This document shows positions 1 through 64,000 of a stretch of DNA of 64,000 bases, piece after piece. The DNA is from an uncultured Desulfobacterales bacterium. GTDB taxonomy: Bacteria; Desulfobacterota; Desulfobacteria; Desulfobacterales; JAHEIW01. The position numbers and the translations under genes were made by a program. How positions within the stretch are numbered: the first letter of the stretch is position 1; each line of letters starts with the position of its first letter. The stretch spans positions 1-64,000 of the forward strand of contig CAMYLV010000023.1 in NCBI GenBank assembly GCA_947259495.1. The letters run 5' to 3'. The notes beneath the pieces were generated by a model. It was not told where the DNA came from, did no database searches, and saw nothing but the letters and a program-made list of their open reading frames with translations.

Positions 1-51
1 CAGGGTTAACACACAGATTGCAATCAGAATGGTAAACAATTTGTTTTTCAT
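1..51 (-). CDS. N-terminus of an exported protein (partial)
   Basis: An ATG at 51 reads leftward off the window edge for 17 codons, MKNKLFTILIAICVLTL. This is a basic n-region followed by a hydrophobic stretch, i.e. the start of a signal peptide or membrane anchor. A GAGGAG ribosome-binding site lies about 7 nt upstream of the ATG, which makes the start credible. It lies downstream of and in the same orientation as the binding-protein gene at 263-1450, about 210 nt away. The product cannot be identified from this much sequence. Confidence 0.6.
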   Translation of the reverse strand, partial: MKNKLFTILIAICVLTL

Positions 52-262
52 GGGTAATACTCCTCAAAATTTTAAAAGGTCAATATTTTAGCATCATGCA
101 ACCCGCCAGCCCGACGGGCATGATACACCATTGCAGTTTTTGTTATCATTTGATGATTAAAGCTTTTCTTTGAAAATCACCTCCTTTCAATTTTATGGCG
201 TCGTCATCTTCAACCGGCAACTCCAATATTTGAGCGCATGAGGTTGCCGAATCACTAACTCT

Positions 263-1450
263 TTATTCAGGGGGTACGACAAAATCGGCCGTCGCATGTT
301 CTTGCGGCCAGACACACTCGAATTTTCCGTTAATGATTTGCAAAACCTGAGTCGGCAGACTGTTTTGCCTTTCAAATTTATCGTATGATGTGAACTTTAC
401 CGGACCAAAGGGTGTCATTAAATCGGTTTGGTCCAGGGCCTTGCGGATACTTGCAGGACTAAACGAATCGGCTCGCTTCAGGACATCCGCTGCCACCAGC
501 AAGGCTGAATAGGCTTCGGCGCCATGATAGTCCGGCGCCGTGGCGTATTTTTTCGCATATTGATCGTAATATTCTTTGGTCCCCGGATATTGCAACTGGG
601 GGGTCCACAGGGTTGCGGTCAACAGATGATTGGCGTTAGCGCCGGCTTTATCGATGAATTTTTGGCTCGTAAAACCGCCGGCACCGCCACACAGCAATGA
701 GTTGATCTTTGCATCTCGAATATTTTTTACCAGCAAGGCCCCATCCTTGAGATAGGAAACCAAGTAGATCGCATCCGGCGGATTTTCTTTCAAGCGCGCC
801 ACAATGCGTTTGAAATAGTCAGGCTTAAGCCTTTCCTTGTGGTAGGGCTCGATGGCACTTAGCTCGATGTCATTGCCCCTGCAAAACCACATCATCCGCA
901 TGGCACCGCTGGTACCGTAAGGGCTGTTTTCATATACAATGGCCATGGATTTAGGCTTGACTTTATTCAGTAAAAAATCTTCCAGCCCATTGGTGTAACC
1001 CTCGGCCGGCGGGTTCAGCCGATAAACGTTTTTCCAATTTCTTTGGGTGATGCGGTCATCAGCAGCGGTGCTCACCAACAAAGGGCGGTCCAACTTATCG
1101 GCCATTCTGGCCATGAATATGGTGTTGCTGCTTTGATAGGCGCCCACCAGCATAACAGCGCCGTTTTTTTCGACCAGCTCTACAATCGCTGCTTCTCCGG
1201 GTTTGGGTTTACCCTGGTCGTTGGCATACACCAGTTTCAGGGGGCGGCCCTTGATTCCGCCTTCCTTGTTGATAGCCTCCAAAGCCATTTCAAATGAATT
1301 TTTCATCATGTTGGCATAGGTATAGGCCTCTGAATGCGGGATGCCGATAACCAGTGGTTCAGACGCAAAACCGGCTACCGGAGCGGTTAAAAATATTGCA
1401 ATTGCGGAAAGGACGACAAGACAAAATGAAAGTTTGAATGTCGACTTCAT
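263..1450 (-). CDS. Branched-chain-amino-acid-type periplasmic binding protein (Peripla_BP_6)
   Basis: A 395-residue protein with an N-terminal signal peptide (about residues 1-30, ending in an Ala/Gly-rich segment) and a LivJ/Peripla_BP_6 fold. Features include the opening LVIGIPHSEAY strand, the AINKEGGIKGRPLKLVYAND segment and the HGAEAYSALLVAADVLKRA helix near the C-terminus. The start is well supported by GGGAGGTGG just upstream of the ATG. The C-terminal third is clearly related to the binding protein at 5309-6511 (both have GAEAY, a GPVKF/GPVQF segment and a C-terminal WPQ). No permease or ATPase gene is nearby. It is divergent from the histidine kinase at 1996, so it may present a ligand to that sensor rather than feed a transporter. 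That role is inference. Confidence 0.85.
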   Translation of the reverse strand: MKSTFKLSFCLVVLSAIAIFLTAPVAGFASEPLVIGIPHSEAYTYANMMKNSFEMALEAINKEGGIKGRPLKLVYANDQGKPKPGEAAIVELVEKNGAVMLVGAYQSSNTIFMARMADKLDRPLLVSTAADDRITQRNWKNVYRLNPPAEGYTNGLEDFLLNKVKPKSMAIVYENSPYGTSGAMRMMWFCRGNDIELSAIEPYHKERLKPDYFKRIVARLKENPPDAIYLVSYLKDGALLVKNIRDAKINSLLCGGAGGFTSQKFIDKAGANANHLLTATLWTPQLQYPGTKEYYDQYAKKYATAPDYHGAEAYSALLVAADVLKRADSFSPASIRKALDQTDLMTPFGPVKFTSYDKFERQNSLPTQVLQIINGKFECVWPQEHATADFVVPPE

Positions 1451-1995
1451 GATCCACCTCCCATCACGGCCGTAAAGGCAAATAATAGATCAGTGGAAAA
1501 ACATTATTACGGTTGACCCTGTAAGGACGGCCAATTTCCTTAAACAGCAGCCAACACTATCTACAAGCAAAATAGCCATTGATTGAAAGTGAACCTAGCC
1601 ACTGTCATTCAACAAAAAGGGTGAGGTGGATATCGATGTTATTCAGCGCAGAAAGGGCTATTTGCATGAATAAAGTATTCATACCTATAAATAATGGGAA
1701 AAACTGTCAATTAGACGATTTCTGATTTTTTTGTCAGAAAATTTCTTACACATAAATAGGCTCTTCAAGTATAATAGAACACAATTGAATGATTGCAATA
1801 TCGCGGCAGAAGCGCCGCGATGGGTTTTATCATACAATTCAGACACATAAGACTTAATCTTTGCGCTGAATTTTTGAAACCATTTGCTATCGAACCTCGC
1901 TTGGTGTAAATAAAGAAGTGTAAAAAAACCGATCGCATCCTCTCTGCAATTGCCGATAATGGTTATAGCGGCTTTTGTGTCCGGAAAATCGAATC
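1451..1995. other. Intergenic region between divergent genes
   Basis: About 545 bases, AT-rich, without a convincing gene. The only structure noticed is a 7-bp hairpin at 1801-1820 (TCGCGGC and GCCGCGA around a 6-nt loop). It has no T-run directly after it, so I do not call it a terminator. Promoters for the binding-protein gene and the kinase gene must lie here, but none is clear by eye. Confidence 0.5.
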
Positions 1996-4458
1996 ATGAA
2001 GCTTCGCATCATTTTAATCGTTTTGTCTTTGCTGGCTTTTTTATCGGCCTCCACCGGAGGGTATCTGTACTATTCCTCTTTGAAAGAATCCGCTCTTAAT
2101 GAAGCCGAACGGCAGGCAGATCTGCGCTTGAGAACCATCAAAAAAAACCTCACCATCTTCCTTGCTGAAAACATCAAGCCCGTAAAAACCCTGGCCGGCA
2201 TGAAAACGCTCCAACTGGCCCTGACCCGGCCCGACGCGCAAAACCTGGCTGCAGCCAATGCCACCCTGGACCATTTCAAGAAAACGCTGGCTTCAGATGT
2301 GTGTTATTTGATGGACCCTGACGGCATAACAGTTGCCTCAACCAATCGCGATGCATCAGATAGTTTTGTGGGTCAGAATTTTGCTTTCCGACCCTATTTT
2401 AAAGAAGCCATTTCGGGAAAATCCAGCACCTATCTGGCCCTGGGAACCACATCGGCCAAACGCGGCGCCTATTACAGCCACCCGGTGTTTGCGGAAAATG
2501 GATCCTCGCCTGTCGGCGTTGTGGTTATTAAGGCCTCGATTGAGTTGATCGAAAGCCAATTGGGAACCGAACTGGACGAAATTGTGATGGTCAACGATCC
2601 CCACGGGGTTATTTTTATTTCCAACCGCAAAGAATGGCTTTACCATCTGTTGTGGAAGTACAATGAGAATAGTATCCCCTCTATTAAGCAATCCCTGCAA
2701 TTTGGCACCGGCCCGTGGAAGTGGACCGGTTTGGTATCCAAAGGCGGTCATATCTTTGACCGTGAGGGCAATGTCTACCAGATCCATGTCGCGGAACTGG
2801 GATCAAACTATCCGGAATGGAATGTGGTGCATTTACGCAAGCTGGACGCCATTACCCAGACCGTGATCGAGCCGCTGATTAAAACAACCGGTCCCATCGT
2901 GCTGGCCCTGTGTGTGCTGATCGGGATAGCGGTTTTCTTTTTATACCGCCAGGCCAGTCACGAAATCCGGCAGCGCAGATCAGCCGAACGGGCGCTGCGA
3001 CAAAGCGAAGGCCGTTATCGGTCTTTGTATCATCACACGCCGGCGATGTTACATTCCATCGACCCGAAGGGCCGGCTGGTCAGCGTCAGTGACTACTGGG
3101 TAGAGCTGATGGGATATTCAAGGGATGAAGTCATCGGGCACAAACTCACCGATTTTTTCGCAGCAGAATCCCGCCAATATGCCGAAACCACCATTTTTCC
3201 TCAATTTTTTAAGAGCGGAATCTGTCAGGACATTCCCTATCGGTTTGTGAAAAAAAATGGTGAAAAAATCGATGTGCTGCTCTCGGCCATTGCCGACCGC
3301 GATATCAAGGGCAACATCGTACGGTCTTTGGCCGTCTCAATTGATGTCACCCAGCGCAACCGGGCCGAGGCGGCTTTAAAACAGGCCAAAGAAGAACTCA
3401 GTCTGTACTCCCAGGATCTTGAGCGTTTAGTTCGCAAACAAACCGAGGAAATTACCAACATATTAACCTATACGCCGGCTGTCGTTTACATCAAGGACAA
3501 AGCCGGGCGCTATACGCTGGTCAACACCCGCTATGAAGAATTGTTCGAGGTCCGCAACACAGAAATCCGCGGCAAAACCGATTATGACATTTTGCCAAAA
3601 CCGGTCGCCGAGCAGTTTCGAAGCAGTGACGCGCAGGTTTTAAAAGAAGCGCGCTCATTGCAGGTCGAAGAACGAATTCAGCAATCAGACGGGCTGCATA
3701 CCTATCTGGCAGTCAAATTTCCGATTTACGATGAGTCCGGTGCGATCAGCGGCGTCTGCGGAATCTTGAACGATATAACGGCGGTGAAAAAAGCGCAAAC
3801 GCAATTGCGGCGCCTATCGGGCAGCATCATGGCCAATCAGGAAAAAGAACGTTCCGCCATTGCCCGGGAACTGCACGATGAACTGGGACAGGTACTGACC
3901 GCCTTGCGCATGGATTCGGTCTGGATGCACGAACGCTTGAAGGCGAAGGATCCTGCATCCGCGGAGCGGGCCGCGACAATGTGTCGGTTGATCGATAAGA
4001 ACATCGAAGATGTTCGCGGTATGGCCTTTCGTCTGCGCCCGGGCGTGCTGGATGATCTGGGTCTGGTGGATGCGCTGGAATGGTACACCGCCGATTTTGA
4101 GAGGCGCACCGAGATAGCCTGTGTTTTTGAACATGAAAATGTGCCGCGCTTAAATGAAACCGTTTCGACGGCTGCCTATCGAATCGTCCAGGAGGCATTG
4201 ACCAACGTCGTCCGGCATGCGGGTGCCGGCCGGGTTGAGGTGGTTCTCAAAACCAACAATGGTCTTTTGACCCTGGCCGTGTTCGATGACGGCCAGGGGT
4301 TTGACGCTCTGGATCTGTCTGAATCCGAAGGTCTGGGGGTTGCCGGTATGCGCGAACGCGCCACACTAGTGGGGGGTTCTTTAGAAGTTCAGTCCAAACC
4401 GAAAAATGGAACCCGGGTGTATTTTAAAGTCCCGTTAGACGGTCAGCCGGGTAGTTAG
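1996..4458 (+). CDS. Membrane PAS sensor histidine kinase, NarL/HisKA_3 type
   Basis: About 820 residues. Order of parts: N-terminal membrane helix (about 3-22); extracytoplasmic Cache-like sensor region to about 290; second membrane helix about 300-320; PAS domain about 340-455; second PAS about 480-600; HisKA_3 dimerisation domain with the phospho-acceptor His in ARELHDELGQ near residue 626; HATPase_c with RIVQEALTNVVRHAGA and a DDGQGFD box to the end. The open frame begins 7 codons earlier at a TTG (1975). I prefer the ATG at 1996 because the hydrophobic helix starts directly after it, though no strong ribosome-binding site is visible. The response regulator at 4653 is its obvious partner. 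The periplasmic sensor region could read one of the two flanking binding proteins (inference). Confidence 0.9.
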   Translation: MKLRIILIVLSLLAFLSASTGGYLYYSSLKESALNEAERQADLRLRTIKKNLTIFLAENIKPVKTLAGMKTLQLALTRPDAQNLAAANATLDHFKKTLASDVCYLMDPDGITVASTNRDASDSFVGQNFAFRPYFKEAISGKSSTYLALGTTSAKRGAYYSHPVFAENGSSPVGVVVIKASIELIESQLGTELDEIVMVNDPHGVIFISNRKEWLYHLLWKYNENSIPSIKQSLQFGTGPWKWTGLVSKGGHIFDREGNVYQIHVAELGSNYPEWNVVHLRKLDAITQTVIEPLIKTTGPIVLALCVLIGIAVFFLYRQASHEIRQRRSAERALRQSEGRYRSLYHHTPAMLHSIDPKGRLVSVSDYWVELMGYSRDEVIGHKLTDFFAAESRQYAETTIFPQFFKSGICQDIPYRFVKKNGEKIDVLLSAIADRDIKGNIVRSLAVSIDVTQRNRAEAALKQAKEELSLYSQDLERLVRKQTEEITNILTYTPAVVYIKDKAGRYTLVNTRYEELFEVRNTEIRGKTDYDILPKPVAEQFRSSDAQVLKEARSLQVEERIQQSDGLHTYLAVKFPIYDESGAISGVCGILNDITAVKKAQTQLRRLSGSIMANQEKERSAIARELHDELGQVLTALRMDSVWMHERLKAKDPASAERAATMCRLIDKNIEDVRGMAFRLRPGVLDDLGLVDALEWYTADFERRTEIACVFEHENVPRLNETVSTAAYRIVQEALTNVVRHAGAGRVEVVLKTNNGLLTLAVFDDGQGFDALDLSESEGLGVAGMRERATLVGGSLEVQSKPKNGTRVYFKVPLDGQPGS

Positions 4459-4480
4459 GCCAGCAATGCCGGGGAAAGCT

Positions 4481-4618
4481 ATTGAAAATTGAATACTGTA
4501 TATTGAATATTTGTGGCTGTCGCCGCACTCCGCCGTTTTTATGAATTCGTTTTTTTAATAGATCCGCCGAAGGCGAACCTTAAATATTCATTATTCAATT
4601 TTCAATATTCAATTTCTT
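4481..4618. repeat. Imperfect inverted repeat, AT-rich intergenic element
   Basis: Between kinase and regulator genes. The left arm contains TTGAAAATTGAATA followed by TTGAATATTT. The right arm reads AAATATTCATTATTCAATTTTCAATATTCAA, whose reverse complement repeats the left arm with a small indel. The middle holds a CCGCCGAAGGCG hairpin-like stretch. Such AATTGAATATTGAA blocks are typical repetitive filler in Desulfobacterota-like genomes. It splits a kinase-regulator pair that would otherwise be adjacent. Confidence 0.6.
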
Positions 4619-4652
4619 CTTAATTACCGGTTCCCCTGATAAGGAAATAAAA

Positions 4653-5291
4653 TTGATCAAGGTACTCATAGCAGATGACCACAGTATCGTGCGTGCCGGA
4701 CTGCGTCGCATTGTCGAGGAAAGCGGTGACATGCAGGTGGTCTCTGAAGCCGACGACGGTCGTGAAGCCATTCAGCGGGTCAAAGAAACAGATCCGGATG
4801 TGGCCGTCATCGATATTTCCATGCCCGGACTGGACGGTTTGGAAGTCATCAGCCAGCTGCAAACCCTCCGCCCGGAATTGCCGATTTTGGTCCTCACCAT
4901 GCACGAGGAGGGGCAATATGTGGTCCGCGCCATACAGGCCGGGGCCATGGGTTACCTCACCAAACAATCAGCACCGGAGCAATTGGTAACCGCTATCCGC
5001 AAAATTCATGAGGGGCAGCGTTACATCACCGAAGAGGCGGCCGAATCTCTGGCGTTGCGGGTGGCAAAAGGATCGGACGGCAAATCCCCCCTGGACTCGC
5101 TATCCATGCGGGAACTGCAGGTCCTCCGCCGCCTGGCCATGGGACAGACCAACCGTGAAATTGCCAGCGCCTATAATATCAGCATCAAAACGGTAGATAC
5201 CTATCGTGCACGCCTGCTCAAAAAGCTCGAGTTGCGCAACAACGCGGAGTTATCGCGCTTTGCCATGCAAAATCATTTGATTGAACCCTGA
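4653..5291 (+). CDS. Response regulator, NarL/FixJ family
   Basis: 212 residues: a receiver domain (about 1-120) with the acidic pair in IADDHS, the phospho-acceptor Asp near 54 in VIDISMPG, and the conserved Lys in YLTKQ, then a LuxR/NarL helix-turn-helix (about 145-205) with LSMRELQVLRRLAMGQTNREIA. The start is TTG, preceded by AAGGAAA at good spacing. It follows the histidine kinase and precedes a binding-protein gene by only 17 nt, so these genes are probably one operon and the regulator probably controls the binding proteins (inference). Confidence 0.93.
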   Translation: MIKVLIADDHSIVRAGLRRIVEESGDMQVVSEADDGREAIQRVKETDPDVAVIDISMPGLDGLEVISQLQTLRPELPILVLTMHEEGQYVVRAIQAGAMGYLTKQSAPEQLVTAIRKIHEGQRYITEEAAESLALRVAKGSDGKSPLDSLSMRELQVLRRLAMGQTNREIASAYNISIKTVDTYRARLLKKLELRNNAELSRFAMQNHLIEP

Positions 5292-5308
5292 TCCACGGGG
5301 AGATAAAA

Positions 5309-6511
5309 TTGGCGAAAAAAGCGGCAATTGCTTTCAGTTTTTTTGTGTTATTCAGCGGGATTATTCTTTCCAGCGCCCTGGCGGCCGGCTCAATAAAAAT
5401 AGGGTTATTGCTACCACTTACCGGCAGTAACGCCCCATTCGGACAGATCCAAATAAAATCGGCCCGGATGGCAGCCGAAGAAATCAACACCGGCGGCGGT
5501 GTCAAAGACAAAAAAATTGAATTGATCATAGCCGATACTCAGGGCAATCCGGATGGGGGGCGCGCTGCCATCCAACAATTAATCCAGCAGGACAAGGTCC
5601 TTGTTATCGGCGGCGGCTTGTCAAGTTCGGCAACCTGGGCAACCAGCGCCATTGCCCAGCAAAACAAAATACCGTTTGTCGTGACCAGCGCCGCGGCCGA
5701 CAAAATTACCGAACAGGGTTGGGAGTACGTCTTCAGGCTGAATCAGCCGCTGGGTGAGCATCTGGGGGCCCTGGCGTCTTTTTTATCTACGGTGGCAACA
5801 GACATAAAAACAGTTGCGATCGTGCACGCAAATTCGCTTAGAAGTTCGGCCGCGGCCAGGCGTTTTTTTAGAAGCCGCGGCGCACTGGGTTTGGAGCCGG
5901 TTATCAGGGAGCGGTTTGAGACGAGCACCGACGATTTTTTGCCGTTGCTGACCCGCGTTAAGGCTAAAAATCCCGATTTAATCTACGCTGTCGCAGACGA
6001 TGCCAACAGCGCCGCTTTGCTGGTGCGCCAAGCTAAAGCCCTGAAGCTGAATCCAAAACTGCTTGTCGGTGAGGGGAATGGATTTGCTCAACCGGGTTTT
6101 GCAAGGCAAGCCGGCAAGGCTTCCAATCATATGGTACGCACCGCTTTCTGGACACCTTTAGTGCCTCACCGCGGTTCCGGCGCATTCGATGAAAGATTTC
6201 TAGACCGATATAAGACCCCGCCCGGGCATTACGGCGCCGAGGCCTATGCCGGGATATATGTGATCGCCGATGCGCTCAAAAGGGCCCGGGTGTTGACGTC
6301 TGCAACTGTTCGAGATGCACTGGCCAGCACGAACATGGTGACCGTATTAGGGCCGGTTCAATTTATGGCCTATAACAAAAAAAGCCGGCAGAACAAGCTG
6401 CCGACTTACCTGGTTCAGTGGATAAACGGAGAGCTGGAAATCATCTGGCCGCAACGCATGGCCACTAAAAATGCGGTCTACCCGGCCCTTACGCATATCG
6501 ACGGTCAGTGA
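5309..6511 (+). CDS. Branched-chain-amino-acid-type periplasmic binding protein (Peripla_BP_6)
   Basis: 400 residues. Signal peptide about 1-25 (AKKAAIAFSFFVLFSGI...SSALAAG), then IKIGLLLPLTGSNAPFG, the usual first strand of LivJ-type binding proteins, and HYGAEAYAGIYVIADALKRA in the C-terminal lobe. The start is TTG with GGGGAG upstream, 17 nt after the response regulator stop. It is a paralogue of the protein at 263-1450. No transporter genes are adjacent, so it may act as a sensory ligand receptor for the kinase at 1996. The ligand is unknown. Confidence 0.88.
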   Translation: MAKKAAIAFSFFVLFSGIILSSALAAGSIKIGLLLPLTGSNAPFGQIQIKSARMAAEEINTGGGVKDKKIELIIADTQGNPDGGRAAIQQLIQQDKVLVIGGGLSSSATWATSAIAQQNKIPFVVTSAAADKITEQGWEYVFRLNQPLGEHLGALASFLSTVATDIKTVAIVHANSLRSSAAARRFFRSRGALGLEPVIRERFETSTDDFLPLLTRVKAKNPDLIYAVADDANSAALLVRQAKALKLNPKLLVGEGNGFAQPGFARQAGKASNHMVRTAFWTPLVPHRGSGAFDERFLDRYKTPPGHYGAEAYAGIYVIADALKRARVLTSATVRDALASTNMVTVLGPVQFMAYNKKSRQNKLPTYLVQWINGELEIIWPQRMATKNAVYPALTHIDGQ

Positions 6512-6522
6512 TCCTGAAAACA

Positions 6523-6728
6523 TTCGCACGCAAAGCCGCCAAGTCACAAAGAAAGATATTATTTATAATCAAATTTTATACCCTTCGTGGTCTTCGTGGT
6601 GACAGAACCTGCCCATATAACCACGAAGGTCACGAAGAACACAAAGAATAATGCTTTAAACATAAAAATCTTTGCGCCTTGGCGTCCCACGCCCGCCATG
6701 CGAGCAAGGCGAGGCGGGCGGGTTTGCG
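6523..6728. repeat. CACGAAG-type degenerate intergenic repeat
   Basis: The block contains CACGAAGGTCACGAAGAACAC and its inverted counterpart CCTTCGTGGTCTTCGTGGT. It is bordered by ACGCAAAGCCGCCAAG on one side and CTTTGCGCCTTGGCGTC on the other, so the whole block is an imperfect inverted repeat. The same word set recurs at 9319-9500, 17491-17555 and 24239-24418. It lies between convergent genes. No protein is encoded. Confidence 0.75.
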
Positions 6729-6784
6729 TGAGGCTTTATCGGGTATCTACCGTGGGCCTTGCACCTTGAGCCGTGCGCCGTTCA

Positions 6785-9214
6785 TTACAAATCCTTCTTG
6801 AAAAACTCTCCGGTATCTGCAATCTCCCCCGGTTTTTTACTGTATTCGGTGGGTTCGGTGCCTTCTTTAAAGCAGACAAACACCGTTTCTTTGGATTCGG
6901 GAATCGGCAAAAGCCCGGTTTCAGCGTCAATCTGAGTAAAAACAACACCTTCGGGTACTTCAAATATTTTGGGCGGCTTATCCGCCAGGATGCGCTGCAT
7001 AAAACCCAGCCAGATCGGGCTGGCGGCGCGGGAACCGGTTTCGGATTTTCCCAGCGGGGCTTCGTCATCAAATCCCACCCAGGTACCGGTGATATACTGC
7101 GGGGTATAGCCCATAAACCAGGCATCAAACAAATTGTTGGTCGTACCCGTCTTGCCCGCCACGGGTCGATTTAGCGCCTTAACGCGCCAGCCGGTCCCGT
7201 GTTTGACCACACCTTCCAGCAGGTGCGTCATGAGGTAGGCGGTGGTTTCTTCGATGACTTTAATGCGCTCGGGCGCCATCTCTTCCAGCACGTTGCCGTC
7301 ACGGTCTTCGATTTTGGTGATAAATACCGGTTCCATCAAATACCCCCGATTGGCAAACACAGAATAAGCCTTGGTCAGCTCGAGCAACGATACCCCTGAA
7401 GACCCCAGGGCAATAGAGAGATCTTTGCTCAAATCAGAGCTTATTCCCAGTTTATTGGCATATTCAATGGCATAATCAATGCCAATATCCTGTAAGATCT
7501 TAATGGTCACGACATTGCGCGATTTGGCCAGGGCGTCGCGCATCAGCGTGGGGCCAAAAAATCGCTCTTTGTAGTTCTTTGGTTTCCACGTAAAATCACG
7601 TTCTTCGTCTTCAAACACAATGGGAGAATCAATAATGACCGAAGCAGCGGTATAAAGCCGCTCCGGTTCTTCCTCATAATGTTTGTCTAAAGCCGCGGCA
7701 TAGATCAGCGGTTTAAAGGCCGAGCCCGGCTGCCGCCTGGATTGGATTGCACGATTAAACTGGCTGTCGCGAAAATCGCGGCCGCCGACGATGGCTTTGA
7801 CGAATCCGGTCTCCGCCTCTATACACATCAGGGCTGCCTGAGCGACAGGCTCCTGTTCCAATGCCAGTTGCCATTGCTCCGAGTCTTCTATTTTTTCTTT
7901 GGCTTTAACCCATATGACGTCTCCAGTTTGCAGGGCCTCTCCGGGGCGTTTAAGCTTGACTTCATAATAGGCCACCTCTATATCCGGCTGGCGGGCCCAA
8001 TCCATATCGGCCAGCGCTATTTTTCCTAAAGAATTTCCAATTCGAACCGTGACGGCTTTGTTTTTATCATCCACCTTGATCACCACACCTTTGATGATCT
8101 GGCCGACTTCAAGGGGATTTTCATCCAGCTCGGACTGAACCGTTTTAGAAAATGTCTCAATTTCTTCAGGGGCCAGTTTTTTTAGCGGCCCGCGAAAGCC
8201 CTGGCGTTTATCAAGTTCAAACAAACCTTTCTCAGTTTCTTCCTGGGCAATTTTTTGCATCTCTATATTGGCAGCGGTATAAATTTTGAGTCCCTGGGTG
8301 TACAAAACCTCACGACCGTATTTTTCTTCGACGTAGCGGCGAATCTGTTCGGTATAATAGGGGATTTCTTCGATATACAGGTTGCGACGCGGCTTAATCT
8401 CCACCTCAGTATTAATGGCCTCGGCGGCCTGTGTCCGGGTGATATATCCTTCGGCAACCATACGGTTGAGCACATATATTTGTCGCTGTTTAGCCCGTTC
8501 CGGATGCCGGAACGGAGAGTATTTACTGGGCGCCTGGGGCAGGCCTGCCAGGATGGCACATTCAGCCAGATTGAGATCCGTAATGGATTTGCCGAAATAA
8601 TTATCGGCCGCCGCCTCAACTCCGTAAGCACCGTGGCCCAGGTAGATCTGGTTCAAATACAGGTAAAGAATTTCTTTCTTGTTAAAGGCCTTGTCGATCC
8701 GATAAGCCAGGATGGCCTCTTTTATTTTGCGCGTGTAGGTTTTTTGGGGCGTCAGCAAAAAGGATTTGGTCACCTGCTGGGTGATCGTGCTACCGCCCTG
8801 GACAATAGTCCCGGCCTCCAGGTTCTTAAAAAACGCCCGCAGGATGCTGTAAAAATCGATGCCCTTATGTTTGTAGAATCGTGAATCCTCGGCGGCAATA
8901 AATGCATTGATCAGTTCCAGGGGCATTTCCTCGAGGGGTTTAATGATGCGGCGCTCTTCAAAGAATTCGGCAATTGTGCGGCCGTCATCCGAGTAAACCG
9001 TGGTGATGATGGGCGGATGATATTGTGTCAAACTGATGATCTTTGGCAGGTTTTTGCTCAGGTAAAGATAGACCCCAGCGCTGGCCATCGCGCCCATGAT
9101 GGCAACAATAAATCCCAGTAAAAACGACCACAGCAAAAATTTCCTGAAAAAATGTCGCTTTTTAGGCCTCGTGCGCTGCGTTAAAATATCAGATTTGGTT
9201 TTGGGTCTGGCCAT
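6785..9214 (-). CDS. Penicillin-binding protein 1A (bifunctional transglycosylase/transpeptidase)
   Basis: 809 residues, normal for class A PBPs. A basic cytoplasmic tail and one membrane helix (about 27-52) are followed by the GT51 transglycosylase domain (about 60-250; EDSRFYKHKGID and QGGSTITQQVTKS). Next comes a linker/OB-like region about 330-440. The transpeptidase domain carries the SxxK active-site motif in GSAFKP, the SRN motif in SRNVVTIK and the KTG box in VAGKTGTTNN. It polymerises and cross-links peptidoglycan at the inner-membrane outer face. The ribosome-binding site before the ATG is weak (GGGGATATCCGCAG). It is convergent with the binding-protein gene, with a repeat between. 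Confidence 0.96.
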   Translation of the reverse strand: MARPKTKSDILTQRTRPKKRHFFRKFLLWSFLLGFIVAIMGAMASAGVYLYLSKNLPKIISLTQYHPPIITTVYSDDGRTIAEFFEERRIIKPLEEMPLELINAFIAAEDSRFYKHKGIDFYSILRAFFKNLEAGTIVQGGSTITQQVTKSFLLTPQKTYTRKIKEAILAYRIDKAFNKKEILYLYLNQIYLGHGAYGVEAAADNYFGKSITDLNLAECAILAGLPQAPSKYSPFRHPERAKQRQIYVLNRMVAEGYITRTQAAEAINTEVEIKPRRNLYIEEIPYYTEQIRRYVEEKYGREVLYTQGLKIYTAANIEMQKIAQEETEKGLFELDKRQGFRGPLKKLAPEEIETFSKTVQSELDENPLEVGQIIKGVVIKVDDKNKAVTVRIGNSLGKIALADMDWARQPDIEVAYYEVKLKRPGEALQTGDVIWVKAKEKIEDSEQWQLALEQEPVAQAALMCIEAETGFVKAIVGGRDFRDSQFNRAIQSRRQPGSAFKPLIYAAALDKHYEEEPERLYTAASVIIDSPIVFEDEERDFTWKPKNYKERFFGPTLMRDALAKSRNVVTIKILQDIGIDYAIEYANKLGISSDLSKDLSIALGSSGVSLLELTKAYSVFANRGYLMEPVFITKIEDRDGNVLEEMAPERIKVIEETTAYLMTHLLEGVVKHGTGWRVKALNRPVAGKTGTTNNLFDAWFMGYTPQYITGTWVGFDDEAPLGKSETGSRAASPIWLGFMQRILADKPPKIFEVPEGVVFTQIDAETGLLPIPESKETVFVCFKEGTEPTEYSKKPGEIADTGEFFKKDL

Positions 9215-9698
9215 TCTGCGGATATCCCCAGAAACAAATTACCGACCCATCCAGGTCGATCGAACTTTAGTTTTTCAAATGAAAGATAAGTGCTTTTTGT
9301 TTCAGAACATAATATATCACGAAGGCACAAAGGATCAAAAAGTTTTCAGTTTATTTAGTATTCTTTGGTGTCTTCGTGTCTTTGTGGTTAATTATGCAGT
9401 TTTTTTCACCACGAAGGACACGAAGTTCACGAAGCTCCTTTGAAGTCGATCTTTAAATGCCATTCTTTGAGCTCTTCGTGATCTTTGTGGTTTTATGGCT
9501 GTTTTGGTTTCCCGCTAACCGGGATTTCCGCTTCACCCAAGCGGCTTGTAAGGGTCCGGTTTAAAATAATTTAATTGACATTCAGCTGTGTTATCGTTAG
9601 TTAAAAAAGTTTAAACTTTTAAACGCTGACTTTTATTGCTTTATAAACTTTAAGTTTAACGTCTTTATAGTACAATTTCAACAGATGATTTTATAAAA
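9215..9698. repeat. Intergenic region with a CACGAAG-type repeat block
   Basis: About 480 bases between the divergent PBP1A and hisI genes. From about 9319 to 9500 it holds CACGAAGGCACAAAGG, TCTTCGTGTCTTTGTGG, CACGAAGGACACGAAGTTCACGAAG and CTTCGTGATCTTTGTGG, alternating direct and inverted copies of the family seen at 6523. After that comes an AT-rich stretch with two palindromes just before hisI, listed separately. No gene seen. Confidence 0.7.
9605..9657. promoter_or_regulatory. Two palindromes upstream of hisI
   Basis: A perfect 16-bp palindrome AAAAGTTTAAACTTTT at 9605-9620 and an AAACTT-T-AAGTTT palindrome at 9645-9657 lie 42-94 nt before the hisI start. They share the AAACTT half-site. 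This looks like a pair of operator sites in the hisI promoter region, but AT-rich palindromes also arise by chance. No regulator is suggested by the neighbours. Confidence 0.35.
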
Positions 9699-10076
9699 AT
9701 GATGACACCCGACTTCGATAAATTAGGCGGTCTGATTCCAGCGATCGTCCAGGATGATGAGACCGGAGAGGTGCTGATGCTGGCGTTTATGAATCAACAG
9801 GCCTGGGAGGCAACCCTGAAAACGGGCAAAGCGACCTATTGGAGCCGCACGCGACAGGAACTGTGGATCAAAGGCCAGACATCCGGCCATCAGCAAATTG
9901 TCAAAGAAATTCGCGTCGACTGTGATGCGGACACAGTGCTGTTAAAAATAAAACAGCTAGGCGGTGCGGCCTGTCACACCGGGCACCGCAGTTGTTTTCA
10001 TAAAAAGGTTGAAAACGGGTCCGTTCAGATAGTCGGCGAGCCTGTATTCGACCCCAAGGAGGTATACGGTAAGTGA
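9699..10076 (+). CDS. hisI: Phosphoribosyl-AMP cyclohydrolase
   Basis: 125 residues, the usual size of stand-alone HisI. It catalyses the third step of histidine biosynthesis, opening the adenine ring of phosphoribosyl-AMP in the cytoplasm. Family marks are [28 protein letters not shown], the DCDAD metal-site segment and the zinc-binding [10 protein letters not shown] near the C-terminus. The start is either of two adjacent ATGs (9699 or 9702), and the ribosome-binding site is weak. It overlaps hisG by 4 nt, so the two are translationally coupled. The other his genes are not in this window, except possibly the aminotransferase at 11145. Confidence 0.96.
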
Positions 10077-10948
10077 AACATCCACTCAAACTGGGCATCC
10101 CCAAAGGTAGTTTGCAAAATGCCACGATTGCGTTATTTCGGCGTTCAGGGTGGGATATAAATGTTAATGGCAGAAGTTATTTTCCCGAAATCAATGACGA
10201 AACCATCGAGTGCGCCATCTGCCGCGCCCAGGAGATGTCGAATTATGTCGAGTGCGGCACGCTGGATGTCGGCCTGACCGGTAAGGACTGGATCGCCGAA
10301 AACGAATCCGATATTCATGTGGTCTGCGATCTGGTGTATTCTAAAGTCAGTTCCCGGCCGGCGCGCTGGGTGCTGGCCGTGCCCTTTGATTCCCCCGTTC
10401 AAAAAATTGAGGATTGCAAAGGCAAAAAAATTGCCACCGAGATGACCAATTTTACCCGGCGCTATTTCAAAGAACGAAACATTGATGTCAGTGTTGAATT
10501 TTCATGGGGTGCGACGGAAGCCAAGGCGGTGTCCGGTCTGGCCGATGCAGTAGTGGAAGTTACGGAGACCGAGGCCACGATCAAGGCCCATGGCCTGCGG
10601 GTGATTCATGAGCTTATGCAGACCAATACCCAGCTGATTGCCAACCATGATGCCTGGAAGGATGCTGCCAAACGCTCTAAAATAGAGCAGATAGCACTTT
10701 TGCTCAAAGCGGCCCTGCACGGTGAGAAAATGGTGGGCATCAAAATGAATGTCCCCGAAGAAAAGATGGATGAAGTGATCGGCATACTTCCGAGTCTAAA
10801 TGCACCCACAGTGGCACCGCTTTATCACACCCGCTGGTTCTCGGTGGAAATTGTGGTCAGCTCAGACGCGGTGCGCGATCTGATTCCCGAACTTATGAAG
10901 CATGGTGCGGAAGGGATTATCGAGTATCCGCTCAATAAGGTCATTTAG
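10073..10948 (+). CDS. hisG: ATP phosphoribosyltransferase, long form
   Basis: 291 residues, the length of the long HisG type, which carries a C-terminal ACT-like regulatory domain for histidine feedback and needs no HisZ. It starts with [20 protein letters not shown], and shows the [10 protein letters not shown] and [12 protein letters not shown] segments of the catalytic lobes. The regulatory domain starts near 215 ([23 protein letters not shown] by position). The start is GTG, overlapping the hisI stop (GTGA). It catalyses the first committed step of histidine synthesis, so the hisI-hisG order puts steps 3 and 1 together. Confidence 0.96.
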
Positions 10949-10988
10949 TCTTTAGTTCAGAAATATTGCTTTTTACAAGAGGTTGCAT

Positions 10989-11105
10989 TCTGCATGCTTT
11001 ACATGGCATGGGGCATGGCGCATGGGGTAGCGCGCTTGAATTAAAAAAAAGCATGAAATTATAATTTTTAACGCTATGCGCTTTGCACTATGCCCTATGC
11101 CATTG
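10989..11105. repeat. GCATGGGGCATGGCGCAT-type inverted repeat, copy 1
   Basis: Left arm words such as GGCATGGGGCATGGCGCATGG and right arm words CGCTATGCGCTTTGCACTATGCCCTATGCC are approximately reverse complementary, separated by an AT-rich centre. A second copy with the same words lies at 12349-12449, on the other side of the aminotransferase gene. Confidence 0.65.
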
Positions 11106-11144
11106 GGTGTTTTGAGGTTCAATACTGATGCAGGAGGATAACTA

Positions 11145-12302
11145 GTGATTTCAAAGCGTACCCGGGAAATGACCTCCTTTATCGTGATGGATGTGCTGGA
11201 AAGGGCCCAGGAGCTGGAACGCAAAGGCGCCCGCATCATCCATCTGGAAGTCGGTGAGCCTGATTTTGATACGCCGGCCTGCGTCAAAGAAGCGGCCTGC
11301 AAAGCCCTCGATGACGGATTTACCCATTATACCCATAGCCTGGGTTTGTATGAACTGCGGGAAGCCATTTGTGAATATTACCAAAAACACTATCAGGTGC
11401 CGGTCGACCCGGACCAGGTGATTGTGACCTCCGGTTCATCGCCGGCTATATTTCTGGTTTTTTCGGCGCTGCTTGAAAAATCAGATGAAGTTATTATTTC
11501 AGACCCGCACTACGCCTGCTATCCAAATTTTATCAAATTTGTGGACGGCAAACTGATAACGATCCCGGTCTATGAAGAAGACGGTTTTCAATACCGCCCT
11601 GAGGTTATCAGGGAAAAAATCACCCCGCAAACCAAAGCTGTCTTTATCAACTCACCCTCCAATCCCACCGGCAACCTGCTGTCCACCGACCGTATGCAGC
11701 AAATTGCCGCGCTGACTACATGTGAACAATGCCCTTATATCGTATCCGATGAAATCTATCATGGACTGGTTTATGAGGGTCAGGCGCATTCGATTCTGGA
11801 ATTTTCCGATCATGCTTTTGTGCTCAATGGGTTTTCAAAGCAATTTGCCATGACCGGGCTGCGTCTGGGTTACGTGATCGCACCCAAGACATTTATCCGC
11901 CCCATGCAAAAGCTGCAGCAAAACTTTTTTATTTCGGCCAACGCCATGGTTCAGCAGGCGGGTATTGCGGCCCTTAAACATGCCGGCGCTGACGTGGCCC
12001 GCATGCAAAAAACCTATAACACGCGCCGCAAATATATTATCCGCCGCTTAAAGGAGCTGGGGTTTGGCATTACCGTTGAGCCCACCGGCGCTTTTTATGT
12101 TTTTGCCAATGCCAAACACATCTCGACTGACTCTTATAAACTGGCCTTCGACATTCTTGAAAAAGCGCATGTCGGTGTCAGCCCGGGAATTGACTTTGGC
12201 CAAAACGGCGAAGGCTATTTGCGGTTTTCCTATGCCAATTCACTGGAAAACATTGAAGAAGGCATGGATCGGCTGGAAAAGTATCTCGAAATGGGTGCCT
12301 AA
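11145..12302 (+). CDS. PLP-dependent aminotransferase, class I/II
   Basis: 385 residues, aspartate-aminotransferase fold type I. It has VGEPDFDTP near the N-terminus, SPSNPTGNL in the cofactor domain, SDEIYHGLVY, and the PLP-lysine in NGFSKQFAMTGLRLGYV. The start is GTG behind AGGAGG. It transfers an amino group between an amino acid and a 2-oxo acid, with pyridoxal phosphate as cofactor. Position after hisI-hisG suggests histidinol-phosphate or aspartate-type transamination, but the sequence looks more like the broad AspC/AlaC-like group than HisC, so the substrate is open. It is flanked on both sides by the same inverted-repeat family. Confidence 0.9.
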   Translation: MISKRTREMTSFIVMDVLERAQELERKGARIIHLEVGEPDFDTPACVKEAACKALDDGFTHYTHSLGLYELREAICEYYQKHYQVPVDPDQVIVTSGSSPAIFLVFSALLEKSDEVIISDPHYACYPNFIKFVDGKLITIPVYEEDGFQYRPEVIREKITPQTKAVFINSPSNPTGNLLSTDRMQQIAALTTCEQCPYIVSDEIYHGLVYEGQAHSILEFSDHAFVLNGFSKQFAMTGLRLGYVIAPKTFIRPMQKLQQNFFISANAMVQQAGIAALKHAGADVARMQKTYNTRRKYIIRRLKELGFGITVEPTGAFYVFANAKHISTDSYKLAFDILEKAHVGVSPGIDFGQNGEGYLRFSYANSLENIEEGMDRLEKYLEMGA

Positions 12303-12348
12303 TGGACAGAATCGTTTATTTAAACTTCTCGAATATTCAAATTCGGCA

Positions 12349-12449
12349 TCGAGCATGGGGCATGGCGCATAGCGTTTAGCAAAGACTAAACTAAGGATTG
12401 CCGTTTACAAAGATTACGCTCTGCCCTATGCCCTTTGCGCTTTGCATTG
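12349..12449. repeat. GCATGGGGCATGGCGCAT-type inverted repeat, copy 2
   Basis: It shares GCATGGGGCATGGCGCATAG with copy 1 at 10989-11105 and ends with CTCTGCCCTATGCCCTTTGCGCTTTGC, the inverted counterpart. It sits between the aminotransferase and engB. Confidence 0.65.
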
Positions 12450-12510
12450 TCAGATCTAACACTGGAAATATTGCATCGTAAACAATACCTGATACCCAAT
12501 ACCCACTAGC

Positions 12511-13116
12511 ATGATTATTAAGTCTGCCGAATTTGTCAAAAGCGCCACCATGCCCTCCGAATACCCGCCGCCATTGTTGGCGGAGATTGCTTTTGCCGGC
12601 CGTTCAAATGTGGGCAAATCCAGCCTGATCAACACGCTGGTCAACCGCAAACGCCTGGTCAAAACAAGTTCAACGCCCGGCCGCACCCGGCTGATTAATT
12701 TTTTTGATATCAACCGGCAGATAATTTTCGTTGATCTACCGGGGTTCGGGTATGCCAAAGTTCCGGTGTCCGTCCGCAAGAAATGGGGTCCGATGATTGA
12801 AAGCTACCTTTGCGGGCGCGAGACTTTAAGGGGGGTGGTGGTCATCATCGATATCCGGCGCATACCGCGGCAAGAGGAATTAGACCTGCTCGGCTGGCTC
12901 GGCCATTATGCCATCACCGCAATTGTGGTTTTGACAAAAGCAGATAAACTATCCAAAAACAAAGCGACCCATCAGCACAACCACATTGCCCGGGCCCTTG
13001 GAATGGACCAAAAAGATCTGATTCTTTTTTCCGCCAAATCCCGCCGCGGCCGTGACGCCATCTGGCAGGCCATCTTAACCTTGGTTGACATCCAAAACAA
13101 TGAAGTGATTCGCTAA
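12511..13116 (+). CDS. engB: Ribosome biogenesis GTP-binding protein EngB/YsxC
   Basis: 201 residues, typical length. GTPase motifs: G1 GRSNVGKSSL, G2 region with SSTPGRT, G3 DLPGFGYAKV, G4 TKADK and G5 FSAKS. EngB helps assemble the large ribosomal subunit and is usually essential. Another GTPase, Era, follows about 360 nt downstream in the same direction. The start ATG has no strong ribosome-binding site. Confidence 0.95.
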   Translation: MIIKSAEFVKSATMPSEYPPPLLAEIAFAGRSNVGKSSLINTLVNRKRLVKTSSTPGRTRLINFFDINRQIIFVDLPGFGYAKVPVSVRKKWGPMIESYLCGRETLRGVVVIIDIRRIPRQEELDLLGWLGHYAITAIVVLTKADKLSKNKATHQHNHIARALGMDQKDLILFSAKSRRGRDAIWQAILTLVDIQNNEVIR

Positions 13117-13477
13117 AGGCGGGCTTTAGCCTGCTCGACCGTTTGCAATCGGTTGTTTAAACCTTATTTTCTCTGATAGGGATATAAGCTGTGTTTTCCA
13201 CCGCAAAGACGCAGAGCTCACAAAGGGCTATCTTTCTTATTTCTTTTCGTTGAGAGGACGAAAAGAAATAAACCCAAGCCCTGCAAGCCGGTTCAATTTT
13301 TTAGTCTTCCGGCATTAACATAGTGGATATACTACCTTTGTTGGGAACTATTTTTTGCATGATAATGCTGCCGCGAAGCGGCTGAGGATTTTCATTTGTC
13401 GGCGTCTCAGCGACAAATGAAAAAATTATTATCTCTGCGACCTCCGCGCCTCGAGCGCAGCAGGCGGTGAATTAAAC
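13117..13477. repeat. engB-era spacer with two perfect long inverted repeats
   Basis: Two perfect stems are visible. The first is TTATTTCTTTTCGT (13237-13250) with its complement at 13258-13271 around a 7-nt loop. The second is TTTTCATTTGTCG (13389-13401) with its complement at 13411-13423 around a 9-nt loop. A smaller GCCGC-GAA-GCGGC hairpin is at 13370-13382. Fragments of the CAAAGACGCAGAG repeat family occur near 13203. The second stem is followed by an A-run, so on the minus strand it would look like a terminator, but no minus-strand gene ends here. Possibly REP-like elements. Confidence 0.6.
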
Positions 13478-14386
13478 ATGTCCAGTAGCAGCGAGACATA
13501 TGACAATTTCAAGTCCGGCTACGTTGCCATCGTCGGGGCGCCAAATGCCGGCAAATCCACACTGCTCAATCGTTTGCTGGGCGAAAAGATCTCGATTACC
13601 TCCAAAAAGCCCCAGACCACCCGCAATCGAATCCTGGGCGTTATGCACCGGCCCGGCGCGCAGATGGTTTTTATCGACACACCGGGAATATTTAAGGCCA
13701 AAGATACGCTGAATCTGCGCATTGTTGATACGGCTCTATCGACCATAGACGAAGCTGATGTCATGCTTTTCGTTGTGGACGCGGCCCATCCGGATCCAAC
13801 CTCTGAGTATTTCCTGGCCAAACAGCTTCAAAAGCAGCAACGACCGGTTATTGCGGCGCTCAACAAAATCGATCGGGTTAGTAAAACAGACCTGTTGGCA
13901 GTGATTCAAAAATGGTCAACCGAACATTACTTTGAGGTCATCATACCCATCTCCGCCACCGAAGGCACCCAGATAAAACAGCTGATCACCGTCATGGAAA
14001 ATATGCTGCCCAGCGGCCCACCGTATTTTCCGGAAGATGCGCTGACGGATTTGTCGGAACGCTTTATCGCAGCGGAAATGATTCGCGAAACCATCTTCCG
14101 CTTGACCGGTGAAGAGATCCCCTATGCCACGGCCGTAACGGTGGATACCTTTAAAGAAGAAAAAGGGGGCAAGCTGGTCAAAATTGAAGCCACCATCCAC
14201 CTGGAACGCGGCTCCCAGAAAGGCATCATTATTGGCAAAGAAGGCAGCAAACTCAAACGCATCGGCATCGAATCGCGTAAAAAAATAGAGCAGATGCTGG
14301 AAACCAAAGTCTTTTTAAAGCTTTTTGTGCGGGTCCAAAAAAATTGGCGCAAGGATACCAGGGCTTTGCGAAAATTCGGCTATTAG
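13478..14386 (+). CDS. era: GTPase Era
   Basis: 302 residues, the standard Era length. GTPase domain with G1 GAPNAGKSTL, G2 TTRNRILG, G3 DTPGIF and G4 NKID, followed by a C-terminal KH RNA-binding domain about residues 200-290 (IIIGKEGSKLKRIGIESRKKIE). It binds the 3' end of 16S rRNA during small-subunit maturation, at the inner side of the membrane. It follows engB, forming a ribosome-assembly GTPase pair, although the intervening 360 nt argue for separate promoters. Confidence 0.97.
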   Translation: MSSSSETYDNFKSGYVAIVGAPNAGKSTLLNRLLGEKISITSKKPQTTRNRILGVMHRPGAQMVFIDTPGIFKAKDTLNLRIVDTALSTIDEADVMLFVVDAAHPDPTSEYFLAKQLQKQQRPVIAALNKIDRVSKTDLLAVIQKWSTEHYFEVIIPISATEGTQIKQLITVMENMLPSGPPYFPEDALTDLSERFIAAEMIRETIFRLTGEEIPYATAVTVDTFKEEKGGKLVKIEATIHLERGSQKGIIIGKEGSKLKRIGIESRKKIEQMLETKVFLKLFVRVQKNWRKDTRALRKFGY

Positions 14387-14654
14387 TTGGTCCTTCGTAT
14401 AGCACTCCCTTTTGCCCATAAGAATCTTCAAATTTATTACCAGGAAATTTTAGAACACCATTCTGTCCGGCTATTTAACCTTTTCAAGTGTTTCACTGTT
14501 ATATAGTCAGCGGGTTATGCTCAAAATCAGACTGCCCTCGACGGTTCCTTTCTTGACCGGGTGCTGTTCCTGGCGAGTGGCTTTAGGAATGCTGTCGGAA
14601 AAATAAATGATAAAATGAATCGTATCCGGTTTCAGGATAGTTAGACCATTCTGC

Positions 14655-15059
14655 TTAAAGCTTTGAGAGAATTTTATCGTGAATGGCCTCTGATTTCGTC
14701 CGGTCACCGAACGTGCCGATGCGAATCCCGACTTCGGTCAAATTTTCACCCAGCCTTTTGAGGTTCACGGTAAAACCCTTACCATCGGCCAATTTACCCT
14801 TTATTACGCCGGTTAAGGCATCATTTTGCTTGGATTCAACGCTCATTTGAAGCTCTTCCAAGGCTGCAACCGTTGCAGCCCAGGTCTGGTCCATCGGGGC
14901 GTCATAATTTCTTTTCAGATCCCCTTTGACGTAAAAATATGCGCCGGCACCCGTTGCTGCAGCTGCTGCGCCAATAACCGCCCACTTGCGCGAGCAGGCG
15001 CTCAGACCGATAAGAAGACAACAAAGCACAGCAACCCATTGAAATCGTCTTTTAAGCAT
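14655..15059 (-). CDS. DUF3568-type lipoprotein
   Basis: 134 residues. It begins with a lipoprotein signal ending in LSACS (Cys about residue 22), then a short Ala/Gly-rich hydrophobic stretch (IGAAAAATGAGAYFYVKGDL) typical of DUF3568 proteins. The conserved YDAPMDQTWAATVAALEELQM segment follows. The function of this family is not known. The protein should sit in the periplasm, lipid-anchored. About 268 bases separate it from era downstream (convergent). In that gap the minus strand has a 40-odd-codon open stretch without a start, which I do not call. Confidence 0.8.
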   Translation of the reverse strand: MLKRRFQWVAVLCCLLIGLSACSRKWAVIGAAAAATGAGAYFYVKGDLKRNYDAPMDQTWAATVAALEELQMSVESKQNDALTGVIKGKLADGKGFTVNLKRLGENLTEVGIRIGTFGDRTKSEAIHDKILSKL

Positions 15060-15184
15060 ATCGCCTCCTGCGAGTTTCAGAATGATATTTTTATCGCGTT
15101 GCCTGATTAATTATCAAACCCCATCAGGGCTGTCAAATTTGAATAAGTGAAGACCGGCTGAAAAAAGGCCGCTTTTGGCCATAA

Positions 15185-16111
15185 CTACGGTGCCTGCTGC
15201 TCGATTAAAAACCGCAGATTTCTGCCCAACACATTATAATATTCCGTCATACCCAGCTTGTTTAGTTTTTCCAGGGTTTTGCGCGTCAGCCGCTCCTTGG
15301 AAACACCGTTTAAAATAAGGTCCGTGTCTTCACTATCGAAAGTCGCTGCCGTCTCTGTCCAGCGCACAACATCTTTATTGGCCGGGCACACTTTCTGGCA
15401 GATCATGCAGCCCATCAGGCTGTTGTGCCAGGCCGGCGACAACCAGTCCGGAAAATCCCGGGTGCTTTCATTGAAAAAAGTCAGGCAACGCTCGGCATAC
15501 AGCTGGAAGCGGTCCGATGAGATGGCACGAGTAGGGCAGGCGTTTAAGCAGGCATTGCACGTTTCACAAAATTTCAAAACAGCTGCTTTTCCCCAACTGT
15601 CTGCCGGACAGGGAAAATTGGAAATGTAAACCACCGGCCGATAAAAACTGCCCATATCCGGGACATACGAGATATTGTTGCTCCCATATTGCGCCAGACC
15701 GCTGCGCACGGCCAGCAGCTTTTCGGGCAGCCTGACTTTTTTGAAATGGTATTTTGTGGATGAAAAAAATGAATCCAGCAGATCGGCCACTTGCTGATCC
15801 GTCGATAATGAATAGGTGGGAGGGATAATCGCCGGGAACGAATGGTTCTCCCACTTAAAAACAACCCGCACCTGGGGTTGTGGCACGCAGACGATGATCA
15901 GTGATCTGGCACCCGAAAAGGCACGCTGACATTCAAAATCAAAAGAAGCCAGATAAGTATCATACAGCTCTCTATCCAGCAGGCCTTTTTTACGAAGGGT
16001 CTCGATTTCTTTTTGAAGCTCCTTAACGTGAGCAATGGATACGATTTTGCCTTTAAATCCTTGTTTTTCCATACGTTTATATAGTGCCCCGCTTAATGGC
16101 GAACCGTGCAT
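15185..16111 (-). CDS. QueG-like 4Fe-4S double-cluster protein
   Basis: About 308 residues from an ATG at 16111 behind AAGGAGG. The open frame runs further upstream, but that extension overlaps the next gene. The C-terminal half carries two cluster motifs, CETCNACLNACP and CMICQKVCP, arranged as in epoxyqueuosine reductase and related corrinoid/Fe-S reductases (COG1600). The N-terminal half has SLIIVCVPQP and the NISYVPDMGSFYRPV region of that family. Proteins of this wider group include QueG and reductive-activation enzymes, so the substrate is uncertain. Cytoplasmic; no signal peptide. Confidence 0.75.
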   Translation of the reverse strand: MHGSPLSGALYKRMEKQGFKGKIVSIAHVKELQKEIETLRKKGLLDRELYDTYLASFDFECQRAFSGARSLIIVCVPQPQVRVVFKWENHSFPAIIPPTYSLSTDQQVADLLDSFFSSTKYHFKKVRLPEKLLAVRSGLAQYGSNNISYVPDMGSFYRPVVYISNFPCPADSWGKAAVLKFCETCNACLNACPTRAISSDRFQLYAERCLTFFNESTRDFPDWLSPAWHNSLMGCMICQKVCPANKDVVRWTETAATFDSEDTDLILNGVSKERLTRKTLEKLNKLGMTEYYNVLGRNLRFLIEQQAP

Positions 16112-16193
16112 TATTGGCCTCCTTGCTAATTCGCTCCCAAAACGGAAACGATTTGACGCTCGTTCCCATTCATTATCAAAATTTTTCTCGATT

Positions 16194-16622
16194 TTAGGTA
16201 CTCCATCTCTCATCAAACTGAGGAAGATCATCTTCAATTTTATAGTAATCTGCAATCTGGCTGCACCAAACATGACCCATTGTTTTTAAATTTGTCGGAG
16301 GATTTAATGAACCTGCAGCGATGGCGATGTATGGTTGATCTTTTGGATGCCAGAAAAGAGATGATCCACATTCTGAACAGAAACCACGGTGCACATTGGG
16401 TGTCTCATCTGTAAGGGATTTATACCACCTCAAACTTTTCTGCTGAGTAATTTTTAGATTTTCGACTTGGATACTCGTGTACGCCCCATAATTACCATGA
16501 AACTTTCTGCATTTTGAACAATGGCAATTTACAATATCCTTTAGCTCACCATAAATTTCATACTGAACTTCTCCACACAAGCATCCACCTTTGGTCTTTT
16601 TTTGAACATTACTATTTTCCAT
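16194..16622 (-). CDS. GFA/CENP-V domain zinc protein
   Basis: 142 residues. The zinc-binding pattern of the GFA family is complete: GGCLCGEVQYE near the N-terminus, CHCSKCRKFHG in the middle and FCSECGSSLFW near residue 95. The start is supported by AAAGGAGG upstream of the ATG. Family members include glutathione-dependent formaldehyde-activating enzyme and many proteins of unknown role, so a formaldehyde function should not be assumed. It lies upstream of and in line with the QueG-like gene. Confidence 0.88.
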   Translation of the reverse strand: MENSNVQKKTKGGCLCGEVQYEIYGELKDIVNCHCSKCRKFHGNYGAYTSIQVENLKITQQKSLRWYKSLTDETPNVHRGFCSECGSSLFWHPKDQPYIAIAAGSLNPPTNLKTMGHVWCSQIADYYKIEDDLPQFDERWST

Positions 16623-16702
16623 TTGATTGCGCCTCCTTTGCTAAAATTAAATGGTAAACACGAATGACCAATAAGCGTTTGTATTGAAAATGCTTGACAA
16701 GT

Positions 16703-16784
16703 ATCTAACCCTCTATTAAATTTTAGACAGTTATATCCTTAACGATTATTTTCTAACCTGTCAATATTTTTTTGATGGTTATAA
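16703..16784. repeat. 82-bp MITE-like repeat, copy 1
   Basis: This aligns without gaps to 38111-38192 (about 58 of 82 positions identical by my count). Shared words are TCTATTAAA, TTTAG-CAGTTA, ACCTGTCAA and a terminal GGTTATAA, with identical spacing. In this copy the left end has decayed (ATCTAACC instead of TTATAACC). It lies between the GFA gene and the CGNR gene. Confidence 0.7.
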
Positions 16785-16802
16785 CATAATAAGGTATATC
16801 CG

Positions 16803-17432
16803 TTGCAAAAAAAGAAAAAACACGCCGGCAACCTGAGCCTTTTGGGCGGCCGACCCTGCCTGGATTTTGTCAACACCCTGGATTGGCGCGGCAGCGACCA
16901 GCCGCAAGAATTTCTGGAGACCTACCCGGATCTGATTGCCTGGAGCCGGCATGCCGGTACCATATCCCGGCAGCCGGCAGGGCGCATCACACAAAGATCC
17001 AAAAGCCAGCTTTCAAAACAAACCCGTGTTCTGAATAAAGCGATTCAATTAAGGGAGAGCCTTTACCGAATATTCTCCGCGCTGGCTGACGGTAACGCTG
17101 CCGCAAACAAAGATCTGGAAACATTTAATAAATTCTTTTCCCGCACGATGATAAATTCGAAAATTGTCAAAACCCCGGATGGCTTCAAATGGGCTATAGA
17201 AGAAGATCAGGCAAACCCGGAATGGATCCTCAATCCCCTGATTCGCTCGGCAGCCGATTTGCTGATTTCAAAAGACCTGAAAAGAGTCAAAAAGTGTGGC
17301 GATCCGGCCTGCGGCTGGCTTTTTTTAGATACCAGCCGCAATCGCAGCCGGCGCTGGTGCGACATGCGCGATTGCGGTAACCGCGCCAAAGCCAGTCGGT
17401 TTTACAAGAAAAAAATGGCCAAACGGAAATGA
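16803..17432 (+). CDS. CGNR zinc-finger protein with ABATE domain
   Basis: 209 residues. The N-terminal ABATE-type domain opens with GGRPCLDFVNTLDWRG. The C-terminal CGNR finger reads CGDPACGWLFLDTS, then WCDMRDCGNRAKASRFY, with four cysteines in the expected pattern. This family is considered to bind DNA and is often found as a putative stress-type regulator. The start is TTG with a weak AAGG upstream. The end of a MITE-like repeat sits about 20 nt upstream, so the promoter may be affected by it. Confidence 0.85.
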   Translation: MQKKKKHAGNLSLLGGRPCLDFVNTLDWRGSDQPQEFLETYPDLIAWSRHAGTISRQPAGRITQRSKSQLSKQTRVLNKAIQLRESLYRIFSALADGNAAANKDLETFNKFFSRTMINSKIVKTPDGFKWAIEEDQANPEWILNPLIRSAADLLISKDLKRVKKCGDPACGWLFLDTSRNRSRRWCDMRDCGNRAKASRFYKKKMAKRK

Positions 17433-17490
17433 AATGTTTGGGCTCACGCAAATTATCAGTTCATAGAACATCAAATTAAAGGCTGCATGT

Positions 17491-17555
17491 TTAACCACAA
17501 AGACACGAAGAACACAAAGAAATCAATTTTAAAAAGCTTTGTGCCTTTGTGGTGA
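17491..17555. repeat. CACGAAG-type repeat, short copy
   Basis: ACCACAAAGACACGAAGAACAC and, 30 nt further, CTTTGTGCCTTTGTGGTGA form an imperfect inverted repeat of the family at 6523, 9319 and 24239. It lies just upstream of the PLP decarboxylase gene. Confidence 0.7.
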
Positions 17556-17594
17556 AAACGCTGTCCAGATAACCAAAAAGGAGAATCTGTCTGA

Positions 17595-19013
17595 ATGTCT
17601 TTTTTATCTGATGCTCAAATCGTTATCACCGCCCTGGAAAAATATTACCAGGAGTCCATTTCCAGGCAAAAGCCGGTCATCCATCAGGCCCCGCTGGAAA
17701 CAGTGGTATCTGATCTGGATTTAAGCACTCATATCACAAACGGCCGTTTGAGCGGTGAACGCTTGTCGCAATTTTTAACCAAATATCTGGAATCCACCAC
17801 GCGCCTGCTGCATCCGGCCTATTTAGCTCACCAGGTGGGAACGTCGCATTATGCCGGCGCCCTGGCTTCGCTGATCGACGGCTTTACCAACAATCCCATG
17901 GCCATTTATGAAATGGGCCCGGGAGCAGCCAGCATCGAGTGGACCATCATCAACTGGTTGCTGGAAAAAGTGGGCTGGCTCCCACAGCCACTCAGGGTAC
18001 CGAATAATACAGATCAGATTTTCGGTGGTGGGGTATTAACCCACGGCGGCTCGCTGGCCAATTTAACCGCTTTGCTGGCAGCCCGCAGCAAATTAGCCCC
18101 GGACGCCTGGCAGGAGGGCAACCCCGGCGATATGGTTCTAATGGTGCCCGCAGAAAGCCATTACTCAATTGCCCGGGCAGCCGGTATCATGGGTCTGGGT
18201 CGCAACGCGGTTTATCCCATGGCGGTGGATGAAAAAGGTATCGTGATCCCCGACAAATTGCCTGACCTGTACCAGGGATTAATCAATGAGGGCAAAAGCG
18301 TTTTGGCTGTGGTTGCCAACGGGTGCAGCACCGCCGCTGGGCTCTATGATCCCATCCGTGAAATTGGTGAATTTTGCAACGCACAGCATGTGTGGTTTCA
18401 CATCGACGGGGCCCACGGGGCCAGTGCGCTGCTCTCAAAAAAGCATAAAAAACGGCTCGACGGTGCTGAACTGGCGGATTCCCTGATCTGGGATGCCCAC
18501 AAATTAATGCGAACACCGGCATTATGCACGGCCGTTCTGGTCAAAGATTTTCGCACCATCGATCAGGCCTTCCAGCAAGAGGCCAGCTATATCTTTCATG
18601 ATAAAGAGCAGCCGGGTTTTGATTTTATCCACCGCACGGTTGAGTGTACCAAGGCAGGTCTGGGATTGAAATGGTTTTTCGTGCTGGCAGCCCTTGGCGA
18701 GCAGGGGCTGGAAAAGCATGTTGATGATCAATATGAACTAGCACAGCAGGCGTTTGACTATATCGAATCGCTACCGGAGTTTGGGTGTGCTGCGGCACCG
18801 CAAAGCAACATTCTCTGTTTTCGCGTCGATGGCAGTGATGAACTCCAACTGGAAGTCAGAAACAAATTGACTGCGCAGGGCGATTTTTATCTGTCCACCA
18901 CCGCATTTGGCGGCCGCAGATATTTGCGCATGGTGTTTAACCACCCCGACACCCGTCTGGACGATATCAAACAGCTGATTCAACATATTCGCGACCTCGT
19001 TAATCAAAATTAG
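17595..19013 (+). CDS. PLP-dependent decarboxylase (group II, glutamate/aromatic/diaminobutyrate type)
   Basis: 472 residues. Group II decarboxylase features: NPMAIYEMGPGAASIEW, GGVLTHGGSLANLTAL around the phosphate site, HIDGAHGASALLS with the Asp that contacts the PLP ring nitrogen, and DAHKLMRTP with the Schiff-base Lys. The start ATG has AAGGAG upstream. It removes the alpha-carboxylate of an amino acid; glutamate, 2,4-diaminobutyrate and aromatic acids are all used in this family. The neighbours do not settle which. Confidence 0.88.
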   Translation: MSFLSDAQIVITALEKYYQESISRQKPVIHQAPLETVVSDLDLSTHITNGRLSGERLSQFLTKYLESTTRLLHPAYLAHQVGTSHYAGALASLIDGFTNNPMAIYEMGPGAASIEWTIINWLLEKVGWLPQPLRVPNNTDQIFGGGVLTHGGSLANLTALLAARSKLAPDAWQEGNPGDMVLMVPAESHYSIARAAGIMGLGRNAVYPMAVDEKGIVIPDKLPDLYQGLINEGKSVLAVVANGCSTAAGLYDPIREIGEFCNAQHVWFHIDGAHGASALLSKKHKKRLDGAELADSLIWDAHKLMRTPALCTAVLVKDFRTIDQAFQQEASYIFHDKEQPGFDFIHRTVECTKAGLGLKWFFVLAALGEQGLEKHVDDQYELAQQAFDYIESLPEFGCAAAPQSNILCFRVDGSDELQLEVRNKLTAQGDFYLSTTAFGGRRYLRMVFNHPDTRLDDIKQLIQHIRDLVNQN

Positions 19014-19123
19014 AACCTATCTAAAAATAGATCACATTTATCTGCAGGAGACAAGCTGTGAGTAAAGTGAAACTCTTATAAAATTTGAAACGCTCATTTT
19101 AAATAAAGGAAAGGAAAAGGATT

Positions 19124-19534
19124 ATGGCAACCGTTAAGTTAATCGAATACGAAGCGGCCGGCCCCGAGGTGCGAGCGGTTTACGATGATATCATGGCCAC
19201 ACGCAAAATCGACTGGGTCAACAACTTCTGGAAAGCACTGGCGGTGCAACCTGAACTTTTGCGGCGCACCTGGGAAGGGGTCAGAGGGGTGACGGCGCCC
19301 GGTGCCCTCGATCCGCTGGTCAAAGAGATGCTTTATGTGGCGGTCAGTGTGACCAACGGCTGCGCTTATTGCATTAACAGCCATACAGCGGCCGCCCGCA
19401 AAAAAGGCATGAGCGACGAGATGCTGGCCGAGTTGATGGCGGTGGTGGGGATGGCCAATCAGACCAACGCGCTGGTCAACGGTTTTCAGGTGGAATTGGA
19501 CGAAACCTTTAAAGACGGTGGTCGTCAGCCCTGA
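19124..19534 (+). CDS. AhpD-like carboxymuconolactone decarboxylase family protein
   Basis: 136 residues. The CMD core is present with the redox motif CAYCINSHTAAARKKGM (CxxC...H), as in AhpD-type peroxidase partners. The start ATG follows a GGAAAGGAAAAGG stretch. It could act in peroxide defence or in thiol redox relay. The methionine sulfoxide reductase gene converging on it from the other side is compatible with an oxidative-stress setting, but that is only context. Confidence 0.88.
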   Translation: MATVKLIEYEAAGPEVRAVYDDIMATRKIDWVNNFWKALAVQPELLRRTWEGVRGVTAPGALDPLVKEMLYVAVSVTNGCAYCINSHTAAARKKGMSDEMLAELMAVVGMANQTNALVNGFQVELDETFKDGGRQP

Positions 19535-19570
19535 GTGACAGATCGCGAAGCCACCTCAGTTTTCATCAGA

Positions 19571-19600
19571 AAAGGGAATCCGTTCTAACGGATTCCCTTT
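19571..19600. terminator. Bidirectional intrinsic terminator
   Basis: AAAGGGAATCCGTT and AACGGATTCCCTTT are fully complementary across a minimal loop, with T-runs readable on both strands (TTTTGG on plus, CCCTTTTCTG on minus). It sits exactly between two convergent genes, the AhpD-like gene and msrAB. Confidence 0.88.
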
Positions 19601-19617
19601 TGGCATTTACGTTACGA

Positions 19618-20772
19618 TTAATTGGCCGTTTGAGCGGATTTTGACTCAAAGAGTTTTGTATATTCGCCATACCCTTCTTTTTGCAGATCTTCTCTGGCAA
19701 TGAACTTCAGCGCGGCCGAATTGATGCAGTACCGCAGGCCGGTGGGCGCCGGACCATCTGGAAACACATGCCCCAGATGGGAATCAGCGTTCTTGCTGCG
19801 CACCTCGGTTCGCACCATGAAAAACTTGCGGTCTTTATGTTCGACGATATTTTCGGGCACCAGCGGTCGCGTGAAACTGGGCCAGCCGGTTCCGGAATCA
19901 AACTTGTCCACGGAAGCAAATAGCGGTTCTCCGGAAACAACGTCCACATAGATGCCCTCTTTTTTATTGTCATTATACTCGTTGTTAAAGGGCGGCTCGG
20001 TGCCGTCTTGCTGGGTGACCTTATATTGCATGGCCGACAAATTCTTTTTGAGCACCGCATCGTCGGGCTTTGAATATTTGGGATTATCCGCTGGTTTCAT
20101 TGTCTGAGCGGAGGGTTTGGCTTCAGAGCCCCATGCGCTTTTCAGAAACTGATCGCGGCCGGAGCCGTAACGGTACATTTTGTAGCGCAAGGGATTCTTG
20201 CTGTAATAATCCTGGTGATACTCCTCGGCCGTATAAAATTCTGCCAGTGGAACAATTTCGGTGGCGATCGGTTTGTTAAAAAGACCGGATTTTTCCAGCT
20301 CTGCTTTGGATTCCTCCGCAATACGCTTTTGCTCTTCGTCATGGTAAAAAATAGCGGGTCGATACTGGGAGCCGCGATCGACGAACTGCCCGCCGGCATC
20401 GGTGGGATCCATATGTCGCCAGAACACATCCAGCAGCTGTTTGTAAGTGATTTTTTCCGGATCATAGCGCACCTGAACCGCTTCGGTATGACCGGTTCCG
20501 CCGGCCGAAACTTCCTTGTAAGTCGGGTTCGGCTCAGCACCACCGGTATAGCCGGATATTGCTTCGACCACACCGTCAACTTTTTCAAAATCCGATTCAA
20601 TACACCAGAAACAGCCGCCGGCAAAAGTTGCGGTCTTATAGTTTTTGGTTTCTGATTTCATAAAGGGACTCTTCTCTTCCTGCTTCTGCTGTTTATCGTT
20701 TGTTTTTTGAAATCCGAATAGGACGATGCCTATCAGGAATATTGCGCCAATTGTAAAAATTGTTTTCATCAT
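19618..20772 (-). CDS. msrAB: Membrane-anchored methionine sulfoxide reductase MsrA-MsrB fusion
   Basis: About 384 residues from an ATG at 20772. The frame is open to 20793, but GGAG precedes the ATGATG pair at 20772/20769. An N-terminal helix ([18 protein letters not shown]) is followed by MsrA with catalytic GGCFWC and later by MsrB with RYCINSAAL (resolving/catalytic Cys) near the C-terminus. MsrA reduces the S form and MsrB the R form of methionine sulfoxide. The single helix without an evident cleavage site suggests a periplasm-facing anchored repair enzyme. The MsrB zinc-type Cys pairs are not evident, as in zinc-free MsrB forms. Confidence 0.94.
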
Positions 20773-20881
20773 TTTTAACTCCATATAATGCAATGGGTTT
20801 TATGGATAGCCGAATAAAAGATAAGCACTTTAATTAAAAAGTCAGATTTTTGTATCTTAAGTCGAATTTGCATCCAAAAAC

Positions 20882-22324
20882 TTACATTGCGGCCCTGCTC
20901 CTGGGAAACAAACTGGCAACAACATCTTGATTTTGATCATAAAACCCGACACCCAGAACGGCGTTATGATAGCGTACCAGCACATAACCGCTGCCGTCGC
21001 AGGCCAGGGCCTGGTCTTTTTTGAGGGTAAAAGATTTGCGGGCCAGATAAGCTTGCAGCTGGCCGGGGGAAGCATCGATCAGGTTGCGCACGGCCTTGCG
21101 GCCGAAGACGGCCGCACATGAGGTGGTCAGCTTGGGATATTGAAGATGCATATGAAACAGCGGCAGCCCGCTGATGCATTTGGCCATCTGCGGCGGCCGA
21201 TGATCGGCAGCCACGGCGTAAATATCCCGGCGGCTTTTGTTCAGCAGCTGCAGGTCTGAAAAAACGGAAGGATCGATGCCGAAACGCTCGCCGAGGATAT
21301 CAAACATGCGGGCGGCATCGTCCAGCCGCTGCTGGGTACTGCCGGAGGCCGTTTGAAAGTCCATGTGCGCTATTTCAGGCGGATCAGACATTTTATGGGA
21401 GTCACCGCCAATTTTTTCCAGAAGGGCGATATAAAATCCGCCGGTGTCGTTTAAATGCGGCCAGATTCGAATGGTGTGTCGAAGGTCGCCTTGGAAGGAT
21501 TGACCCGCCCAGGCCGTCAACCCGGGGGCACTTTTTAAGCCCGGCAGGCTGACCGGCTGAATACGAACCGTGCCGGACATTTCACCCAGCACCGCGTCGA
21601 CAACCGCTTCATTCTCTTCAGGCGCATAGGTGCAGGTGCTGTATAAAACACGACCACCGACTCGACAGCGGCGAATAGCCGCTTCCAGCAATAGTTGTTG
21701 CTTTCTGAATCGTTTCGATATCCGGCGGGTGGGCGGCCGTTTCAAAAGACCCGGAAAACGGCGGCTGGTGCCTTCACAGCTGCAGGGAACATCCACCAGA
21801 ACACAATCAAATTCCCCGGCCGTGTGGGGATAAGCGGTGCCGTCATGGCAGGTCACACTGACATTGAGCAATCCCAGCCGGTCGATGGCGGACCGCAGAG
21901 GTCGTATGCGTTCCCAAAAAACATCGTTGGCCACCACGGTGCCCCGATTCCCCAGGGCCTGTGCCATCAGTGCGGTTTTATTGCCGGGTGCCGCGCACAG
22001 GTCCAGAACACGCTCACCGGGCTGCGGGTCCAGCAGCAGCGCCGGGATCATCGAACTGGCCTCCTGGATATGAAACCAGCCGGCCAGATAGGCCCAGTGG
22101 TTACCCAATCGACCGTTTCCATTTTGACAGCTAACCCGGTAGGCCTGCGGATGCCAGTCAAGCGGAGTAAGCTCGTAGCCGTCCGGTGTGAGAACATCGA
22201 CCAGTTGCCGGGATGTGGTGCGCAGGGTATTGGTCCACACAAACAGCGGCTGGGGCCGGCGCGCAGTCGCAGCAAAAGCTTTATCATCATCAACAATCGA
22301 ATAATAGCGTGCAAGGGCTGTCAT
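20882..22324 (-). CDS. RsmF/NOL1-NOP2-Sun family RNA cytosine-C5 methyltransferase
   Basis: About 480 residues from the ATG at 22324 (MTALARYYSIVDDDK). The frame is open to a TTG at 22372, which overlaps the upstream gene. SAM-binding VLDLCAAPGNKTALMA, the DVPCSCEGTSRR catalytic loop and LYSTCTYAPEENE with the second catalytic Cys identify the family. The long C-terminal part, including a PUA-like tail, fits RsmF (YebU) type enzymes that modify 16S rRNA, but tRNA or other rRNA targets are possible. It is in line with the FAD oxidoreductase gene upstream. Confidence 0.9.
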   Translation of the reverse strand: MTALARYYSIVDDDKAFAATARRPQPLFVWTNTLRTTSRQLVDVLTPDGYELTPLDWHPQAYRVSCQNGNGRLGNHWAYLAGWFHIQEASSMIPALLLDPQPGERVLDLCAAPGNKTALMAQALGNRGTVVANDVFWERIRPLRSAIDRLGLLNVSVTCHDGTAYPHTAGEFDCVLVDVPCSCEGTSRRFPGLLKRPPTRRISKRFRKQQLLLEAAIRRCRVGGRVLYSTCTYAPEENEAVVDAVLGEMSGTVRIQPVSLPGLKSAPGLTAWAGQSFQGDLRHTIRIWPHLNDTGGFYIALLEKIGGDSHKMSDPPEIAHMDFQTASGSTQQRLDDAARMFDILGERFGIDPSVFSDLQLLNKSRRDIYAVAADHRPPQMAKCISGLPLFHMHLQYPKLTTSCAAVFGRKAVRNLIDASPGQLQAYLARKSFTLKKDQALACDGSGYVLVRYHNAVLGVGFYDQNQDVVASLFPRSRAAM

Positions 22325-22359
22325 ATCGATTCGCCGGATCTGTGAGATGTTTTTACCTC

Positions 22360-24021
22360 TTAACCACCCCAATCCTTAACCAGCGCTTTGAATGCCTGTG
22401 CACCGGAATCCAGACAGGGTTGAAAGCCACCTCCCGGGTTGCTCCATGCTGAAGCCAGATACAGGCCTTTATATGGAGTGGTGTTTTCAAGCCGGTTCAT
22501 GTAGGCATTGTTCATCGATTGCTCATAGCCGTAAATGGCGCCTTCCGGGTTCTGTGTGTAGTAAACATTGGTCAGCGGGGAGGCCGCCTCCATAACCTCG
22601 ATCATGGAACTTAGGCCGGGAATAACATGCTGTTCGGCCTTTTCGATGAGGGCCTGGGCGATGCGTTCTTTTTGCTTTAAATAGGCTTTTTTGCGGCCGG
22701 CAAAATAATCATCCGCATACTGTTTCCAGGGTTCATAACCGCTGAGTATCAGCAGTTGGACGGTCGAGGTGCCCGGCGCCGAGTACCCGTCAAAAGCATT
22801 GTCATAAATGGTAACGCCCATCCCGCTTTTGTTCGGATCGCAGGCCAAACATGCCTGATAGCTTCGTTCCGGATCGTAGTGCTCGCTGAGAAAAATTTCA
22901 TAGCCTTTGACCGTTTTGCTGATTTCCCGGTTGAGGCCCAGCCAGACTAAAAAGGTAGATATAGACGGACGATAGGCTTTGATCTTCTCCGCGTACTGAG
23001 TTGCTTTGCGCGGTAAATCCTCGGGGGCCGAGTCGCGTGCGAGCAAATCCGCGGTTGCGGGCACGCTGGCATTGGAAATCACCGCTTTGGTGTTGAGCTT
23101 TTTTCCGTTATCAAGCACCACCCCGGTTACCGCACCCCCCTTTAAAGTAATGTCGATGACTTCGGTGTTCAGCAATACCTGCCCGCCGGCGATTTCGATA
23201 GCCTGCATCAAAGCGTCACTCAGATCCTGGGAGCGGTGTTTAATGTAATGACCGCCGAATCGAATATAGGCTGCGGTGGCTACGGCATAGTAAAAGCCGG
23301 AGAGTTTAGAGGGAGGAAGCCCATAGTAAGGCCAGAAAGTTGATAAAATCGAACGCAGCTTGGGGTTCTGGGTGTATTGATCGAGCACCTGTGCCAGCGT
23401 CTGCTTGCGGATGGCCCACATCTTTTTATGGGTCATCGGAAAGCGGATCAAATCCCACCAGGAACTACGGTCAAACGGCTTTATGGCATCGTCAATGACA
23501 CCTAAAATCTCATCGAAAAATCCTTGGATGCCTTTAGCCTCACCGGAAAATTGTTGCGTCAGCTGTTCAACAATAGCCGCCGGGTTTTTCTGCGGCCATA
23601 TCAGGTCCTGTTCGGGCGTGATGATGCGGCACAGTTCGGGTAATTCGACGGTCTCGACTTTTTCCAGCACACCGGCGCCTTCAAGGGACGATTTTAATCC
23701 GCCCTGGGCACCGGCAGTGGCATGCAAAGAGACCTCGAAGGTATATTTCCCACCCTCGCGCTCAAAAGCCGTGGCATAGCCGCCCGGCCGATCATGCTGT
23801 TCGATCAGGGTCACCGGAAAGCCGCTTTGGGCCAGATGTGCCGCTGCGCTCAGGCCGCCCAGGCCGCCTCCGATGACAACCACCGGAAGGTCTTTTTTCG
23901 GCTCGATAGCGGCAGCCAGGGCTTTCACCCGGGTCCAGTCAAGCGACCACGCAGCGGTTGCCGCTGCCGCCAGCTGGACAAACTGACGCCGTGACATGCT
24001 TGCATGATTTTTCGTCCTCAT
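22360..24021 (-). CDS. Tat-exported phytoene-desaturase-like FAD oxidoreductase
   Basis: About 553 residues from the ATG at 24021; the frame is open to 24363, but that part is repeat DNA. Near the start it has a twin-arginine signal, SRRQFVQLAAAATAAW, followed by the FAD dinucleotide fold VVVIGGGLGGLSAAAHLAQSG and DRPGGYATAFE. The C-terminal segment SAWSNPGGGFQPCLDSG resembles the phytoene desaturase/CrtI/retinol-saturase group. Export of the folded flavoprotein to the periplasm is inferred from the Tat motif. The substrate is unknown. It is divergent from the molybdoenzyme gene, which may be a coincidence of redox themes. Confidence 0.85.
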   Translation of the reverse strand: MRTKNHASMSRRQFVQLAAAATAAWSLDWTRVKALAAAIEPKKDLPVVVIGGGLGGLSAAAHLAQSGFPVTLIEQHDRPGGYATAFEREGGKYTFEVSLHATAGAQGGLKSSLEGAGVLEKVETVELPELCRIITPEQDLIWPQKNPAAIVEQLTQQFSGEAKGIQGFFDEILGVIDDAIKPFDRSSWWDLIRFPMTHKKMWAIRKQTLAQVLDQYTQNPKLRSILSTFWPYYGLPPSKLSGFYYAVATAAYIRFGGHYIKHRSQDLSDALMQAIEIAGGQVLLNTEVIDITLKGGAVTGVVLDNGKKLNTKAVISNASVPATADLLARDSAPEDLPRKATQYAEKIKAYRPSISTFLVWLGLNREISKTVKGYEIFLSEHYDPERSYQACLACDPNKSGMGVTIYDNAFDGYSAPGTSTVQLLILSGYEPWKQYADDYFAGRKKAYLKQKERIAQALIEKAEQHVIPGLSSMIEVMEAASPLTNVYYTQNPEGAIYGYEQSMNNAYMNRLENTTPYKGLYLASAWSNPGGGFQPCLDSGAQAFKALVKDWGG

Positions 24022-24423
24022 GATGCGCCCCCCCAAATTAAGGTTAATCGTAGTGCGAAGTGAGTAACGATTAAATTGTGCGGTTATTGAAGATAATATC
24101 GGAGAAAGGCATAAAGAAGTCAATCGAACTTGTTTTAAAGCATGCCAGAAGTCGCAACTTCGCATCAGATCCTGCGCATTTAAGGTAGCATGGCATGTCA
24201 AGATTGTGTATATAAAAATGAAAAAAAGCGGCCTTAATATGCCACCAAGACACAAAGACCACGAAGAAAAGATCCATAAAACTTTAAAGACCCTTCGTGA
24301 ACTTAGTGATCTTCGTGTCCTTCGTGGTGAAAAAACCACCCTATATAACCATGAAGAGCACAAAGAATTATAACTTTAACTTAAAAATCTCTTGGCGTCT
24401 TTGCGCCTTTGCGTGAGGCCAAT
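24022..24423. repeat. Divergent spacer filled by a CACGAAG-type repeat
   Basis: From 24239 to 24418 it contains CCAAGACACAAAGACCACGAAG, CCTTCGTGAACTTAGTGATCTTCGTGTCC, a CCATGAAGAGCACAAAG copy, and ends in TTGGCGTCTTTGCGCCTTTGCGTGAGG. This is the longest copy of the family and reaches to within a few bases of the molybdoenzyme start. The 24022-24238 part is AT-rich with no gene seen. Confidence 0.7.
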
Positions 24424-26532
24424 GTGAAAGAAAAAGTGATCACCACCACCTGCTCTTTTGATTGCGGGGCGCGCTGTTTGCTCAAGGTGCATGTTGCCGA
24501 CGGCAAGATCACTCGAATCCGCACCGACAGTCAGCGCGAACGATCTTTAATCGCCTGCATCCGGGGGTTATCCCAGAAACATGTGGTTTATGCACCGGAT
24601 CGCCTCACGCAACCCCTGAAAAGAACCGGGCCCCGCGGCCAGGGGCAATTTGTGCCCATCTCCTGGGAAGAAGCCCTGGACACAGTGGCTCAGAAATTAG
24701 AGCACGTTAAAAAAACCTACGGACCGCATGCAACCCTGGTAATGAATTATTATGGCAACGAAGGCGCTCTGCACAATAGCATAAAAACAGCCCGACGCTT
24801 TTTTAACCTGTTTGGCGGGTGCACCACGGTCTGGGGCAGCACCTCGATGGAAGGCGCCAGGTTTGCTTGCGAAACCACCTTCGGCAGCCGGTTTACCGCC
24901 AACAGCCGCGACAACCTGCTGCACTCTAAATATATTATTTTGTGGGGTTGGGATCCGCTGGTTTCGCGTTTTCGGCCTTACACCGCATCCTATCTAGCGC
25001 AGGCGAAGAAAAAAGGGGCTAAAATCATCGCGGTGGACCCGCGCTTAACCCTATCCGGCAAGACGCTGGCTGAACGCTGGATCGCCATCAAACCGGGTAC
25101 CGATACCGCTTTGATGATGGCAATGGCTCATATCATGATCGATCAGGGCCTTTATGACCAGAACTTTATCGCCACATATACTTTTGGATTCGATGAATTT
25201 AAATCTTATGTCATGGGCAAAACCGACGGGGAAGCCAAAACTCCGGAGTGGGCCTCACCGATCTGCGGGGTTCCGGTGGAGCGTATCATGGAGTTGGCGC
25301 AGGATTATGCCGGCCTGAAGCCAGCGGCCCTTTGCACCGGCTGGGCGCCGGGCCGCAGCGCCTTTGGCGAGCAGTTTCATCGTGCCGCGATTACCCTGGC
25401 CGCCATGACCGCCAACATCGGCAATGTCGGCGGCCATGTTGCCGGTGGCACCGACCGCATGGACCTGGGTGATTTGGCGGTGTCATTGCCCGTACCGGAA
25501 AAAGAAAATCCGGCGGTGCATGTCAATGAAATCTACGACACCCTGTTAAACGGGCGCTCCGGCGGGTATCCGGCAGATATTAAACTGCTCTATGTTGTCG
25601 GCTGCAACATGTTAAACCAGTTTTTAAATGTGAACAAAGGCATCAAGGCTCTCAAAACCCTGGACTTTATGGTCGTCCATGATCTGTTTTTAACACCCAC
25701 CGCCCGCTTTGCCGACGTCGTGCTGCCCATCACCCATTATCTGGAGCAGGAAGATATCGGCCAGCCCTGGCTGGGCGGCCCTTACTGTATCTATATGCAC
25801 AAGGTGATCGATCCAATCCCGGAGACCCGTTCGGATCTGGCTGTTTTTAGCGCTCTGGCAGACCGCCTGGGGATCGAAGGCTACAATGAGCGTTCCGACC
25901 GGCAGTGGTTGGATTCATTTCTGGCTGCCACGCCCGATTTTCCCGACCCGGAAGACTTTCGGCAAAAAGGCGTATTTCGCATAAAGCTCGATGAACCCCG
26001 GGTGGCCTTTAAAAAGCAGATTGAAGATTCCGAGCGCTATCCATTTGCCACCCCCAGCGGTAAAATTGAAATCTACAGCCACAAAATTGCGCAAATGAAC
26101 CATCCCCGGATTCCGGCTACCCCCCGGCATTTGGAAGGACCGGCCGTTGACCGTTCGGTTCAATTTCCGCTGCAACTGGTCAGTCCCCATGCTAAAACCC
26201 GGGTCAACTCCCAGTTCGACAACATTGCCCGCATGAAAGAAAAAGCCGATGACCGCATCTGGTTAAATACCACAGATGCAGCCGGGCGCAGCATTTCAAC
26301 CGGTGACTCAGTCTTGGTGTACAATGATCGCGGTCGTCTGCGCACCCGGGCTAAAGTCACTGATCGAATCATGCCCGGGGTCGTCAGCCTGGATGCGGGT
26401 GCCTGGTTTCAGCTGGATGCAGATGGCGTCGATAACGGCGGCTGTGTGAATGTCCTCACCCGAGATGCCATGTCCCCGGCCGGCGCCTTTCCCTGCAATA
26501 CCTGCCGTGTCCAGGTTGAGCCCGACAGCTGA
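24424..26532 (+). CDS. Molybdopterin (bisPGD) oxidoreductase, DMSO reductase family
   Basis: About 702 residues from a GTG at 24424 (GAGG 6 nt upstream). An earlier TTG at 24409 is inside repeat DNA. The N-terminus holds a 4Fe-4S motif CSFDCGARC plus a fourth Cys about 30 residues on (LIACIRG). The central domains bind the guanine-dinucleotide cofactor ([30 protein letters not shown]), and the C-terminal MopB-binding barrel ends with [15 protein letters not shown]. The metal ligand is probably Ser in the VWGSTSMEG region, by position. No signal peptide, no FeS or membrane partner next door, so it may be a cytoplasmic single-subunit enzyme. Substrate unknown. Confidence 0.88.
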
Positions 26533-26568
26533 TAAATCATATCCCCCGTTTTACACATTGTAGGCGGT

Positions 26569-26586
26569 ACCACAATATATTGTGGT
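26569..26586. promoter_or_regulatory. Perfect 18-bp palindrome
   Basis: ACCACAATATATTGTGGT reads identically on both strands. It lies between the molybdoenzyme stop and the ABM gene, about 200 nt before the latter. It has no T-run after it, so an operator is more likely than a terminator. No matching second site seen. Confidence 0.4.
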
Positions 26587-26784
26587 GGCTCACTGGCCGC
26601 AAAAACATCACCCGTGAATATGTTGTTCTACAATCTGCAATTTTCTGTCATTGCAAACTTAGGCACGCTATCGAACAAAGCGAGCAGCCGAAAAACTTTG
26701 ACACTTGAATACGTTATCCACACTTTTATGATTTATCCCATAGACTATTTTGACTTATTGGTGGGATACCAAAAAGGGGGATGT

Positions 26785-27084
26785 ATGCAGCTTTATCAGA
26801 TAAAGATCGTTATTCAGGAATATAAGATCGATGAGTTCGTGGATTTTCTGCGCTCGCTTTTATCTGGATTTCGTAAAGAAAAAGGATGTGTTGATTGCAA
26901 TGTTTATAAGGATTTAGACGCGGAACACGCATATTGTATCGTTGCCGAGTGGGAAACACGCGAAGCCATGCAGAAGCATTTCCTGACACAAAAATACGAA
27001 GTGTTGATCGGTGCAGCCAAGGTTCTTGGCGAGAAGTTTGAAATGATCGTAGCCGAAGTTTTGGAGTCAACGACCACCCGCTAA
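26785..27084 (+). CDS. ABM (antibiotic biosynthesis monooxygenase) domain protein
   Basis: 99 residues from the ATG at 26785, behind AAGGGGG. The longer open frame upstream has no coding character. The family pattern is clear: GFRKEKGCVDCNVYKDLDAEHAYCIVAEWETREAMQKHF, with the QKHFLTQKY segment closing the ferredoxin-like fold. Proteins of this group are small cofactor-free monooxygenases or heme-degrading/YgiN-like proteins; which one cannot be decided. The stop codon lies within the loop of a stem-loop (27074-27092). Confidence 0.85.
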   Translation: MQLYQIKIVIQEYKIDEFVDFLRSLLSGFRKEKGCVDCNVYKDLDAEHAYCIVAEWETREAMQKHFLTQKYEVLIGAAKVLGEKFEMIVAEVLESTTTR

Positions 27085-27092
27085 GCGGGTGG
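27074..27092 (+). terminator. Stem-loop containing the ABM stop codon
   Basis: CCACCCGC and GCGGGTGG form a perfect 8-bp stem whose 3-nt loop is the TAA stop codon. CTTGGATTTTT follows, so this can end transcription. The same type of CCACCCGC-TAA-GCGGGTGG hairpin is also typical of REP or IS200/IS605-type ends, so a mobile origin is an alternative. Confidence 0.6.
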
Positions 27093-27389
27093 CTTGGATT
27101 TTTCCGCCAAAGGCGGCAAAAAGACAGGTCCACGGTAGTGCCCAAATCGTTGCGGGTGGGACCGGGGTGCAAACCCTGGGCAAACCATGAAGCTAACTGA
27201 ATAATCAATCTAATCAAATCAGGCGAAGATCTTAAATTTGTCAAATTCAAAGATCTGCCCCCTTTCTTTGCAAAAAAGTCAAGACATTCTTGCAAAACAC
27301 TGCAATAAAGTCGCTTTTGGGCCGCAAGGAAACTAAGCTGAGAATTTTCTTTATAAAAGCTGGTCCGAATGATTGGGCGGTATGGAAGC
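27093..27389. other. Intergenic region downstream of ABM and AAA genes
   Basis: About 300 bases between convergent genes. A CCGCC-AAA-GGCGG hairpin lies at about 27104-27116, then GC-rich sequence (GGGTGGGACCGGGGTGCAAACCCTGGGC) with more inverted pieces to about 27185, then AT-rich sequence. The first part looks structured and could be the end of a vanished insertion element. No gene is called; an open frame on the minus strand here overlaps the AAA gene and is a shadow. Confidence 0.45.
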
Positions 27390-28544
27390 CTATAATTCCA
27401 GCAATAATCTATGGGGGGGGAGAACGCGGGCAAATGATAGACGTAAAGGTTGGTTAACAGGGGCAACAATATAGCAGGGAACATCGGAGTGTTTTTCATG
27501 AAAAGATCGTAACCCTGATAAGTGGCTCGTAGAGGGCTGTTTTGTAAACTTGCATTCAATGGCATATAAAAGTTTTGTGCCACGACTGATGAGTATATCG
27601 ACTTCTGCTCCGTGACTGGTTCTCCAGAAAGAAAGTTTCCAATCTTTTTGTTGATAGTCGTTTAAACGAATAATCTCCTGGAGTATCCACTGCTCAAACA
27701 GGCGACCCTGTTCTGTAACATTAGGGGGATCCTGAAGGGATCCCAAAAGAGCCCGGGTTACACCATTATCAAAAAAATAAAATTTGGGCTGATGACTCAT
27801 GCGTTTTCGCTGACTTTTCAAATAGGGGTAAAGGAAAAACCCAATGAGCGTATCTTCAAGGATGGAATAATATTCCCTGACTGTTGACAGAGCCACCTGG
27901 CAATCTCGGGAGACGGCGGAAAAATTAATTTGTTCACCATATTGGGCCACGGCAATATCTAAAAAATTTTGAAACCCTTGAAGGTTCCGTACCAGGGCTT
28001 CCGCTTTGATTTCTTCCCTGAGATAGGTGATGGCATAGGCCCTCAGGAGATCCTGGGCTTCCTTTATTTTTTTCTGTTTGAGTGTGCTGTAAATTTTTGG
28101 GAGAGAACCATAAGATAGGACCCATTGGAGATTAAAATCGTCGGACAATTCATTAAATGTCAAAGGGTGCATGGCGCGATATAAAGCCCTCCCTCCCAGA
28201 AGGTTAGATGCGCCGTGACGTAGTTTTCGTGCTGAAGAACCGCAGAGGATGAATTGGAGCTCAGGTCTTTGTTCCATGATGGCATGCACGATATCCAGAA
28301 GTTTCGGTACGCGCTGGATCTCATCGATGAGTATCTTATGGTTTTCATCGGGCGCAAGATCATCGAGTTGCTGCCGAAGAAGATTCGGGTTTTTGTTGTA
28401 GGATAGCTGAAGTTCGGGATCGAGAAGGTCTATGCTCAAATGCGGCTTTTCGGAATGCAGCAAGGTGCTTTTACCCACTTGTCTGGGCCCGAAAAGAAAA
28501 AAACTGGTTTCCGGCATTCTGTTTTGCAGGTATCTTTTAAACAT
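27390..28544 (-). CDS. AAA ATPase with DUF4143 domain
   Basis: About 384 residues from MFKRYLQNR at 28544 (the frame is open 7 codons further). AAA_14 domain with Walker A FGPRQVGKSTLL and Walker B KILIDEIQRVP, a CGSSARKLRHG sensor segment, then the C-terminal DUF4143 part with RLFEQWILQEI and a nuclease-like core (EVDILISRGTKLLYAIECK). Such genes are common single-gene accessory units in bacteria and archaea. Some are suspected of belonging to mobile or toxin-like systems, but no function is proven. The gene is isolated, with no ribosome-binding site of note. Confidence 0.9.
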   Translation of the reverse strand: MFKRYLQNRMPETSFFLFGPRQVGKSTLLHSEKPHLSIDLLDPELQLSYNKNPNLLRQQLDDLAPDENHKILIDEIQRVPKLLDIVHAIMEQRPELQFILCGSSARKLRHGASNLLGGRALYRAMHPLTFNELSDDFNLQWVLSYGSLPKIYSTLKQKKIKEAQDLLRAYAITYLREEIKAEALVRNLQGFQNFLDIAVAQYGEQINFSAVSRDCQVALSTVREYYSILEDTLIGFFLYPYLKSQRKRMSHQPKFYFFDNGVTRALLGSLQDPPNVTEQGRLFEQWILQEIIRLNDYQQKDWKLSFWRTSHGAEVDILISRGTKLLYAIECKFTKQPSTSHLSGLRSFHEKHSDVPCYIVAPVNQPLRLSFARVLPPHRLLLEL

Positions 28545-28635
28545 GGCCGTTAATTTACCGTGCATTTTAACAATTTGTCAACAAAAATGCCGGTGATAAG
28601 CGTTTTATATGTAGCTTTAATAGGTTGTATCTGTC

Positions 28636-28818
28636 CCGGAAGAAACCCAGACCCTTGCAGAGGAGGCGCACATTTTTGGCCTGCCGCTGATCATGAGCTA
28701 CAAAACCATGTATTTCTGCGCGGTCGATAAAAACACACCACAATTCAAGGCGCCGTTCAACCAGCTCGAGAACACTAGGCGCGTGTGCGGGCCGAAGGAC
28801 ACAATCCTGGTCTCCCAG
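28636..28818 (+). pseudogene. N-terminal remnant of a DUF1254 protein
   Basis: Reading from 28636, the translation includes AEEAHIFGLPLIMSYKTMYF and then FNQLENTRRVCGPKDTILVSQ. This matches the start of DUF1254 domains (Y/F-GxPL...Y-TMY, then the ...NRDTLYS box). The sequence breaks off into an unrelated C/T-rich stretch exactly where the NxDTxY box should follow. There is no start codon with a ribosome-binding site before it. A truncated gene left behind by a deletion or insertion is the simplest reading. Confidence 0.65.
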
Positions 28819-28981
28819 CCCCCCCCCATCTCCCCTTCCTCTTCTTTTCCGCCTTCCGCATTCCCAATTCCACTTTCCGCTGTTTCTTCATCTTTTCTCA
28901 TTCAAGGTTGGATGTTGGACGTTCGATGTTCGGTGTTCGGTGTTCATCTTTTCAGTTCCTTCCATACCCCCTCTCATGAAC
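28819..28981. repeat. C/T-rich low-complexity tract and GTTCGATGTTCGGTGTTC repeat
   Basis: Pyrimidine-rich sequence to about 28900, then at 28906-28950 a run of near-repeats GGATGTTGGACGTTCGATGT and CGGTGTTCGGTGTTCAT. Such 7-bp TGTTCGA/TGTTCGG units are repetitive filler. The breakpoint of the DUF1254 remnant is at its left border. Confidence 0.5.
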
Positions 28982-29019
28982 CACCAAATATGGTTTAAAA
29001 ACCATATTTGGTGTTTTTT
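28982..29019 (+). terminator. Strong intrinsic terminator
   Basis: CACCAAATATGGTTT (28982-28996) pairs perfectly with AAACCATATTTGGTG (28999-29013), followed by TTTTTT. It lies downstream of the DUF1254 remnant and is probably the terminator that once served that gene. Confidence 0.85.
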
Positions 29020-29192
29020 ATGCTCCCTTTTTCAACCTCCAGTCTTCTCATCTATGTGTACTTTTGAATATTTTCAAATGTTTAGGGCGAAACCTGTGTT
29101 GTTCTTTCTAATGGCATGGTCTTTGAACTGCATTGAATTAATTGTTCGGGGAACCACCGCCATTACCCCTATAGTCTGATTTAACGGAAATA

Positions 29193-29227
29193 AAAAGAGG
29201 AATCAGAAATATTCTGATTCCTCTTTT
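29193..29227. terminator. Bidirectional intrinsic terminator
   Basis: AAAGAGGAATCAGAA (29194-29208) and TTCTGATTCCTCTTT (29212-29226) form a perfect 15-bp stem with a 3-nt loop. A/T runs on both sides let it work in both directions. It would end the minus-strand gene at 29296. Confidence 0.85.
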
Positions 29228-29295
29228 CGAACCCCCTTGTCGGGTACTGCCGTGGCACGAATCGGCCAGACAATTTATGGGTCGTTGTCCATTTG

Positions 29296-29628
29296 CTATT
29301 TTATCATGCTGCTTTTAATCGGCGTCACAGTAACCGATTTGATCTCGTCGTTAATGTCCATCATCACCTTGTTTTGCCAGTCCCCATCATCGCTCCAGAT
29401 CACATAGTACTGTCCATTATGCAGGCTCACTTTTAGATTGACGGTTTCGGAAGCCTTCAGCTCTCCGCCTGCCAGGTTGAACGGCTGCGGCCAATCATAA
29501 GTGTGATCTATCCAATAAAGCAGATAAAACATCTTTTTATTGGTGGTATTGTCAAACTTGATCGAGAAGTTGGCAAAAGCAATAGCAGGCAGCAAAACGA
29601 TTACCAGAATAAGGATTAGTTTTTTCAT
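29296..29628 (-). CDS. Small exported protein of unknown function
   Basis: 110 residues from the ATG at 29628, which has AGGAGCC upstream; the longer frame is not needed. Signal peptide about 1-19 (KKLILILVIVLLPAIAFA), then a beta-rich mature part with FDNTTNKKMFYLLYWIDHTY and a VKVSLHNGQYYVIWSDDGDW-like hairpin region. It is not recognised. Probably periplasmic. A bidirectional terminator follows it. Confidence 0.7.
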   Translation of the reverse strand: MKKLILILVIVLLPAIAFANFSIKFDNTTNKKMFYLLYWIDHTYDWPQPFNLAGGELKASETVNLKVSLHNGQYYVIWSDDGDWQNKVMMDINDEIKSVTVTPIKSSMIK

Positions 29629-29870
29629 GTCGAGGCTCCTTGAGACATATTCGCCGCTTAACGGGTTGTCTCTATTACAGTTATCGTCATGAACACCGAA
29701 AAACTTTAATTTTGCTAAAAATGGTGGAATTGCCGCAAGGGAATCAGAGTTCAAAAGGTCAAAAATGAAGATCTAAAAGCGGGCGAAAGACGTCAATAGA
29801 TAATGGATATGACCGACTGGGAAATCATCCACTGTGGTTGATCATATTGCTTGAAATGAAAATAAAAAAT

Positions 29871-29890
29871 ATATAAACCGGTTGGTATAT
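29871..29890. promoter_or_regulatory. TetR-type operator-like site, downstream of the tetR gene
   Basis: ATATAAACCGGTTGGTATAT, an imperfect palindrome centred on AACC/GGTT. On the minus strand it contains the same 14 bases, ATATACCAACCGGT, as the site upstream of the TetR gene at 30547. It lies between the TetR gene and the small exported protein gene, so it could control that gene or be the promoter region of a former neighbour. Confidence 0.55.
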
Positions 29891-29932
29891 TTATAGGAAA
29901 AAGAAGCAGGATATTGTCCGGGGCAGCGTTCT

Positions 29933-30541
29933 TTATTTTTTTAGCTGTTGAATATAAAAACGAAGCTCTTTGACGGCCTGATCCAAAATGGCGGGGTCAC
30001 GGCTGCAGGCATGCAATGCGGCCGCGCCGTTTAAAGCAATAATGATATAGCGGGCGATGGCATTTAAATTTAAGTTTTCTTTCAGGAGGCCCTGCCGAGC
30101 AGCCTGCTTCAGCCAGGCACACAGCAAGCCGGCCAGCTGGTCAAAGCCCTGCAACAGATGACTGCTCAAGGCGGCTGATTGCCCGGAAAACTCCACCAGC
30201 ATGCTGTGGAAAAAGCAGCCGCCTTCAAACACCTGATTTCCCAGCTTTTTTTTGATATCATTTTCGATAAAGATTTGAATGCGCTCCAGAGGATCGGAAG
30301 CGGTGGGAATCCCATCAAAAACGACATCCCGCCAGATACGCAGGGCCTCATCGTAAACCGCATACCAGAGTTCTTCTTTGCTGGTAAAATGCCCGTAGAA
30401 TCCGCCCTTGGTTAAACCGGTGGCTGCCAAAATATCATTGATCGACGTGTTGTAATAGCCTTTGACGCAGAAAAGTTGCAGTGATTTTTCAATGATGCCC
30501 CGACGTGTTTGAATACCTTTAGCGACCATATATTTGTCCAT
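29933..30541 (-). CDS. TetR/AcrR family transcriptional regulator
   Basis: 202 residues. The N-terminal helix-turn-helix reads LQLFCVKGYYNTSINDILAATGLTKGGFYGHFTSKEELW, typical TetR. The C-terminal ligand domain resembles the TetR_C_6/AcuR-like type. Start ATG at 30541, or 30529. Its own upstream region (30547-30566) and its downstream flank (29871-29890) carry the same operator-like word, so autoregulation is likely. The effector is unknown. Confidence 0.92.
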   Translation of the reverse strand: MDKYMVAKGIQTRRGIIEKSLQLFCVKGYYNTSINDILAATGLTKGGFYGHFTSKEELWYAVYDEALRIWRDVVFDGIPTASDPLERIQIFIENDIKKKLGNQVFEGGCFFHSMLVEFSGQSAALSSHLLQGFDQLAGLLCAWLKQAARQGLLKENLNLNAIARYIIIALNGAAALHACSRDPAILDQAVKELRFYIQQLKK

Positions 30542-30546
30542 CCATA

Positions 30547-30566
30547 ATATACCAACCGGTCGTATT
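30547..30566. promoter_or_regulatory. TetR-type operator-like site upstream of the tetR gene
   Basis: ATATACCAACCGGTCGTATT starts 6 nt before the TetR start codon. Its first 14 bases are identical to the minus strand of the site at 29877-29890. ACCAACCGGT/ACCGGTYGGT-type palindromes are frequent TetR-family operators. Confidence 0.6.
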
Positions 30567-30678
30567 TAAATCATACTTATGGGGCTTCAGTCAACAGTTA
30601 TCTCTGCGCCATAGAACAGCTCAAAGCGTTATGATAATGTTTTAAAGATGTTTTCGGTTGTATCTCAGCAACAAGCTT

Positions 30679-32241
30679 TCAATGCAAGGGGCCTCTGCGG
30701 TGTCGCTGCCCTGCACCTTGTGCCTTGCTCTGATCGACATACTTTTTTACCGTACGTCGATCGAGCCTCAGTCGCCTGGCCGTTTCGGCATAAGACCCGA
30801 CCCGGTCGTAAATCCAGGAGCAGTAAAGACCACACAGCTCCTCCAGCGTCAAAATTCCCTGACGGAAAGATGCCATCAGACCTTCTTCGGCAATGCTGTC
30901 CTTAACGATGGCCGGATGATACTCCCGGCGAATCATGATATTGCGGACACACTGTTCCAACTCGCGAATATTGCCCGGCCAGGTGTAATCCAATCCCAGT
31001 TTGTCCTTAATCCAGGACTTGACCTCCCCCGCGAGCTTTTCGCCTTCGCTGCCGGCCACCCGCTGGGAAATATACCCCACCAGGTCCCAGAGCACCTCCG
31101 GGGATTCATGCATCTGTTGGCGCAAAGAAGGCGTGGTGATGATGTCCGAACACAGCCGGTAATACAGGTCTTTTCTAAAATCGCCTTCTTCCATTGCCAG
31201 ATGGATGTCGCGATGGGTGGCCGCCACGATCTTGCCCTCAAATGCCAGGGTCTTGGTTGAACCCAGACGCTGAAACGTGCGGGCCTGGATCACGCGCAGC
31301 AGCTTGACCTGAACCAGCGGATCCAGCTCCCCGATTTCGTCTAAAAAAACGGTGCCCGCAGCCGGGCAAGCTTCCAGCCAGCCCTTGCGGTCCTCCAGCG
31401 CGCCGGTAAAAGCACCTCGCCGGTGGCCGAAGAGCTCCGATTCGACCAGTGTGGCTGGCAGCGCCGACAGGTTAATGGGAAAAAACGTATTAAAAAAATC
31501 GTCCTTAAACGTCCGTGTTTGAGGATTAAAGGGGATATATCGCGCCTGACCAATGGCCGTGGCCACCAGTTCCTTTCCCGAGCCGGTGGGCCCGAAGATA
31601 AGGGTTGCAAAATCCCCCATGCATTTGAAAAAGGACCGGCGATAGCGCCGCATGTCGTGGGTGAAAATGGAGTTCCAGACCGCCGCCCGTAGATTGGCCG
31701 CCACCGCTGACCGCCCGATTATCGCCCGAAATATATATAGAAACGCCCGGCGCACCTGGAATATACAGGCAAAAATATGAGCGGCTTCGGTTTTCTGAGG
31801 CAGGTCGTAGCCGGGTATGTCAAACAGGAGGCCCCAGTAGTGATTAAACTCTTTGAAATAGTCATAGGTCGGGCCCTTTTTAGGGTGAATAATGTCCTGT
31901 TTAAACTGCTGGGCGTAGTAATGGTAGACGAGAAACAGAGCCGTATCTTCATAAAGTTCAAGCTCTTTGCGTGTGGCCTGCATACCTTTTCGCAAACGCT
32001 CCTGCAGTTTCATCAGAAGGGGGTAGGCCCGGTCGGTTATTTTTTTGGTGTTGACCAGATGAAAATCGGGATCATCGCCCAGAAGGTTCCAGTCGGCCTT
32101 GGATTCATCGAACGCATCTCCCAGGGCCTCGCGTTCATATCGGATGCGCTCCGGTAAAAAGGGATTAACGTAATTGAGTTTGGAAACAATTTTGAGGAAA
32201 CGACAATCGTCAGGATTTAAAAACGCCACGGCATCCTCCAT
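30679..32241 (-). CDS. Sigma-54-dependent transcriptional activator with unrecognised N-terminal domain
   Basis: 520 residues. The AAA+ core about 200-430 has Walker A GPTGSGKE near 217, the sigma-54 contact loop GAFTGA near 277 and Walker B VFLDEIGELD. A Fis-type helix-turn-helix lies about 475-505 (YAETARRLRLDRRTVKKYV). The first 195 residues are helical, aromatic-rich and show no REC, PAS or GAF signature. The start may be ATG at 32241 or GTG at 32229, since GGAGG lies between them. It is divergent from the VIT/vWA-rhombosortase pair, whose promoter has a -24/-12 sigma-54 element, so it is the likely activator of that operon. Confidence 0.92.
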   Translation of the reverse strand: MEDAVAFLNPDDCRFLKIVSKLNYVNPFLPERIRYEREALGDAFDESKADWNLLGDDPDFHLVNTKKITDRAYPLLMKLQERLRKGMQATRKELELYEDTALFLVYHYYAQQFKQDIIHPKKGPTYDYFKEFNHYWGLLFDIPGYDLPQKTEAAHIFACIFQVRRAFLYIFRAIIGRSAVAANLRAAVWNSIFTHDMRRYRRSFFKCMGDFATLIFGPTGSGKELVATAIGQARYIPFNPQTRTFKDDFFNTFFPINLSALPATLVESELFGHRRGAFTGALEDRKGWLEACPAAGTVFLDEIGELDPLVQVKLLRVIQARTFQRLGSTKTLAFEGKIVAATHRDIHLAMEEGDFRKDLYYRLCSDIITTPSLRQQMHESPEVLWDLVGYISQRVAGSEGEKLAGEVKSWIKDKLGLDYTWPGNIRELEQCVRNIMIRREYHPAIVKDSIAEEGLMASFRQGILTLEELCGLYCSWIYDRVGSYAETARRLRLDRRTVKKYVDQSKAQGAGQRHRRGPLH

Positions 32242-32293
32242 ATGTTCAATCGACCGTTAAAAAACATCTGAGTTCCATGCAAAATTCAGATTA

Positions 32294-32306
32294 TACATTA
32301 ATTGTA
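32294..32306. promoter_or_regulatory. TACAT-N3-TTGTA palindrome, site 1
   Basis: TACATTAATTGTA, embedded in the longer near-palindrome TATACATTAATTGTATA. It shares the TACAT-N3-WTGTA pattern with two sites at 32484 and 32504. It lies about 53 nt before the activator start, which would fit autoregulation. Confidence 0.5.
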
Positions 32307-32483
32307 TATATTATTATATCTTACTGCAATAGATATAAATATTGAACAAAATATTTTAAAAACGCCCGAATCGAATCACAAAACAGTCTTTTTAAAAGGA
32401 AATAAACAGCATCGTCATATTTTATATCTTATTGTTAATATTATAAATTCCGTTTTTCAAATCCCATATTTCGGTAATAATTG

Positions 32484-32516
32484 TACATATAATGTATTTA
32501 ACTTACATTTTTTGTA
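32484..32516. promoter_or_regulatory. Tandem TACAT-N3-WTGTA palindromes, sites 2 and 3 (candidate enhancer)
   Basis: TACATATAATGTA (32484-32496) and TACATTTTTTGTA (32504-32516), 20 bp apart centre to centre, i.e. on the same face of the helix. They lie about 115-145 bp upstream of the -24/-12 promoter, the usual distance for the enhancer of a sigma-54 activator. The region is AT-rich, which raises the chance background, but three copies in this spacer and the spacing are suggestive. Confidence 0.55.
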
Positions 32517-32629
32517 TTAATTTTTACCTATTTTATTCGCGTTTATCCAAATATGTGCCGCCCGGATAAAATTATATTTATAATAATTTAAGTTTGTTAA
32601 ATAATTTAAGGGGCCTAAATTGGTACTTC

Positions 32630-32645
32630 TGGCACAGGCGTTGCT
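32630..32645 (+). promoter_or_regulatory. Sigma-54 (-24/-12) promoter of the VIT/vWA operon
   Basis: TGGCACAGGCGTTGCT is a full match to the TGGCAC-N5-TTGCW consensus, located 39 nt before the ATG of the VIT/vWA gene and on its strand. The divergently encoded sigma-54 activator gives independent support. The remainder of the 32242-32593 spacer is very AT-rich with no gene. Confidence 0.85.
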
Positions 32646-32683
32646 CTTTATGTATGACGAACCCATACAAAAGGAGGTTTAGC

Positions 32684-34684
32684 ATGCAAAAAGCAATCAT
32701 CTCGATTATACTCATTGCAGCCTTCGGTCTAACCGCCAGCGTCTGCCACGCCGCCGGAATACTGACCCCGGTGGGATCGCGGCATCAACCGATTCAAATC
32801 CGCGACCACCACGTCAATGTGGTCATCAATAACGGCTTTGCCATGACTGAGGTGCAGCAGACCTTTTACAATCCAAACACCGAAGATCTTGAAGCCATGT
32901 ATAGTTTCCCCCTGCCCAAAAGCGCCAGCCTCTCGGAGGTCACCATCTATGTGGGCGAACGCGAAATTCATGGTGAAGTGCTGGAGAAGTTAAAAGCCCA
33001 GCAGATCTATGAAGACGAAAAAAGCAAGGGCAATGAAACCGGACTGGCTGAGAAAAATGAATTTTATACCTTTGAGTTCAAGGTCCATCCGGTGCCGGCC
33101 AACGCTGAAACCCGGATCCGGTTCCTTTACTACCAGCCGCTAAAAATCGACACCGGCATCGGCCGCTACCTGTATCCGTTGGAAGAAGGCGGTACCGACG
33201 AAGCGGGCATGAGCTTCTGGACCACCCATGCCAAAGTGGAAAATACCTTTTCCATGAGCCTGGAGTTAAAATCTGCCTATCCGATTAAAGATGTGCGCGT
33301 GCCCGGATTTGAGGCCGCTGCCACAATCAACAAACTGGGAGAAGATCATTATAAGCTGGAAATGCAACTGAGAGACATGAACTTAACCCGCGACGTTATT
33401 TTCTACTACCGCTTACAGGAAGGCCTGCCCGGACGGGTGGAAGTCATCCCGTTTCGGGATAACGAAAATGAGGACGGCGCTTTTATGATGGTCATCACTC
33501 CGGGAGTGGACTTAAAGCCCTTGACCAACGGTGCCGACTACTGCTTCGTTCTGGATATTTCCGGAAGCATGCAGGCCAAGATGGCCACTTTAAAACGGGG
33601 CGTCATGCAGGCCCTTGAAAAACTTAAACCCGAAGATCGCTTCCGGTTTGTCACCTTTGAAAGCCAGGCCCGTGAGCTGAACCGCGACTGGCTGCCGGCC
33701 AACCCGGACGGGTTGATCAAAGCCAAACAACTCCTGGAACCGCTTAATGCCAGGGGCAGCACCAACCTGTACGCCGGACTCGATCTGGGGCTTAAACGGC
33801 TGGATGACGACCGCGCGGTCAATATTGTCCTGGTCACCGATGCCGTTACCAACACGGGCATCGTCGATCCAATTGATTTCCATAAACTTTTGCGAAAGGT
33901 GGATGTCCGCATTTATGGCTTTTTGCTGGGCAACAGCGCCAACTGGCCCCTGATGCAGACGATTACCGAGACGTCCGGCGGGTTTTATGACAGCATCTCA
34001 AATGTGGACGACATCATGGGTAAGCTCATGCTGGCGGGCAGTAAAATCAACTACGAAGCCCTGCTCGACGCCCGCGTTAAATTTTCAGGTGTCAAGGTCA
34101 CCGACCTGACCGATGACACCTTTAAAAAAGTCTACCGCGGCCAACAACTGGTCTTGTTCGGTAAATACAACCAGGGCGGCAATGCGCGTTTAACCCTGGA
34201 AGCCAGCCTGACAGGCGAGGATAAAACCTACACCAGCGAATTTGTTTTCCCGGATATCGACACGGAAAATCCGGAACTGGAGCGGCTCTGGGCCCTGGCG
34301 ACTATAGAAAAGATTGAGGCCATGGAGCGCATTGGCAAAATGGTGCCGACCGAGTCAGAAAACGCCATCCGGGATCTGGGACTGCAATATCAGATCGTCA
34401 CCGATTACACTTCAATGGTCGTGCTTTCCGATACCGCTTTCGCCGACCGCGGGATCGAGCGCCATAACCAGACCCGTATCGCCCGTGAGCAGCAGGCCCG
34501 GGTCCAGCGCAGCCAGCAGTCCGCCAAAAATTACCGGGTGGACCGCAAAAAGCCGGCCTTTAAGCATAAGGTCCCGAGTCTGGGCGGTGGTGGCGGTGCC
34601 ATCGATCCGCTGACCGGTGTGCTGGGGATTTTAATCACAACCGCCGGAGCTGTCCGGCTCGCTCTGCGAAGGAAAAAGCGCTAA
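32684..34684 (+). CDS. Exported VIT and vWA domain protein with GlyGly-CTERM-like tail
   Basis: 666 residues from ATG 32684 behind AAGGAGG. The signal peptide ends near residue 23 (SVCHAAG). The VIT domain spans about 30-160 (HHVNVVINNGFAMTEVQQTF, NEFYTFEFKVHPVPANAETR). The vWA domain spans about 285-450 with an intact MIDAS start, DISGSM. The tail is GGGGGAIDPLTG, a hydrophobic stretch of about 18 residues and RRKKR at the very end. This Gly-rich/hydrophobic/basic layout resembles GlyGly-CTERM signals, and PLTG also recalls the LPXTG box of the marine proteobacterial sortase-target family to which the rest of the protein is similar. The next gene is a rhombosortase-like protease, its likely processing enzyme. 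It should end up on the outer surface or periplasmic side. Confidence 0.9.
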   Translation: MQKAIISIILIAAFGLTASVCHAAGILTPVGSRHQPIQIRDHHVNVVINNGFAMTEVQQTFYNPNTEDLEAMYSFPLPKSASLSEVTIYVGEREIHGEVLEKLKAQQIYEDEKSKGNETGLAEKNEFYTFEFKVHPVPANAETRIRFLYYQPLKIDTGIGRYLYPLEEGGTDEAGMSFWTTHAKVENTFSMSLELKSAYPIKDVRVPGFEAAATINKLGEDHYKLEMQLRDMNLTRDVIFYYRLQEGLPGRVEVIPFRDNENEDGAFMMVITPGVDLKPLTNGADYCFVLDISGSMQAKMATLKRGVMQALEKLKPEDRFRFVTFESQARELNRDWLPANPDGLIKAKQLLEPLNARGSTNLYAGLDLGLKRLDDDRAVNIVLVTDAVTNTGIVDPIDFHKLLRKVDVRIYGFLLGNSANWPLMQTITETSGGFYDSISNVDDIMGKLMLAGSKINYEALLDARVKFSGVKVTDLTDDTFKKVYRGQQLVLFGKYNQGGNARLTLEASLTGEDKTYTSEFVFPDIDTENPELERLWALATIEKIEAMERIGKMVPTESENAIRDLGLQYQIVTDYTSMVVLSDTAFADRGIERHNQTRIAREQQARVQRSQQSAKNYRVDRKKPAFKHKVPSLGGGGGAIDPLTGVLGILITTAGAVRLALRRKKR

Positions 34685-34685
34685 A

Positions 34686-35309
34686 ATGGCGATCCCGACA
34701 ATAACCGGCAACATCACCAATATCGAACGTCAGGCAGTGGGGCGCATCCCATGCGCCTCACTGCTGCTCACCCTGGTGGCGGTGATCATCCACCTGACAA
34801 ATGGTCTACGGGTGGAGCTGCTTTATGAACGCACCGCTCTGGCCGATATGGCGCTATGGCGAGCGGTGACCTGTCACTGGGTACATTTGAACTGGGATCA
34901 TCTGTTCTGGTCGGGTGCCACGTTTTTGTTTCTGGGTTCGGTGTGTGAAATACTGGATAAGAAAAAGACTTACCAGACGCTTGTTATCGCGGTGGTTCTC
35001 ATTCCCGCCACCATCTGGGGGGGCCTGCCGGAGCTTAAAATTTACGGCGGCTTATCGGGGCTGGATTGCGCCCTTTACGCATTGCTGTTTGCGTTGCTCA
35101 TCAAGCGCGAAATGCGATCAAGCAACCGGATGTGGGCTGTATTTTATGCAGTGGGCTTGGTGGCCTTGCTGGCCAAAGTAACCTACGAAACGACTACCGG
35201 CCAGACCATTTTTGTCGCCAATACCCATTCCGGTATGATCCCCGTCCCGCTATCTCATCTGGCGGGCGGGTTTGTCGGATTCAGTGTCGGCATCCGCAAA
35301 ACGTCATAA
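34686..35309 (+). CDS. Rhombosortase-like rhomboid-family intramembrane protease
   Basis: 207 residues, small as rhombosortases are, with about six membrane helices. The catalytic Ser is in GGLSG (Ser about 124) and the catalytic His in SHLAGG (His about 191). The WRAVTCHWVHLNWDHL segment (59-74) matches the W-R-x-x-T-x-x-x-x-H...H loop of the family. It begins 1 nt after the VIT/vWA stop, so it is translationally coupled to its presumed substrate. Rhombosortases cleave GlyGly-CTERM tails. A general rhomboid protease is the alternative. Confidence 0.82.
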   Translation: MAIPTITGNITNIERQAVGRIPCASLLLTLVAVIIHLTNGLRVELLYERTALADMALWRAVTCHWVHLNWDHLFWSGATFLFLGSVCEILDKKKTYQTLVIAVVLIPATIWGGLPELKIYGGLSGLDCALYALLFALLIKREMRSSNRMWAVFYAVGLVALLAKVTYETTTGQTIFVANTHSGMIPVPLSHLAGGFVGFSVGIRKTS

Positions 35310-35396
35310 GTGGCCGGGTGACTTGCAGGATTTATTTTTAAACCAATGGAAACATCCGCTCTGGCGGTGCCATCTGGCAAATTAGGGCTCAGGCGG

Positions 35397-35960
35397 TTAC
35401 CAGATCTGCTCAAGCGGGTGGATCGACCGATACTTATCAGGATTTTTCTGGATGAAATCCCAGATGTCATCCGGCTGTGCGGCTCCCGGTTGAACATCGA
35501 AGGTTTTTCCGGCTTTGGCGAAGGCGTAGGCGACCAGCCAGGAACAGATCGGGTAATCCCTGTTTTGCGTGATTCTTCGAAAAACGTAAGCTCCCAATAG
35601 CAACCAATCCAGCAGATGACCGATGACCGTAACGATGCCGTATTTTTTGCCCACCTGTTCGAGCGCTTTCGCAACAATGGTATCCGTTTCAGCAGGTGTG
35701 AGGTTGATCGGGCGATAGACGGCGACTTTGTCATGACTAAACGGGCCGTAGCGTTTCCATAGTTTATGTTTACGCACGCGCAGGAGGGTTTCAACAATCA
35801 GACAGTTCTCCAGATCTCCTTCTGCCACTACAATCCCGGTGTGGTTCACCTGCGTTCTGCTTTCACCGATCGTGCGGGTAAAAAAACGAATTAGTTTGGA
35901 AAAAAATCCAGCTCCATAGGTCAGGAACACATCACCGGGAAGCAGTAAGGTCTTTTCCAC
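35397..35960 (-). CDS. YiiX-like permuted papain-fold (NlpC/P60-like) hydrolase
   Basis: 187 residues from a GTG at 35960 behind AGGAGGAG. The permuted papain-like amidase family is recognised by the early LLPGDVFLTYGAG strand, the catalytic-type His in NHTGIVVAEGD (about 40) and the Cys in YPICSWLVAYAFAKAG (about 137), plus the KYG segment. No signal peptide, though a hydrophobic stretch lies near 115-125. Members hydrolyse lipid or peptide amide/ester bonds; the substrate here is unknown. It is convergent with the rhombosortase gene. Confidence 0.8.
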   Translation of the reverse strand: MEKTLLLPGDVFLTYGAGFFSKLIRFFTRTIGESRTQVNHTGIVVAEGDLENCLIVETLLRVRKHKLWKRYGPFSHDKVAVYRPINLTPAETDTIVAKALEQVGKKYGIVTVIGHLLDWLLLGAYVFRRITQNRDYPICSWLVAYAFAKAGKTFDVQPGAAQPDDIWDFIQKNPDKYRSIHPLEQIW

Positions 35961-35972
35961 AGGCTCCTCCTC

Positions 35973-36103
35973 AATTTTGCATGAAAATTAATGAGAGGCT
36001 ATAAATATATCTAGCGACAGCTGGTTAGGCAAATCATCGAAGTAATCTAAATTGCAGATCACATTTAATGGATGAAAATCATTTTATCTCATTAATTTTC
36101 ACC
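35973..36103. repeat. MITE-like inverted-repeat element A, copy 1
   Basis: A perfect 15-bp inverted repeat, TGAAAATTAATGAGA (35982-35996) and TCTCATTAATTTTCA (36087-36101), bounds a non-coding block. A related block, with AATTTTGCATGAAAATT at its left and AATGGATGAAAATCA...TATCTCAT at its right, lies at 39033-39152. The rest of the spacer to 36358 shows no gene. Confidence 0.6.
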
Positions 36104-36358
36104 CTTCGAAATAAACCTAAAATTTTATACCTTAATCGTTTGGCCAGGGTCAAATAAAATTGAAGCATCACACAGCTGCGCAGAAAACCAAATGATGCTT
36201 GGCTTACAGCCGGATGTTGAATATTTAAGAGCCTAAAATAAGGACCCATAAAACATACACTGGTTTCCAATTGTAAACTATTCGGAAAACCATGGCGTCT
36301 TACCGAACAAACACGCCGGATAACGGTGCTGTTAAATTTGCAAACAAGGAGGTTCGCC

Positions 36359-36793
36359 ATGAAGAAAAAAATTGTTATCATTAGCATCGCACTGATTGCT
36401 TTTGCGGGAGCATTAGCCGGCAATTCATGGGCGGCACGCGAAAGAGGTGGTGAACGCCGTATGGACCGCGGCCACCGGTTTCAGGACGTAGATGACTCTG
36501 TGCGTGACAACTTTAGGAGAGTCCGTGTCCGTGATCGCGGCCCGGGCCATTATCCCCGGCGTGATTTTAACCGTCCCGGACCCCGCTTCCAGCACAAATA
36601 CAATAAATGGAACCATTATCGTCCGGCACAATGGAACCATTATCGTCCGGCACAGCGGTTCAAGCACAAATATTATAAGCGTCATCATTATCGTGCAACA
36701 CACCGCTTCGGACCCCAATACCGTCATTGGCGTCATCGCCCGGTCTACCGTCAGGGGCATCCCGGGTACTTGAAGTGGCGGCACCGTCACTAG
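36359..36793 (+). CDS. Exported His/Arg/Tyr-rich basic protein
   Basis: 144 residues from ATG 36359 behind AAGGAGG. Signal peptide about 1-25 (KKKIVIISIALIAFAGALAGNSWA). The mature part is dominated by Arg, His, Tyr, Trp and Pro, with an exact tandem unit WNHYRPAQ-WNHYRPAQ followed by variants (KHKYYKRHHYRATHRF). No cysteines or acidic clusters. It is unidentified; a metal-binding or cell-surface coating role would fit the His-rich repeats, but this is a guess. Confidence 0.75.
   Translation: MKKKIVIISIALIAFAGALAGNSWAARERGGERRMDRGHRFQDVDDSVRDNFRRVRVRDRGPGHYPRRDFNRPGPRFQHKYNKWNHYRPAQWNHYRPAQRFKHKYYKRHHYRATHRFGPQYRHWRHRPVYRQGHPGYLKWRHRH
36608..36655 (+). repeat. 24-bp tandem duplication inside the basic protein gene
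   Basis: Two adjacent copies of a 24-nt unit starting TGGAACCATTATCGTCCGGC (36608-36631 and 36632-36655), differing only at the last base. It encodes WNHYRPAQ twice and keeps the frame. Confidence 0.9.
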
Positions 36794-37132
36794 GTAATGC
36801 AAGAAAGCAACAACTAATACAGCCGTGCCGAAAGTGATGCCGACCCTGCAGAAGCGTTTCAGGCATCCGCCTCGGTACAGAACAGCGGTTTTACCATTGC
36901 GGTGGGAACCAGCAGGACCAACTGACGTCATGTCGTTCAAAAATACCTGACGTTTTTAATCAAAAAGGAGGTTGCAACCGCCCCGGGGCAGGCTGAATTC
37001 AGCCTGCCCCTTGAAGCTGCCTCAACCGTATAGCTACAAAGTTCCTCCTGATTATTTTAGGAATGACACTAAATTCATGAAATTCCCAGATTTTGATACT
37101 ATTTTCAGCCCTCAGGAGGCGGTCCCCAGCAC
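36794..37132. other. Spacer with a 26-bp perfect palindrome
   Basis: 339 bases without a clear gene. A perfect palindrome occupies 36985-37010: half-arm GGGGCAGGCTGAA and its complement, with GAATTC at the centre. It follows AAAAAGGAGG and is not followed by a T-run, only CCCCTTG, so it may be a poor terminator for the basic protein gene or a REP-like hairpin. Confidence 0.55.
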
Positions 37133-38041
37133 TTAATGGCCGGTAGCCGATTGTCTGGCCATGCCCAGATAAATGGCCGCCAGGGCGAGCGCCACCCCCA
37201 GCCAGTTTATCAGTGTGGTCGGTCTTTGAAAAAATAAAACATCCCAGACAAATGCGAGCGCGGGCTGAAGCAGCAGAATCAGGCCTGAATAGGAAGCGCG
37301 AATATTCGGCAGGGCATTGGTGATCAGAATCCAGCCCACAGTATGGCTGAGGAGGCCCAGGGCTGCCAGGGCCAAAAAACTCTGCAGATCAGGTATCTGA
37401 AAGGAATCCCGGTTATAAACAATTTCGGACCCTAAAAATGCAGCGGTGGTCAGCGAAACCATCATCAGCACATAAAAAAAAGAGGTGCCCATCTGTTCGG
37501 TCTGCAGTTGACGAAGCGACAGCAAAAATCCCGCATAACAGACTGCTGCCGCCAGACCATAATAAACACCGATGAGGTAGGATGGTTCCAGGTGAGACCA
37601 GTTGACCCCCACGATCATAAACAGACCGACAAATGCAAGGGGCAGGGAAATAATGTATATCAGGCGCAGCGGTTCCTTTAGAAACAAAATTCCGATCGCA
37701 GCCAGGATGAAAACCTGGAAATTCGGCAGAATCGTACCGAGCCCCGGGCCGATGTATCGAATGCTGTGATGATACAGCCACAGGTCCAGGGCCAACAAAA
37801 TACCGCATAACAGGATCAGCAGCAATTGGCGAGCCCCGGGCCATCGGAGTTCGCGACGATACAGGGCAGCAGCCAGTAAAGCGGCACCACCGATAAATAC
37901 ACGGTAAAAAGCCGAGACGTTCGGCGCCACATGGGCCACTTTAACCCAGACACCGGAAAAACTGATCAGCACTGCCCCGAGGGTAAGGGTCAGCAGGGTG
38001 AATCGCTGAGCCCGGTTTTTTAAAACAGAAGTGTCGCGCAT
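37133..38041 (-). CDS. EamA/DMT family permease
   Basis: 302 residues and about ten membrane helices in two EamA repeats. Typical features: the first helix TLTLGAVLISFSGVWVKVA, RVFIGGAALLAAALYRRE, and the second-half ALGLLSHTVGWILITNALPNIRASYSGLILLLQPALAFVWDVLFFQRP. These inner-membrane proteins export or import metabolites; the substrate cannot be told. Weak ribosome-binding site. Confidence 0.9.
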   Translation of the reverse strand: MRDTSVLKNRAQRFTLLTLTLGAVLISFSGVWVKVAHVAPNVSAFYRVFIGGAALLAAALYRRELRWPGARQLLLILLCGILLALDLWLYHHSIRYIGPGLGTILPNFQVFILAAIGILFLKEPLRLIYIISLPLAFVGLFMIVGVNWSHLEPSYLIGVYYGLAAAVCYAGFLLSLRQLQTEQMGTSFFYVLMMVSLTTAAFLGSEIVYNRDSFQIPDLQSFLALAALGLLSHTVGWILITNALPNIRASYSGLILLLQPALAFVWDVLFFQRPTTLINWLGVALALAAIYLGMARQSATGH

Positions 38042-38442
38042 GAGATTGAGGCCGACCTCGTCATATACATTTGATCGAAAGGGAAAATTGGTTGCGCACT
38101 AAATAAAAGCTTATAACCGTCTATTAAACTTTAGGCAGTTAGATTGGTGCGCTATATATTCTGACCTGTCAACAACTTATTAGCGGTTATAAAAACCTGA
38201 AGTAAATCACTGACGGCTTTAAAACCGACCGCAATCGGTTATAGCGCTTGGAAAGTCCGAGGCATGCCTATTATGGTATTCTATAATATTTTGCAACCAT
38301 TCATATAACGCTCAATTAAGGTCTTAATTTCTTTTGGCCAAATCCAATAAAACAATGGACGTTCGCATTTTATTCTCCTATATTGGTCCGGGCTAAAGCG
38401 AGTATTGAAAATAAAGAAAAACAGGCAGGCTAAAAAAATAAA
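38042..38442. other. Spacer carrying the 82-bp repeat copy 2
   Basis: About 400 bases between divergent genes. It holds the MITE-like repeat at 38111-38192 and an AACCGA-N6-TCGGTT hairpin at about 38222-38239. No gene is called; an open frame on the minus strand overlaps the DnaJ gene start and looks like a shadow. Confidence 0.55.
38111..38192. repeat. 82-bp MITE-like repeat, copy 2
   Basis: It has perfect 9-bp terminal inverted repeats TTATAACCG (38111-38119) and CGGTTATAA (38184-38192) and aligns gap-free to 16703-16784. Length, terminal inverted repeats and lack of coding sequence fit a miniature inverted-repeat element. Confidence 0.72.
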
Positions 38443-39033
38443 ATGAACAACGTCTCCGGAAAATTTGTCAATTATTATGAACTGCTGGGAGTCGATTCCA
38501 AAGCCGGAACCCAAGAAGTCAAGCAGGCCTACCTCAACCAGGTCAAACGCTGGCATCCGGATAAAAATCCCGACCGCACTGCAGAGGCCGAAGAAAAGAC
38601 CAAGGTTTTGAATCAGGCCTACCACATACTGGGCGATGCCGAACGGCGTAAAAACTACGATCGCATGCTTCGATTTACCAGAGGCAAGGATTTTGATGAA
38701 TTTATAAACGATGAGGCCATTCGCAATAAAATCAACAAGGCCTATCCGGCCTTAAAAAAAGTCCTTGAAAACGTGCGCGAGCTATATGCGCTTTTCAAGG
38801 ACTCGGTCAAAGGCGATTACAAACTCCACACGGCGAATGTGGCCATGATTGGCGGCGGATTGCTGTATTTCATCCTGCCCGCAGATTTGATCCCGGATTT
38901 CATTCCCCTTGTCGGATATTTAGATGATCTGGCGGTCTTAACCACCATTATGAACTCTCTTAAAGGGGAAATAAATGCATATCGCAGCTGGAAAGAAACC
39001 GGGATGAAAGGGCACTTCAAAAAATCCACCTGA
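38443..39033 (+). CDS. DnaJ domain protein with C-terminal DUF1232 (YkvA-like) domain
   Basis: 196 residues. The J-domain covers about 8-72 with NYYELLGVDSKAGTQEVKQAY and the HPD motif in RWHPDKNPD. A C-terminal DUF1232 membrane-associated segment follows (about 125-185; FILPADLIPDFIPLVGYLDDLAVL). The combination suggests a J-protein tethered at the membrane that hands clients to DnaK, which is inference. No strong ribosome-binding site. Confidence 0.9.
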   Translation: MNNVSGKFVNYYELLGVDSKAGTQEVKQAYLNQVKRWHPDKNPDRTAEAEEKTKVLNQAYHILGDAERRKNYDRMLRFTRGKDFDEFINDEAIRNKINKAYPALKKVLENVRELYALFKDSVKGDYKLHTANVAMIGGGLLYFILPADLIPDFIPLVGYLDDLAVLTTIMNSLKGEINAYRSWKETGMKGHFKKST

Positions 39034-39152
39034 ATTTTGCATGAAAATTGAAGTTTTAATCCATTTTAATAGTATCAGACTAAGTCAGCCAACTCTACAA
39101 AAATACCGATCAGGTAAAATGGATGAAAATCAGCCTATCTCATATTTGTGCT
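39033..39152. repeat. MITE-like element A, copy 2 (degenerate)
   Basis: Starts with AATTTTGCATGAAAATT and ends with AATGGATGAAAATCA-N3-TATCTCAT, matching both ends of the block at 35973-36103, with a roughly 9-nt length difference. It directly abuts the stop codon of the DnaJ-DUF1232 gene. Confidence 0.55.
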
Positions 39153-39306
39153 GTTTCCTAAAAAATATGATGGCTTAAATTTTTGGTTGATTTCTTAGAA
39201 TTTATTATATATAGATTAGAGTCGTTTTTAATTGTTCGGATCGTCTTTACGCGTTGAATATGATTCAGCGATCTTGTTTATCTCAAACTATTGTTGGAGG
39301 CCCTAA

Positions 39307-39633
39307 ATGTTAAAGATCAAACTTAACCTTAAAGTTGTGGTGGTACTGGCGGCAATTGCGGGACTCGTTTTCGTTTTTGGATGCGGAGAATCGCAGCAAA
39401 AGCATGATATGACTCAGTTTATACAGGAATTTGGCAAAACGGTCGACGAATACGCCAAAGCCGAAGATGGTCAGAAGGCTGAATTAGAGGCAAAATTAAA
39501 TTCTTATATTGAAAAGTGGACCCAGATGAAAATTGATATGGGGAGCGAGCTTACACCCCAGGTATTAGATAAGCTGGATACCGAGTATCAAAAACTTGCG
39601 AAAGAATTTAAAAACCTATCGGGCAAAACATAA
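39307..39633 (+). CDS. Small lipoprotein, unknown function
   Basis: 108 residues. Lipoprotein signal with lipobox VFGC near residue 26, then a mostly helical, charged domain with KTVDEYAKAEDGQKAELEAKLNSY by position 45-65 and a Lys/Glu-rich end. TTGGAGG lies 7 nt before the ATG. It resembles small periplasmic helical lipoproteins but no family is recognised. An intrinsic terminator follows about 115 nt later. Confidence 0.75.
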   Translation: MLKIKLNLKVVVVLAAIAGLVFVFGCGESQQKHDMTQFIQEFGKTVDEYAKAEDGQKAELEAKLNSYIEKWTQMKIDMGSELTPQVLDKLDTEYQKLAKEFKNLSGKT

Positions 39634-39747
39634 GTTTTAAATCTTATTGTTTGCACGGTTGCGCCGATTGATTGCCGGCTTCCCGGCTTAAATGATAAAG
39701 AAGTACGACCCCATTTTTACTTTCTCTTAGAAAAACTATTTCAGCGG

Positions 39748-39772
39748 GGCGCGGGGTAACCTGCGCCTTTTT
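39748..39772 (+). terminator. Intrinsic terminator
   Basis: GGCGCGGG pairs with CCTGCGCC (7 of 8) around GTAA, followed by TTTTT. It is downstream of the small lipoprotein gene on the same strand. Confidence 0.75.
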
Positions 39773-40218
39773 GTTTGGTTGCCCCCCACACCTTCCTAAT
39801 CTTCAGTTCGGCAAATATCATCGCTGCAAACGACCTTAAAGTTTTTGCCGGTGAAAAGTCGCGTCAAAAGAAAGGTGATGCCGATCCCGCACAGCCCATC
39901 AGGGCCGCAAGCAACAACGACACAATATATAAGAATATGGTCATCCGCTATCCAATTTTCTCCTGCGTTCAGACGATGTTTGCGGGGCTGCCTTGTAAAA
40001 TATACAGCCCACGCACAATCGGCAAGCAAAAAGCAGAAATGCTCCCGCCTCCACGGTATATCGCGCCCCCGCTCGCTTGACAAACAGGATTTAGACCTCA
40101 CTCTAAATTTTAGGATAATCGGAGCGAATAAAACACCTTAAAGATAAACAAAAAAAACAAACGAAAAATAAAATTGAAATGCATTTTCCTTCTAAACGAG
40201 CGCCAGGGAGGTCCCGTC
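39773..40218. other. Intergenic region with possible decayed small membrane protein
   Basis: About 450 bases. On the minus strand one frame from about 39942 reads MTIFLYIVSLLLAALMGCAG, and another frame continues GIGITFLLTRLFTGKNFKVV to a stop at 39796. Joined by one frameshift they would make a short membrane protein. This is too weak to call a gene. The rest, up to the quinone oxidoreductase start, is AT-rich. Confidence 0.35.
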
Positions 40219-41199
40219 ATGAAAGCCATCCGAATTCATCAAACCGGTTCATTTGAGCAGTTAAAACATGAAGAAGTCGATCCGCCCATGCCGGAGGGGG
40301 GCGAAGTGTTGATCAAAGTCATATCGGCTTCGGTCAATTTTGCGGATGTCATGACCCGCAAGGGTACATATCCCATGATGCCGCCGCTGCCAGCGATTCC
40401 CGGTATTGACTGCAGCGGGATTGTGGAAGCAGTGGGAGAGAATGTCACCCGGTTTCGCCCGGGGCAGCATGTCGCTACATTGGGACGGGGTTGTTATGCG
40501 GAATATATGGCGACCAATGCTGTCGCGGTATTCCCTATCTCCGAGGATGTTGATATGGATGAAGCTGCGGCCATTCCGGTCAACTACCTAACTGCCTATC
40601 ATATGATGCACACCATGGCCCAGGTCAAAGAGGGAGAGACGATCCTGTCCTACGCGGCCGCCGGCGGTGTCGGGACCGCTGTCATTCAGCTGGCAAAACT
40701 GGCAAACGTGACGGTCATCGGCTTAACCAGTACGGACGAAAAAGTCGATTTCGCCCGAACCCAGGGGATTGAACATATCATTAGCTATAAGACCGAGGAC
40801 GTTCATCAGCGCGTGAAAGATATTACCAGTGGCAAAGGCGTAGAAATCATCCTCAACTCGGTTGCCGGAGATTCCTTCGAACGTGATTTTGAAATGTTGG
40901 CCCCTTTAGGCCAGATTATCTGGTATGGCATGGCAGCCGGCCCGCCGACGGGAAGTTTAGCCGAGCAGCTGGGTGCCGGTTTTGTTAGAAGTGCAGGTAT
41001 TCGAACGTTTATGCTGCCCAGCATTTTCGAACTTGACCCGGCCTTGATGGCCCGGTCTGCCGATATTCTGTTTAACGATCTGGCAGACAACAGGATAAAA
41101 CCCCACATCTATGAGCGTATTCCACTGGCCGAAGCCGCCAGGGCGCATGAATTATTGGAGAGTGGCAAGGTTCACGGCAAGCTGATTTTAAAGCCCTGA
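40219..41199 (+). CDS. Zinc-independent quinone oxidoreductase/alcohol dehydrogenase (MDR family)
   Basis: 326 residues from ATG 40219 behind AGGGAGG (15 codons shorter than the open frame). The N-terminal GroES-like domain has the QOR pattern VLIKVISASVNFADVMTRKGTYP and PGIDCSGIVEAVGENV. The Rossmann domain has SYAAAGGVGTAVIQLAKLANVTVIG for NADPH. The zinc ligands of classical alcohol dehydrogenases are absent, as in quinone oxidoreductases. The substrate is not determined. Confidence 0.93.
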   Translation: MKAIRIHQTGSFEQLKHEEVDPPMPEGGEVLIKVISASVNFADVMTRKGTYPMMPPLPAIPGIDCSGIVEAVGENVTRFRPGQHVATLGRGCYAEYMATNAVAVFPISEDVDMDEAAAIPVNYLTAYHMMHTMAQVKEGETILSYAAAGGVGTAVIQLAKLANVTVIGLTSTDEKVDFARTQGIEHIISYKTEDVHQRVKDITSGKGVEIILNSVAGDSFERDFEMLAPLGQIIWYGMAAGPPTGSLAEQLGAGFVRSAGIRTFMLPSIFELDPALMARSADILFNDLADNRIKPHIYERIPLAEAARAHELLESGKVHGKLILKP

Positions 41200-41280
41200 T
41201 GAAATCAGGCCTTTAAAAATTATATTGGAAATACGGACATTCGCGTGCGTTCCTTGTTCAATGCAGATAAGCGCTTTATA

Positions 41281-41766
41281 TTATTGGCCGGCTTCAACCA
41301 CAGAATACTTTATTTCTCCCAGTTTTAGATCGGTATCCGCCAGTTCCTGAAGTATGCTGACCTCCCAGTCACCCAATTTTTCAGTCGGGATTTTTTTCCA
41401 GGTTCGATAGCGGATAGAGCCGGGAAGCTCGAGATTGTGGACGCTGCGAACTTTATTATTGCGTTTGAAATGAATAATAATATCCGGTTTGTCCCCGGCG
41501 GGCACCAAATAACTCATCCATAAAAATACTTCCCGATCTTTTTCGATTTGTCCCCCTGTAACGACCTCCTGGCATTCATACTTATAGGGTCCTTCTTCAT
41601 AGATTTGGGCGCATAGTTGGTGGCCAACTAAGACAGCACCCTGGCCTTTGCCCTTATAATAGTAATCGATTACCTTTTTAGCTTCCGCGGGGGTAGGTTT
41701 TTCTTGTGCCAGCAGCATGCATGGCAGACATAGCAACAAAAAGGTGAGCAGCCCAATTCTTTTCAT
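41281..41766 (-). CDS. Exported protein of unknown function
   Basis: 161 residues. Signal peptide about 1-20 (KRIGLLTFLLLCLPCMLLAQ), then KVIDYYYKGKGQGAVLVGHQLC, two cysteines about 14 residues apart that may form a disulfide (HQLCAQ and KYECQE), and a beta-rich C-terminal half with YRTWKKIPTEKLGDWEVSI. AAAGGAGG supports the start. Not recognised. Likely periplasmic. Confidence 0.75.
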   Translation of the reverse strand: MKRIGLLTFLLLCLPCMLLAQEKPTPAEAKKVIDYYYKGKGQGAVLVGHQLCAQIYEEGPYKYECQEVVTGGQIEKDREVFLWMSYLVPAGDKPDIIIHFKRNNKVRSVHNLELPGSIRYRTWKKIPTEKLGDWEVSILQELADTDLKLGEIKYSVVEAGQ

Positions 41767-42239
41767 TTTACCTCCTTTTCTAAAATGACCAATGGGTTAA
41801 GCGTATCGTCTGGATATGCAAATTTTATGCTGAGGGCGGTTTTTTAAAAACGATTTAATTTCGGTGGGTTATTAGATTGCTAAAAGGGTGGGGCTTTGTA
41901 GGCGGTTAAAATAGTAGACACGTGTGGATTGTTTTATGCAAATTCAATACCTGGGGGATCAGGATGTTTTTCGGTCCGGCCTAATATCATAGCGGAATGA
42001 ATTATCGGCAGCGCAATCGGGTCCGCCGCAGGCGGATCTGAATGCATTAGGGAGCGTTGCGAAAGAACAGCTCATTGCCTCAAAACTGCTAATGGGCACA
42101 ATGCTGATTTTACATTAAAACGATTATTTTGTTTTTGATTTCTGTTCTTTCGTTACACTCCCTTATGCATGAGTTTGCACGATGAAGTCGCTGATGATTC
42201 ATGCAGCGACCACATCATGAAAAACTCACAGGCCCATCC
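41767..42239. other. Intergenic region with a MITE-like element
   Basis: About 470 bases with no gene. A CCGCCGCAGGCGG hairpin lies near 42023-42035, followed by the 129-bp inverted-repeat element listed separately (42042-42170). Confidence 0.55.
42042..42170. mobile_element. 129-bp MITE-like element with 29-bp terminal inverted repeats
   Basis: The left end (42042-42070) begins ATGCATTAGGGAGCG and ends CGAAAGAACAG. The right end (42142-42170), read on the minus strand, gives ATGCATAAGGGAGTG...CGAAAGAACAG; 25 of 29 positions match. The 71-bp interior is AT-rich and non-coding. Size and structure fit a non-autonomous transposon remnant or a very long hairpin. No clear target-site duplication was seen. 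Confidence 0.7.
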
Positions 42240-44066
42240 TCAAATACCTGATTCGTCCATGCCATAGATTTGTTCGATCTCTCTGGCAAATTTTTCATAG
42301 ATGTTGGCGCGTCTGACCTTCATGGTCGCCGTCATTTCATCGTCATCGTGATCGAGCTCCTTGGTTAGAAGTAAAAACTTGCGGACATTTTCCACCCGCG
42401 CGAAGCGCTCGTTGACATGGTCCACCTCTTGCTGAATCATCCTGCGCACCTCCGACAGATTGGACAACGATTTAAAATTAGTATACGGCAAGCGCTGATC
42501 GGTGGCCCACTTGCCCGTGTTTTCAAAGTCGATTTGAATCAGGGCGGACACAAATTTTCTGCCATCACCCAGCACAATGGCTTCTTTGATGTACGGGCTG
42601 ACTTTTAACTCGTTTTCCAGCAGGGACGGCGCGATATTTTTACCCCCTGAGGTAATCAGAATATCTTTTTTGCGGTCCACGATGGACAAATGCCCGTCTT
42701 CGTCCACCTCGGCGATATCACCGGTCAAAAGCCACCCATCTACAATTGTATTTTCAGTGGCCCCGGGGTTCTTGTAATAGCCGACAAAGATACTTGGCCC
42801 CCGCTTCATCAACTCCCCATCAGGGCCAATCTGATAGGCGATGCAGTTGATCGGTTTGCCCACTGTGCCCAGCTTGATATCATCGCCCGTATGGATAAAA
42901 GAAAGCCCGGTGCACTCGGTCATGCCGTAGCCTTCCTTGGCCTGGATGCCTAAAGCGTGAAAAAAGCGCAGCACTTCGGGGCTGACCTTAGCCGCCGCTG
43001 AAAAACACAGGCGCACTTTGCGAAGCCCCACATAGTTTTGCAGCGCCCGAAACATCAGCCCGTAACTGATCCACCAGCCCAGCTTCAGGCACGGGCCGAT
43101 TTTCTTTTTTGCCAGTCGCCGGTCACAGACCCGGTACCCAATTGCCATGCACTGTTTAAAGAGCCAGCGTTTGATCCAGCTGGAATCCTTAATTTTGACC
43201 GTAATGGAGCTTTGAAGCTTTTCCCAGATGCGGGGAACCCCCAGAAAAATGGTCGGTGCAATCTCTCTGAGATCGCTCTGGATAGTGGCCACACTTTCAG
43301 CAAAGTTGACCGTGATACCCAGGTGTATCGGCAGATACAGGCTTAATATCTGCTCGGCAACATGACAAAGCGGGAGATAGGACACCACGCTGTCATTTTC
43401 ATCAGCTTCAAGCGCCTCGGTTGTCGCCAGGGTAGTGGCCTCCACGTTGCGATGGCTGACCATGGCCCCTTTTGGAAGACCGGTGGTGCCCGAGGTGTAA
43501 ATCATCATACACACATCCTCGGCTTGGCCTTTTTGCACCTCGCGCTCAAAAAGATCCGGTTGCTCTTGCGCCAGTTCCCGGCCCAGTGCTTCCACAGCTT
43601 TAAAGGAGATGATGTTGTCTTTCGGATAGTTTCTCAATCCCTTCATGTCTTTGACGATGATCTTTTTAAGCACTGGAAGGTCATGCAGGACTTCTAAAAC
43701 CTTATCGGTCTGCTCCTGATCCTCGCAAACCACGAACACCGAATCCGAGTGCTTGACGACATAATGGACTTCCGGGTATGGGCTGGTGGGGTACACGCCC
43801 AGGGTCACCCCGCCCAGGCTCATGCAGCCCAGACTGGCGTAAAGCCATTCGCAGCAATTTTCACTGATGATCGAAAGATGATCGCCCCGTCTAAAACCCA
43901 AGCGCACTAGCCCCAGTGCAAAGTGTTTCACATGCGATTGGTATTGATTCCAGGTGACGGTTTGCCAGATACCGAAGTCTTTTTCCCTAAGGGCGATCTG
44001 CTGGCCGCGCTCCGCGACGCGCTCCAGGAAAGACTGCATCAAGGTTTTTCCGCTCAGCTCAACCAT
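42240..44066 (-). CDS. Long-chain-type acyl-CoA synthetase (AMP-forming)
   Basis: 608 residues from ATG 44066 behind GGAGG. Adenylation motifs: MIYTSGTTGLPKGAMVSHRN (P-loop), a YGMTECTGLSF A5-type motif and LTGDIAEVDEDGHLSIVDRKKD (hinge). Length and the insert in the middle fit FAA1/FadD15-like long-chain enzymes rather than short acetyl-CoA synthetases. Activates a carboxylic acid to its CoA thioester. It is the last gene of a liv-type ABC operon, a common pairing for importers of fatty or aromatic acids (inference). In the present sequence it is in frame with the shifted end of livF upstream. Confidence 0.92.
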   Translation of the reverse strand: MVELSGKTLMQSFLERVAERGQQIALREKDFGIWQTVTWNQYQSHVKHFALGLVRLGFRRGDHLSIISENCCEWLYASLGCMSLGGVTLGVYPTSPYPEVHYVVKHSDSVFVVCEDQEQTDKVLEVLHDLPVLKKIIVKDMKGLRNYPKDNIISFKAVEALGRELAQEQPDLFEREVQKGQAEDVCMMIYTSGTTGLPKGAMVSHRNVEATTLATTEALEADENDSVVSYLPLCHVAEQILSLYLPIHLGITVNFAESVATIQSDLREIAPTIFLGVPRIWEKLQSSITVKIKDSSWIKRWLFKQCMAIGYRVCDRRLAKKKIGPCLKLGWWISYGLMFRALQNYVGLRKVRLCFSAAAKVSPEVLRFFHALGIQAKEGYGMTECTGLSFIHTGDDIKLGTVGKPINCIAYQIGPDGELMKRGPSIFVGYYKNPGATENTIVDGWLLTGDIAEVDEDGHLSIVDRKKDILITSGGKNIAPSLLENELKVSPYIKEAIVLGDGRKFVSALIQIDFENTGKWATDQRLPYTNFKSLSNLSEVRRMIQQEVDHVNERFARVENVRKFLLLTKELDHDDDEMTATMKVRRANIYEKFAREIEQIYGMDESGI

Positions 44067-44882
44067 CGTTTCCTCCGCTTGTAGTGCTTGACGTTGCGGT
44101 AACTGGTCTTGCCGTCGGCATGCCCCACGCCCATGTAAAATTCCTGCACATCGCGATCGTTGAGCAAAATTTCCACCGGGCCGTCCAGAACCACCCGGCC
44201 GTTTTCCATGATATAACCGTAAGAGCTGATCTCCAGGGCCATCTGGGCGGCTGATCTCCAGGGCCATCTGGGCGTTCTGCTCGACCAGCAGCATGGTGGT
44301 GCCCTCGTTTTGGTTGATCAGGCGAATGATCTGAAAGATTTCATCTACCAGCAAAGGCGCCAGGCCCATAGACGGTTCGTCGAGCATCATTAGCCGGGGC
44401 TGGGCCAACAACGCCCGGCTGATTGCCAGCATCTGCTGCTCGCCACCGCTCAGGTAGCCGGCTGTCTGCTTCAGACGCTTTTTCAAAACCGGAAAATAGG
44501 CAAAGCACTTGTCCAGGTCACGGCCCATTCCGGAGCGGTCTTTGCGGGTGTAAGCCCCACAGGTCAAGTTTTCTTCCACGGTGAGATCCTCGAAGATGCG
44601 CCGACCCTCCATGATTTGAAAAATCCCCTGACGCACAATTTTATGCGGAGCCAGACCGGCCAGAGACTTTCCCCGGTAAAAAATACTGCCTTCGGTAATC
44701 TCCCCGTCCTCAAGGGGCAACAGCCCGCTGATGGCCTTGAGGGTTGTGGATTTGCCCGCCCCGTTCGATCCCAATAGCGCCACAATGGAGCCCTCCGGTA
44801 CTTGCAAAGAAAGGCCCTTTAATACCAGGATAACATTGTTATAGATCACCTCGATATTGTTGACTTCGAGAATGGGCGTCAA
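44054..44882 (-). pseudogene. livF: LivF-type ABC ATPase, frameshifted by a 25-bp tandem duplication
   Basis: The start is a TTG at 44882 with AGGAGG upstream. ATPase motifs are intact: Walker A GSNGAGKST, Q-loop region, signature YLSGGEQQM, Walker B LMMLDEPSMGLAP and H-like switch. A 25-bp tandem duplication at 44225-44274 then moves the reading frame. Without it the protein would continue ALEISSYGYIMENGRVVLDG and end normally at 44054, overlapping the synthetase by 13 nt. With it, the frame runs through to the synthetase, predicting a roughly 880-residue fusion. The catalytic core lies before the shift, so activity may survive. Sequencing or assembly error is an alternative. Confidence 0.85.
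44225..44274. repeat. 25-bp tandem duplication in livF
   Basis: Two exact copies of a 25-nt unit beginning GCTGATCTCCAGGGCCATCT and ending GGGCG (44225-44249 and 44250-44274). 25 is not a multiple of three, so the frame shifts by one. Confidence 0.95.
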
Positions 44883-45063
44883 ACCGTCCTCCTGTAATTC
44901 CTTTGAACCGCTAAATCGATATCGGGGTGTTGCCGGCCGGGTCCGGAAGCAAACATGCTCCCAGACCCAGCTTAATGTTTCCATCTTGCACCAGCCCTCC
45001 AGAGGCGGGCAAGTCGGAGGCTTTCATATTCTCATTACTTTTCATGCAAGATCCAGAAAAAGG

Positions 45064-46245
45064 TTAGTCCAGATATATCCAATCCGATACCGGTACGAAC
45101 TTGCCGGCTTTCGCCCTGTAAACCTTACCCATGGCCGTCGCGTTCGTATTGCCAAAACTGACCAAACCGGCCAGGCCACCGGTATCCCATTTTTGGACCT
45201 GCGGGATGGCGTTCTTCAGATTTTCGCCGGTGATCGGCAGGCCTTTTTCATGACAAATTTGAGCCAGCTTCACGAAAACCATACCGGTGAACCAGCCCTG
45301 CAAGTAGGAGTTGGGCCGATAGGTCACCTCCGGGTGGTGTTTTTGATTAAACGCCTTGACGGTCTTGATCATGGGCACGTCATCCATGTACCAGTATGCG
45401 TACGGTGAAACACCCATATAGCCTTCCCCGTCCGGGCCCAGCTTGTCCAGCAGCATCTTGCTCATGGCCCAGAAAGTGCCCATAAAGGTGATATCCAGGC
45501 CGAAATCTTTGGCGCCGCTGATCACTTCCGGGATCGGTGAGACCACGTAGCCCTGGAATATGCAATAGTCGGGCTTTTTGCGCTTGAGATCCAGCAGCTG
45601 GCTGGTGACATCAACGGCCCCGACCTTGGTGACTTCCTCCGCAACTACTTCGATACCCAGCTCTTTGGCCAGCTTGCGGGCAAAGGGGATCGGATCACGA
45701 CCGAATTCGGTATCGCTGTAAAAAAATGCCACTTTGGGCGCCACGCCTTTTTGCTTGGGGTTCTTGGCAATGTATTTCAACAGCACGCCAAACTGCTGAG
45801 CATAAGTCGGCCCGCTGACAAAGATATAGGGATTTTTCTCCCGGACGCTGAGCTCTTCTGAAAAGCTGGTGGACCCGTAAAGCACCTTGTAACGATTGTT
45901 GATTTCGGGCGCCAGGGCCTTTCCCTGGCCGGTGGACTCGCCGTACATCATGGCCGGTTTTTCCTGAGCCATGATCTTTTTAAAAGAAGCAATAGCCCGC
46001 TTGAGATCATAACCGGTGTCTTCATAGATGTATTTAAATTTTTTGCCACCCACGCCGCCCTGTTCGTTGGTATAGTTTAAAGAATCCATCAGTCCCGCAT
46101 TGAGGTGCTTGCCGGCAAACGCAAAACGCCCGGTGATCGGCTGACAGGCACCCACCTTAATAACATCCTCGGCAAGCAAATTCCCAGTCGTCCCGAGCAA
46201 ACACAGCATCATTGTGAGTGCCAAAAAGATTCTAGTGTGTTTCAT
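45064..46245 (-). CDS. LivJ-type substrate-binding protein
   Basis: 393 residues with signal peptide about 1-25. Peripla_BP_6 features: VIKVGACQPITGRFAFAGKH, EQGGVGGKKFKYIYEDTGYD and FAREL-type core. AAGGAGT precedes the ATG. It is the binding protein of the liv-type importer encoded around it (permeases upstream, livF and acyl-CoA synthetase downstream). The ligand is probably an acid that is then activated to a CoA ester, not necessarily a branched-chain amino acid (inference from the synthetase). Confidence 0.92.
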   Translation of the reverse strand: MKHTRIFLALTMMLCLLGTTGNLLAEDVIKVGACQPITGRFAFAGKHLNAGLMDSLNYTNEQGGVGGKKFKYIYEDTGYDLKRAIASFKKIMAQEKPAMMYGESTGQGKALAPEINNRYKVLYGSTSFSEELSVREKNPYIFVSGPTYAQQFGVLLKYIAKNPKQKGVAPKVAFFYSDTEFGRDPIPFARKLAKELGIEVVAEEVTKVGAVDVTSQLLDLKRKKPDYCIFQGYVVSPIPEVISGAKDFGLDITFMGTFWAMSKMLLDKLGPDGEGYMGVSPYAYWYMDDVPMIKTVKAFNQKHHPEVTYRPNSYLQGWFTGMVFVKLAQICHEKGLPITGENLKNAIPQVQKWDTGGLAGLVSFGNTNATAMGKVYRAKAGKFVPVSDWIYLD

Positions 46246-46296
46246 AGCTTACTCCTTTCTTTTGGGTTATGGGTTTCAAGGGTTTTCAAATGGCCT

Positions 46297-47340
46297 TTAG
46301 TACTCAAAGGGCCACAACCGAAAATAATCTTTCAACCGACGCCACATTTCAGCCAATCCATGGGGCTCGAAAACCAGAAACACGACAATCAGCAGACCGA
46401 AAACAATCTGTTGCAGGGGAAACAGATAGCCCATGGCCTGCGGGAAAGCGTCAACCAGCAGACCCAGCGTGTTTTTGAGTATTTCGGGCACCAGGGTCAT
46501 GAAGATGGCGCCGAAAATGGCACCCAGAACACTGCCCAGCCCGCCGACGATAATCATGGCCAGATAGCGAATACTTTCTATTAGCGGGAAATGCTCGGGG
46601 GTCACAGTTCTCAGGAAGTTAACCCACAAACACCCCGCCACACCGGCCATGAAGGAGCTGATGCCAAAGGCATACATTTTGTAATGAAACAGGTTGATGC
46701 CCATCAACTCGGCCGAAATATCCCGGTCACGGATGGCAATGAAAGCTCGGCCCACCCGGCTCCGGAAAATATTGCGGGTCGCAGTCACGCAGATGACGAC
46801 TACCGCAAGGGTCACAAAATAGAACTTGAATTCATTGTCCAGAGAAATTCCCAGCACGGATGGGGCAGGCAGGTTGATACCCCGAATACCGCCAGTCATG
46901 GACTCCCAATGCACGAAAATAAACTCAAAGATAACCTGAGCGGCGAGCGTGGCAATACACAGATACAGTCCCTTCATTCGCATGGAGGGCCCACCGACGA
47001 TCAGGCCGAAAACGGCAGCCGACAACCCCGATAACGGCAGGCACAGAAAAAAGGGCACCTCCAGCCGGGTCGTCAAAATCGCCGCGGTGTAAGCACCGAT
47101 GCCCACAAAAGCCGCATGCCCTAAAGAGATCTGCCCGGCAAAGCCGGTTAGAATGTTGAGCCCCACCGCCGCCACGATGGCCACCCCCACCAGGTTGGCC
47201 ATGTACAGCCAATAATTACCGGCCACGAAGGGAAATATTAAAAGGGCCGCAAACAAGATGCCCATCCAGAAACGGACCGTGGGCGTTTTAAAGACCGCTT
47301 CATCTGCGACATAATTCGCTTTGAAATCTCCGATACGCAT
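46297..47340 (-). CDS. livM: LivM-type ABC permease
   Basis: 347 residues, about ten membrane helices. LivM marks: VVAAVGLNILTGFAGQISLGHAAFVGIGAYTAAIL and the C-terminal MIIVGGLGSVLGAIFGAIF. It starts 15 nt after livH ends. Forms the inner-membrane pore with LivH. Confidence 0.94.
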   Translation of the reverse strand: MRIGDFKANYVADEAVFKTPTVRFWMGILFAALLIFPFVAGNYWLYMANLVGVAIVAAVGLNILTGFAGQISLGHAAFVGIGAYTAAILTTRLEVPFFLCLPLSGLSAAVFGLIVGGPSMRMKGLYLCIATLAAQVIFEFIFVHWESMTGGIRGINLPAPSVLGISLDNEFKFYFVTLAVVVICVTATRNIFRSRVGRAFIAIRDRDISAELMGINLFHYKMYAFGISSFMAGVAGCLWVNFLRTVTPEHFPLIESIRYLAMIIVGGLGSVLGAIFGAIFMTLVPEILKNTLGLLVDAFPQAMGYLFPLQQIVFGLLIVVFLVFEPHGLAEMWRRLKDYFRLWPFEY

Positions 47341-47355
47341 ACTAAAATTTTTTCT

Positions 47356-48240
47356 CTAAAGCCTTTCGATCTCTTGTTTGCCGAAAAGACCGTAGGGCTT
47401 GATCAACAGGATCAGCACCAGAACAACAAACGGCGCGACGTCTTTGACCCCGCCGTGAAAATAGGGGTCCAGGTAGCCGCCGGCCAGATTTTCGATGATG
47501 CCCATGATAAAGCCTGCCAGGACAGCACCGCCAATGGAGTCCAGGCCGCCCAGGATAACCACCGGAAATATTTTAAGGCCGATATGTCCCAGGGTGGGGT
47601 GCACACCGCCGATGTTGCCGATGATAATGCCGCCCAGGGTGGCGGCAACGGCCCCGAAAGCCCAGGAGAGGGTGAACATGGCTTTGACGTTGATGCCCAT
47701 GGAAAAAGAAGCGCTCTGATCTGCGGCCGTGGCGCGCATCGCTATTCCGACTTTGGCGTATTTGAACAGCAACGCAAAGACGATCACTACTGCCACCGCC
47801 AGAACAAAGCCATAAAAAAGGTTGGAGCGCACGACGATCTCACCGATTATTAGCGGTGCCCTGGGCACAATCGCCGGAAAACTGCGAAAATCAGATCCCC
47901 AAACCATTTCGGCGATGCCCATCAGAATTGAGCTGAGACCGATGGTGACCATGACAATGCTGATGGTGGGTTGTCCGAGCATGTGCCGCAATACGAGGCG
48001 CTCAACCATAAAACCCAGCAGAGCGGCACAGGCCATCACACCGATAAAGGCGGGGATGGCCGGCAGACCCATGTAAATCATAAAGGAATAAAAAAAATAG
48101 GCCCCGATCATCATGAATTCGCCGGTTGCGAAATTGATGATGCTCGTGGCCTTATAAATCAGGACAAAACCCAGAGCGATTAACGCGTAAACGCCCCCGA
48201 CCGCAAAACCGCTAACGAGCAGCTGAAGGAATATGTCCAT
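47356..48240 (-). CDS. livH: LivH-type ABC permease
   Basis: 294 residues. LivH marks: LVSGFAVGGVYALIALGFVLIYKATSIINFATGEFMMIGAYF at the N-terminus and VVILGGLDSIGGAVLAGFIMGIIENLAGGYL near the end. Its start overlaps the end of livG by 29 nt, a sign of tight co-expression. Confidence 0.94.
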   Translation of the reverse strand: MDIFLQLLVSGFAVGGVYALIALGFVLIYKATSIINFATGEFMMIGAYFFYSFMIYMGLPAIPAFIGVMACAALLGFMVERLVLRHMLGQPTISIVMVTIGLSSILMGIAEMVWGSDFRSFPAIVPRAPLIIGEIVVRSNLFYGFVLAVAVVIVFALLFKYAKVGIAMRATAADQSASFSMGINVKAMFTLSWAFGAVAATLGGIIIGNIGGVHPTLGHIGLKIFPVVILGGLDSIGGAVLAGFIMGIIENLAGGYLDPYFHGGVKDVAPFVVLVLILLIKPYGLFGKQEIERL

Positions 48241-49012
48241 TGCGTGCCTTTTTTTCTCCCAGGTATGCTTTGATCACCTGCGGGTGCTGTTGAACATCTT
48301 CGGGCTTGCCCTCTGCCAACTTTTGGCCGAAGTTGAGAACCAAAACCCGATCAGAGATATCCATGATAACTTTCATATCGTGTTCGATGAGCACGATCGT
48401 CATGTTGTGTTCTTCATTGATGTCCAGTATGAAACGGGCCATATCTTCGGTTTCCTCGGCATTCATGCCAGTGACCGGTTCGTCCATCAACAGTATTTTC
48501 GGTCGCATGGCAAGGGCGCGGCCAAGTTCGACGCGTTTCTGAAGACCGTAGGCCAGAGATCCCACCGGTAGCTTGCGGATGGCCTCGATTTCTAAAAAAT
48601 CGATAATGTCTTCTTCGACTTTGCGCCTGAGCGCCATCTCTTCTCGATGGGCCGGCCCCCAGTAACATAAAGATGCCAGAAGACCGGTTTTCAGATGGCT
48701 ATGGGCTCCGAGTTTTATATTGTCCAGAGCGGACATGCCGCGATAAAGGGCGATATTCTGAAAAGTTCGACCGATGCCCAGGGCGGCGCGCCGATGCGCG
48801 GCCATGTGGGTGATATCCTGGTCTTCGAAAAAAATCTGCCCCTCGTCGGGATGATAAAAGCCGCTGATGCTGTTTAGGATGGATGTCTTGCCGGCGCCGT
48901 TAGGTCCGATGATGGCGAAAACCTCGCCCGGGACGACCTCAAAGCTGACATCGGACAAAACCTGCAGGCCGCGGAAGGATAAAGAAAGCTTTTTGACCGC
49001 AAGAAGGCTCAT
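48212..49012 (-). CDS. livG: LivG-type ABC ATPase
   Basis: 266 residues. Walker A GPNGAGKTSILNS, LivG signature region (AYGLQKRVELGRALAMRPK), Walker B ILLMDEPVTGMNAEE, and the IEHDMKVIMDISDRVLVLNFGQKLAEG switch. This is the first gene of the liv-type operon (order livG, H, M, J, F, acyl-CoA synthetase), all on the minus strand. It powers uptake with LivF. Confidence 0.94.
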   Translation of the reverse strand: MSLLAVKKLSLSFRGLQVLSDVSFEVVPGEVFAIIGPNGAGKTSILNSISGFYHPDEGQIFFEDQDITHMAAHRRAALGIGRTFQNIALYRGMSALDNIKLGAHSHLKTGLLASLCYWGPAHREEMALRRKVEEDIIDFLEIEAIRKLPVGSLAYGLQKRVELGRALAMRPKILLMDEPVTGMNAEETEDMARFILDINEEHNMTIVLIEHDMKVIMDISDRVLVLNFGQKLAEGKPEDVQQHPQVIKAYLGEKKARNGHIPSAAR

Positions 49013-49167
49013 GCATTTTCTATAGCCTAAGGCGGGGTGATACGCAAGGCTGGGATAGCCACCTGGAGAAAATTAACGGCTATTCGGCAGAAAATGAATG
49101 CTGGAATTTTAGACGTAAAAAAGGAATTTTTATTTCGCTGACTTTCCCCTAATGCATACAAGGCCAA

Positions 49168-50115
49168 TTACTTGCGGCCGGCGGCGGTTTCAATTTCATC
49201 CAGCAGAGCCCGGGCTCTGGCCACGGCCATTTGATCCGCAGCATCATTTGCTGCAGAAAGCGCCAGGTTCCCAAGTTGGAGAGCTGCCGGATTTTGCCCC
49301 TGGGCGAAGGAGCTGCGTGCCGCCCTGAAATACCGGTCTGCCGCCAGACGGTAATTACCCGCCTGCCGATAAGACTCAGCGGCACTTTGCAGGGCACCGG
49401 CCATTTGGGCGTACTGTTCAGCCTGCTGAAGCAAGAAAACCTCCCGGTCAAATTCCCTGGCTGCCATAACCGGTTCTTTTCGAATCAAATGAATACGCCC
49501 TGCCAGACGCGACAATCCGGCACGCAAGCCGCTATCCGACGCACCCGTAGCGAATTTTGCAGCCATTTGCAACTCCCGGGCAGCGAGCGCTGCATCTTCT
49601 TGGTCGCAGGCCATCTGACCGCGCAGCAAATGGGCCTGCACCCGATGGTTGTTCGTGGAAATCGCTTCAGCGTCGGACAAAACCTGCTCCGTGAGCGCCA
49701 GGGCCTCTTCCGGTTGGCCTTGCAAGCGGGCGACCTTTGCCTCAACCAGCAAAATATCGGAAATGTCGCCTTGAACGCTCAAAACTTCTGTTTTGGCCTC
49801 GACAAGTAAAAATCTGGCTTTTTCAAACTGGCTCAGCCGAATGTGGCAGGCCGCCAGGTTGTAAGCCGCATCACCGATCGCCGCCGCGCTGTCCATGACG
49901 CGCGCCCGCTGAAGCGCCCGCTGGTAGAGCGTTGCCGCCTGTTCGGTCAGCCCCTGTTCAAATGCAACACGCCCGGCCGACATGGCCGCCGAAAATTCGG
50001 CATCGATCGCTTCCCCTTTAGGGCGAGCGGAAGTGGCACAGCTGCTTAGCATCAGAAAAGACACCAGGCCGCAAAGGTAAAATGCCACTGCCACAGATAA
50101 CGTCTGTCTGTTCAT
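49168..50115 (-). CDS. Lipoprotein with TPR-like helical repeats, end of Mla-like operon
   Basis: 315 residues. Lipobox LSSC near residue 26 after a long hydrophobic signal. The mature part is Ala/Leu/Gln-rich helical repeats (AAATLYQRALQRARVMDSAAAIGDAAYNLAACHI) in TPR style. It overlaps the MCE gene by 4 nt, so it belongs to the lipid-transport operon. It may take the place of an outer-membrane lipoprotein partner such as MlaA, though it does not look like MlaA itself. Confidence 0.8.
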   Translation of the reverse strand: MNRQTLSVAVAFYLCGLVSFLMLSSCATSARPKGEAIDAEFSAAMSAGRVAFEQGLTEQAATLYQRALQRARVMDSAAAIGDAAYNLAACHIRLSQFEKARFLLVEAKTEVLSVQGDISDILLVEAKVARLQGQPEEALALTEQVLSDAEAISTNNHRVQAHLLRGQMACDQEDAALAARELQMAAKFATGASDSGLRAGLSRLAGRIHLIRKEPVMAAREFDREVFLLQQAEQYAQMAGALQSAAESYRQAGNYRLAADRYFRAARSSFAQGQNPAALQLGNLALSAANDAADQMAVARARALLDEIETAAGRK

Positions 50116-51164
50116 GGCCGCTTCCTTTCTGATCCAACTTCAGCTGCTGGAATCCGCGTCGTCGGCTGGGCCTGTTCGACATAGCCGCGAAGCATCCAGT
50201 GCTTTTGCATGCCGATAACCAGTTTTTCTATCTGCCGCAGCGTCTCCTGGGTTTGTATCATGAGCCCGGGCAGCGACTGCATTTCCTGGTCGAGACGGCC
50301 AACGATGTTCGGAAAGCTGTCCATGGTTTTGTGGATGTCTTTCAAGACCACTTCCGTCTCCTGCAGCACCTTTTCGGTCAATGATGTAAGGCGGGGCATG
50401 GCAGCAAGCTGTTCGCCAACATTATCGGTTAATTGCGCAATCTTGCCGCTGGTTTTTTGGGCATCCAGCAAGACGACCTTCAGCTCGGAAAGAATCGTAT
50501 TTACACCGCTCAACGTTTTTTCAAGCTCGGCGGCCATCGATTTATCCGTTAAAAGCTTGGTGACAATACCTTCACCGGCTTCCAACTTTTGTGAAAAACG
50601 ATTCATGCGTTCGAGCAGCAATTGCAAAGGGCTGTCCGGGTTTCTGAGATTCGCCGCCAGTTCCCCGTATTGCTCAACGGCGTTGAGGGTGGCGTTTTCC
50701 ATGCGCATGAGCGTTTCTTCGATCGTCGTAAAAATGCTCTTTTCAACCGTCGACGGAATCATTGAATTTTTTTTGGGCAGCGCAGCGCCTTTTCCACGGG
50801 TAATATCCAGATAAGTATCTTCGGCCACCAGGCCGAATTTTTTCCGTATGATAGCTGTCGAGTCATCGCGCACAAATCGAAAAAAATCAGCCCGGATGCG
50901 GACCTGGGCTATCATGCGATCGTCTGCGTCGATGGCGATCCTGCGGACCTGTCCGGCAGCGGCACCCAAAAGCATCACTTCAGCCCCTTTACGCAAACCA
51001 TGTGAGCCGCTTTCAGGCAACAAAACGCTGAGCTCGTAATTGCGCGCGAACCATTTTTGGCTGTGCGCAACCACGAAAACAGATACGGCCGCCAGAATAA
51101 CCACCAGGATGACAAAGCCCCCGATGAACTCGTTCACATACCTGAATCTGAAACGCTCGGCCAT
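50112..51164 (-). CDS. MCE domain protein (MlaD-like)
   Basis: 350 residues from the ATG at 51164 behind GGAGG; the frame is open 16 codons further. One N-terminal membrane helix (FIGGFVILVVILAAVSVFVVA), then the MCE domain about 38-115 (YELSVLLPESGSHGLRKGAEVMLLGAAAGQV), then a long helical stretch to about 330 (coiled-coil like, LSGVNTILSELKVVLLDAQ). MCE proteins ferry phospholipids between membranes. It overlaps the upstream ATPase stop by one base. Confidence 0.9.
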   Translation of the reverse strand: MAERFRFRYVNEFIGGFVILVVILAAVSVFVVAHSQKWFARNYELSVLLPESGSHGLRKGAEVMLLGAAAGQVRRIAIDADDRMIAQVRIRADFFRFVRDDSTAIIRKKFGLVAEDTYLDITRGKGAALPKKNSMIPSTVEKSIFTTIEETLMRMENATLNAVEQYGELAANLRNPDSPLQLLLERMNRFSQKLEAGEGIVTKLLTDKSMAAELEKTLSGVNTILSELKVVLLDAQKTSGKIAQLTDNVGEQLAAMPRLTSLTEKVLQETEVVLKDIHKTMDSFPNIVGRLDQEMQSLPGLMIQTQETLRQIEKLVIGMQKHWMLRGYVEQAQPTTRIPAAEVGSERKRP

Positions 51165-51907
51165 TATTTTTCCTCCGCAACCACGTTCATGCGCGCGCCG
51201 AACATGGTGCATTTGAAAGTCGCATCAATACCCGGATCACGCCATACCAGATCTTCGCTGGTTGTCCACAAAATCGCGCACCCCCGGTCACGCGCAATCC
51301 GAACCGCATTAACAAGCGGCGGTAAAATTGCGGGCATCAAATCCCGCGTCGGCCGCTCCAGGATAATCAGAGCCGGCTGACCTAAAAAAGCACGAACAAA
51401 CGCCGATCGGTTGAGATCTTCCAGGCGCGCACCGGAAACCGGTCTATGGGGCAGACCCGGCAGACCAAATATCCTGGCCAGCTCAGTGGCCTCTGCTTCG
51501 ATATCGGTGTCAGTTCGGGTGGTATGGTGTCGTTGAGCGAGAGTTATATTCTGACCCACACCAAGAAAATTAATCCACCCCTGGCTTCCAAAAACACGGC
51601 CCACCTTTGCCCGCTGCGCGGACGCATAATCAGCGGCCATCTCTTGCCAGTTCCTGCCCATAAATTCGACCGCACCGTCAGCGGGTTCTAAAATGCCGGC
51701 GGCCAGATCCGCCAGGGGAAGCCTGAAGCGACCCCGTTCCATCCTGACAAGCAGCAGCTGTCCTTGCGAAAGCCTGAAACTGACATCCCAAAGCGGTGTG
51801 TCAAAGAAAGCCGATGGTTCGGTTGACACCCCCCTAAAGTCCAAAACCGCCGGGCTGTGTGTGCTGCTCTTGCCCGCCAATCCGGGGTCGGTTGTTGAGA
51901 TACTCAC
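51164..51907 (-). CDS. Mla-type ABC ATPase-like protein lacking Walker A (degenerate)
   Basis: About 247 residues from a GTG at 51907 (AGGG upstream; the frame is open to 51970). The overall ABC layout is there: an opening strand LDFRGVSTEP, AAGILEPADGAVEFMGRNW after the P-loop region, and a Q-loop-like SQGWINFLG. But where GxxGxGKST belongs it reads RMERGRFRLPLADL, the signature is VSGARLEDLNRS instead of LSGGQ, and Walker B is LIILERPT with the Glu replaced. So it very likely cannot hydrolyse ATP. It sits between the MlaE and MCE genes where MlaF is normally found. Confidence 0.8.
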   Translation of the reverse strand: MSISTTDPGLAGKSSTHSPAVLDFRGVSTEPSAFFDTPLWDVSFRLSQGQLLLVRMERGRFRLPLADLAAGILEPADGAVEFMGRNWQEMAADYASAQRAKVGRVFGSQGWINFLGVGQNITLAQRHHTTRTDTDIEAEATELARIFGLPGLPHRPVSGARLEDLNRSAFVRAFLGQPALIILERPTRDLMPAILPPLVNAVRIARDRGCAILWTTSEDLVWRDPGIDATFKCTMFGARMNVVAEEK

Positions 51908-52001
51908 TGCTTTTTCAATCCCTGATATCGCATATGGTTGAATATAGGCGCACTGGCGTCTGCAGTGCATGCATCCGCGCCCGACGAGCGCATACCATCG
52001 C

Positions 52002-52790
52002 CTATACGTAAGTTAGAAGCGTAACCAGAGCGGAAATACCGAACAGAGCTCTGACGGAACGCGACAGGGCGCGCTTGGTTGCCGGCGGCACTTCAGTAAT
52101 GGAAGCCTCAACGCGCAGTCCTTCCGCACAACAGATTGCGCCCGTAAACAAAGCCGGAATGATACTTTTGGCCAAAAAATTGATGATGTCCACCGGATTT
52201 AACGAACTGAAAATGCTGTAAATGAACGTACCCGGATCGGCAATGGCGGGACTCAGCAGAAGACTGCACAGATAGCCGCTGCTAAAGGAAACGGCCACGA
52301 AAAGAACCGCCAGGCAGAAAACCGAAACGGTCAAGCTTAACACGCGCGGCATCACCAGATAGATAAACGGGTCCAGGCCCTGGGCGTCCAAAACGCGTAC
52401 TTCACCCGATATTCTCATATTGCCCAATTCTGAGGTCAGCGCGGTTCCACTGCGACCGATGATCAGGAAGTTGGTCAGTATTGGAACCGCTTCACGAATC
52501 AGTACCGTCACAAACAGAGCGCCCAGAGACTTGGACTGACCGACGACCTGCAACCACACCAACGCCTGTGCAACAACAACTATGCCGACCGCACTGGCGA
52601 CATAAAAAACAAATCCGATTGAGTCAATGCCGATCGAAAGAATTTGGCGATAAAACTCGGCTCGAACCGGGCGGGTCCAATAGCGCGGTTTGACACCCAC
52701 AAACAGTGCCTGCGCGGTTATGCCCGACAGGTAACAAATCTCCCGCCATCCGTTCAGCGCAAAATTACCAACTTGAGCAAAGGTATTCAT
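52002..52790 (-). CDS. MlaE-type ABC permease
   Basis: 262 residues with about five membrane helices. MlaE marks: FVYVASAVGIVVVAQALVW near the N-terminus, TNFLIIGRSGTALTSELGNMRISGEVRVLDAQGLDP and a C-terminal EGLRVEASITEVPPATKRALSRSV. GAAGG lies before the ATG. It forms the lipid-transfer channel with the MCE and ATPase proteins encoded downstream. Confidence 0.9.
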   Translation of the reverse strand: MNTFAQVGNFALNGWREICYLSGITAQALFVGVKPRYWTRPVRAEFYRQILSIGIDSIGFVFYVASAVGIVVVAQALVWLQVVGQSKSLGALFVTVLIREAVPILTNFLIIGRSGTALTSELGNMRISGEVRVLDAQGLDPFIYLVMPRVLSLTVSVFCLAVLFVAVSFSSGYLCSLLLSPAIADPGTFIYSIFSSLNPVDIINFLAKSIIPALFTGAICCAEGLRVEASITEVPPATKRALSRSVRALFGISALVTLLTYV

Positions 52791-52953
52791 ACGGCCTTCA
52801 ATGACACATTTTTTGCGGTCTATATTTTAGGCCAAGCATTTTGACGTTCGGCCAAAGTGTGCGCACGCTTTCGAATTGCAAAGACCTGCGATGATCAGTT
52901 ACCACGGAGCAGGACCTTAGCCGGGCTGCTGTTTTGGTTCGCGCAGCGGCCGG

Positions 52954-53961
52954 TTACTTGCGGCCTTCCAGCAGATAGGTTCGGATGTTGCCCTTTCCGG
53001 ACACATAGAATTCGCCACGCTCTTCAAACACAAAATTCTTCTGCAAGCGCTGGTAAGTTTCCGCGCTGACCTGGATGGAACCGGCCAAAGCGGTAGCTTC
53101 CATATGGGCCGCGGTGCTGACCGTATCGCCCCACAGATCGTAGGCCAGTTTTGCGGTTCCGATCACGCCGGCCACCACGGGACCACTGCTGACACCTACG
53201 CGCAACTGAAAGGGGGCATCGAGCCCGGCATCAAAACGGACCATTTCCGCCTGCATGGCAAAGGCCAACTCGGCGACAGCCTCAGCGTGATCCGGACGCG
53301 GCACGGGGACGCCCGCGGCCGCCATGTAAATATCGCCGAGCGTCTTGATTTTTTCCAGACCACGCTGTTCCGCCAGCCGGTCAAACGCTGAAAACACCTG
53401 CCCCAGCAAATCGACCACCTCAATCGGCGTTTTTTGAGCAACCAGACTTGAAAAATCATTGATCCCGGCAAACAGAACGGACGCCTCCGCAAGGCTATCG
53501 GCGATGGGGCCCGAATCCTGTTTCAGGCGGTCGGCGATAAACCTGGGAAAGATGCTGAGGAGCAATCGTTCGGACTTTTCCTTTTCAAGAAAAAGCTCCC
53601 GGTTTTTCTCACTGATCGTTTGCTCCAGGTTGATAATTCGCTGCCCGGCACGCACCCGGGCGAGCAACTCGCCTCTATCATAAGGTTTGGTGACGTAATC
53701 ATCCGCCCCGTCCTTTGAAGTCACCAGTATAATGTAGACATATCCCGGCTTCTCTTTGGTTCTAATTTTTTCACAAAGCTCTAGACCTTTCATGCGGGGC
53801 ATGATCCAGTCCGTGATGACCAGGCGGAAATCTTCTGTTTGAAAGATCTTCCAGGCCATGCGTCCATCATCGGCGATGACAACCTCATAATTTTCTTTCT
53901 CCAAAATCCTTGTGAGAAGTTTCTGAGAATCTTTATCATCTTCGGCAATCAAAATACGCAT
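52954..53961 (-). CDS. Response regulator fused to a degenerate class III nucleotidyl cyclase domain
   Basis: 335 residues. The receiver domain (about 1-105) has IAEDDKD and the phospho-Asp in LVITDWIMP, but about 13 residues are missing between VTSKD and GADDYVTKPY, where helix 4 should be. The cyclase domain (about 145-330) has VLFAGINDF in place of VLFADIVGF, WGDTVSTAAHME in place of the V-N-xxAAR-ME motif, but keeps LEKIKTLGD. So one metal Asp and the transition-state Asn and Arg are missing. Likely a pseudo-cyclase used for binding or signalling, not catalysis. It follows the HPt and hybrid kinase genes. Confidence 0.85.
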   Translation of the reverse strand: MRILIAEDDKDSQKLLTRILEKENYEVVIADDGRMAWKIFQTEDFRLVITDWIMPRMKGLELCEKIRTKEKPGYVYIILVTSKDGADDYVTKPYDRGELLARVRAGQRIINLEQTISEKNRELFLEKEKSERLLLSIFPRFIADRLKQDSGPIADSLAEASVLFAGINDFSSLVAQKTPIEVVDLLGQVFSAFDRLAEQRGLEKIKTLGDIYMAAAGVPVPRPDHAEAVAELAFAMQAEMVRFDAGLDAPFQLRVGVSSGPVVAGVIGTAKLAYDLWGDTVSTAAHMEATALAGSIQVSAETYQRLQKNFVFEERGEFYVSGKGNIRTYLLEGRK

Positions 53962-54025
53962 ACCATTATCCCTTCAGGCTTAAGGTCGTATCTCAAAATA
54001 AATCTAAATTATACTGCCATAAAGT

Positions 54026-54358
54026 CTAGCTGGATTCAAAAACGATTTCGATCCGTTCCAGGTAATCTGAAAGTTCGTTTAATGACGCCTTTATTTTTTT
54101 GGGGTTTTTATCCTTGGCGGCCTGCTCAATTAAACGGCCGGTATCCGTAATGGCATCGAATCCGTAACCTCCGCCAACGCCTTTCATGGTGTGGCCGAGT
54201 TTGGCGATAGCTGCATAATCATCTCGAGTCAGGGCATCAAAAATAGATTTGATATCCCGGTTTCTGTTTTCAAGGAATCCGGGGATGAGATCTTCCAGAT
54301 CAGAATCTACAGTGACGATGATTTTTTCACCGATGGTTGGGTCATGGGTTGCGGTCAT
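54026..54358 (-). CDS. Histidine phosphotransfer (HPt) protein
   Basis: 110 residues, all helical, with the phospho-His motif LGHTMKGVGGGYGFD near residue 60. It passes phosphate between the hybrid kinase and a response regulator. Its start overlaps the hybrid kinase stop by 4 nt (ATGA), so they are coupled. The REC-cyclase downstream is its most likely target in this locus. Confidence 0.9.
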   Translation of the reverse strand: MTATHDPTIGEKIIVTVDSDLEDLIPGFLENRNRDIKSIFDALTRDDYAAIAKLGHTMKGVGGGYGFDAITDTGRLIEQAAKDKNPKKIKASLNELSDYLERIEIVFESS

Positions 54359-57300
54359 GTTCCCTCCTTATCCTGGCCCACGCGATCCGTCTTAGGTTTG
54401 CTCTGACTGAATTCAGTGAGCGCTTCCAATAAATTAGCCTTCTTAATCGGCTTGGTTAAATGGGCATTACAGCCCGCATCAAGACTTTTTTGGGTGTCTT
54501 CTTTGAGCGCATAAGCCGTCAGGGCCACAATAGGGGTCTCCGCGTTGCCCTTTTGTTTTTCCAGCTGCCGGATCTCCCGGGTGGCTGTGTAACCATCCTT
54601 TACCGGCATCTGCATATCCATCAAAACAAGATCGTATGTTCCTGCCACAAATTTTTCTATGGCAATGGCGCCGTTTTCGGCGATGTCGACCGTGTGGGGC
54701 GTTTTCTTCAGGTATGACGTTATTAATAGCCGATTGTCTTCAGAGTCATCGACCAGCAGAATATGTAAGGAACGCTCTTCGACTGCGGGTAACACACGCT
54801 TGGCTTTCGGCTTTTTGGAAGCAGCCTTGGTTTTGGCCATCGAAGCGATAATGGCATTTTTCAATTCGTTACGCTTGATGGGCTTAACCAGATAACCCGA
54901 TATGCCATGCGTGCTGGCTCTGGAAATATCCCCCGCGCGGTTGTCGGAAGTCAGCATCATAACGGTCATGCCGCAAAGGGAGGCCTCCTGGTGAATATGA
55001 TCCGCCACCTCGAATCCGTCCATACCGGGCATCCGGCAATCCAGCAATACCAGGTCAAACGGGGCTGTCGCCTTGCGGGCGTGCAGTAACGCGTCCAGTC
55101 CGGCCTGGCCGTTTTCTGTCTCAGTCACCGCCATCCCCCATTGCGAAAGCGTTTCCCTCAGCACCAGACGGTTGGTGGCGTTATCGTCAATAATCAGGCT
55201 CTTAAGTCCTTTCATTTCGATCACCGGCAGTTCTGCATCATCCTCGGGCTTGGTCTGCCCGTCAAATCTGGCCGTAAAGTAAAAGGCGCTGCCCTGCCCC
55301 AGAATGCTTTCAACCCAGATTCGCCCTTCCATAGCTTCGACAATGCGCCGAGAGATGTTTAATCCCAAGCCGGTCCCCCCATACTGCCGGGTGGTGGATG
55401 CATCCACCTGGGTGAACTGCTCAAATATCTTTTTGGTTTTATCGGGCGGGATACCGATTCCAGTATCGGTCACTGAAAAAATCAAGTCAAACCCCCGGCC
55501 AGGCGCATACTCCGATGCCGGTTTAACTTCAATGGCGACTTCGCCTTTTTCAGTGAATTTGATGGCATTGCCAACCAAATTCACCAGGATCTGACGCAAG
55601 CGCAGCGGATCGCCAACCAGTTTAACGGGCGTTTCGGCAATGACGCGGCAGGTCAATTCAAGTCCTTTTTTATGGGCTCGCAGGGCCAGAATTTCGCAGG
55701 TCTTTTCGATAATCTCGCTCAGATCAAAGTCTATTTTTTCCAGTTCAAAATGGCCTGCCTCCAGCTTGCTGATATCAAGAATATCGTTTATGAGGGTTAG
55801 AAGGTTTTCACCGGCGGACTGGAAAATTTGAACATATTGGCGTTGCTCGGGCTCAAGGGGTGTTTCACCGAGCAGCTCGGCCATGCCGATGATGGCATTC
55901 ATCGGTGTACGGATTTCATGGCTCATGCTGGCCAAAAACTCGCTTTTGGCCTCGTTGGCGGCTTCAGCCTGATCCTTGGCAACCATTAGATCCGCCTCAC
56001 CCTGGATGCGATTGATTCCCAGGGCGATTTGCGTGGCCACCGTCCCCAGGGTATCTAGAGTTGATGCCAACAGCTTATTACGGGCGAACATGGCCATAAC
56101 CCCCAGCAGTTTTTCCTGAACGATCAGCGGATATCCCGCAAAGGCAACCATGCCTTCCCGCTTGGCCCATGCCTTATCACTGACCCGTGGATCGTTTTGT
56201 ACGTCGTTTGTCAGGTGTGGAAGGCGCTCCCGGGCAATCAGCCCGATTTTAAACTTTCCCACCGGGATGCGGCCATGCGCACCGTCGATATGGGTATAGA
56301 GACCGGCACTGGCCTGCAGTTCAAGTATCTGCTCCTCGCCGTTCAGGGTCCAAATACGCGCAAAAGCAGCGTCCAGATGATCGGCTATAGCCTCGGCGCA
56401 GCGACATAACATGGGTTGAAGTTCATTGTGCTCGGTAATGGCTTTCCCCACATCTGCTCCCAAAGCCATAAGTTTCGACCGCTCCTTAATCTGGAACTCC
56501 GCCTGCTTGCGTTCCGTAATGTCGCGAACAATTCCTGTAAACAGGCGCTTCTGGCCCAGATGCACTTCGCTAACCGCCAGGTACATGGGAAATGTAATGC
56601 CGTCTTTGCGCAATCCGACGACTTCCCGTCCGATACCAATGATCTTGGCCTTGCCGGTGCGCAAATAATTTCTGATATACTCATCATGCTGGCTGTGGTA
56701 AGGCTCGGGCTGCAGCATGTTGACGTTATGACCGACCACTTCAGCCGACGGGTAGCCAAAGATGTGTTCTGCCGCCGGATTAATTGATTGAACGATGCCC
56801 TTTTCGTTGATGGTGATGATGCCGTCGACCGCTGTTTCCACAATGGCACGGTGCCGTGCCTCACTCTGCGTTAACGCTGCCGCTGTCTGCTGACGCACGC
56901 TGATTTCTTTCTCTAGGTTGGTGTTGGCATCAGATAAATCAGCCGTACGATCGTCCACGACACGTTCGATCATTGCCGTGCGGGCGGCCATTACTAAAAG
57001 GATCGTCCCTAACAGGCCGGAAAACAGAAAGCCGCCCATTAAGACGGCCCGGGCCTCCCAGGGCCGATGTGCTGAAAGATACGCGGCTGTCGGCGTGAAT
57101 TGAACCGTCCAGCGACGACCGGCAAAATCGAAAGTGGATCCCGCAAGAAGGCCGTTAAGAGTACCACGGCGGTTAGCTTCCATCATTAGATGCGGTGCTT
57201 CATTTAGCTGTGTGTGATCGGTATATAACAGGTGATGGCCGACAGGAGCCGACAGGTCGTAAATCGTGCACTTAACATCCTGGCGATCGAACGGCTTCAG

Positions 57301-58593
57301 GGCCGCGGTTACCATGTCATCGATCCGCAAAACCCCCAAAGCAAAGCCTTGCAGGTGTTTGCGGCGTGTTTCCGTATCTGTTTGTGACATTCCTCTATTG
57401 TATATCGGCAAAAAGATAAGGATGCCGAACTGGTTCCCGACCTCCTGCACGAGCCTGATTCTGGAGCTGGCGATCGCTTGTCCGGTGTCGCGCGCCCGGT
57501 TCATGGCAGAGCGGCGGGCGGGATTTGAAGCCAGATCGAACCCCAAAGCTTTCGCGTTACCCTTAAAAGGCTCCAGATAATAAACCGGGAAATACTCCGC
57601 CCGCGGCAAGGCGGGCATGAGCTGTCCCCGCGGGTCCGTTTCTTTGATTTGAAAGTCAGGGTACCCATCTTGCTGCGCCCTGGTCTCATAGACAGCCCGT
57701 TCCGCTTCTGGCACACGGGGGATCCATTCCAAAGCCTGAATGCCCGGGTGGCGCGTTAATGGGCGCTCAACGAATTTGGCAAATTCGTTGCGCTCCACCT
57801 CTTGACTCGATCGAAACAGCCCTTCGATGGAATAGAGCACATCGGCATAGGAACTGAGGGTCTTCACCAAGGCCTGGGATAGGTGGTCTGTGCGACGCTC
57901 AAATACCAGTTGCGCCCGCTTTAACTCGCCGGCACGCACATTGAGGAACAACAGGACGGTCAACAGGGTGGCAAGACAGATCGGCAACGCCACCGAGAGC
58001 CACGTGCGAAGCTTTGATTCACGAAGTTCCATGCTCCAGACCAACATCAGTGGAAACAAAAGGAGCACCCCGACGGTATCGCCCAACCACCAAGTCCACC
58101 AGTTCAAAAAATAGTCATTCCAATGAATGACCCCCGCCAAACACAAGCCTGTCACACCGATAGTCCCAGCTATCAGGCAGCTTAGCGGTCCGCCCAAAAT
58201 CAACATTTTAAAAATATTCTTCAGGCGATCGAGCGGGTTTGGGAATCCAACGAATCGCCGTATCAGCTGGGCGCCCGCCAGGGCTTGCAGAGTGATCCCC
58301 ACAGCAATGCCGGTCGGCAACAACGAAGAAATGAGCATCGTGGCAGGGCTGGCGGAATCAAGAGCGATCCCGGCATAGACGCTAAATGAGCCAATCAAGA
58401 TGCCCGGCCATAGGCCCCGACCGAACAAGAGAATGCCGGCCAAAGCGATGCCCGCTGCAGGCCACACCACAGCTGCGTATCCCGGTGGAATGGCCAGCGG
58501 CAACGCGATTTTGCCCACCACAAAATATGCAGCGGCCACACCCAGAATCTGTGCCGCGCGGACCAACAAAGAATGTTGAGATTGTGTTTTCAA
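54355..58593 (-). CDS. Hybrid sensor histidine kinase: MASE1-CHASE-PAS-GAF-HisKA-HATPase-REC-REC
   Basis: 1412 residues. The MASE1-type membrane region (about 10-225, 7-8 helices) and the CHASE sensor region (about 255-480; [14 protein letters not shown] near 288) are followed by a membrane helix near 530, a PAS domain about 585-700, and a GAF domain about 720-865. HisKA follows with the phospho-His in [10 protein letters not shown] near 893, then the ATPase with DTGIGIPPD near 1048 and [10 protein letters not shown] near 1074. Two receivers follow with Asp near 1186 (LLDCRMPG) and 1324 (LMDMQMPV). It is a complete input module feeding a phosphorelay through the HPt protein encoded right after it. 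The signal is unknown. Confidence 0.95.
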
Positions 58594-59376
58594 AATGACC
58601 TTTTTTTCATCTCGGTTTCATGGCCGAGAACTGGCAGAAATGGTTCTGCGCTGATAAAGAAAACGGCTAATTGTTGGTCGCCGCTTTGCCATCAACAATA
58701 TCCGTGATCGGCACCGGGATCGATGCATGACGCTTCGTTGTGGGGGACCCCATAAGGACTGGGCTTGAATGATGAAGGTCGAATAATATGAGGATATTGA
58801 GAATATCGGATCAACTGTCGGCCAGGGTCCCCATTATATAACTTTGCTACACCCGGCCAATCTGCTATAATTTATATCAATGGCCGAATAACTGTCAACC
58901 TTCCCATAGTCACATCCCATCGTAGCGGATCTTCACAGGAGGCTCCAGCCCACTCTAGCGTTATGACTTTAAGTTGTAACGACAAAAACAATTTCACAAA
59001 AATAACGACCTGATTGGCCTACTGCTGATATGTTAAAATCAAAAGCCGTGCCAATATTTAAATTCAGCTGAATTTTGCGATAATTCGGCTAATGAACCGT
59101 TTATAAGATTTTGTAAAACTTAAATTTATTGTGATTATTTTTTTGCTTTATATGTTTTTCAAATCTGCTTCAAGAAGGAAGCCGCCGGCATCAGGGTGAA
59201 ATGCCACACCTTAAAGCCGCAAGTTCGGCAGATGACCCATGTTAAAGGATTGGGATTTTATGCCGCAATAAGGAAAAATTCAAGGAAAGCGGGATGGATT
59301 CGGACTAAGGAGTGGAACCTACTTGAATCGGGCATCGGAAATTATGTCATTTGAAGAGGGGCCCGTTATGCGCAGT
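58594..59376. other. Long spacer between glk and the hybrid kinase gene
   Basis: About 780 bases with no gene. From about 59172 to 59245 there is a possible folded RNA on the plus strand: a GGGTG-CACACC-like helix, a GCCG-CAAGTT-CGGC hairpin (59217-59230) and a closing GGGT/ACCC pair, then conserved-looking unpaired bases. No plus-strand gene follows, so it could be a stray relic. The rest is AT-rich. Confidence 0.4.
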
Positions 59377-60390
59377 TTACAGACTCAAGGCGCAATGGGC
59401 AGCGCCCAGAAGAGCGGCTCTGTCGTTGAGGATCACCCGCACCGCAATATTTTTCATAAATTTTTCAAAGCGGCCCTTGGCGATAAAGGCAGCCATGAAG
59501 TCTTCAGCCAGAAGCACAGGTAAGATTTTGGGCGGAATACCGCCACCTAAAAACATGCCGCCGGTGGTAACGCCGGTCAAAGCCAGATTGCCGGCAACTG
59601 ATCCGAAAATACGGCAAAACCGCTGCAGAGCCTCTTGGCAAAGGGGATCATTGCCGTTGATGGCGTATTCGGTAATCACGCGCGCGGCATCGGATGCGCG
59701 CATGGCCTTCTTAACCCTGGACGATTCGGCATTATCCCCAGTTGATTTCAGCCAGTCATAGATATTAACCAATCCCTGGCCGGAAAGAACGCGCTCTGCG
59801 CTGACATGGCCGAAGCGGGCGTGCAGATACTGCCACAGACCCGTCTCGGATTCATCGGAGGGGGCGAAACCGGCATGCCCGCCCTCGGAGGCGACCGGCC
59901 GGTAGCGGCCATCCGCATAAACCAGCAGGGCCAGGCCCAGACCGGTGCCCGGGGCCACCAGACCGATGTTTTGGCCTTTACGAATCCGTGTGCCGTTTAG
60001 CGCTTTAACCTCGCGATGGTTGAGCAATGGAATTGCCATAGCGGTGCTGCCCAAATCGTTGATCAACCGGACCTGCTGCCAGCCAAAGCGCCGGTGGAGC
60101 TTTTTTTCTGATACCACCCAGGGCAGATTGGTGGTGCGGCATTCGCCATTGATCACCGGTCCGGCGATACCGAAACAGGCGGTTTTAATCTTTTCCGGGT
60201 AGCGCTCGATCATTTGGTCAATGATCACCTCGAGGCTGCCCGCATCCCGGCTGGAAAACTCAGCGGTCACCCGGGCCACCGGGCGCATCTTGCCGGCAAC
60301 GAACAAACCCAGACGGGTCTTGGTACCGCCAATATCGCCGGCCAGCACACAGACCGGCTTTTTTAATACCTTGGTTTGAGAAGTAGGCAT
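59377..60390 (-). CDS. glk: Glucokinase
   Basis: 337 residues, normal for bacterial Glk. ATP-binding AGDIGGTKTRLGLF at the N-terminus, sugar-contact region with ACFGIAGPVINGECRTTNLPW, LINDLGSTAMAIP, and GGGIPPKILPV near the end. Phosphorylates glucose to glucose 6-phosphate in the cytoplasm. Two small genes upstream on the same strand may be co-transcribed. Weak ribosome-binding site. Confidence 0.93.
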   Translation of the reverse strand: MPTSQTKVLKKPVCVLAGDIGGTKTRLGLFVAGKMRPVARVTAEFSSRDAGSLEVIIDQMIERYPEKIKTACFGIAGPVINGECRTTNLPWVVSEKKLHRRFGWQQVRLINDLGSTAMAIPLLNHREVKALNGTRIRKGQNIGLVAPGTGLGLALLVYADGRYRPVASEGGHAGFAPSDESETGLWQYLHARFGHVSAERVLSGQGLVNIYDWLKSTGDNAESSRVKKAMRASDAARVITEYAINGNDPLCQEALQRFCRIFGSVAGNLALTGVTTGGMFLGGGIPPKILPVLLAEDFMAAFIAKGRFEKFMKNIAVRVILNDRAALLGAAHCALSL

Positions 60391-60482
60391 CGTTCGAAGC
60401 GCCGCTATTGCTTTTATGCATAAGTGCAGACGCCGATGAATTTTATGCTGCTATTCAAAATCCGCAGCGGGCGTCAATAATA

Positions 60483-60821
60483 TCACCTTGGGTCTTTCTC
60501 TTTTCTAAGCCGAATCAAGACGCTGTACAACCCCTTGCGCTTGAGCTCATCAAAATTTTCAAATACGGCTTCTTCGAGTATTCTAAATTCGGGAATCGAC
60601 CAGCGTGCATAGAGTTGAAGATAATCCCTGAATGTTCTTTTCGAAAAATCAAGCCGCCGGTGCGCCTGGCGCCATTCACCACTATGCTCGAGTTCGTGTA
60701 AATGCAGAACCATCTTGATCATCTCCTTTAACGCCTGATCTTGAACCTCATCGAGAACAACTGCATTTTGCTGTTTCCAGCATTCCCGATCTTCATGATC
60801 GAAGGGAATAATTTTCGCCAT
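60483..60821 (-). CDS. Hypothetical protein, helical and charged
   Basis: 112 residues, no signal peptide. It is rich in Glu, Lys, Arg and Leu with MVLHLHELEHSGEWRQAHRRLDF in the middle. No family recognised. It lies between the Rap1a/Tai-like gene and glk with the same orientation; 32 nt separate it from the Rap1a-like gene. Confidence 0.65.
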   Translation of the reverse strand: MAKIIPFDHEDRECWKQQNAVVLDEVQDQALKEMIKMVLHLHELEHSGEWRQAHRRLDFSKRTFRDYLQLYARWSIPEFRILEEAVFENFDELKRKGLYSVLIRLRKEKDPR

Positions 60822-60853
60822 TATAAGCTTCCTTTATTCTAAGCTATCTCGCG

Positions 60854-61207
60854 TTAGTAGCATTGAAACGCCTCCTTAATCGCTTCGGAGACCAGAACCC
60901 AGGGTGCTTCATTTAGCTTGTCAGGATTGTTAGACAGATAATCTTGTACTACAAGCCTGACTTCCTTAATTTTAAGGCCTTTGGGGATGCAAATCTTTTC
61001 CGGCTTCAAGACGCCATCATAAATAGCGCGATACGCAAAGGTGACACCTGAAATAAATCCCAGACCATAACCGTACAGCTGTGGATCACTGCTTTCGATA
61101 CAGGCTATTAGATTATGACCGCTGTTCATGGGACCGCATTCTGCATACGAAGCGGCCGCCAGCGCCAGGATGATGACTCCAATTGTCAGGATTGAGAGCG
61201 ACTTCAT
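60854..61207 (-). CDS. Exported Rap1a/Tai-like protein
   Basis: 117 residues with a signal peptide (about 1-22, SILTIGVIILALAAASYA). The mature part follows the Rap1a/Tai immunity-domain pattern: YGYGLGFISGVTFAYRAIYDG, then KICIPKGLKIKEVRLVVQDYLSNNPDKL, then LVSEAIKEAFQC at the end, with Cys residues spaced for disulfides. In known cases such proteins neutralise Tae-type amidase toxins of type VI secretion. No T6SS or effector gene is seen here, so a different role is possible. AGGGGC and AGGAAAGG-like pieces precede the start. Confidence 0.75.
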   Translation of the reverse strand: MKSLSILTIGVIILALAAASYAECGPMNSGHNLIACIESSDPQLYGYGLGFISGVTFAYRAIYDGVLKPEKICIPKGLKIKEVRLVVQDYLSNNPDKLNEAPWVLVSEAIKEAFQCY

Positions 61208-61548
61208 AAGAGCCCCTCCTTTCCCCCTTTTATTTCCATAGCAGGGTGTTGATTAAATTATGATTGGTCATAAACCGGCAATCCATTTTTCTGGTGTTTA
61301 AAAATATCGCTGTCTAATGTTTATAAAGGTTCAGGGTTCGGGGCGCAAGGTAAAAGGCAACATCGTAAAAGAAAGGCAAAATTATCTTTTTTTAAAATTT
61401 GAAATGCTCAATTGAGGTTATTGACATTTGCCATCCATCCATTTAAATTGGTTCGCCGGCCAGGAGCACAAACATCGGCGTGTATCCGGTTGTCTCGCAT
61501 GTCTCATTTTTCATTTTTATTTGATCCGTTTTCCCCGGGAGGGCAATC
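61208..61548. other. Intergenic region, nothing notable
   Basis: About 340 AT-rich bases between divergent genes. No repeat, hairpin or coding stretch worth calling, apart from the ribosome-binding site GGGAGGG before the nitroreductase ATG. Confidence 0.5.
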
Positions 61549-62094
61549 ATGTTCTTAGCACTGGCGCAAAAGCGAAGAAGTATCCGAAAATACCTGGACA
61601 AAAGGGTGGCTGCTGAAAAGATGGATCGATTGGTGGAAGCGGCGCTGCGCGCCCCGACATCGATGGGCAAAAATTCGTGGGAATTTGTCGTTGTGACGGA
61701 TTCAAATTTGTTGGCAAAACTATCCAGCGCAAAACCACATGGGGCGACCTTTTTAAAAAATGCGGCTTTTGGAATCGTCGTCTGTGGCAACCCGCAAACA
61801 ACTGACGTGTGGATTGAAGATGCATCGATTGCGTCTGCTTTTATTCATCTGGCAGCAGCGTCCCTTGACCTGGGCAGTTGTTGGATTCAAATCAGAGAAA
61901 GGAAACATGACGACCGGCAAACGGCCGAAGCCTATATTTCCAAAATACTGAACCTTCCAGCGCACATCAAGGTGGAATCTATCATCGCCATCGGCTATCC
62001 GGATGAAACCAAGCCGGGGCACCCAAAAAAAACCTTGCCTTATCATAAGGTATCGTTCAACACCTACGGTACGCCGTATTCACGACGCGCTTAA
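61549..62094 (+). CDS. Nitroreductase family FMN protein
   Basis: 181 residues. Typical nitroreductase start LALAQKRRSIRKYLDKRV, then ALRAPTSMGKNSWEFVVVTD, and the FMN-contact GSCWIQIRERKHDD. GGGAGGG precedes the ATG. Members reduce nitro groups, quinones or flavins with NAD(P)H; substrate not determined. It is followed at 132 nt by a phosphoribosyltransferase gene. Confidence 0.9.
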   Translation: MFLALAQKRRSIRKYLDKRVAAEKMDRLVEAALRAPTSMGKNSWEFVVVTDSNLLAKLSSAKPHGATFLKNAAFGIVVCGNPQTTDVWIEDASIASAFIHLAAASLDLGSCWIQIRERKHDDRQTAEAYISKILNLPAHIKVESIIAIGYPDETKPGHPKKTLPYHKVSFNTYGTPYSRRA

Positions 62095-62225
62095 GCTTCG
62101 TTTAAAATTTTCTATGGCCGTAACGCAAAAGCGATCAATTTTTTCATTTGACAAAAAAAACGAAATGAAAAATAGTGTAGCCCTGTAAACATCAGATCCC
62201 ATCAAGGAGCTTATTTTATCTGATT

Positions 62226-62795
62226 ATGGACAAAGACAAACGATACCTGACCGCCCAGGAACTGTTAACTGATTCCTTTGAGCTGGGCCTGCGCATCTTC
62301 AAAAGCGGGTTCAAGCCCAGTTTTATTATCGGCGTATGGCGGGGCGGTACGCCGGTCGGCATTGCGGTTCAGGAAATACTAGACCATCTAGGCGTTAAAA
62401 CCGATCATATCGCTATCCGCACCTCTTCTTACTACGGGATCAAAAAAAGAGACAAAACGGTCCGGGTCCACGGACTCGAGTATGTCATCCGACGGGCCAA
62501 CTGGGAAGACGGCCTGCTGATCGTAGACGATGTCTTTGACACCGGCAGCAGTATTAAAGCCATCATCGAGGCCCTTAAAGCAAAAATGCGCCGTAACCTG
62601 CCGAAAGACATCAGGGTTGCCACGGCCTGGTTTAAGCCGAAATACAATCTAACGGACATCGTGCCGGATTATTATATTCATGCAACCGATCAATGGCTGG
62701 TGTTTCCTCACGAGTTGGAAGGTCTTACCCGCGAAGAAATGTTCAAAAATAAAGCCGGGATGAAAAAACTGTTTGAGGATGCGGAGTTGGATTAA
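62226..62795 (+). CDS. Phosphoribosyltransferase (purine-type)
   Basis: 189 residues. PRPP-binding motif LLIVDDVFDTGSSIKAII near residue 95-112 is diagnostic. The early IIGVWRGGTPVGIAV loop is also typical. It resembles the xanthine/hypoxanthine phosphoribosyltransferase group (salvage of a purine base with PRPP), but the small size of the hood region does not let me name the base. Confidence 0.88.
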   Translation: MDKDKRYLTAQELLTDSFELGLRIFKSGFKPSFIIGVWRGGTPVGIAVQEILDHLGVKTDHIAIRTSSYYGIKKRDKTVRVHGLEYVIRRANWEDGLLIVDDVFDTGSSIKAIIEALKAKMRRNLPKDIRVATAWFKPKYNLTDIVPDYYIHATDQWLVFPHELEGLTREEMFKNKAGMKKLFEDAELD

Positions 62796-62801
62796 GCACA
62801 T

Positions 62802-62831
62802 AGGGCTTGAGGTGTCAGGTTTCAAGCCTTT
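62802..62831 (+). terminator. Possible weak intrinsic terminator
   Basis: GGCTTGA (62804-62810) and TCAAGCC (62822-62828) pair around an 11-nt loop with TTT after it. It is downstream of the phosphoribosyltransferase gene, but the T-run is short. Confidence 0.45.
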
Positions 62832-62874
62832 AGATTGGGGACTCTCCCAGATGAATGCTTGCCCAATGAGCTGA

Positions 62875-63240
62875 TTATTGCTTTACCCACTGCTCAGCAT
62901 CCGCCAAATTGGAAAAAACCTTAAATGTTTGGGGTAAATCTGTAGCGATTTTAGCAAATGCTTCTGCTAAATCTGTCTGCGCCCCGGATTCAACCACCAG
63001 AGCCGTTTTATTTATCCTGGAATCTTTGGGGTAATTTTCTTTAATGATGTCTTTCAGCTTCTGCAAATCAGCATAGGATAAATTCTGGGGGCCTTGCCGG
63101 AAAACCCAGATTCTATTTTGTTCCGGAAGCCCTTTTACATAGAATAACCTTGCAATGCCTTGCTTTATCTCTCTGAGATCGATGCCTTCTTTGGGTTCGA
63201 TTAAAATATAATCCGTTTTTATGGTTATTTCTGGTGACAT
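62875..63240 (-). CDS. Possible STAS/SpoIIAA-like small protein
   Basis: 121 residues, no signal peptide. The pattern of strands and helices (TDYILIEPKEGIDLREI, RIWVFRQGP, TALVVESGAQTDLAEAFAKIA, TFKVFSNLADAEQWVKQ) recalls STAS/SpoIIAA-like regulators, in which the C-terminal ADAEQWV helix is common. The match is by eye only. Weak start context. It is convergent with the phosphoribosyltransferase gene. Confidence 0.6.
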   Translation of the reverse strand: MSPEITIKTDYILIEPKEGIDLREIKQGIARLFYVKGLPEQNRIWVFRQGPQNLSYADLQKLKDIIKENYPKDSRINKTALVVESGAQTDLAEAFAKIATDLPQTFKVFSNLADAEQWVKQ

Positions 63241-63743
63241 TTTCCAGATGACATTGATTGGATTCGTAAAGGGTATACTTAGCTAATCTTAAGGTCCAGT
63301 CGTAAATATCATCTGCAGACAATAGAAGTCAATATATTGATTTTTACTGGTCGGGTAGTTCGTTTTTCTTTTGATTCGATTATAGCTGTTGTTTTATATC
63401 AGCTAAAAATGTTATAGTTATATTTCCCATAATGCCTGCCCTCCTTATTTGCGGTTTGGTATTATGGTTAGGCTATCTCGGTTGTTCCGCCATGGGCGAC
63501 TGGGATAGCCTGTACATTTTGGCCTCATCTCATCCGGCCGTTATCAGGCCAAAGATTTCCAGTACCGTTTTAGAAAGATCGCCGTGCAATGGGGCAAGGG
63601 ATCTCATTTCTTCCACCGAAAAGCAGGGTTTTTGATTTAGGGCCGGCGTCTAAAATGAGCCTGGAATCAGGAAGGGTGGCAGTAAACCCTGTATTGTGTT
63701 ATGGATACACTTCAGCGCACCGTCAAATGAAAGGAGAAGTTGC
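63241..63743. other. Intergenic region
   Basis: About 500 bases. A 67-codon open frame at 63432-63635 begins MPALLICGLVLWLGYLGCSA, with a hydrophobic start and a Cys, but no good ribosome-binding site precedes it and the rest does not look like protein, so it is not called. No other structure noticed. Confidence 0.45.
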
Positions 63744-64000
63744 TTGAACATCATTCGCAAGATATTTAAGCCTGCCGCTTGGCTGCTGGCGCTCCACATG
63801 CTGATGCTGTCAGGCCCGTATCAATCCGCATGGGCGGCAATAATCAGCACAGATACATTGATCAATGTCGATCGCGGGCGTGATGCCCGGGTCCGATTGA
63901 ACCATTATCTGGTTCGTGAAGATATAAAAGCGCTTTTGGAATCCCGGGGCATTGACCCCGACGAGGTCAAAGCCCGGATGGATAGTTTATCAGATACTGA
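63744..64000 (+). CDS. PA2779 family protein, N-terminal part (truncated at window edge)
   Basis: 85 codons from TTG 63744 behind AAAGGAG, running off the window. Signal/anchor sequence (about 1-30, KPAAWLLALHMLMLSGPYQSAWA) and then STDTLINVDRGRDARVRLNHYLVREDIKALLESRGIDPDE, as in the PA2779 family (short exported proteins with a C-terminal membrane helix). Family function is not established. The gene continues beyond 64000. Confidence 0.7.
   Translation, partial: MNIIRKIFKPAAWLLALHMLMLSGPYQSAWAAIISTDTLINVDRGRDARVRLNHYLVREDIKALLESRGIDPDEVKARMDSLSDT

Follow-up and report, generated by a model that had tools for sequence, protein, structure and literature searches.

Palindromes and the -24/-12 Element in the Window

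A 64,000-nucleotide stretch of an uncultured Desulfobacterales genome, hereafter called the window, raised the question of whether the short palindromes located in front of a -24/-12 promoter serve as the enhancer of the sigma-54 activator encoded beside them. Our analysis leads to the view that two of these palindromes, denoted B1 and B2, very probably constitute a tandem enhancer for this activator, P0001, driving the sigma-54 promoter at 32630. An earlier note on the window had claimed tandem palindromes 20 bp apart and a third copy at 32294, which were located exactly as described. The 13-mers are TACATATAATGTA at 32484, TACATTTTTTGTA at 32504, and TACATTAATTGTA at 32294, of which the starts of the former two are separated by 20 bp. 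The 13-mer word occurs at three places in the 64 kb, one of them matching on both strands, while shuffled sequences gave a mean of 0.16 and a count of 4 was reached by 1 of 100 shuffles. All three copies are packed within 223 bp.

The sigma-54 promoter predicted from the sequence, TGGCACAGGCGTTGC on the forward strand (32630–32644), is the sole perfect match (0 mismatches) to TGGCAC-N5-TTGC in the window, and this element is kept in all four close orthologues. The distance from the tandem 13-mers to the T of TGGCACAGGCGTTGC was 146 and 126 bp when measured from their starts, and 134 and 114 bp from their ends, in agreement with the 115–145 bp given previously. The predicted enhancer palindrome B1 (TGTACATATAATGTATT, 32482–32498), which contains the exact word, is centered at -140 from the T of TGG; its leave-one-out score with a position weight matrix (PWM) was 13.5 bits, equalled by none of 60 shuffles. 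The predicted palindrome B2 (CTTACATTTTTTGTATT, 32502–32518) is centered at -120, two helical turns from B1, and occupies the -118/-120 position of the activator family described below. It also holds the exact 13-bp word and is a weaker copy, scoring 9.1 bits with a fixed background and less than 8 bits in leave-one-out scoring. The third copy, denoted site A (TATACATTAATTGTATA, 32292–32308), gave the top score in the window (17.8 bits). All the copies reported in the earlier note are present, with two refinements: within the tandem pair, the 32504 copy is weaker than its partner, and the one at 32294 is a separate strong site off the ladder of positions that characterizes the family.

Elsewhere in the window, ACCGGTTGGTATA at 29877–29889 and its inverted copy at 30548–30560 flank a TetR-like regulator gene (29933–30541, reverse strand; family assigned by eye), and this pair is likely to represent the operators of the flanked regulator.

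Structure of the Divergent Activator P0001

P0001 is a 520-residue sigma-54 activator encoded on the reverse strand (30679–32241), divergently from the promoter, as identified by PF00158, an AlphaFold model, and the family alignment. It consists of an all-helical N-terminus (residues 1–204), an AAA+ domain (210–440), and a predicted C-terminal helix-turn-helix (HTH) with LDRRTVKKYV. The sigma-54 interaction AAA+ domain (Pfam PF00158) was detected at 154.8 bits over residues 210–364, and the Foldseek matches of P0001 were FleQ, NifA, and other sigma-54 activators. The GAFTGA loop makes the contact to sigma-54. It lies at residues 276–281 of P0001, where G276, T279, G280, and A281 are invariant and F278 is nearly so among 61 sequences of the family. 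P0001 is of the one-component type, with no receiver domain among its Pfam hits. The AlphaFold model is confident (mean pLDDT 89) and shows three parts, in which the C-terminus forms three helices at 466–514. This region gave no Pfam HTH hit at E ≤ 0.001, and its LDRRTVKKY segment is nearly invariant. In the 61 activators, whose identity to P0001 goes down to 34%, the recognition region LDRRTVKKYI is nearly invariant; D494, R496, and T497 are strictly conserved, and R495, V498, K499, K500, and Y501 are nearly so. Such a recognition helix, nearly invariant across the family, fits one common word.

The all-helical N-terminal domain (31630–32241 of the window) is conserved across the activator family and presumably senses a signal. 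When this domain alone was compared with the PDB by Foldseek, no match was obtained at E ≤ 0.001, and sequence searches of the PDB and Pfam returned nothing convincing. The best VIA-align scores (Z = 5.2, for a CNOT3 chain and 14-3-3 proteins) are under the chance level for helical bundles, and these candidates were rejected.

A Common Word in the Activator Family

Relatives of P0001 (E ≤ 0.001) were detected in all 146 searched genomes of the order, among which the true family members, taken as those that exceed about 290 bits across most of their length, have a patchy distribution. No family activator was found in the three other genomes of the same genus, and four close orthologues of P0001 (69–71% identical) are present in another family of the same order. 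Activators 48–52% identical to P0001 were also observed in MAGs of Acidobacteria, Sumerlaeota, Hydrogenedentota, and other Desulfobacterota-type lineages (L147, L148, L149, L150, L163, and L128). Such identity beyond the order, compared with about 37% for the order's own paralogues, suggests horizontal transfer.

In a first count, 38 sites with at most one mismatch were found in the 450 bp upstream of 61 family activators, at 27 of the 61 loci, for which 3.5 sites are expected from dinucleotide shuffles. A training set was then derived from 69 family loci, of which 48 have a promoter score of at least 15 out of 16.5; two loci with doubtful promoters (L069 and L071) and one duplicate (L054, of L040) were left out by hand, giving 45. 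A Gibbs sampler supplied with no motif and applied to the 170 bp upstream of these 45 promoters returned TATACAT-N3-ATGTACA with a score of 429, whereas 8 runs on shuffled sequences gave at most 242. The word TACAT-N3-WTGTA proposed in the earlier note agrees with this de novo result, except that the recognized length is 17 bp and not 13. In the leave-one-out test, the matrix for the locus of the window was built without its own clade; at least 95% of shuffles were beaten at 40 of the 45 loci, and a significant site was absent at 5. Sites of at least 10 bits numbered 60 in the 2.9-kb promoter slot of the same loci, compared with 8 within ORFs (393.5 kb) and none in the remaining 33.1 kb of non-ORF DNA; as the PWM was trained in the promoter slot, the held-out test weighs more than this density.

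For the held-out test 37 loci were examined, of which 28 have a promoter, a proportion not strictly comparable with the 48 of 69 above since promoter scoring was relaxed for this set. Five loci that repeat earlier ones or are too short or incomplete (L135, L140, L146, L160, and L165) are excluded from this set, and the weaker, general activators L170–L226 lie outside it. A significant site was detected at 23 of the 28 loci, including those of Verrucomicrobiae DG1235, Cerasicoccus, and MAGs of Acidobacteria, Kiritimatiellae, Hydrogenedentota, and Betaproteobacteria; the remaining five, with a promoter and no significant site, are L156, L157, L167, L168, and L169. Conservation in orthologous and paralogous spacers, which had been named as a check of the word, is hence borne out. 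As far as the sequences can tell, one word recurring at similar distances next to related activators in several phyla looks like a regulatory code that a family of little-studied regulators has in common.

Position and Helical Phasing of the Sites

The centers of the sites form a ladder at about -96, -107, and -118 from the T of TGG, to which -140 is added in the clade of the window. Among 44 pair spacings, 22 bp occurred 21 times, 11 bp 16 times, 21 bp 3 times, and 20 bp once. The spacing in the clade of the window is 20–21 bp (20 bp for the window pair) versus the 22 bp of the family. The 11-bp spacing partly reflects self-overlap of the palindrome, which does not explain the 22-bp spacing. 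An 11-bp period was also obtained from the held-out positions alone (32 sites, Rayleigh p of about 4e-8), where the p-value, like the others of this analysis, is inflated because the loci are related and hence non-independent. In a MAFFT alignment of five close spacers, the tandem region was only partly in register, so that positions were read from motif scores. With a minimum leave-one-out score of 8 bits, 3 of the 5 clade members carry a site in the -140 slot and 4 of the 5 carry one at -119/-120; by eye, the remaining copies are degenerate. The conservation, fixed positions, and mostly 11/22-bp spacing support the earlier proposal that the palindromes are the putative enhancer of the adjacent activator.

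The palindromes might instead be operators through which the activator, or another protein, represses the divergent promoter of the activator gene, and their place before the sigma-54 promoter would be incidental. The start of the activator is about 50 bp away from site A, the strongest copy, and most family spacers are short, so that the sites are near the activator gene as well (median 45 bp). The positions nevertheless speak for the other end of the spacer. In spacers spanning 98 to 630 bp, the distance from TGG to its nearest site has an SD of 12.9 bp, whereas that separating the first site from the activator start has an SD of 77.3 bp (n = 39 of 45 for both the spacers and these distances); in long spacers the sites stay with the promoter. 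Candidate trans promoters, described below, further bear the ladder without an adjacent activator gene. The sites thus track TGG and not the activator start, which is the behavior of a sigma-54 promoter enhancer rather than of a plain autoregulatory operator, and we consider the operator explanation improbable for the palindromes.

Site A itself behaves differently from the ladder. The 13-mer TACATTAATTGTA starts 53 bp from the activator ATG (32241), and all five members of the clade of the window have a similarly strong far site (15.5–19.5 bits) located over 300 bp from the promoter; elsewhere in the family, one far site was found, at -216 of locus L057. The far site is located 45–58 bp from the activator start in 3 of the 5 clade members; in L031 and L092, the distance is 326 and 186 bp, respectively, with extra DNA between the site and the activator start. 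Its distance to TGG is variable (304–337 bp) and off the promoter ladder. Site A probably represents control of the activator over its own gene, and it possibly split off as the spacer grew.

Another word, TTTACA-N5-TGTAAA or similar, precedes the sigma-54-like promoters of L227, L253, and L230 at about -118, and a type IV pilin gene comes next in L227 and L253. It possibly belongs to another activator with the same geometry.

Divergent Genes and Candidate Trans Sites

The genes divergent from the activator vary among the 61 loci; VIT/VWA genes account for 13 and PUFA-type polyketide synthase or acyltransferase genes for 18, and others include M48 peptidase, MoeA, and NfeD. This indicates that the common factor is the activator and not the target. 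In L051, L035, L048, L053, and others, the gene transcribed divergently from the activator paralogue is a giant PUFA-type polyketide synthase or acyltransferase gene, and the family may thus control secondary-lipid synthesis in sulfate reducers.

An unbiased search for the composite of site and promoter in the 146 genomes gave 31 matches, against 4 control matches. Thirty of the 31 were inspected; 10 of them adjoin a family activator and 2 a general activator, and 18 have no activator in the locus. Several of these 18 show full ladders, and the genes that follow are of the acyltransferase, BadF-like, short-chain dehydrogenase, or radical SAM type (functions assigned by eye). L235, L254, L236, and L249 combine a ladder with a sigma-54 promoter in front of an acyltransferase, a BadF-like, or a short-chain dehydrogenase gene and have no activator gene in the locus; these four are candidate trans targets. 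In two genomes with ladder sites (G089 and G074), no family HTH was detectable, meaning that the word is not exclusive or that these are chance sites.

The latter two genomes are what could be adduced if an unrelated transcription factor bound the palindromes and modulated the same promoter. The word, on the other hand, tracks the activator family through several phyla and many target types, and the recognition helix of the family is nearly invariant. The exact word is moreover absent within 250 bp of the 18 other TGGCAC-N5-TTGC promoters of the host genome. We therefore regard this explanation as very unlikely. Single-mismatch copies occur at 2 of these 18 promoters, one each, at -76 and -91; this outcome of a genome scan that the earlier note had suggested is in favor of its word.

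Specificity of the Word in the Host Genome

Six other AT-rich stretches of the window (1.3 kb in total, GC < 32%) contain no site at one mismatch or fewer, so that the comparison with other AT-rich spacers also turned out in favor of the word. In the host genome, the bare 10-base word is not enriched (15 matches versus 17 for its reversed control), and the 17-bp word with up to two mismatches was found at 11 places, equal to the reversed control. The genome has 11 other occurrences of the bare word, several within reading frames, and none of these 11 has a sigma-54-like element 60–250 bp downstream. The composite site-plus-promoter pattern has exactly one match in the host genome, which is this locus. 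In this genome, the word hence marks one locus and not a wide regulon. The genome also has a single member of the activator family, with which the locus looks like a dedicated local circuit. The bare word is no commoner than its control, as would suit chance palindromes in an AT-rich spacer, but this explanation is scarcely credible, since three copies lie within 223 bp and the word is phased and conserved in relatives, including the held-out loci.

Predicted Target Genes

The first predicted target gene (32684–34684, forward strand) encodes P0002, a VIT/VWA protein with Pfam VIT and VWA domains and a GlyGly-TM-basic tail. It scored 220 bits against TIGR03788, which is under the cut-off. The tail has a layout of GGGGG, a hydrophobic segment, and RRKKR, as judged by eye; of the GlyGly-CTERM models, TIGR03867 alone gave a weak score, 12.5 bits, which is under its cut-off of 19.7. 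The second predicted target gene (34686–35309, forward strand) encodes a rhombosortase, P0003, which scored 89.5 bits against TIGR03902 with a cut-off of 84. P0002 and the adjoining rhombosortase (32684–35309) are likely to form a one-substrate sorting pair under sigma-54 control. According to the available part of a study (PMC3237569), single-target rhombosortases often adjoin their target, and VIT/VWA-type proteins bear GlyGly-CTERM-type tails. The dedicated rhombosortase/GlyGly-CTERM pairs described there resemble P0002/P0003, and sigma-54 control is absent from their description in that part of the text. A full-text literature search for rhombosortase together with sigma-54 found no paper.

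Comparison with Known sigma-54 Systems

NifA is a sigma-54 activator that binds as a dimer to the palindromic UAS TGT-N10-ACA, pairs of which may bind cooperatively, as stated in the accessible portion of PMC10590331. NifA and P0001 are alike, as far as that portion goes, in being sigma-54 activators with a palindromic upstream site, which is predicted for P0001. The core of the P0001 family, TGTACAT-N3-ATGTACA, corresponds to TGT-N11-ACA with a conserved inner CAT...ATG, in contrast to the TGT-N10-ACA of NifA, and the N-terminus is helical in P0001 and a GAF domain in NifA. Identification of P0001 as NifA was rejected, because its score against TIGR01817, which is its best NCBIfam score and covers the AAA+ part only, was 185.4 against an equivalog cut-off of 528.85.

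A second resemblance is to PrsR and motif 1 of proteobacterial PEP-CTERM genes. The sections of PMC1569441 that were available describe a conserved, sometimes repeated motif at a set distance before a -24/-12 promoter, which precedes genes for surface proteins on which a C-terminal sorting enzyme acts; the last bases of motif 1 are TTTACA, and its spacer measures 62.8 bp (SD 10.6). Unlike the one-component P0001, PrsR carries a receiver domain and is partnered by a kinase, and the word of the P0001 family is a different palindrome with centers 96–140 bp before TGG. P0001 was also rejected as PrsR, with 164.8 versus 502.6 bits for TIGR02915 and no receiver domain among the Pfam hits. For the one-component sigma-54 activators of Desulfovibrio vulgaris, operator palindromes have been predicted ahead of conserved sigma-54 promoters in the vicinity of the activator gene, including an AT-rich one for DVU2275, as given in the accessible text of PMC4641369. 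Unlike the word identified here, no TACA or TGTA string appears in the available main text of that study (PMC4641369). A literature search on the motif together with sigma-54 gave mostly unrelated papers among 15 of its 641 matches, and neither this nor the related searches brought up a description of the activator family or the motif, which does not prove its absence.

An enhancer with its activator is thus of a known sigma-54 kind, and what is unusual is that the position is nearly fixed, in phase with the helix, and conserved across phyla. If B1 and B2 act as the tandem enhancer of P0001, two P0001 dimers would bind to them (32482–32518) via the C-terminal HTHs, both on the same side of the helix and separated by about two turns. 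The intervening DNA would loop, so that the AAA+ domains could reach the closed complex of the sigma-54 RNA polymerase at TGGCACAGGCGTTGC and contact sigma-54 through the GAFTGA loop. The AAA+ domains would then use ATP to open the complex, leading to transcription of the VIT/VWA and rhombosortase genes, and site A would probably let P0001 control its own gene.

Beyond this locus, we hold with moderate confidence that one-component sigma-54 activators with a putative helical sensor domain form a family spanning several phyla and use a single enhancer code, composed of TGTACA half-sites on an 11-bp ladder with near-fixed, helix-phased centers (about -96, -107, -118, and -140) from the -24 element, and that targets such as rhombosortase systems, PUFA-type polyketide synthases, and acyltransferases can be common to several paralogues of one cell. 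Most sigma-54 enhancers are regarded as movable. With the array at a near-fixed, helix-phased distance, the enhancer would, on the same moderately held reading, be position-locked and not freely placed. The near-fixed ladder across phyla makes a requirement for the face of the helix and the length of the loop directly testable. The activator family would gain a specific DNA word with strict spacing rules, by which its targets, including those in trans, may be listed in any genome. This may provide an entry point to the control of a dedicated rhombosortase system and of secondary-lipid synthases in sulfate reducers.

Follow-up and report, generated by a model that had tools for sequence, protein, structure and literature searches.

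Five genes lie in a row on the reverse strand of the window, the whole 64,000-nucleotide stretch of an uncultured Desulfobacterales genome analyzed here. They encode a receiver (REC) domain joined to a class III cyclase domain (52954..53961), an MlaE-type permease (52002..52790; Pfam MlaE 165 bits against a cut-off of 22.5), a subunit with the fold of an ABC nucleotide-binding domain (NBD), hereafter the pseudo-ATPase (51164..51907), an MCE protein of the MlaD type (50112..51167; Pfam MlaD 34.5 bits, cut-off 25.1), and a TPR lipoprotein with the lipobox LSSC (49168..50115). The pseudo-ATPase reading frame is real, held between the genes for MlaE and the MCE protein and sharing 4 bases with the latter; it gives 247 residues from a GTG at 51907, or 268 from an alternative ATG at 51970. 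The MCE protein has an N-terminal membrane anchor, one MCE domain, and a long tail that is probably coiled-coil, judging from its sequence, and the TPR lipoprotein is likely its outer-membrane partner. Upstream, on the same strand, are an HPt phosphotransfer protein (54026..54358) and a hybrid histidine kinase of MASE1-CHASE-PAS-GAF-HisKA-HATPase-REC-REC architecture (54355..58593). Downstream (45064-49012) lies an ordinary ABC operon of the branched-chain amino acid type, with a binding protein, two permease-like open reading frames, and an intact ATPase.

By sequence search, the relatives of the pseudo-ATPase are MlaF and LolD. Pfam ABC_tran scores it at 18.4 bits, below the cut-off of 25; elsewhere in the same genome, more than 75 ABC domains score above that cut-off, and GxxGxGK[ST] is kept in 30/30 of the best-scoring ABC loci sampled from it. 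At the Walker A position, residues 55-64 (51716..51745, reverse strand, as are all motifs given here) read RMERGRFRLP, with the glycine pattern gone and the lysine replaced by Arg62. The motifs that the first-pass annotation quoted when it reported the loss of Walker A, signature, and catalytic Glu do occur in the sequence, although it took VSGARL for the signature; in our alignment, the true equivalent is ARLEDLNR (51407..51430), 2-3 residues downstream, in place of LSGGMKKR. Because LSGGM aligns to ARLEDLNR and not to VSGARL, the loss of the signature goes further than had been stated. The degenerate Walker B, LIILERPT (51347..51370), has Glu for Asp and Arg for the catalytic Glu in the alignment, and the His-switch position (51257..51259) is occupied by Ser.

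A search at the protein level in 96 related genomes returned six orthologues at 41-45% identity, well clear of the remaining matches, and a profile built from these six recovered 14 loci in 13 of the 389 genomes sampled from the order, at 266-394 bits with everything else at 87 or below. The family thus comprises the window copy and 13 further orthologous loci, spread over 12 other genomes from the order. The next-best profile match reached 79 bits in the order sample and 86 bits among 395 genomes sampled from the phylum, and a class-level sample, which largely overlaps that of the order, gave the same 14 loci. Among these order and phylum genomes, which are samples with many incomplete assemblies, no intact orthologue of the pseudo-ATPase was found. 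The single-protein contig scan, our only and weak reach into other phyla, returned two unrelated ABC ATPases at 24% identity and missed the family itself. The 14 pseudo-ATPases form a single clade (support 100/100), and the five-gene core of cyclase, MlaE, pseudo-ATPase, MCE protein, and TPR lipoprotein is fixed across the loci: the MCE gene adjoins the pseudo-ATPase in all of them, the lipoprotein is found wherever the contig extends that far, and no conserved extra neighbor or output gene was found beside the core. At one locus (L077, genome G341), a 113-residue open reading frame with no Pfam match (6904-7242) sits between the MCE and lipoprotein genes.

The motif losses run through the family. 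In the alignment, neither GxxGxGK[ST] nor LSGG[MQ] occurs in any of the 14 members, the Q-loop Gln is missing from all, Walker B Asp is Glu in 14/14, and the His switch is absent from 14/14. The catalytic Glu follows another pattern, being Glu in 9/14 and Asp in 2/14 and Arg only in the window copy and its nearest relatives at L076 and L077; its loss, correctly noted for the window copy, is by this alignment not a trait of the family. The pseudo-ATPase evolves under purifying selection comparable to that on its partners, with pairwise dN/dS values (NG86) of 0.16-0.26 against 0.11-0.33 for MlaE and 0.13-0.25 for the MCE protein; those of the cyclase are 0.10-0.25. Pairwise distances correlate (r 0.88-0.95), a correlation to which shared descent also contributes. 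The window pseudo-ATPase is 64% identical to a copy in G199, a genome of another family, against 37-39% to copies from its own genus, and genome G119 holds two copies; the G199 affinity and the double copy (window 49168-53961, L076, L065, L066) suggest horizontal transfer or old paralogy.

The AlphaFold model of the pseudo-ATPase (pLDDT 88.8, pTM 0.89) has E. coli MlaF as its top Foldseek match (6xgz, E 1.7e-16, TM 0.78), and VIA-align places it on LolD, MacB, and MlaF at Z 24-27 (24.2 for MlaF), so that in the predicted structure the NBD fold is retained. Conservation within that fold is distributed unevenly. Against an overall mean pairwise identity of 0.47, the weakest stretches include the windows around the P-loop (0.32) and the signature (0.31), whereas the strongest are the post-signature helix (0.76) and the Q-loop/coupling groove (0.63). 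This distribution suggests that docking was kept while nucleotide contact was released. To judge from its sequence, the protein may still bind nucleotide weakly without a P-loop.

The permease belongs to a clade of its own. A profile of the family MlaEs recovers the 14 pseudo-ATPase loci and no further ones (300-377 bits; the next match scores 126), and no member of this clade was therefore found with an intact ATPase. In MlaE permeases, the coupling helix is the part that docks on MlaF (PMC7790496); in the window copy (52368..52406) it reads GEVRVLDAQGLDP, where the canonical form is EQIDALxTM...P. In alignments, the ordinary MlaEs of the same genomes read [E/D/Q][E/Q][I/V]DALxT, with the Asp invariant in 27/27, whereas the family MlaEs read [G/A][Q/E/K][V/I/L][R/H]xL[D/E]A (the GQVRML type) in 14/14. 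The Asp has become Arg or His, and the first residue has changed from Glu, Asp, or Gln to Gly or Ala, in all 14 family MlaEs and in none of the 27 canonical ones. Other MlaE genes, mostly next to intact ATPases, are present in 12/13 family genomes, and the family system is therefore an addition to ordinary Mla and not a replacement. The exception is genome G079 (83% complete), in which no other MlaE was found. The window genome itself has three further MlaE loci with MlaF-type ATPases, all three intact by alignment, which answers the proposal that a second MlaF be looked for. Elsewhere in the genome, a canonical MlaE gene at G000:C31:59344-59906 (L004, L005) is in two pieces that meet at base 59520, probably the result of a frameshift or a sequencing error.

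The first-pass annotation had touched on neither the coupling-helix change nor the neighboring cyclase, the sequence of which makes it a second predicted pseudoenzyme. A class III cyclase gene, fused to a sensor or receiver module, lies directly upstream of MlaE at 14/14 loci. Active class III cyclases rely on two metal-binding Asp residues and a transition-state Asn and Arg (PMC4886424). In the window, the cyclase domain is readily recognized (Pfam Guanylate_cyc, 186 bits), but a metal Asp is Gly, the transition-state Asn is Ser, and the Arg is His; across the family, the Arg is kept in 0/14, the Asn in 1/14, and the first metal Asp in 1/14. All 6 other cyclases encoded in the window genome keep Asn, Arg, and metal Asp, and 17/18 of the next-closest cyclases in the order keep Asn and Arg. 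By itself, a missing Asn is not decisive, since Rv1900c carries His at that position (PMC4886424); because the Arg and the metal Asp are lost too, catalytic death is strongly supported, and the residues present provide strong evidence that the family cyclase is a second pseudoenzyme of the operon. The AlphaFold model of the REC-pseudo-cyclase is confident only in part (pLDDT 74) and poor in the C-terminal half of the REC domain, and its cyclase domain matches Rv1625c and relatives in Foldseek, with 45-48% identity to Rv1625c or homologues in structural alignment. The window REC is about 12 residues shorter than that of L076, in frame (KDEKADLVRALDAGADD reduced to KDGADD), in a part where the model is poor.

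The sensor modules, on the other hand, vary. The window and L076 cyclases carry REC and that of L077 carries GAF, while the remaining full-length cyclases have a long form that combines dCache, transmembrane, and GAF parts (L065 and L071 were domain-scanned, and the rest align with them). In several loci, the last base of the long-form cyclase gene overlaps the first base of MlaE. The HPt protein and the hybrid kinase are probable inputs of the phosphorelay subtype only. At L076, an unannotated 110-residue open reading frame occupies the place of the HPt gene, and a kinase related to the window hybrid kinase is encoded upstream of the pseudo-cyclase. A 15th family pseudo-cyclase (L176, 3638-6124, genome G005) lies beside an N-run, and no family MlaE or pseudo-ATPase was found in that genome; either the transporter genes were lost or the assembly has a gap there. 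As the G005 copy illustrates, the pseudo-cyclase could act elsewhere than on the transporter.

Taken together, our comparative analyses show that selection has kept a predicted pseudo-ATPase together with a permease, an MCE protein, and a TPR lipoprotein of its own and with an apparently dead sensor cyclase. A recent pseudogene or an assembly error, for which one could cite the strong motif loss and a window REC short by about a dozen residues, has a negligible probability and was rejected on the orthologues and dN/dS, because the loss is common to all 14 orthologous loci, where the frames are open, dN/dS is low, and the fold is kept. The first-pass annotation had held that the gene was not simply decaying, as fold pattern, gene order, and tight overlaps are kept, and had named intact orthologues beside a single broken window copy as the finding that would speak for pseudogenization. 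The orthologues turned out the other way, and the shared loss in a fully supported clade, the low dN/dS, and the fold (for which it had proposed the structure prediction that singled out MlaF) bear out its argument and make a nucleotide-independent or scaffold role the better reading. Its alternative, pairing with another ATPase, is not supported as a half-active dimer. Degenerate NBDs commonly partner intact ones, as in many asymmetric ABC exporters with one active site, and intact MlaFs are at hand in the genome, but because the pseudo-ATPase lacks both Walker A and the signature, its dimer with an intact MlaF would leave each composite site incomplete, and no intact NBD was found among the neighbors in the 14 operons. 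We consider such a heterodimer highly improbable and rejected it.

The main rival is an exchange with canonical MlaF, in which the operon MlaE would use an intact MlaF from another locus and the pseudo-ATPase would be a competing off-state placeholder. The three intact MlaF loci of the genome and the other MlaE genes of 12/13 family genomes would supply the partner, and there is a precedent in mycobacteria, where MceG is common to the Mce systems and Mce1N prevents the NBD from docking and displaces MceG (PMC10517005). However, the family coupling helix is altered, charge reversal included, at positions fixed in 27/27 canonical MlaEs, which makes canonical MlaF docking doubtful, and G079, at 83% completeness, shows no other MlaE. 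The coupling-helix sequences thus weaken this rival and favor a dedicated MlaE-pseudo-ATPase interface over a borrowed MlaF, leaving borrowing unlikely. An equally unlikely reading is that the system serves as a sensor or tether and not as a transporter, in which MlaE, MCE protein, and lipoprotein would sense or bridge the envelope and the pseudo-ATPase and pseudo-cyclase would signal inward. It would account for two cytoplasmic nucleotide enzymes being dead and for sensor modules (REC, GAF, dCache-GAF) that vary around a constant five-gene core. On the other hand, MlaE and MCE proteins are known lipid-moving parts, the dCache form already senses the outside, so that a second sensor is not needed, and no output gene is conserved beside the core.

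The reading we prefer, with a probability of about 0.45, is that the product of the operon is a dedicated complex for MCE lipid transport with a true pseudo-ATPase, working as a signal-gated, ATP-independent conduit. An ordinary Mla cycle is unlikely with such a subunit, since Mla of E. coli no longer functions when its MlaF carries K47A or E170Q (PMC7367683); MlaF Walker mutants still bind MlaB (PMC7367683). In the proposed complex, the pseudo-ATPase dimer would dock on the rewired MlaE coupling helices, where it would serve as a structural clamp or a gate and stand in for the ATP cycle. The pseudo-cyclase would receive its input from a ligand at the dCache-TM-GAF sensor or from REC phosphorylation by the upstream hybrid kinase and HPt protein, and would hand a conformational change to the MlaE/pseudo-ATPase unit. 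Following their gradient, lipids would then travel between the inner and outer membranes via the ring and tail of the MCE protein and via the lipoprotein, with no ATP hydrolysis by the pseudo-ATPase subunit. More tentative than the complex itself is this specific conversion of a lipid ABC-type transporter into a passive conduit with the NBD dimer as gate and the cyclase domain as the relay from sensor or phosphorelay to permease; docking, gating, transport direction, and the passive mechanism are what we infer. Passive or PMF-driven action has been considered for PqiA, since it has no ATPase (PMC10897342). Energy may also be supplied in trans, given the intact ATPases that mostly accompany the other MlaE genes of the family genomes.

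Among known systems, the operon shares with MlaFEDB of E. coli and A. baumannii an MlaE permease, an MCE protein, and an NBD-fold subunit in one operon, but here the ATPase motifs are missing, the coupling helix is rewired, a TPR lipoprotein and a pseudo-cyclase are added, no MlaB gene was seen in the operon, and the C-terminal extension of MlaF is lacking. PqiABC and LetAB (YebST) likewise represent MCE transport without ATP hydrolysis by an ATPase of their own, and Pqi also has a lipoprotein partner; PqiA and LetA, however, are not of the MlaE type and work without any NBD-like subunit, whereas the permease here is MlaE-type. The chimeric Mla-Pqi system Mpc of Brucella has in common an MlaE/MlaF-type core and an MCE protein that is proposed to span the gap to the outer membrane (PMC12436622), but MpcF is described as an MlaF homologue in a well-conserved ABC transporter, and the available text of that study describes no pseudo-cyclase (PMC12436622). 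The mycobacterial Mce systems, with MceG and Mce1N, also have MlaE-type permeases; there, NBD docking can be regulated and the ATPase is shared in trans, the active NBD being encoded elsewhere, whereas the present operon encodes a dedicated, inactive NBD of its own. With class III adenylyl cyclases of the Rv1625c type, the pseudo-cyclase shares the catalytic-domain fold, but it has lost the catalytic Asn, Arg, and metal Asp and is tied to a transporter operon. Within the open-access literature, to which our search was confined (subscription papers lay outside it), we found no match for a pseudo-ATPase MCE system or for a transporter-linked pseudo-cyclase.

The family provides a case of an NBD subunit kept with neither composite site intact, in which an ATP-driven machine of the MlaFE type evolved into one without the ATPase residues while retaining the NBD. 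Because the NBD was kept after these residues were lost and the genome holds both kinds, the two states can be compared within one protein family and one genome, which bears on the way lipids are moved in MCE systems without an ATPase, Pqi and Let among them. From a signaling point of view, a pseudo-cyclase tied to a transporter may let a signal act directly on membrane-lipid traffic, with no second messenger in between.
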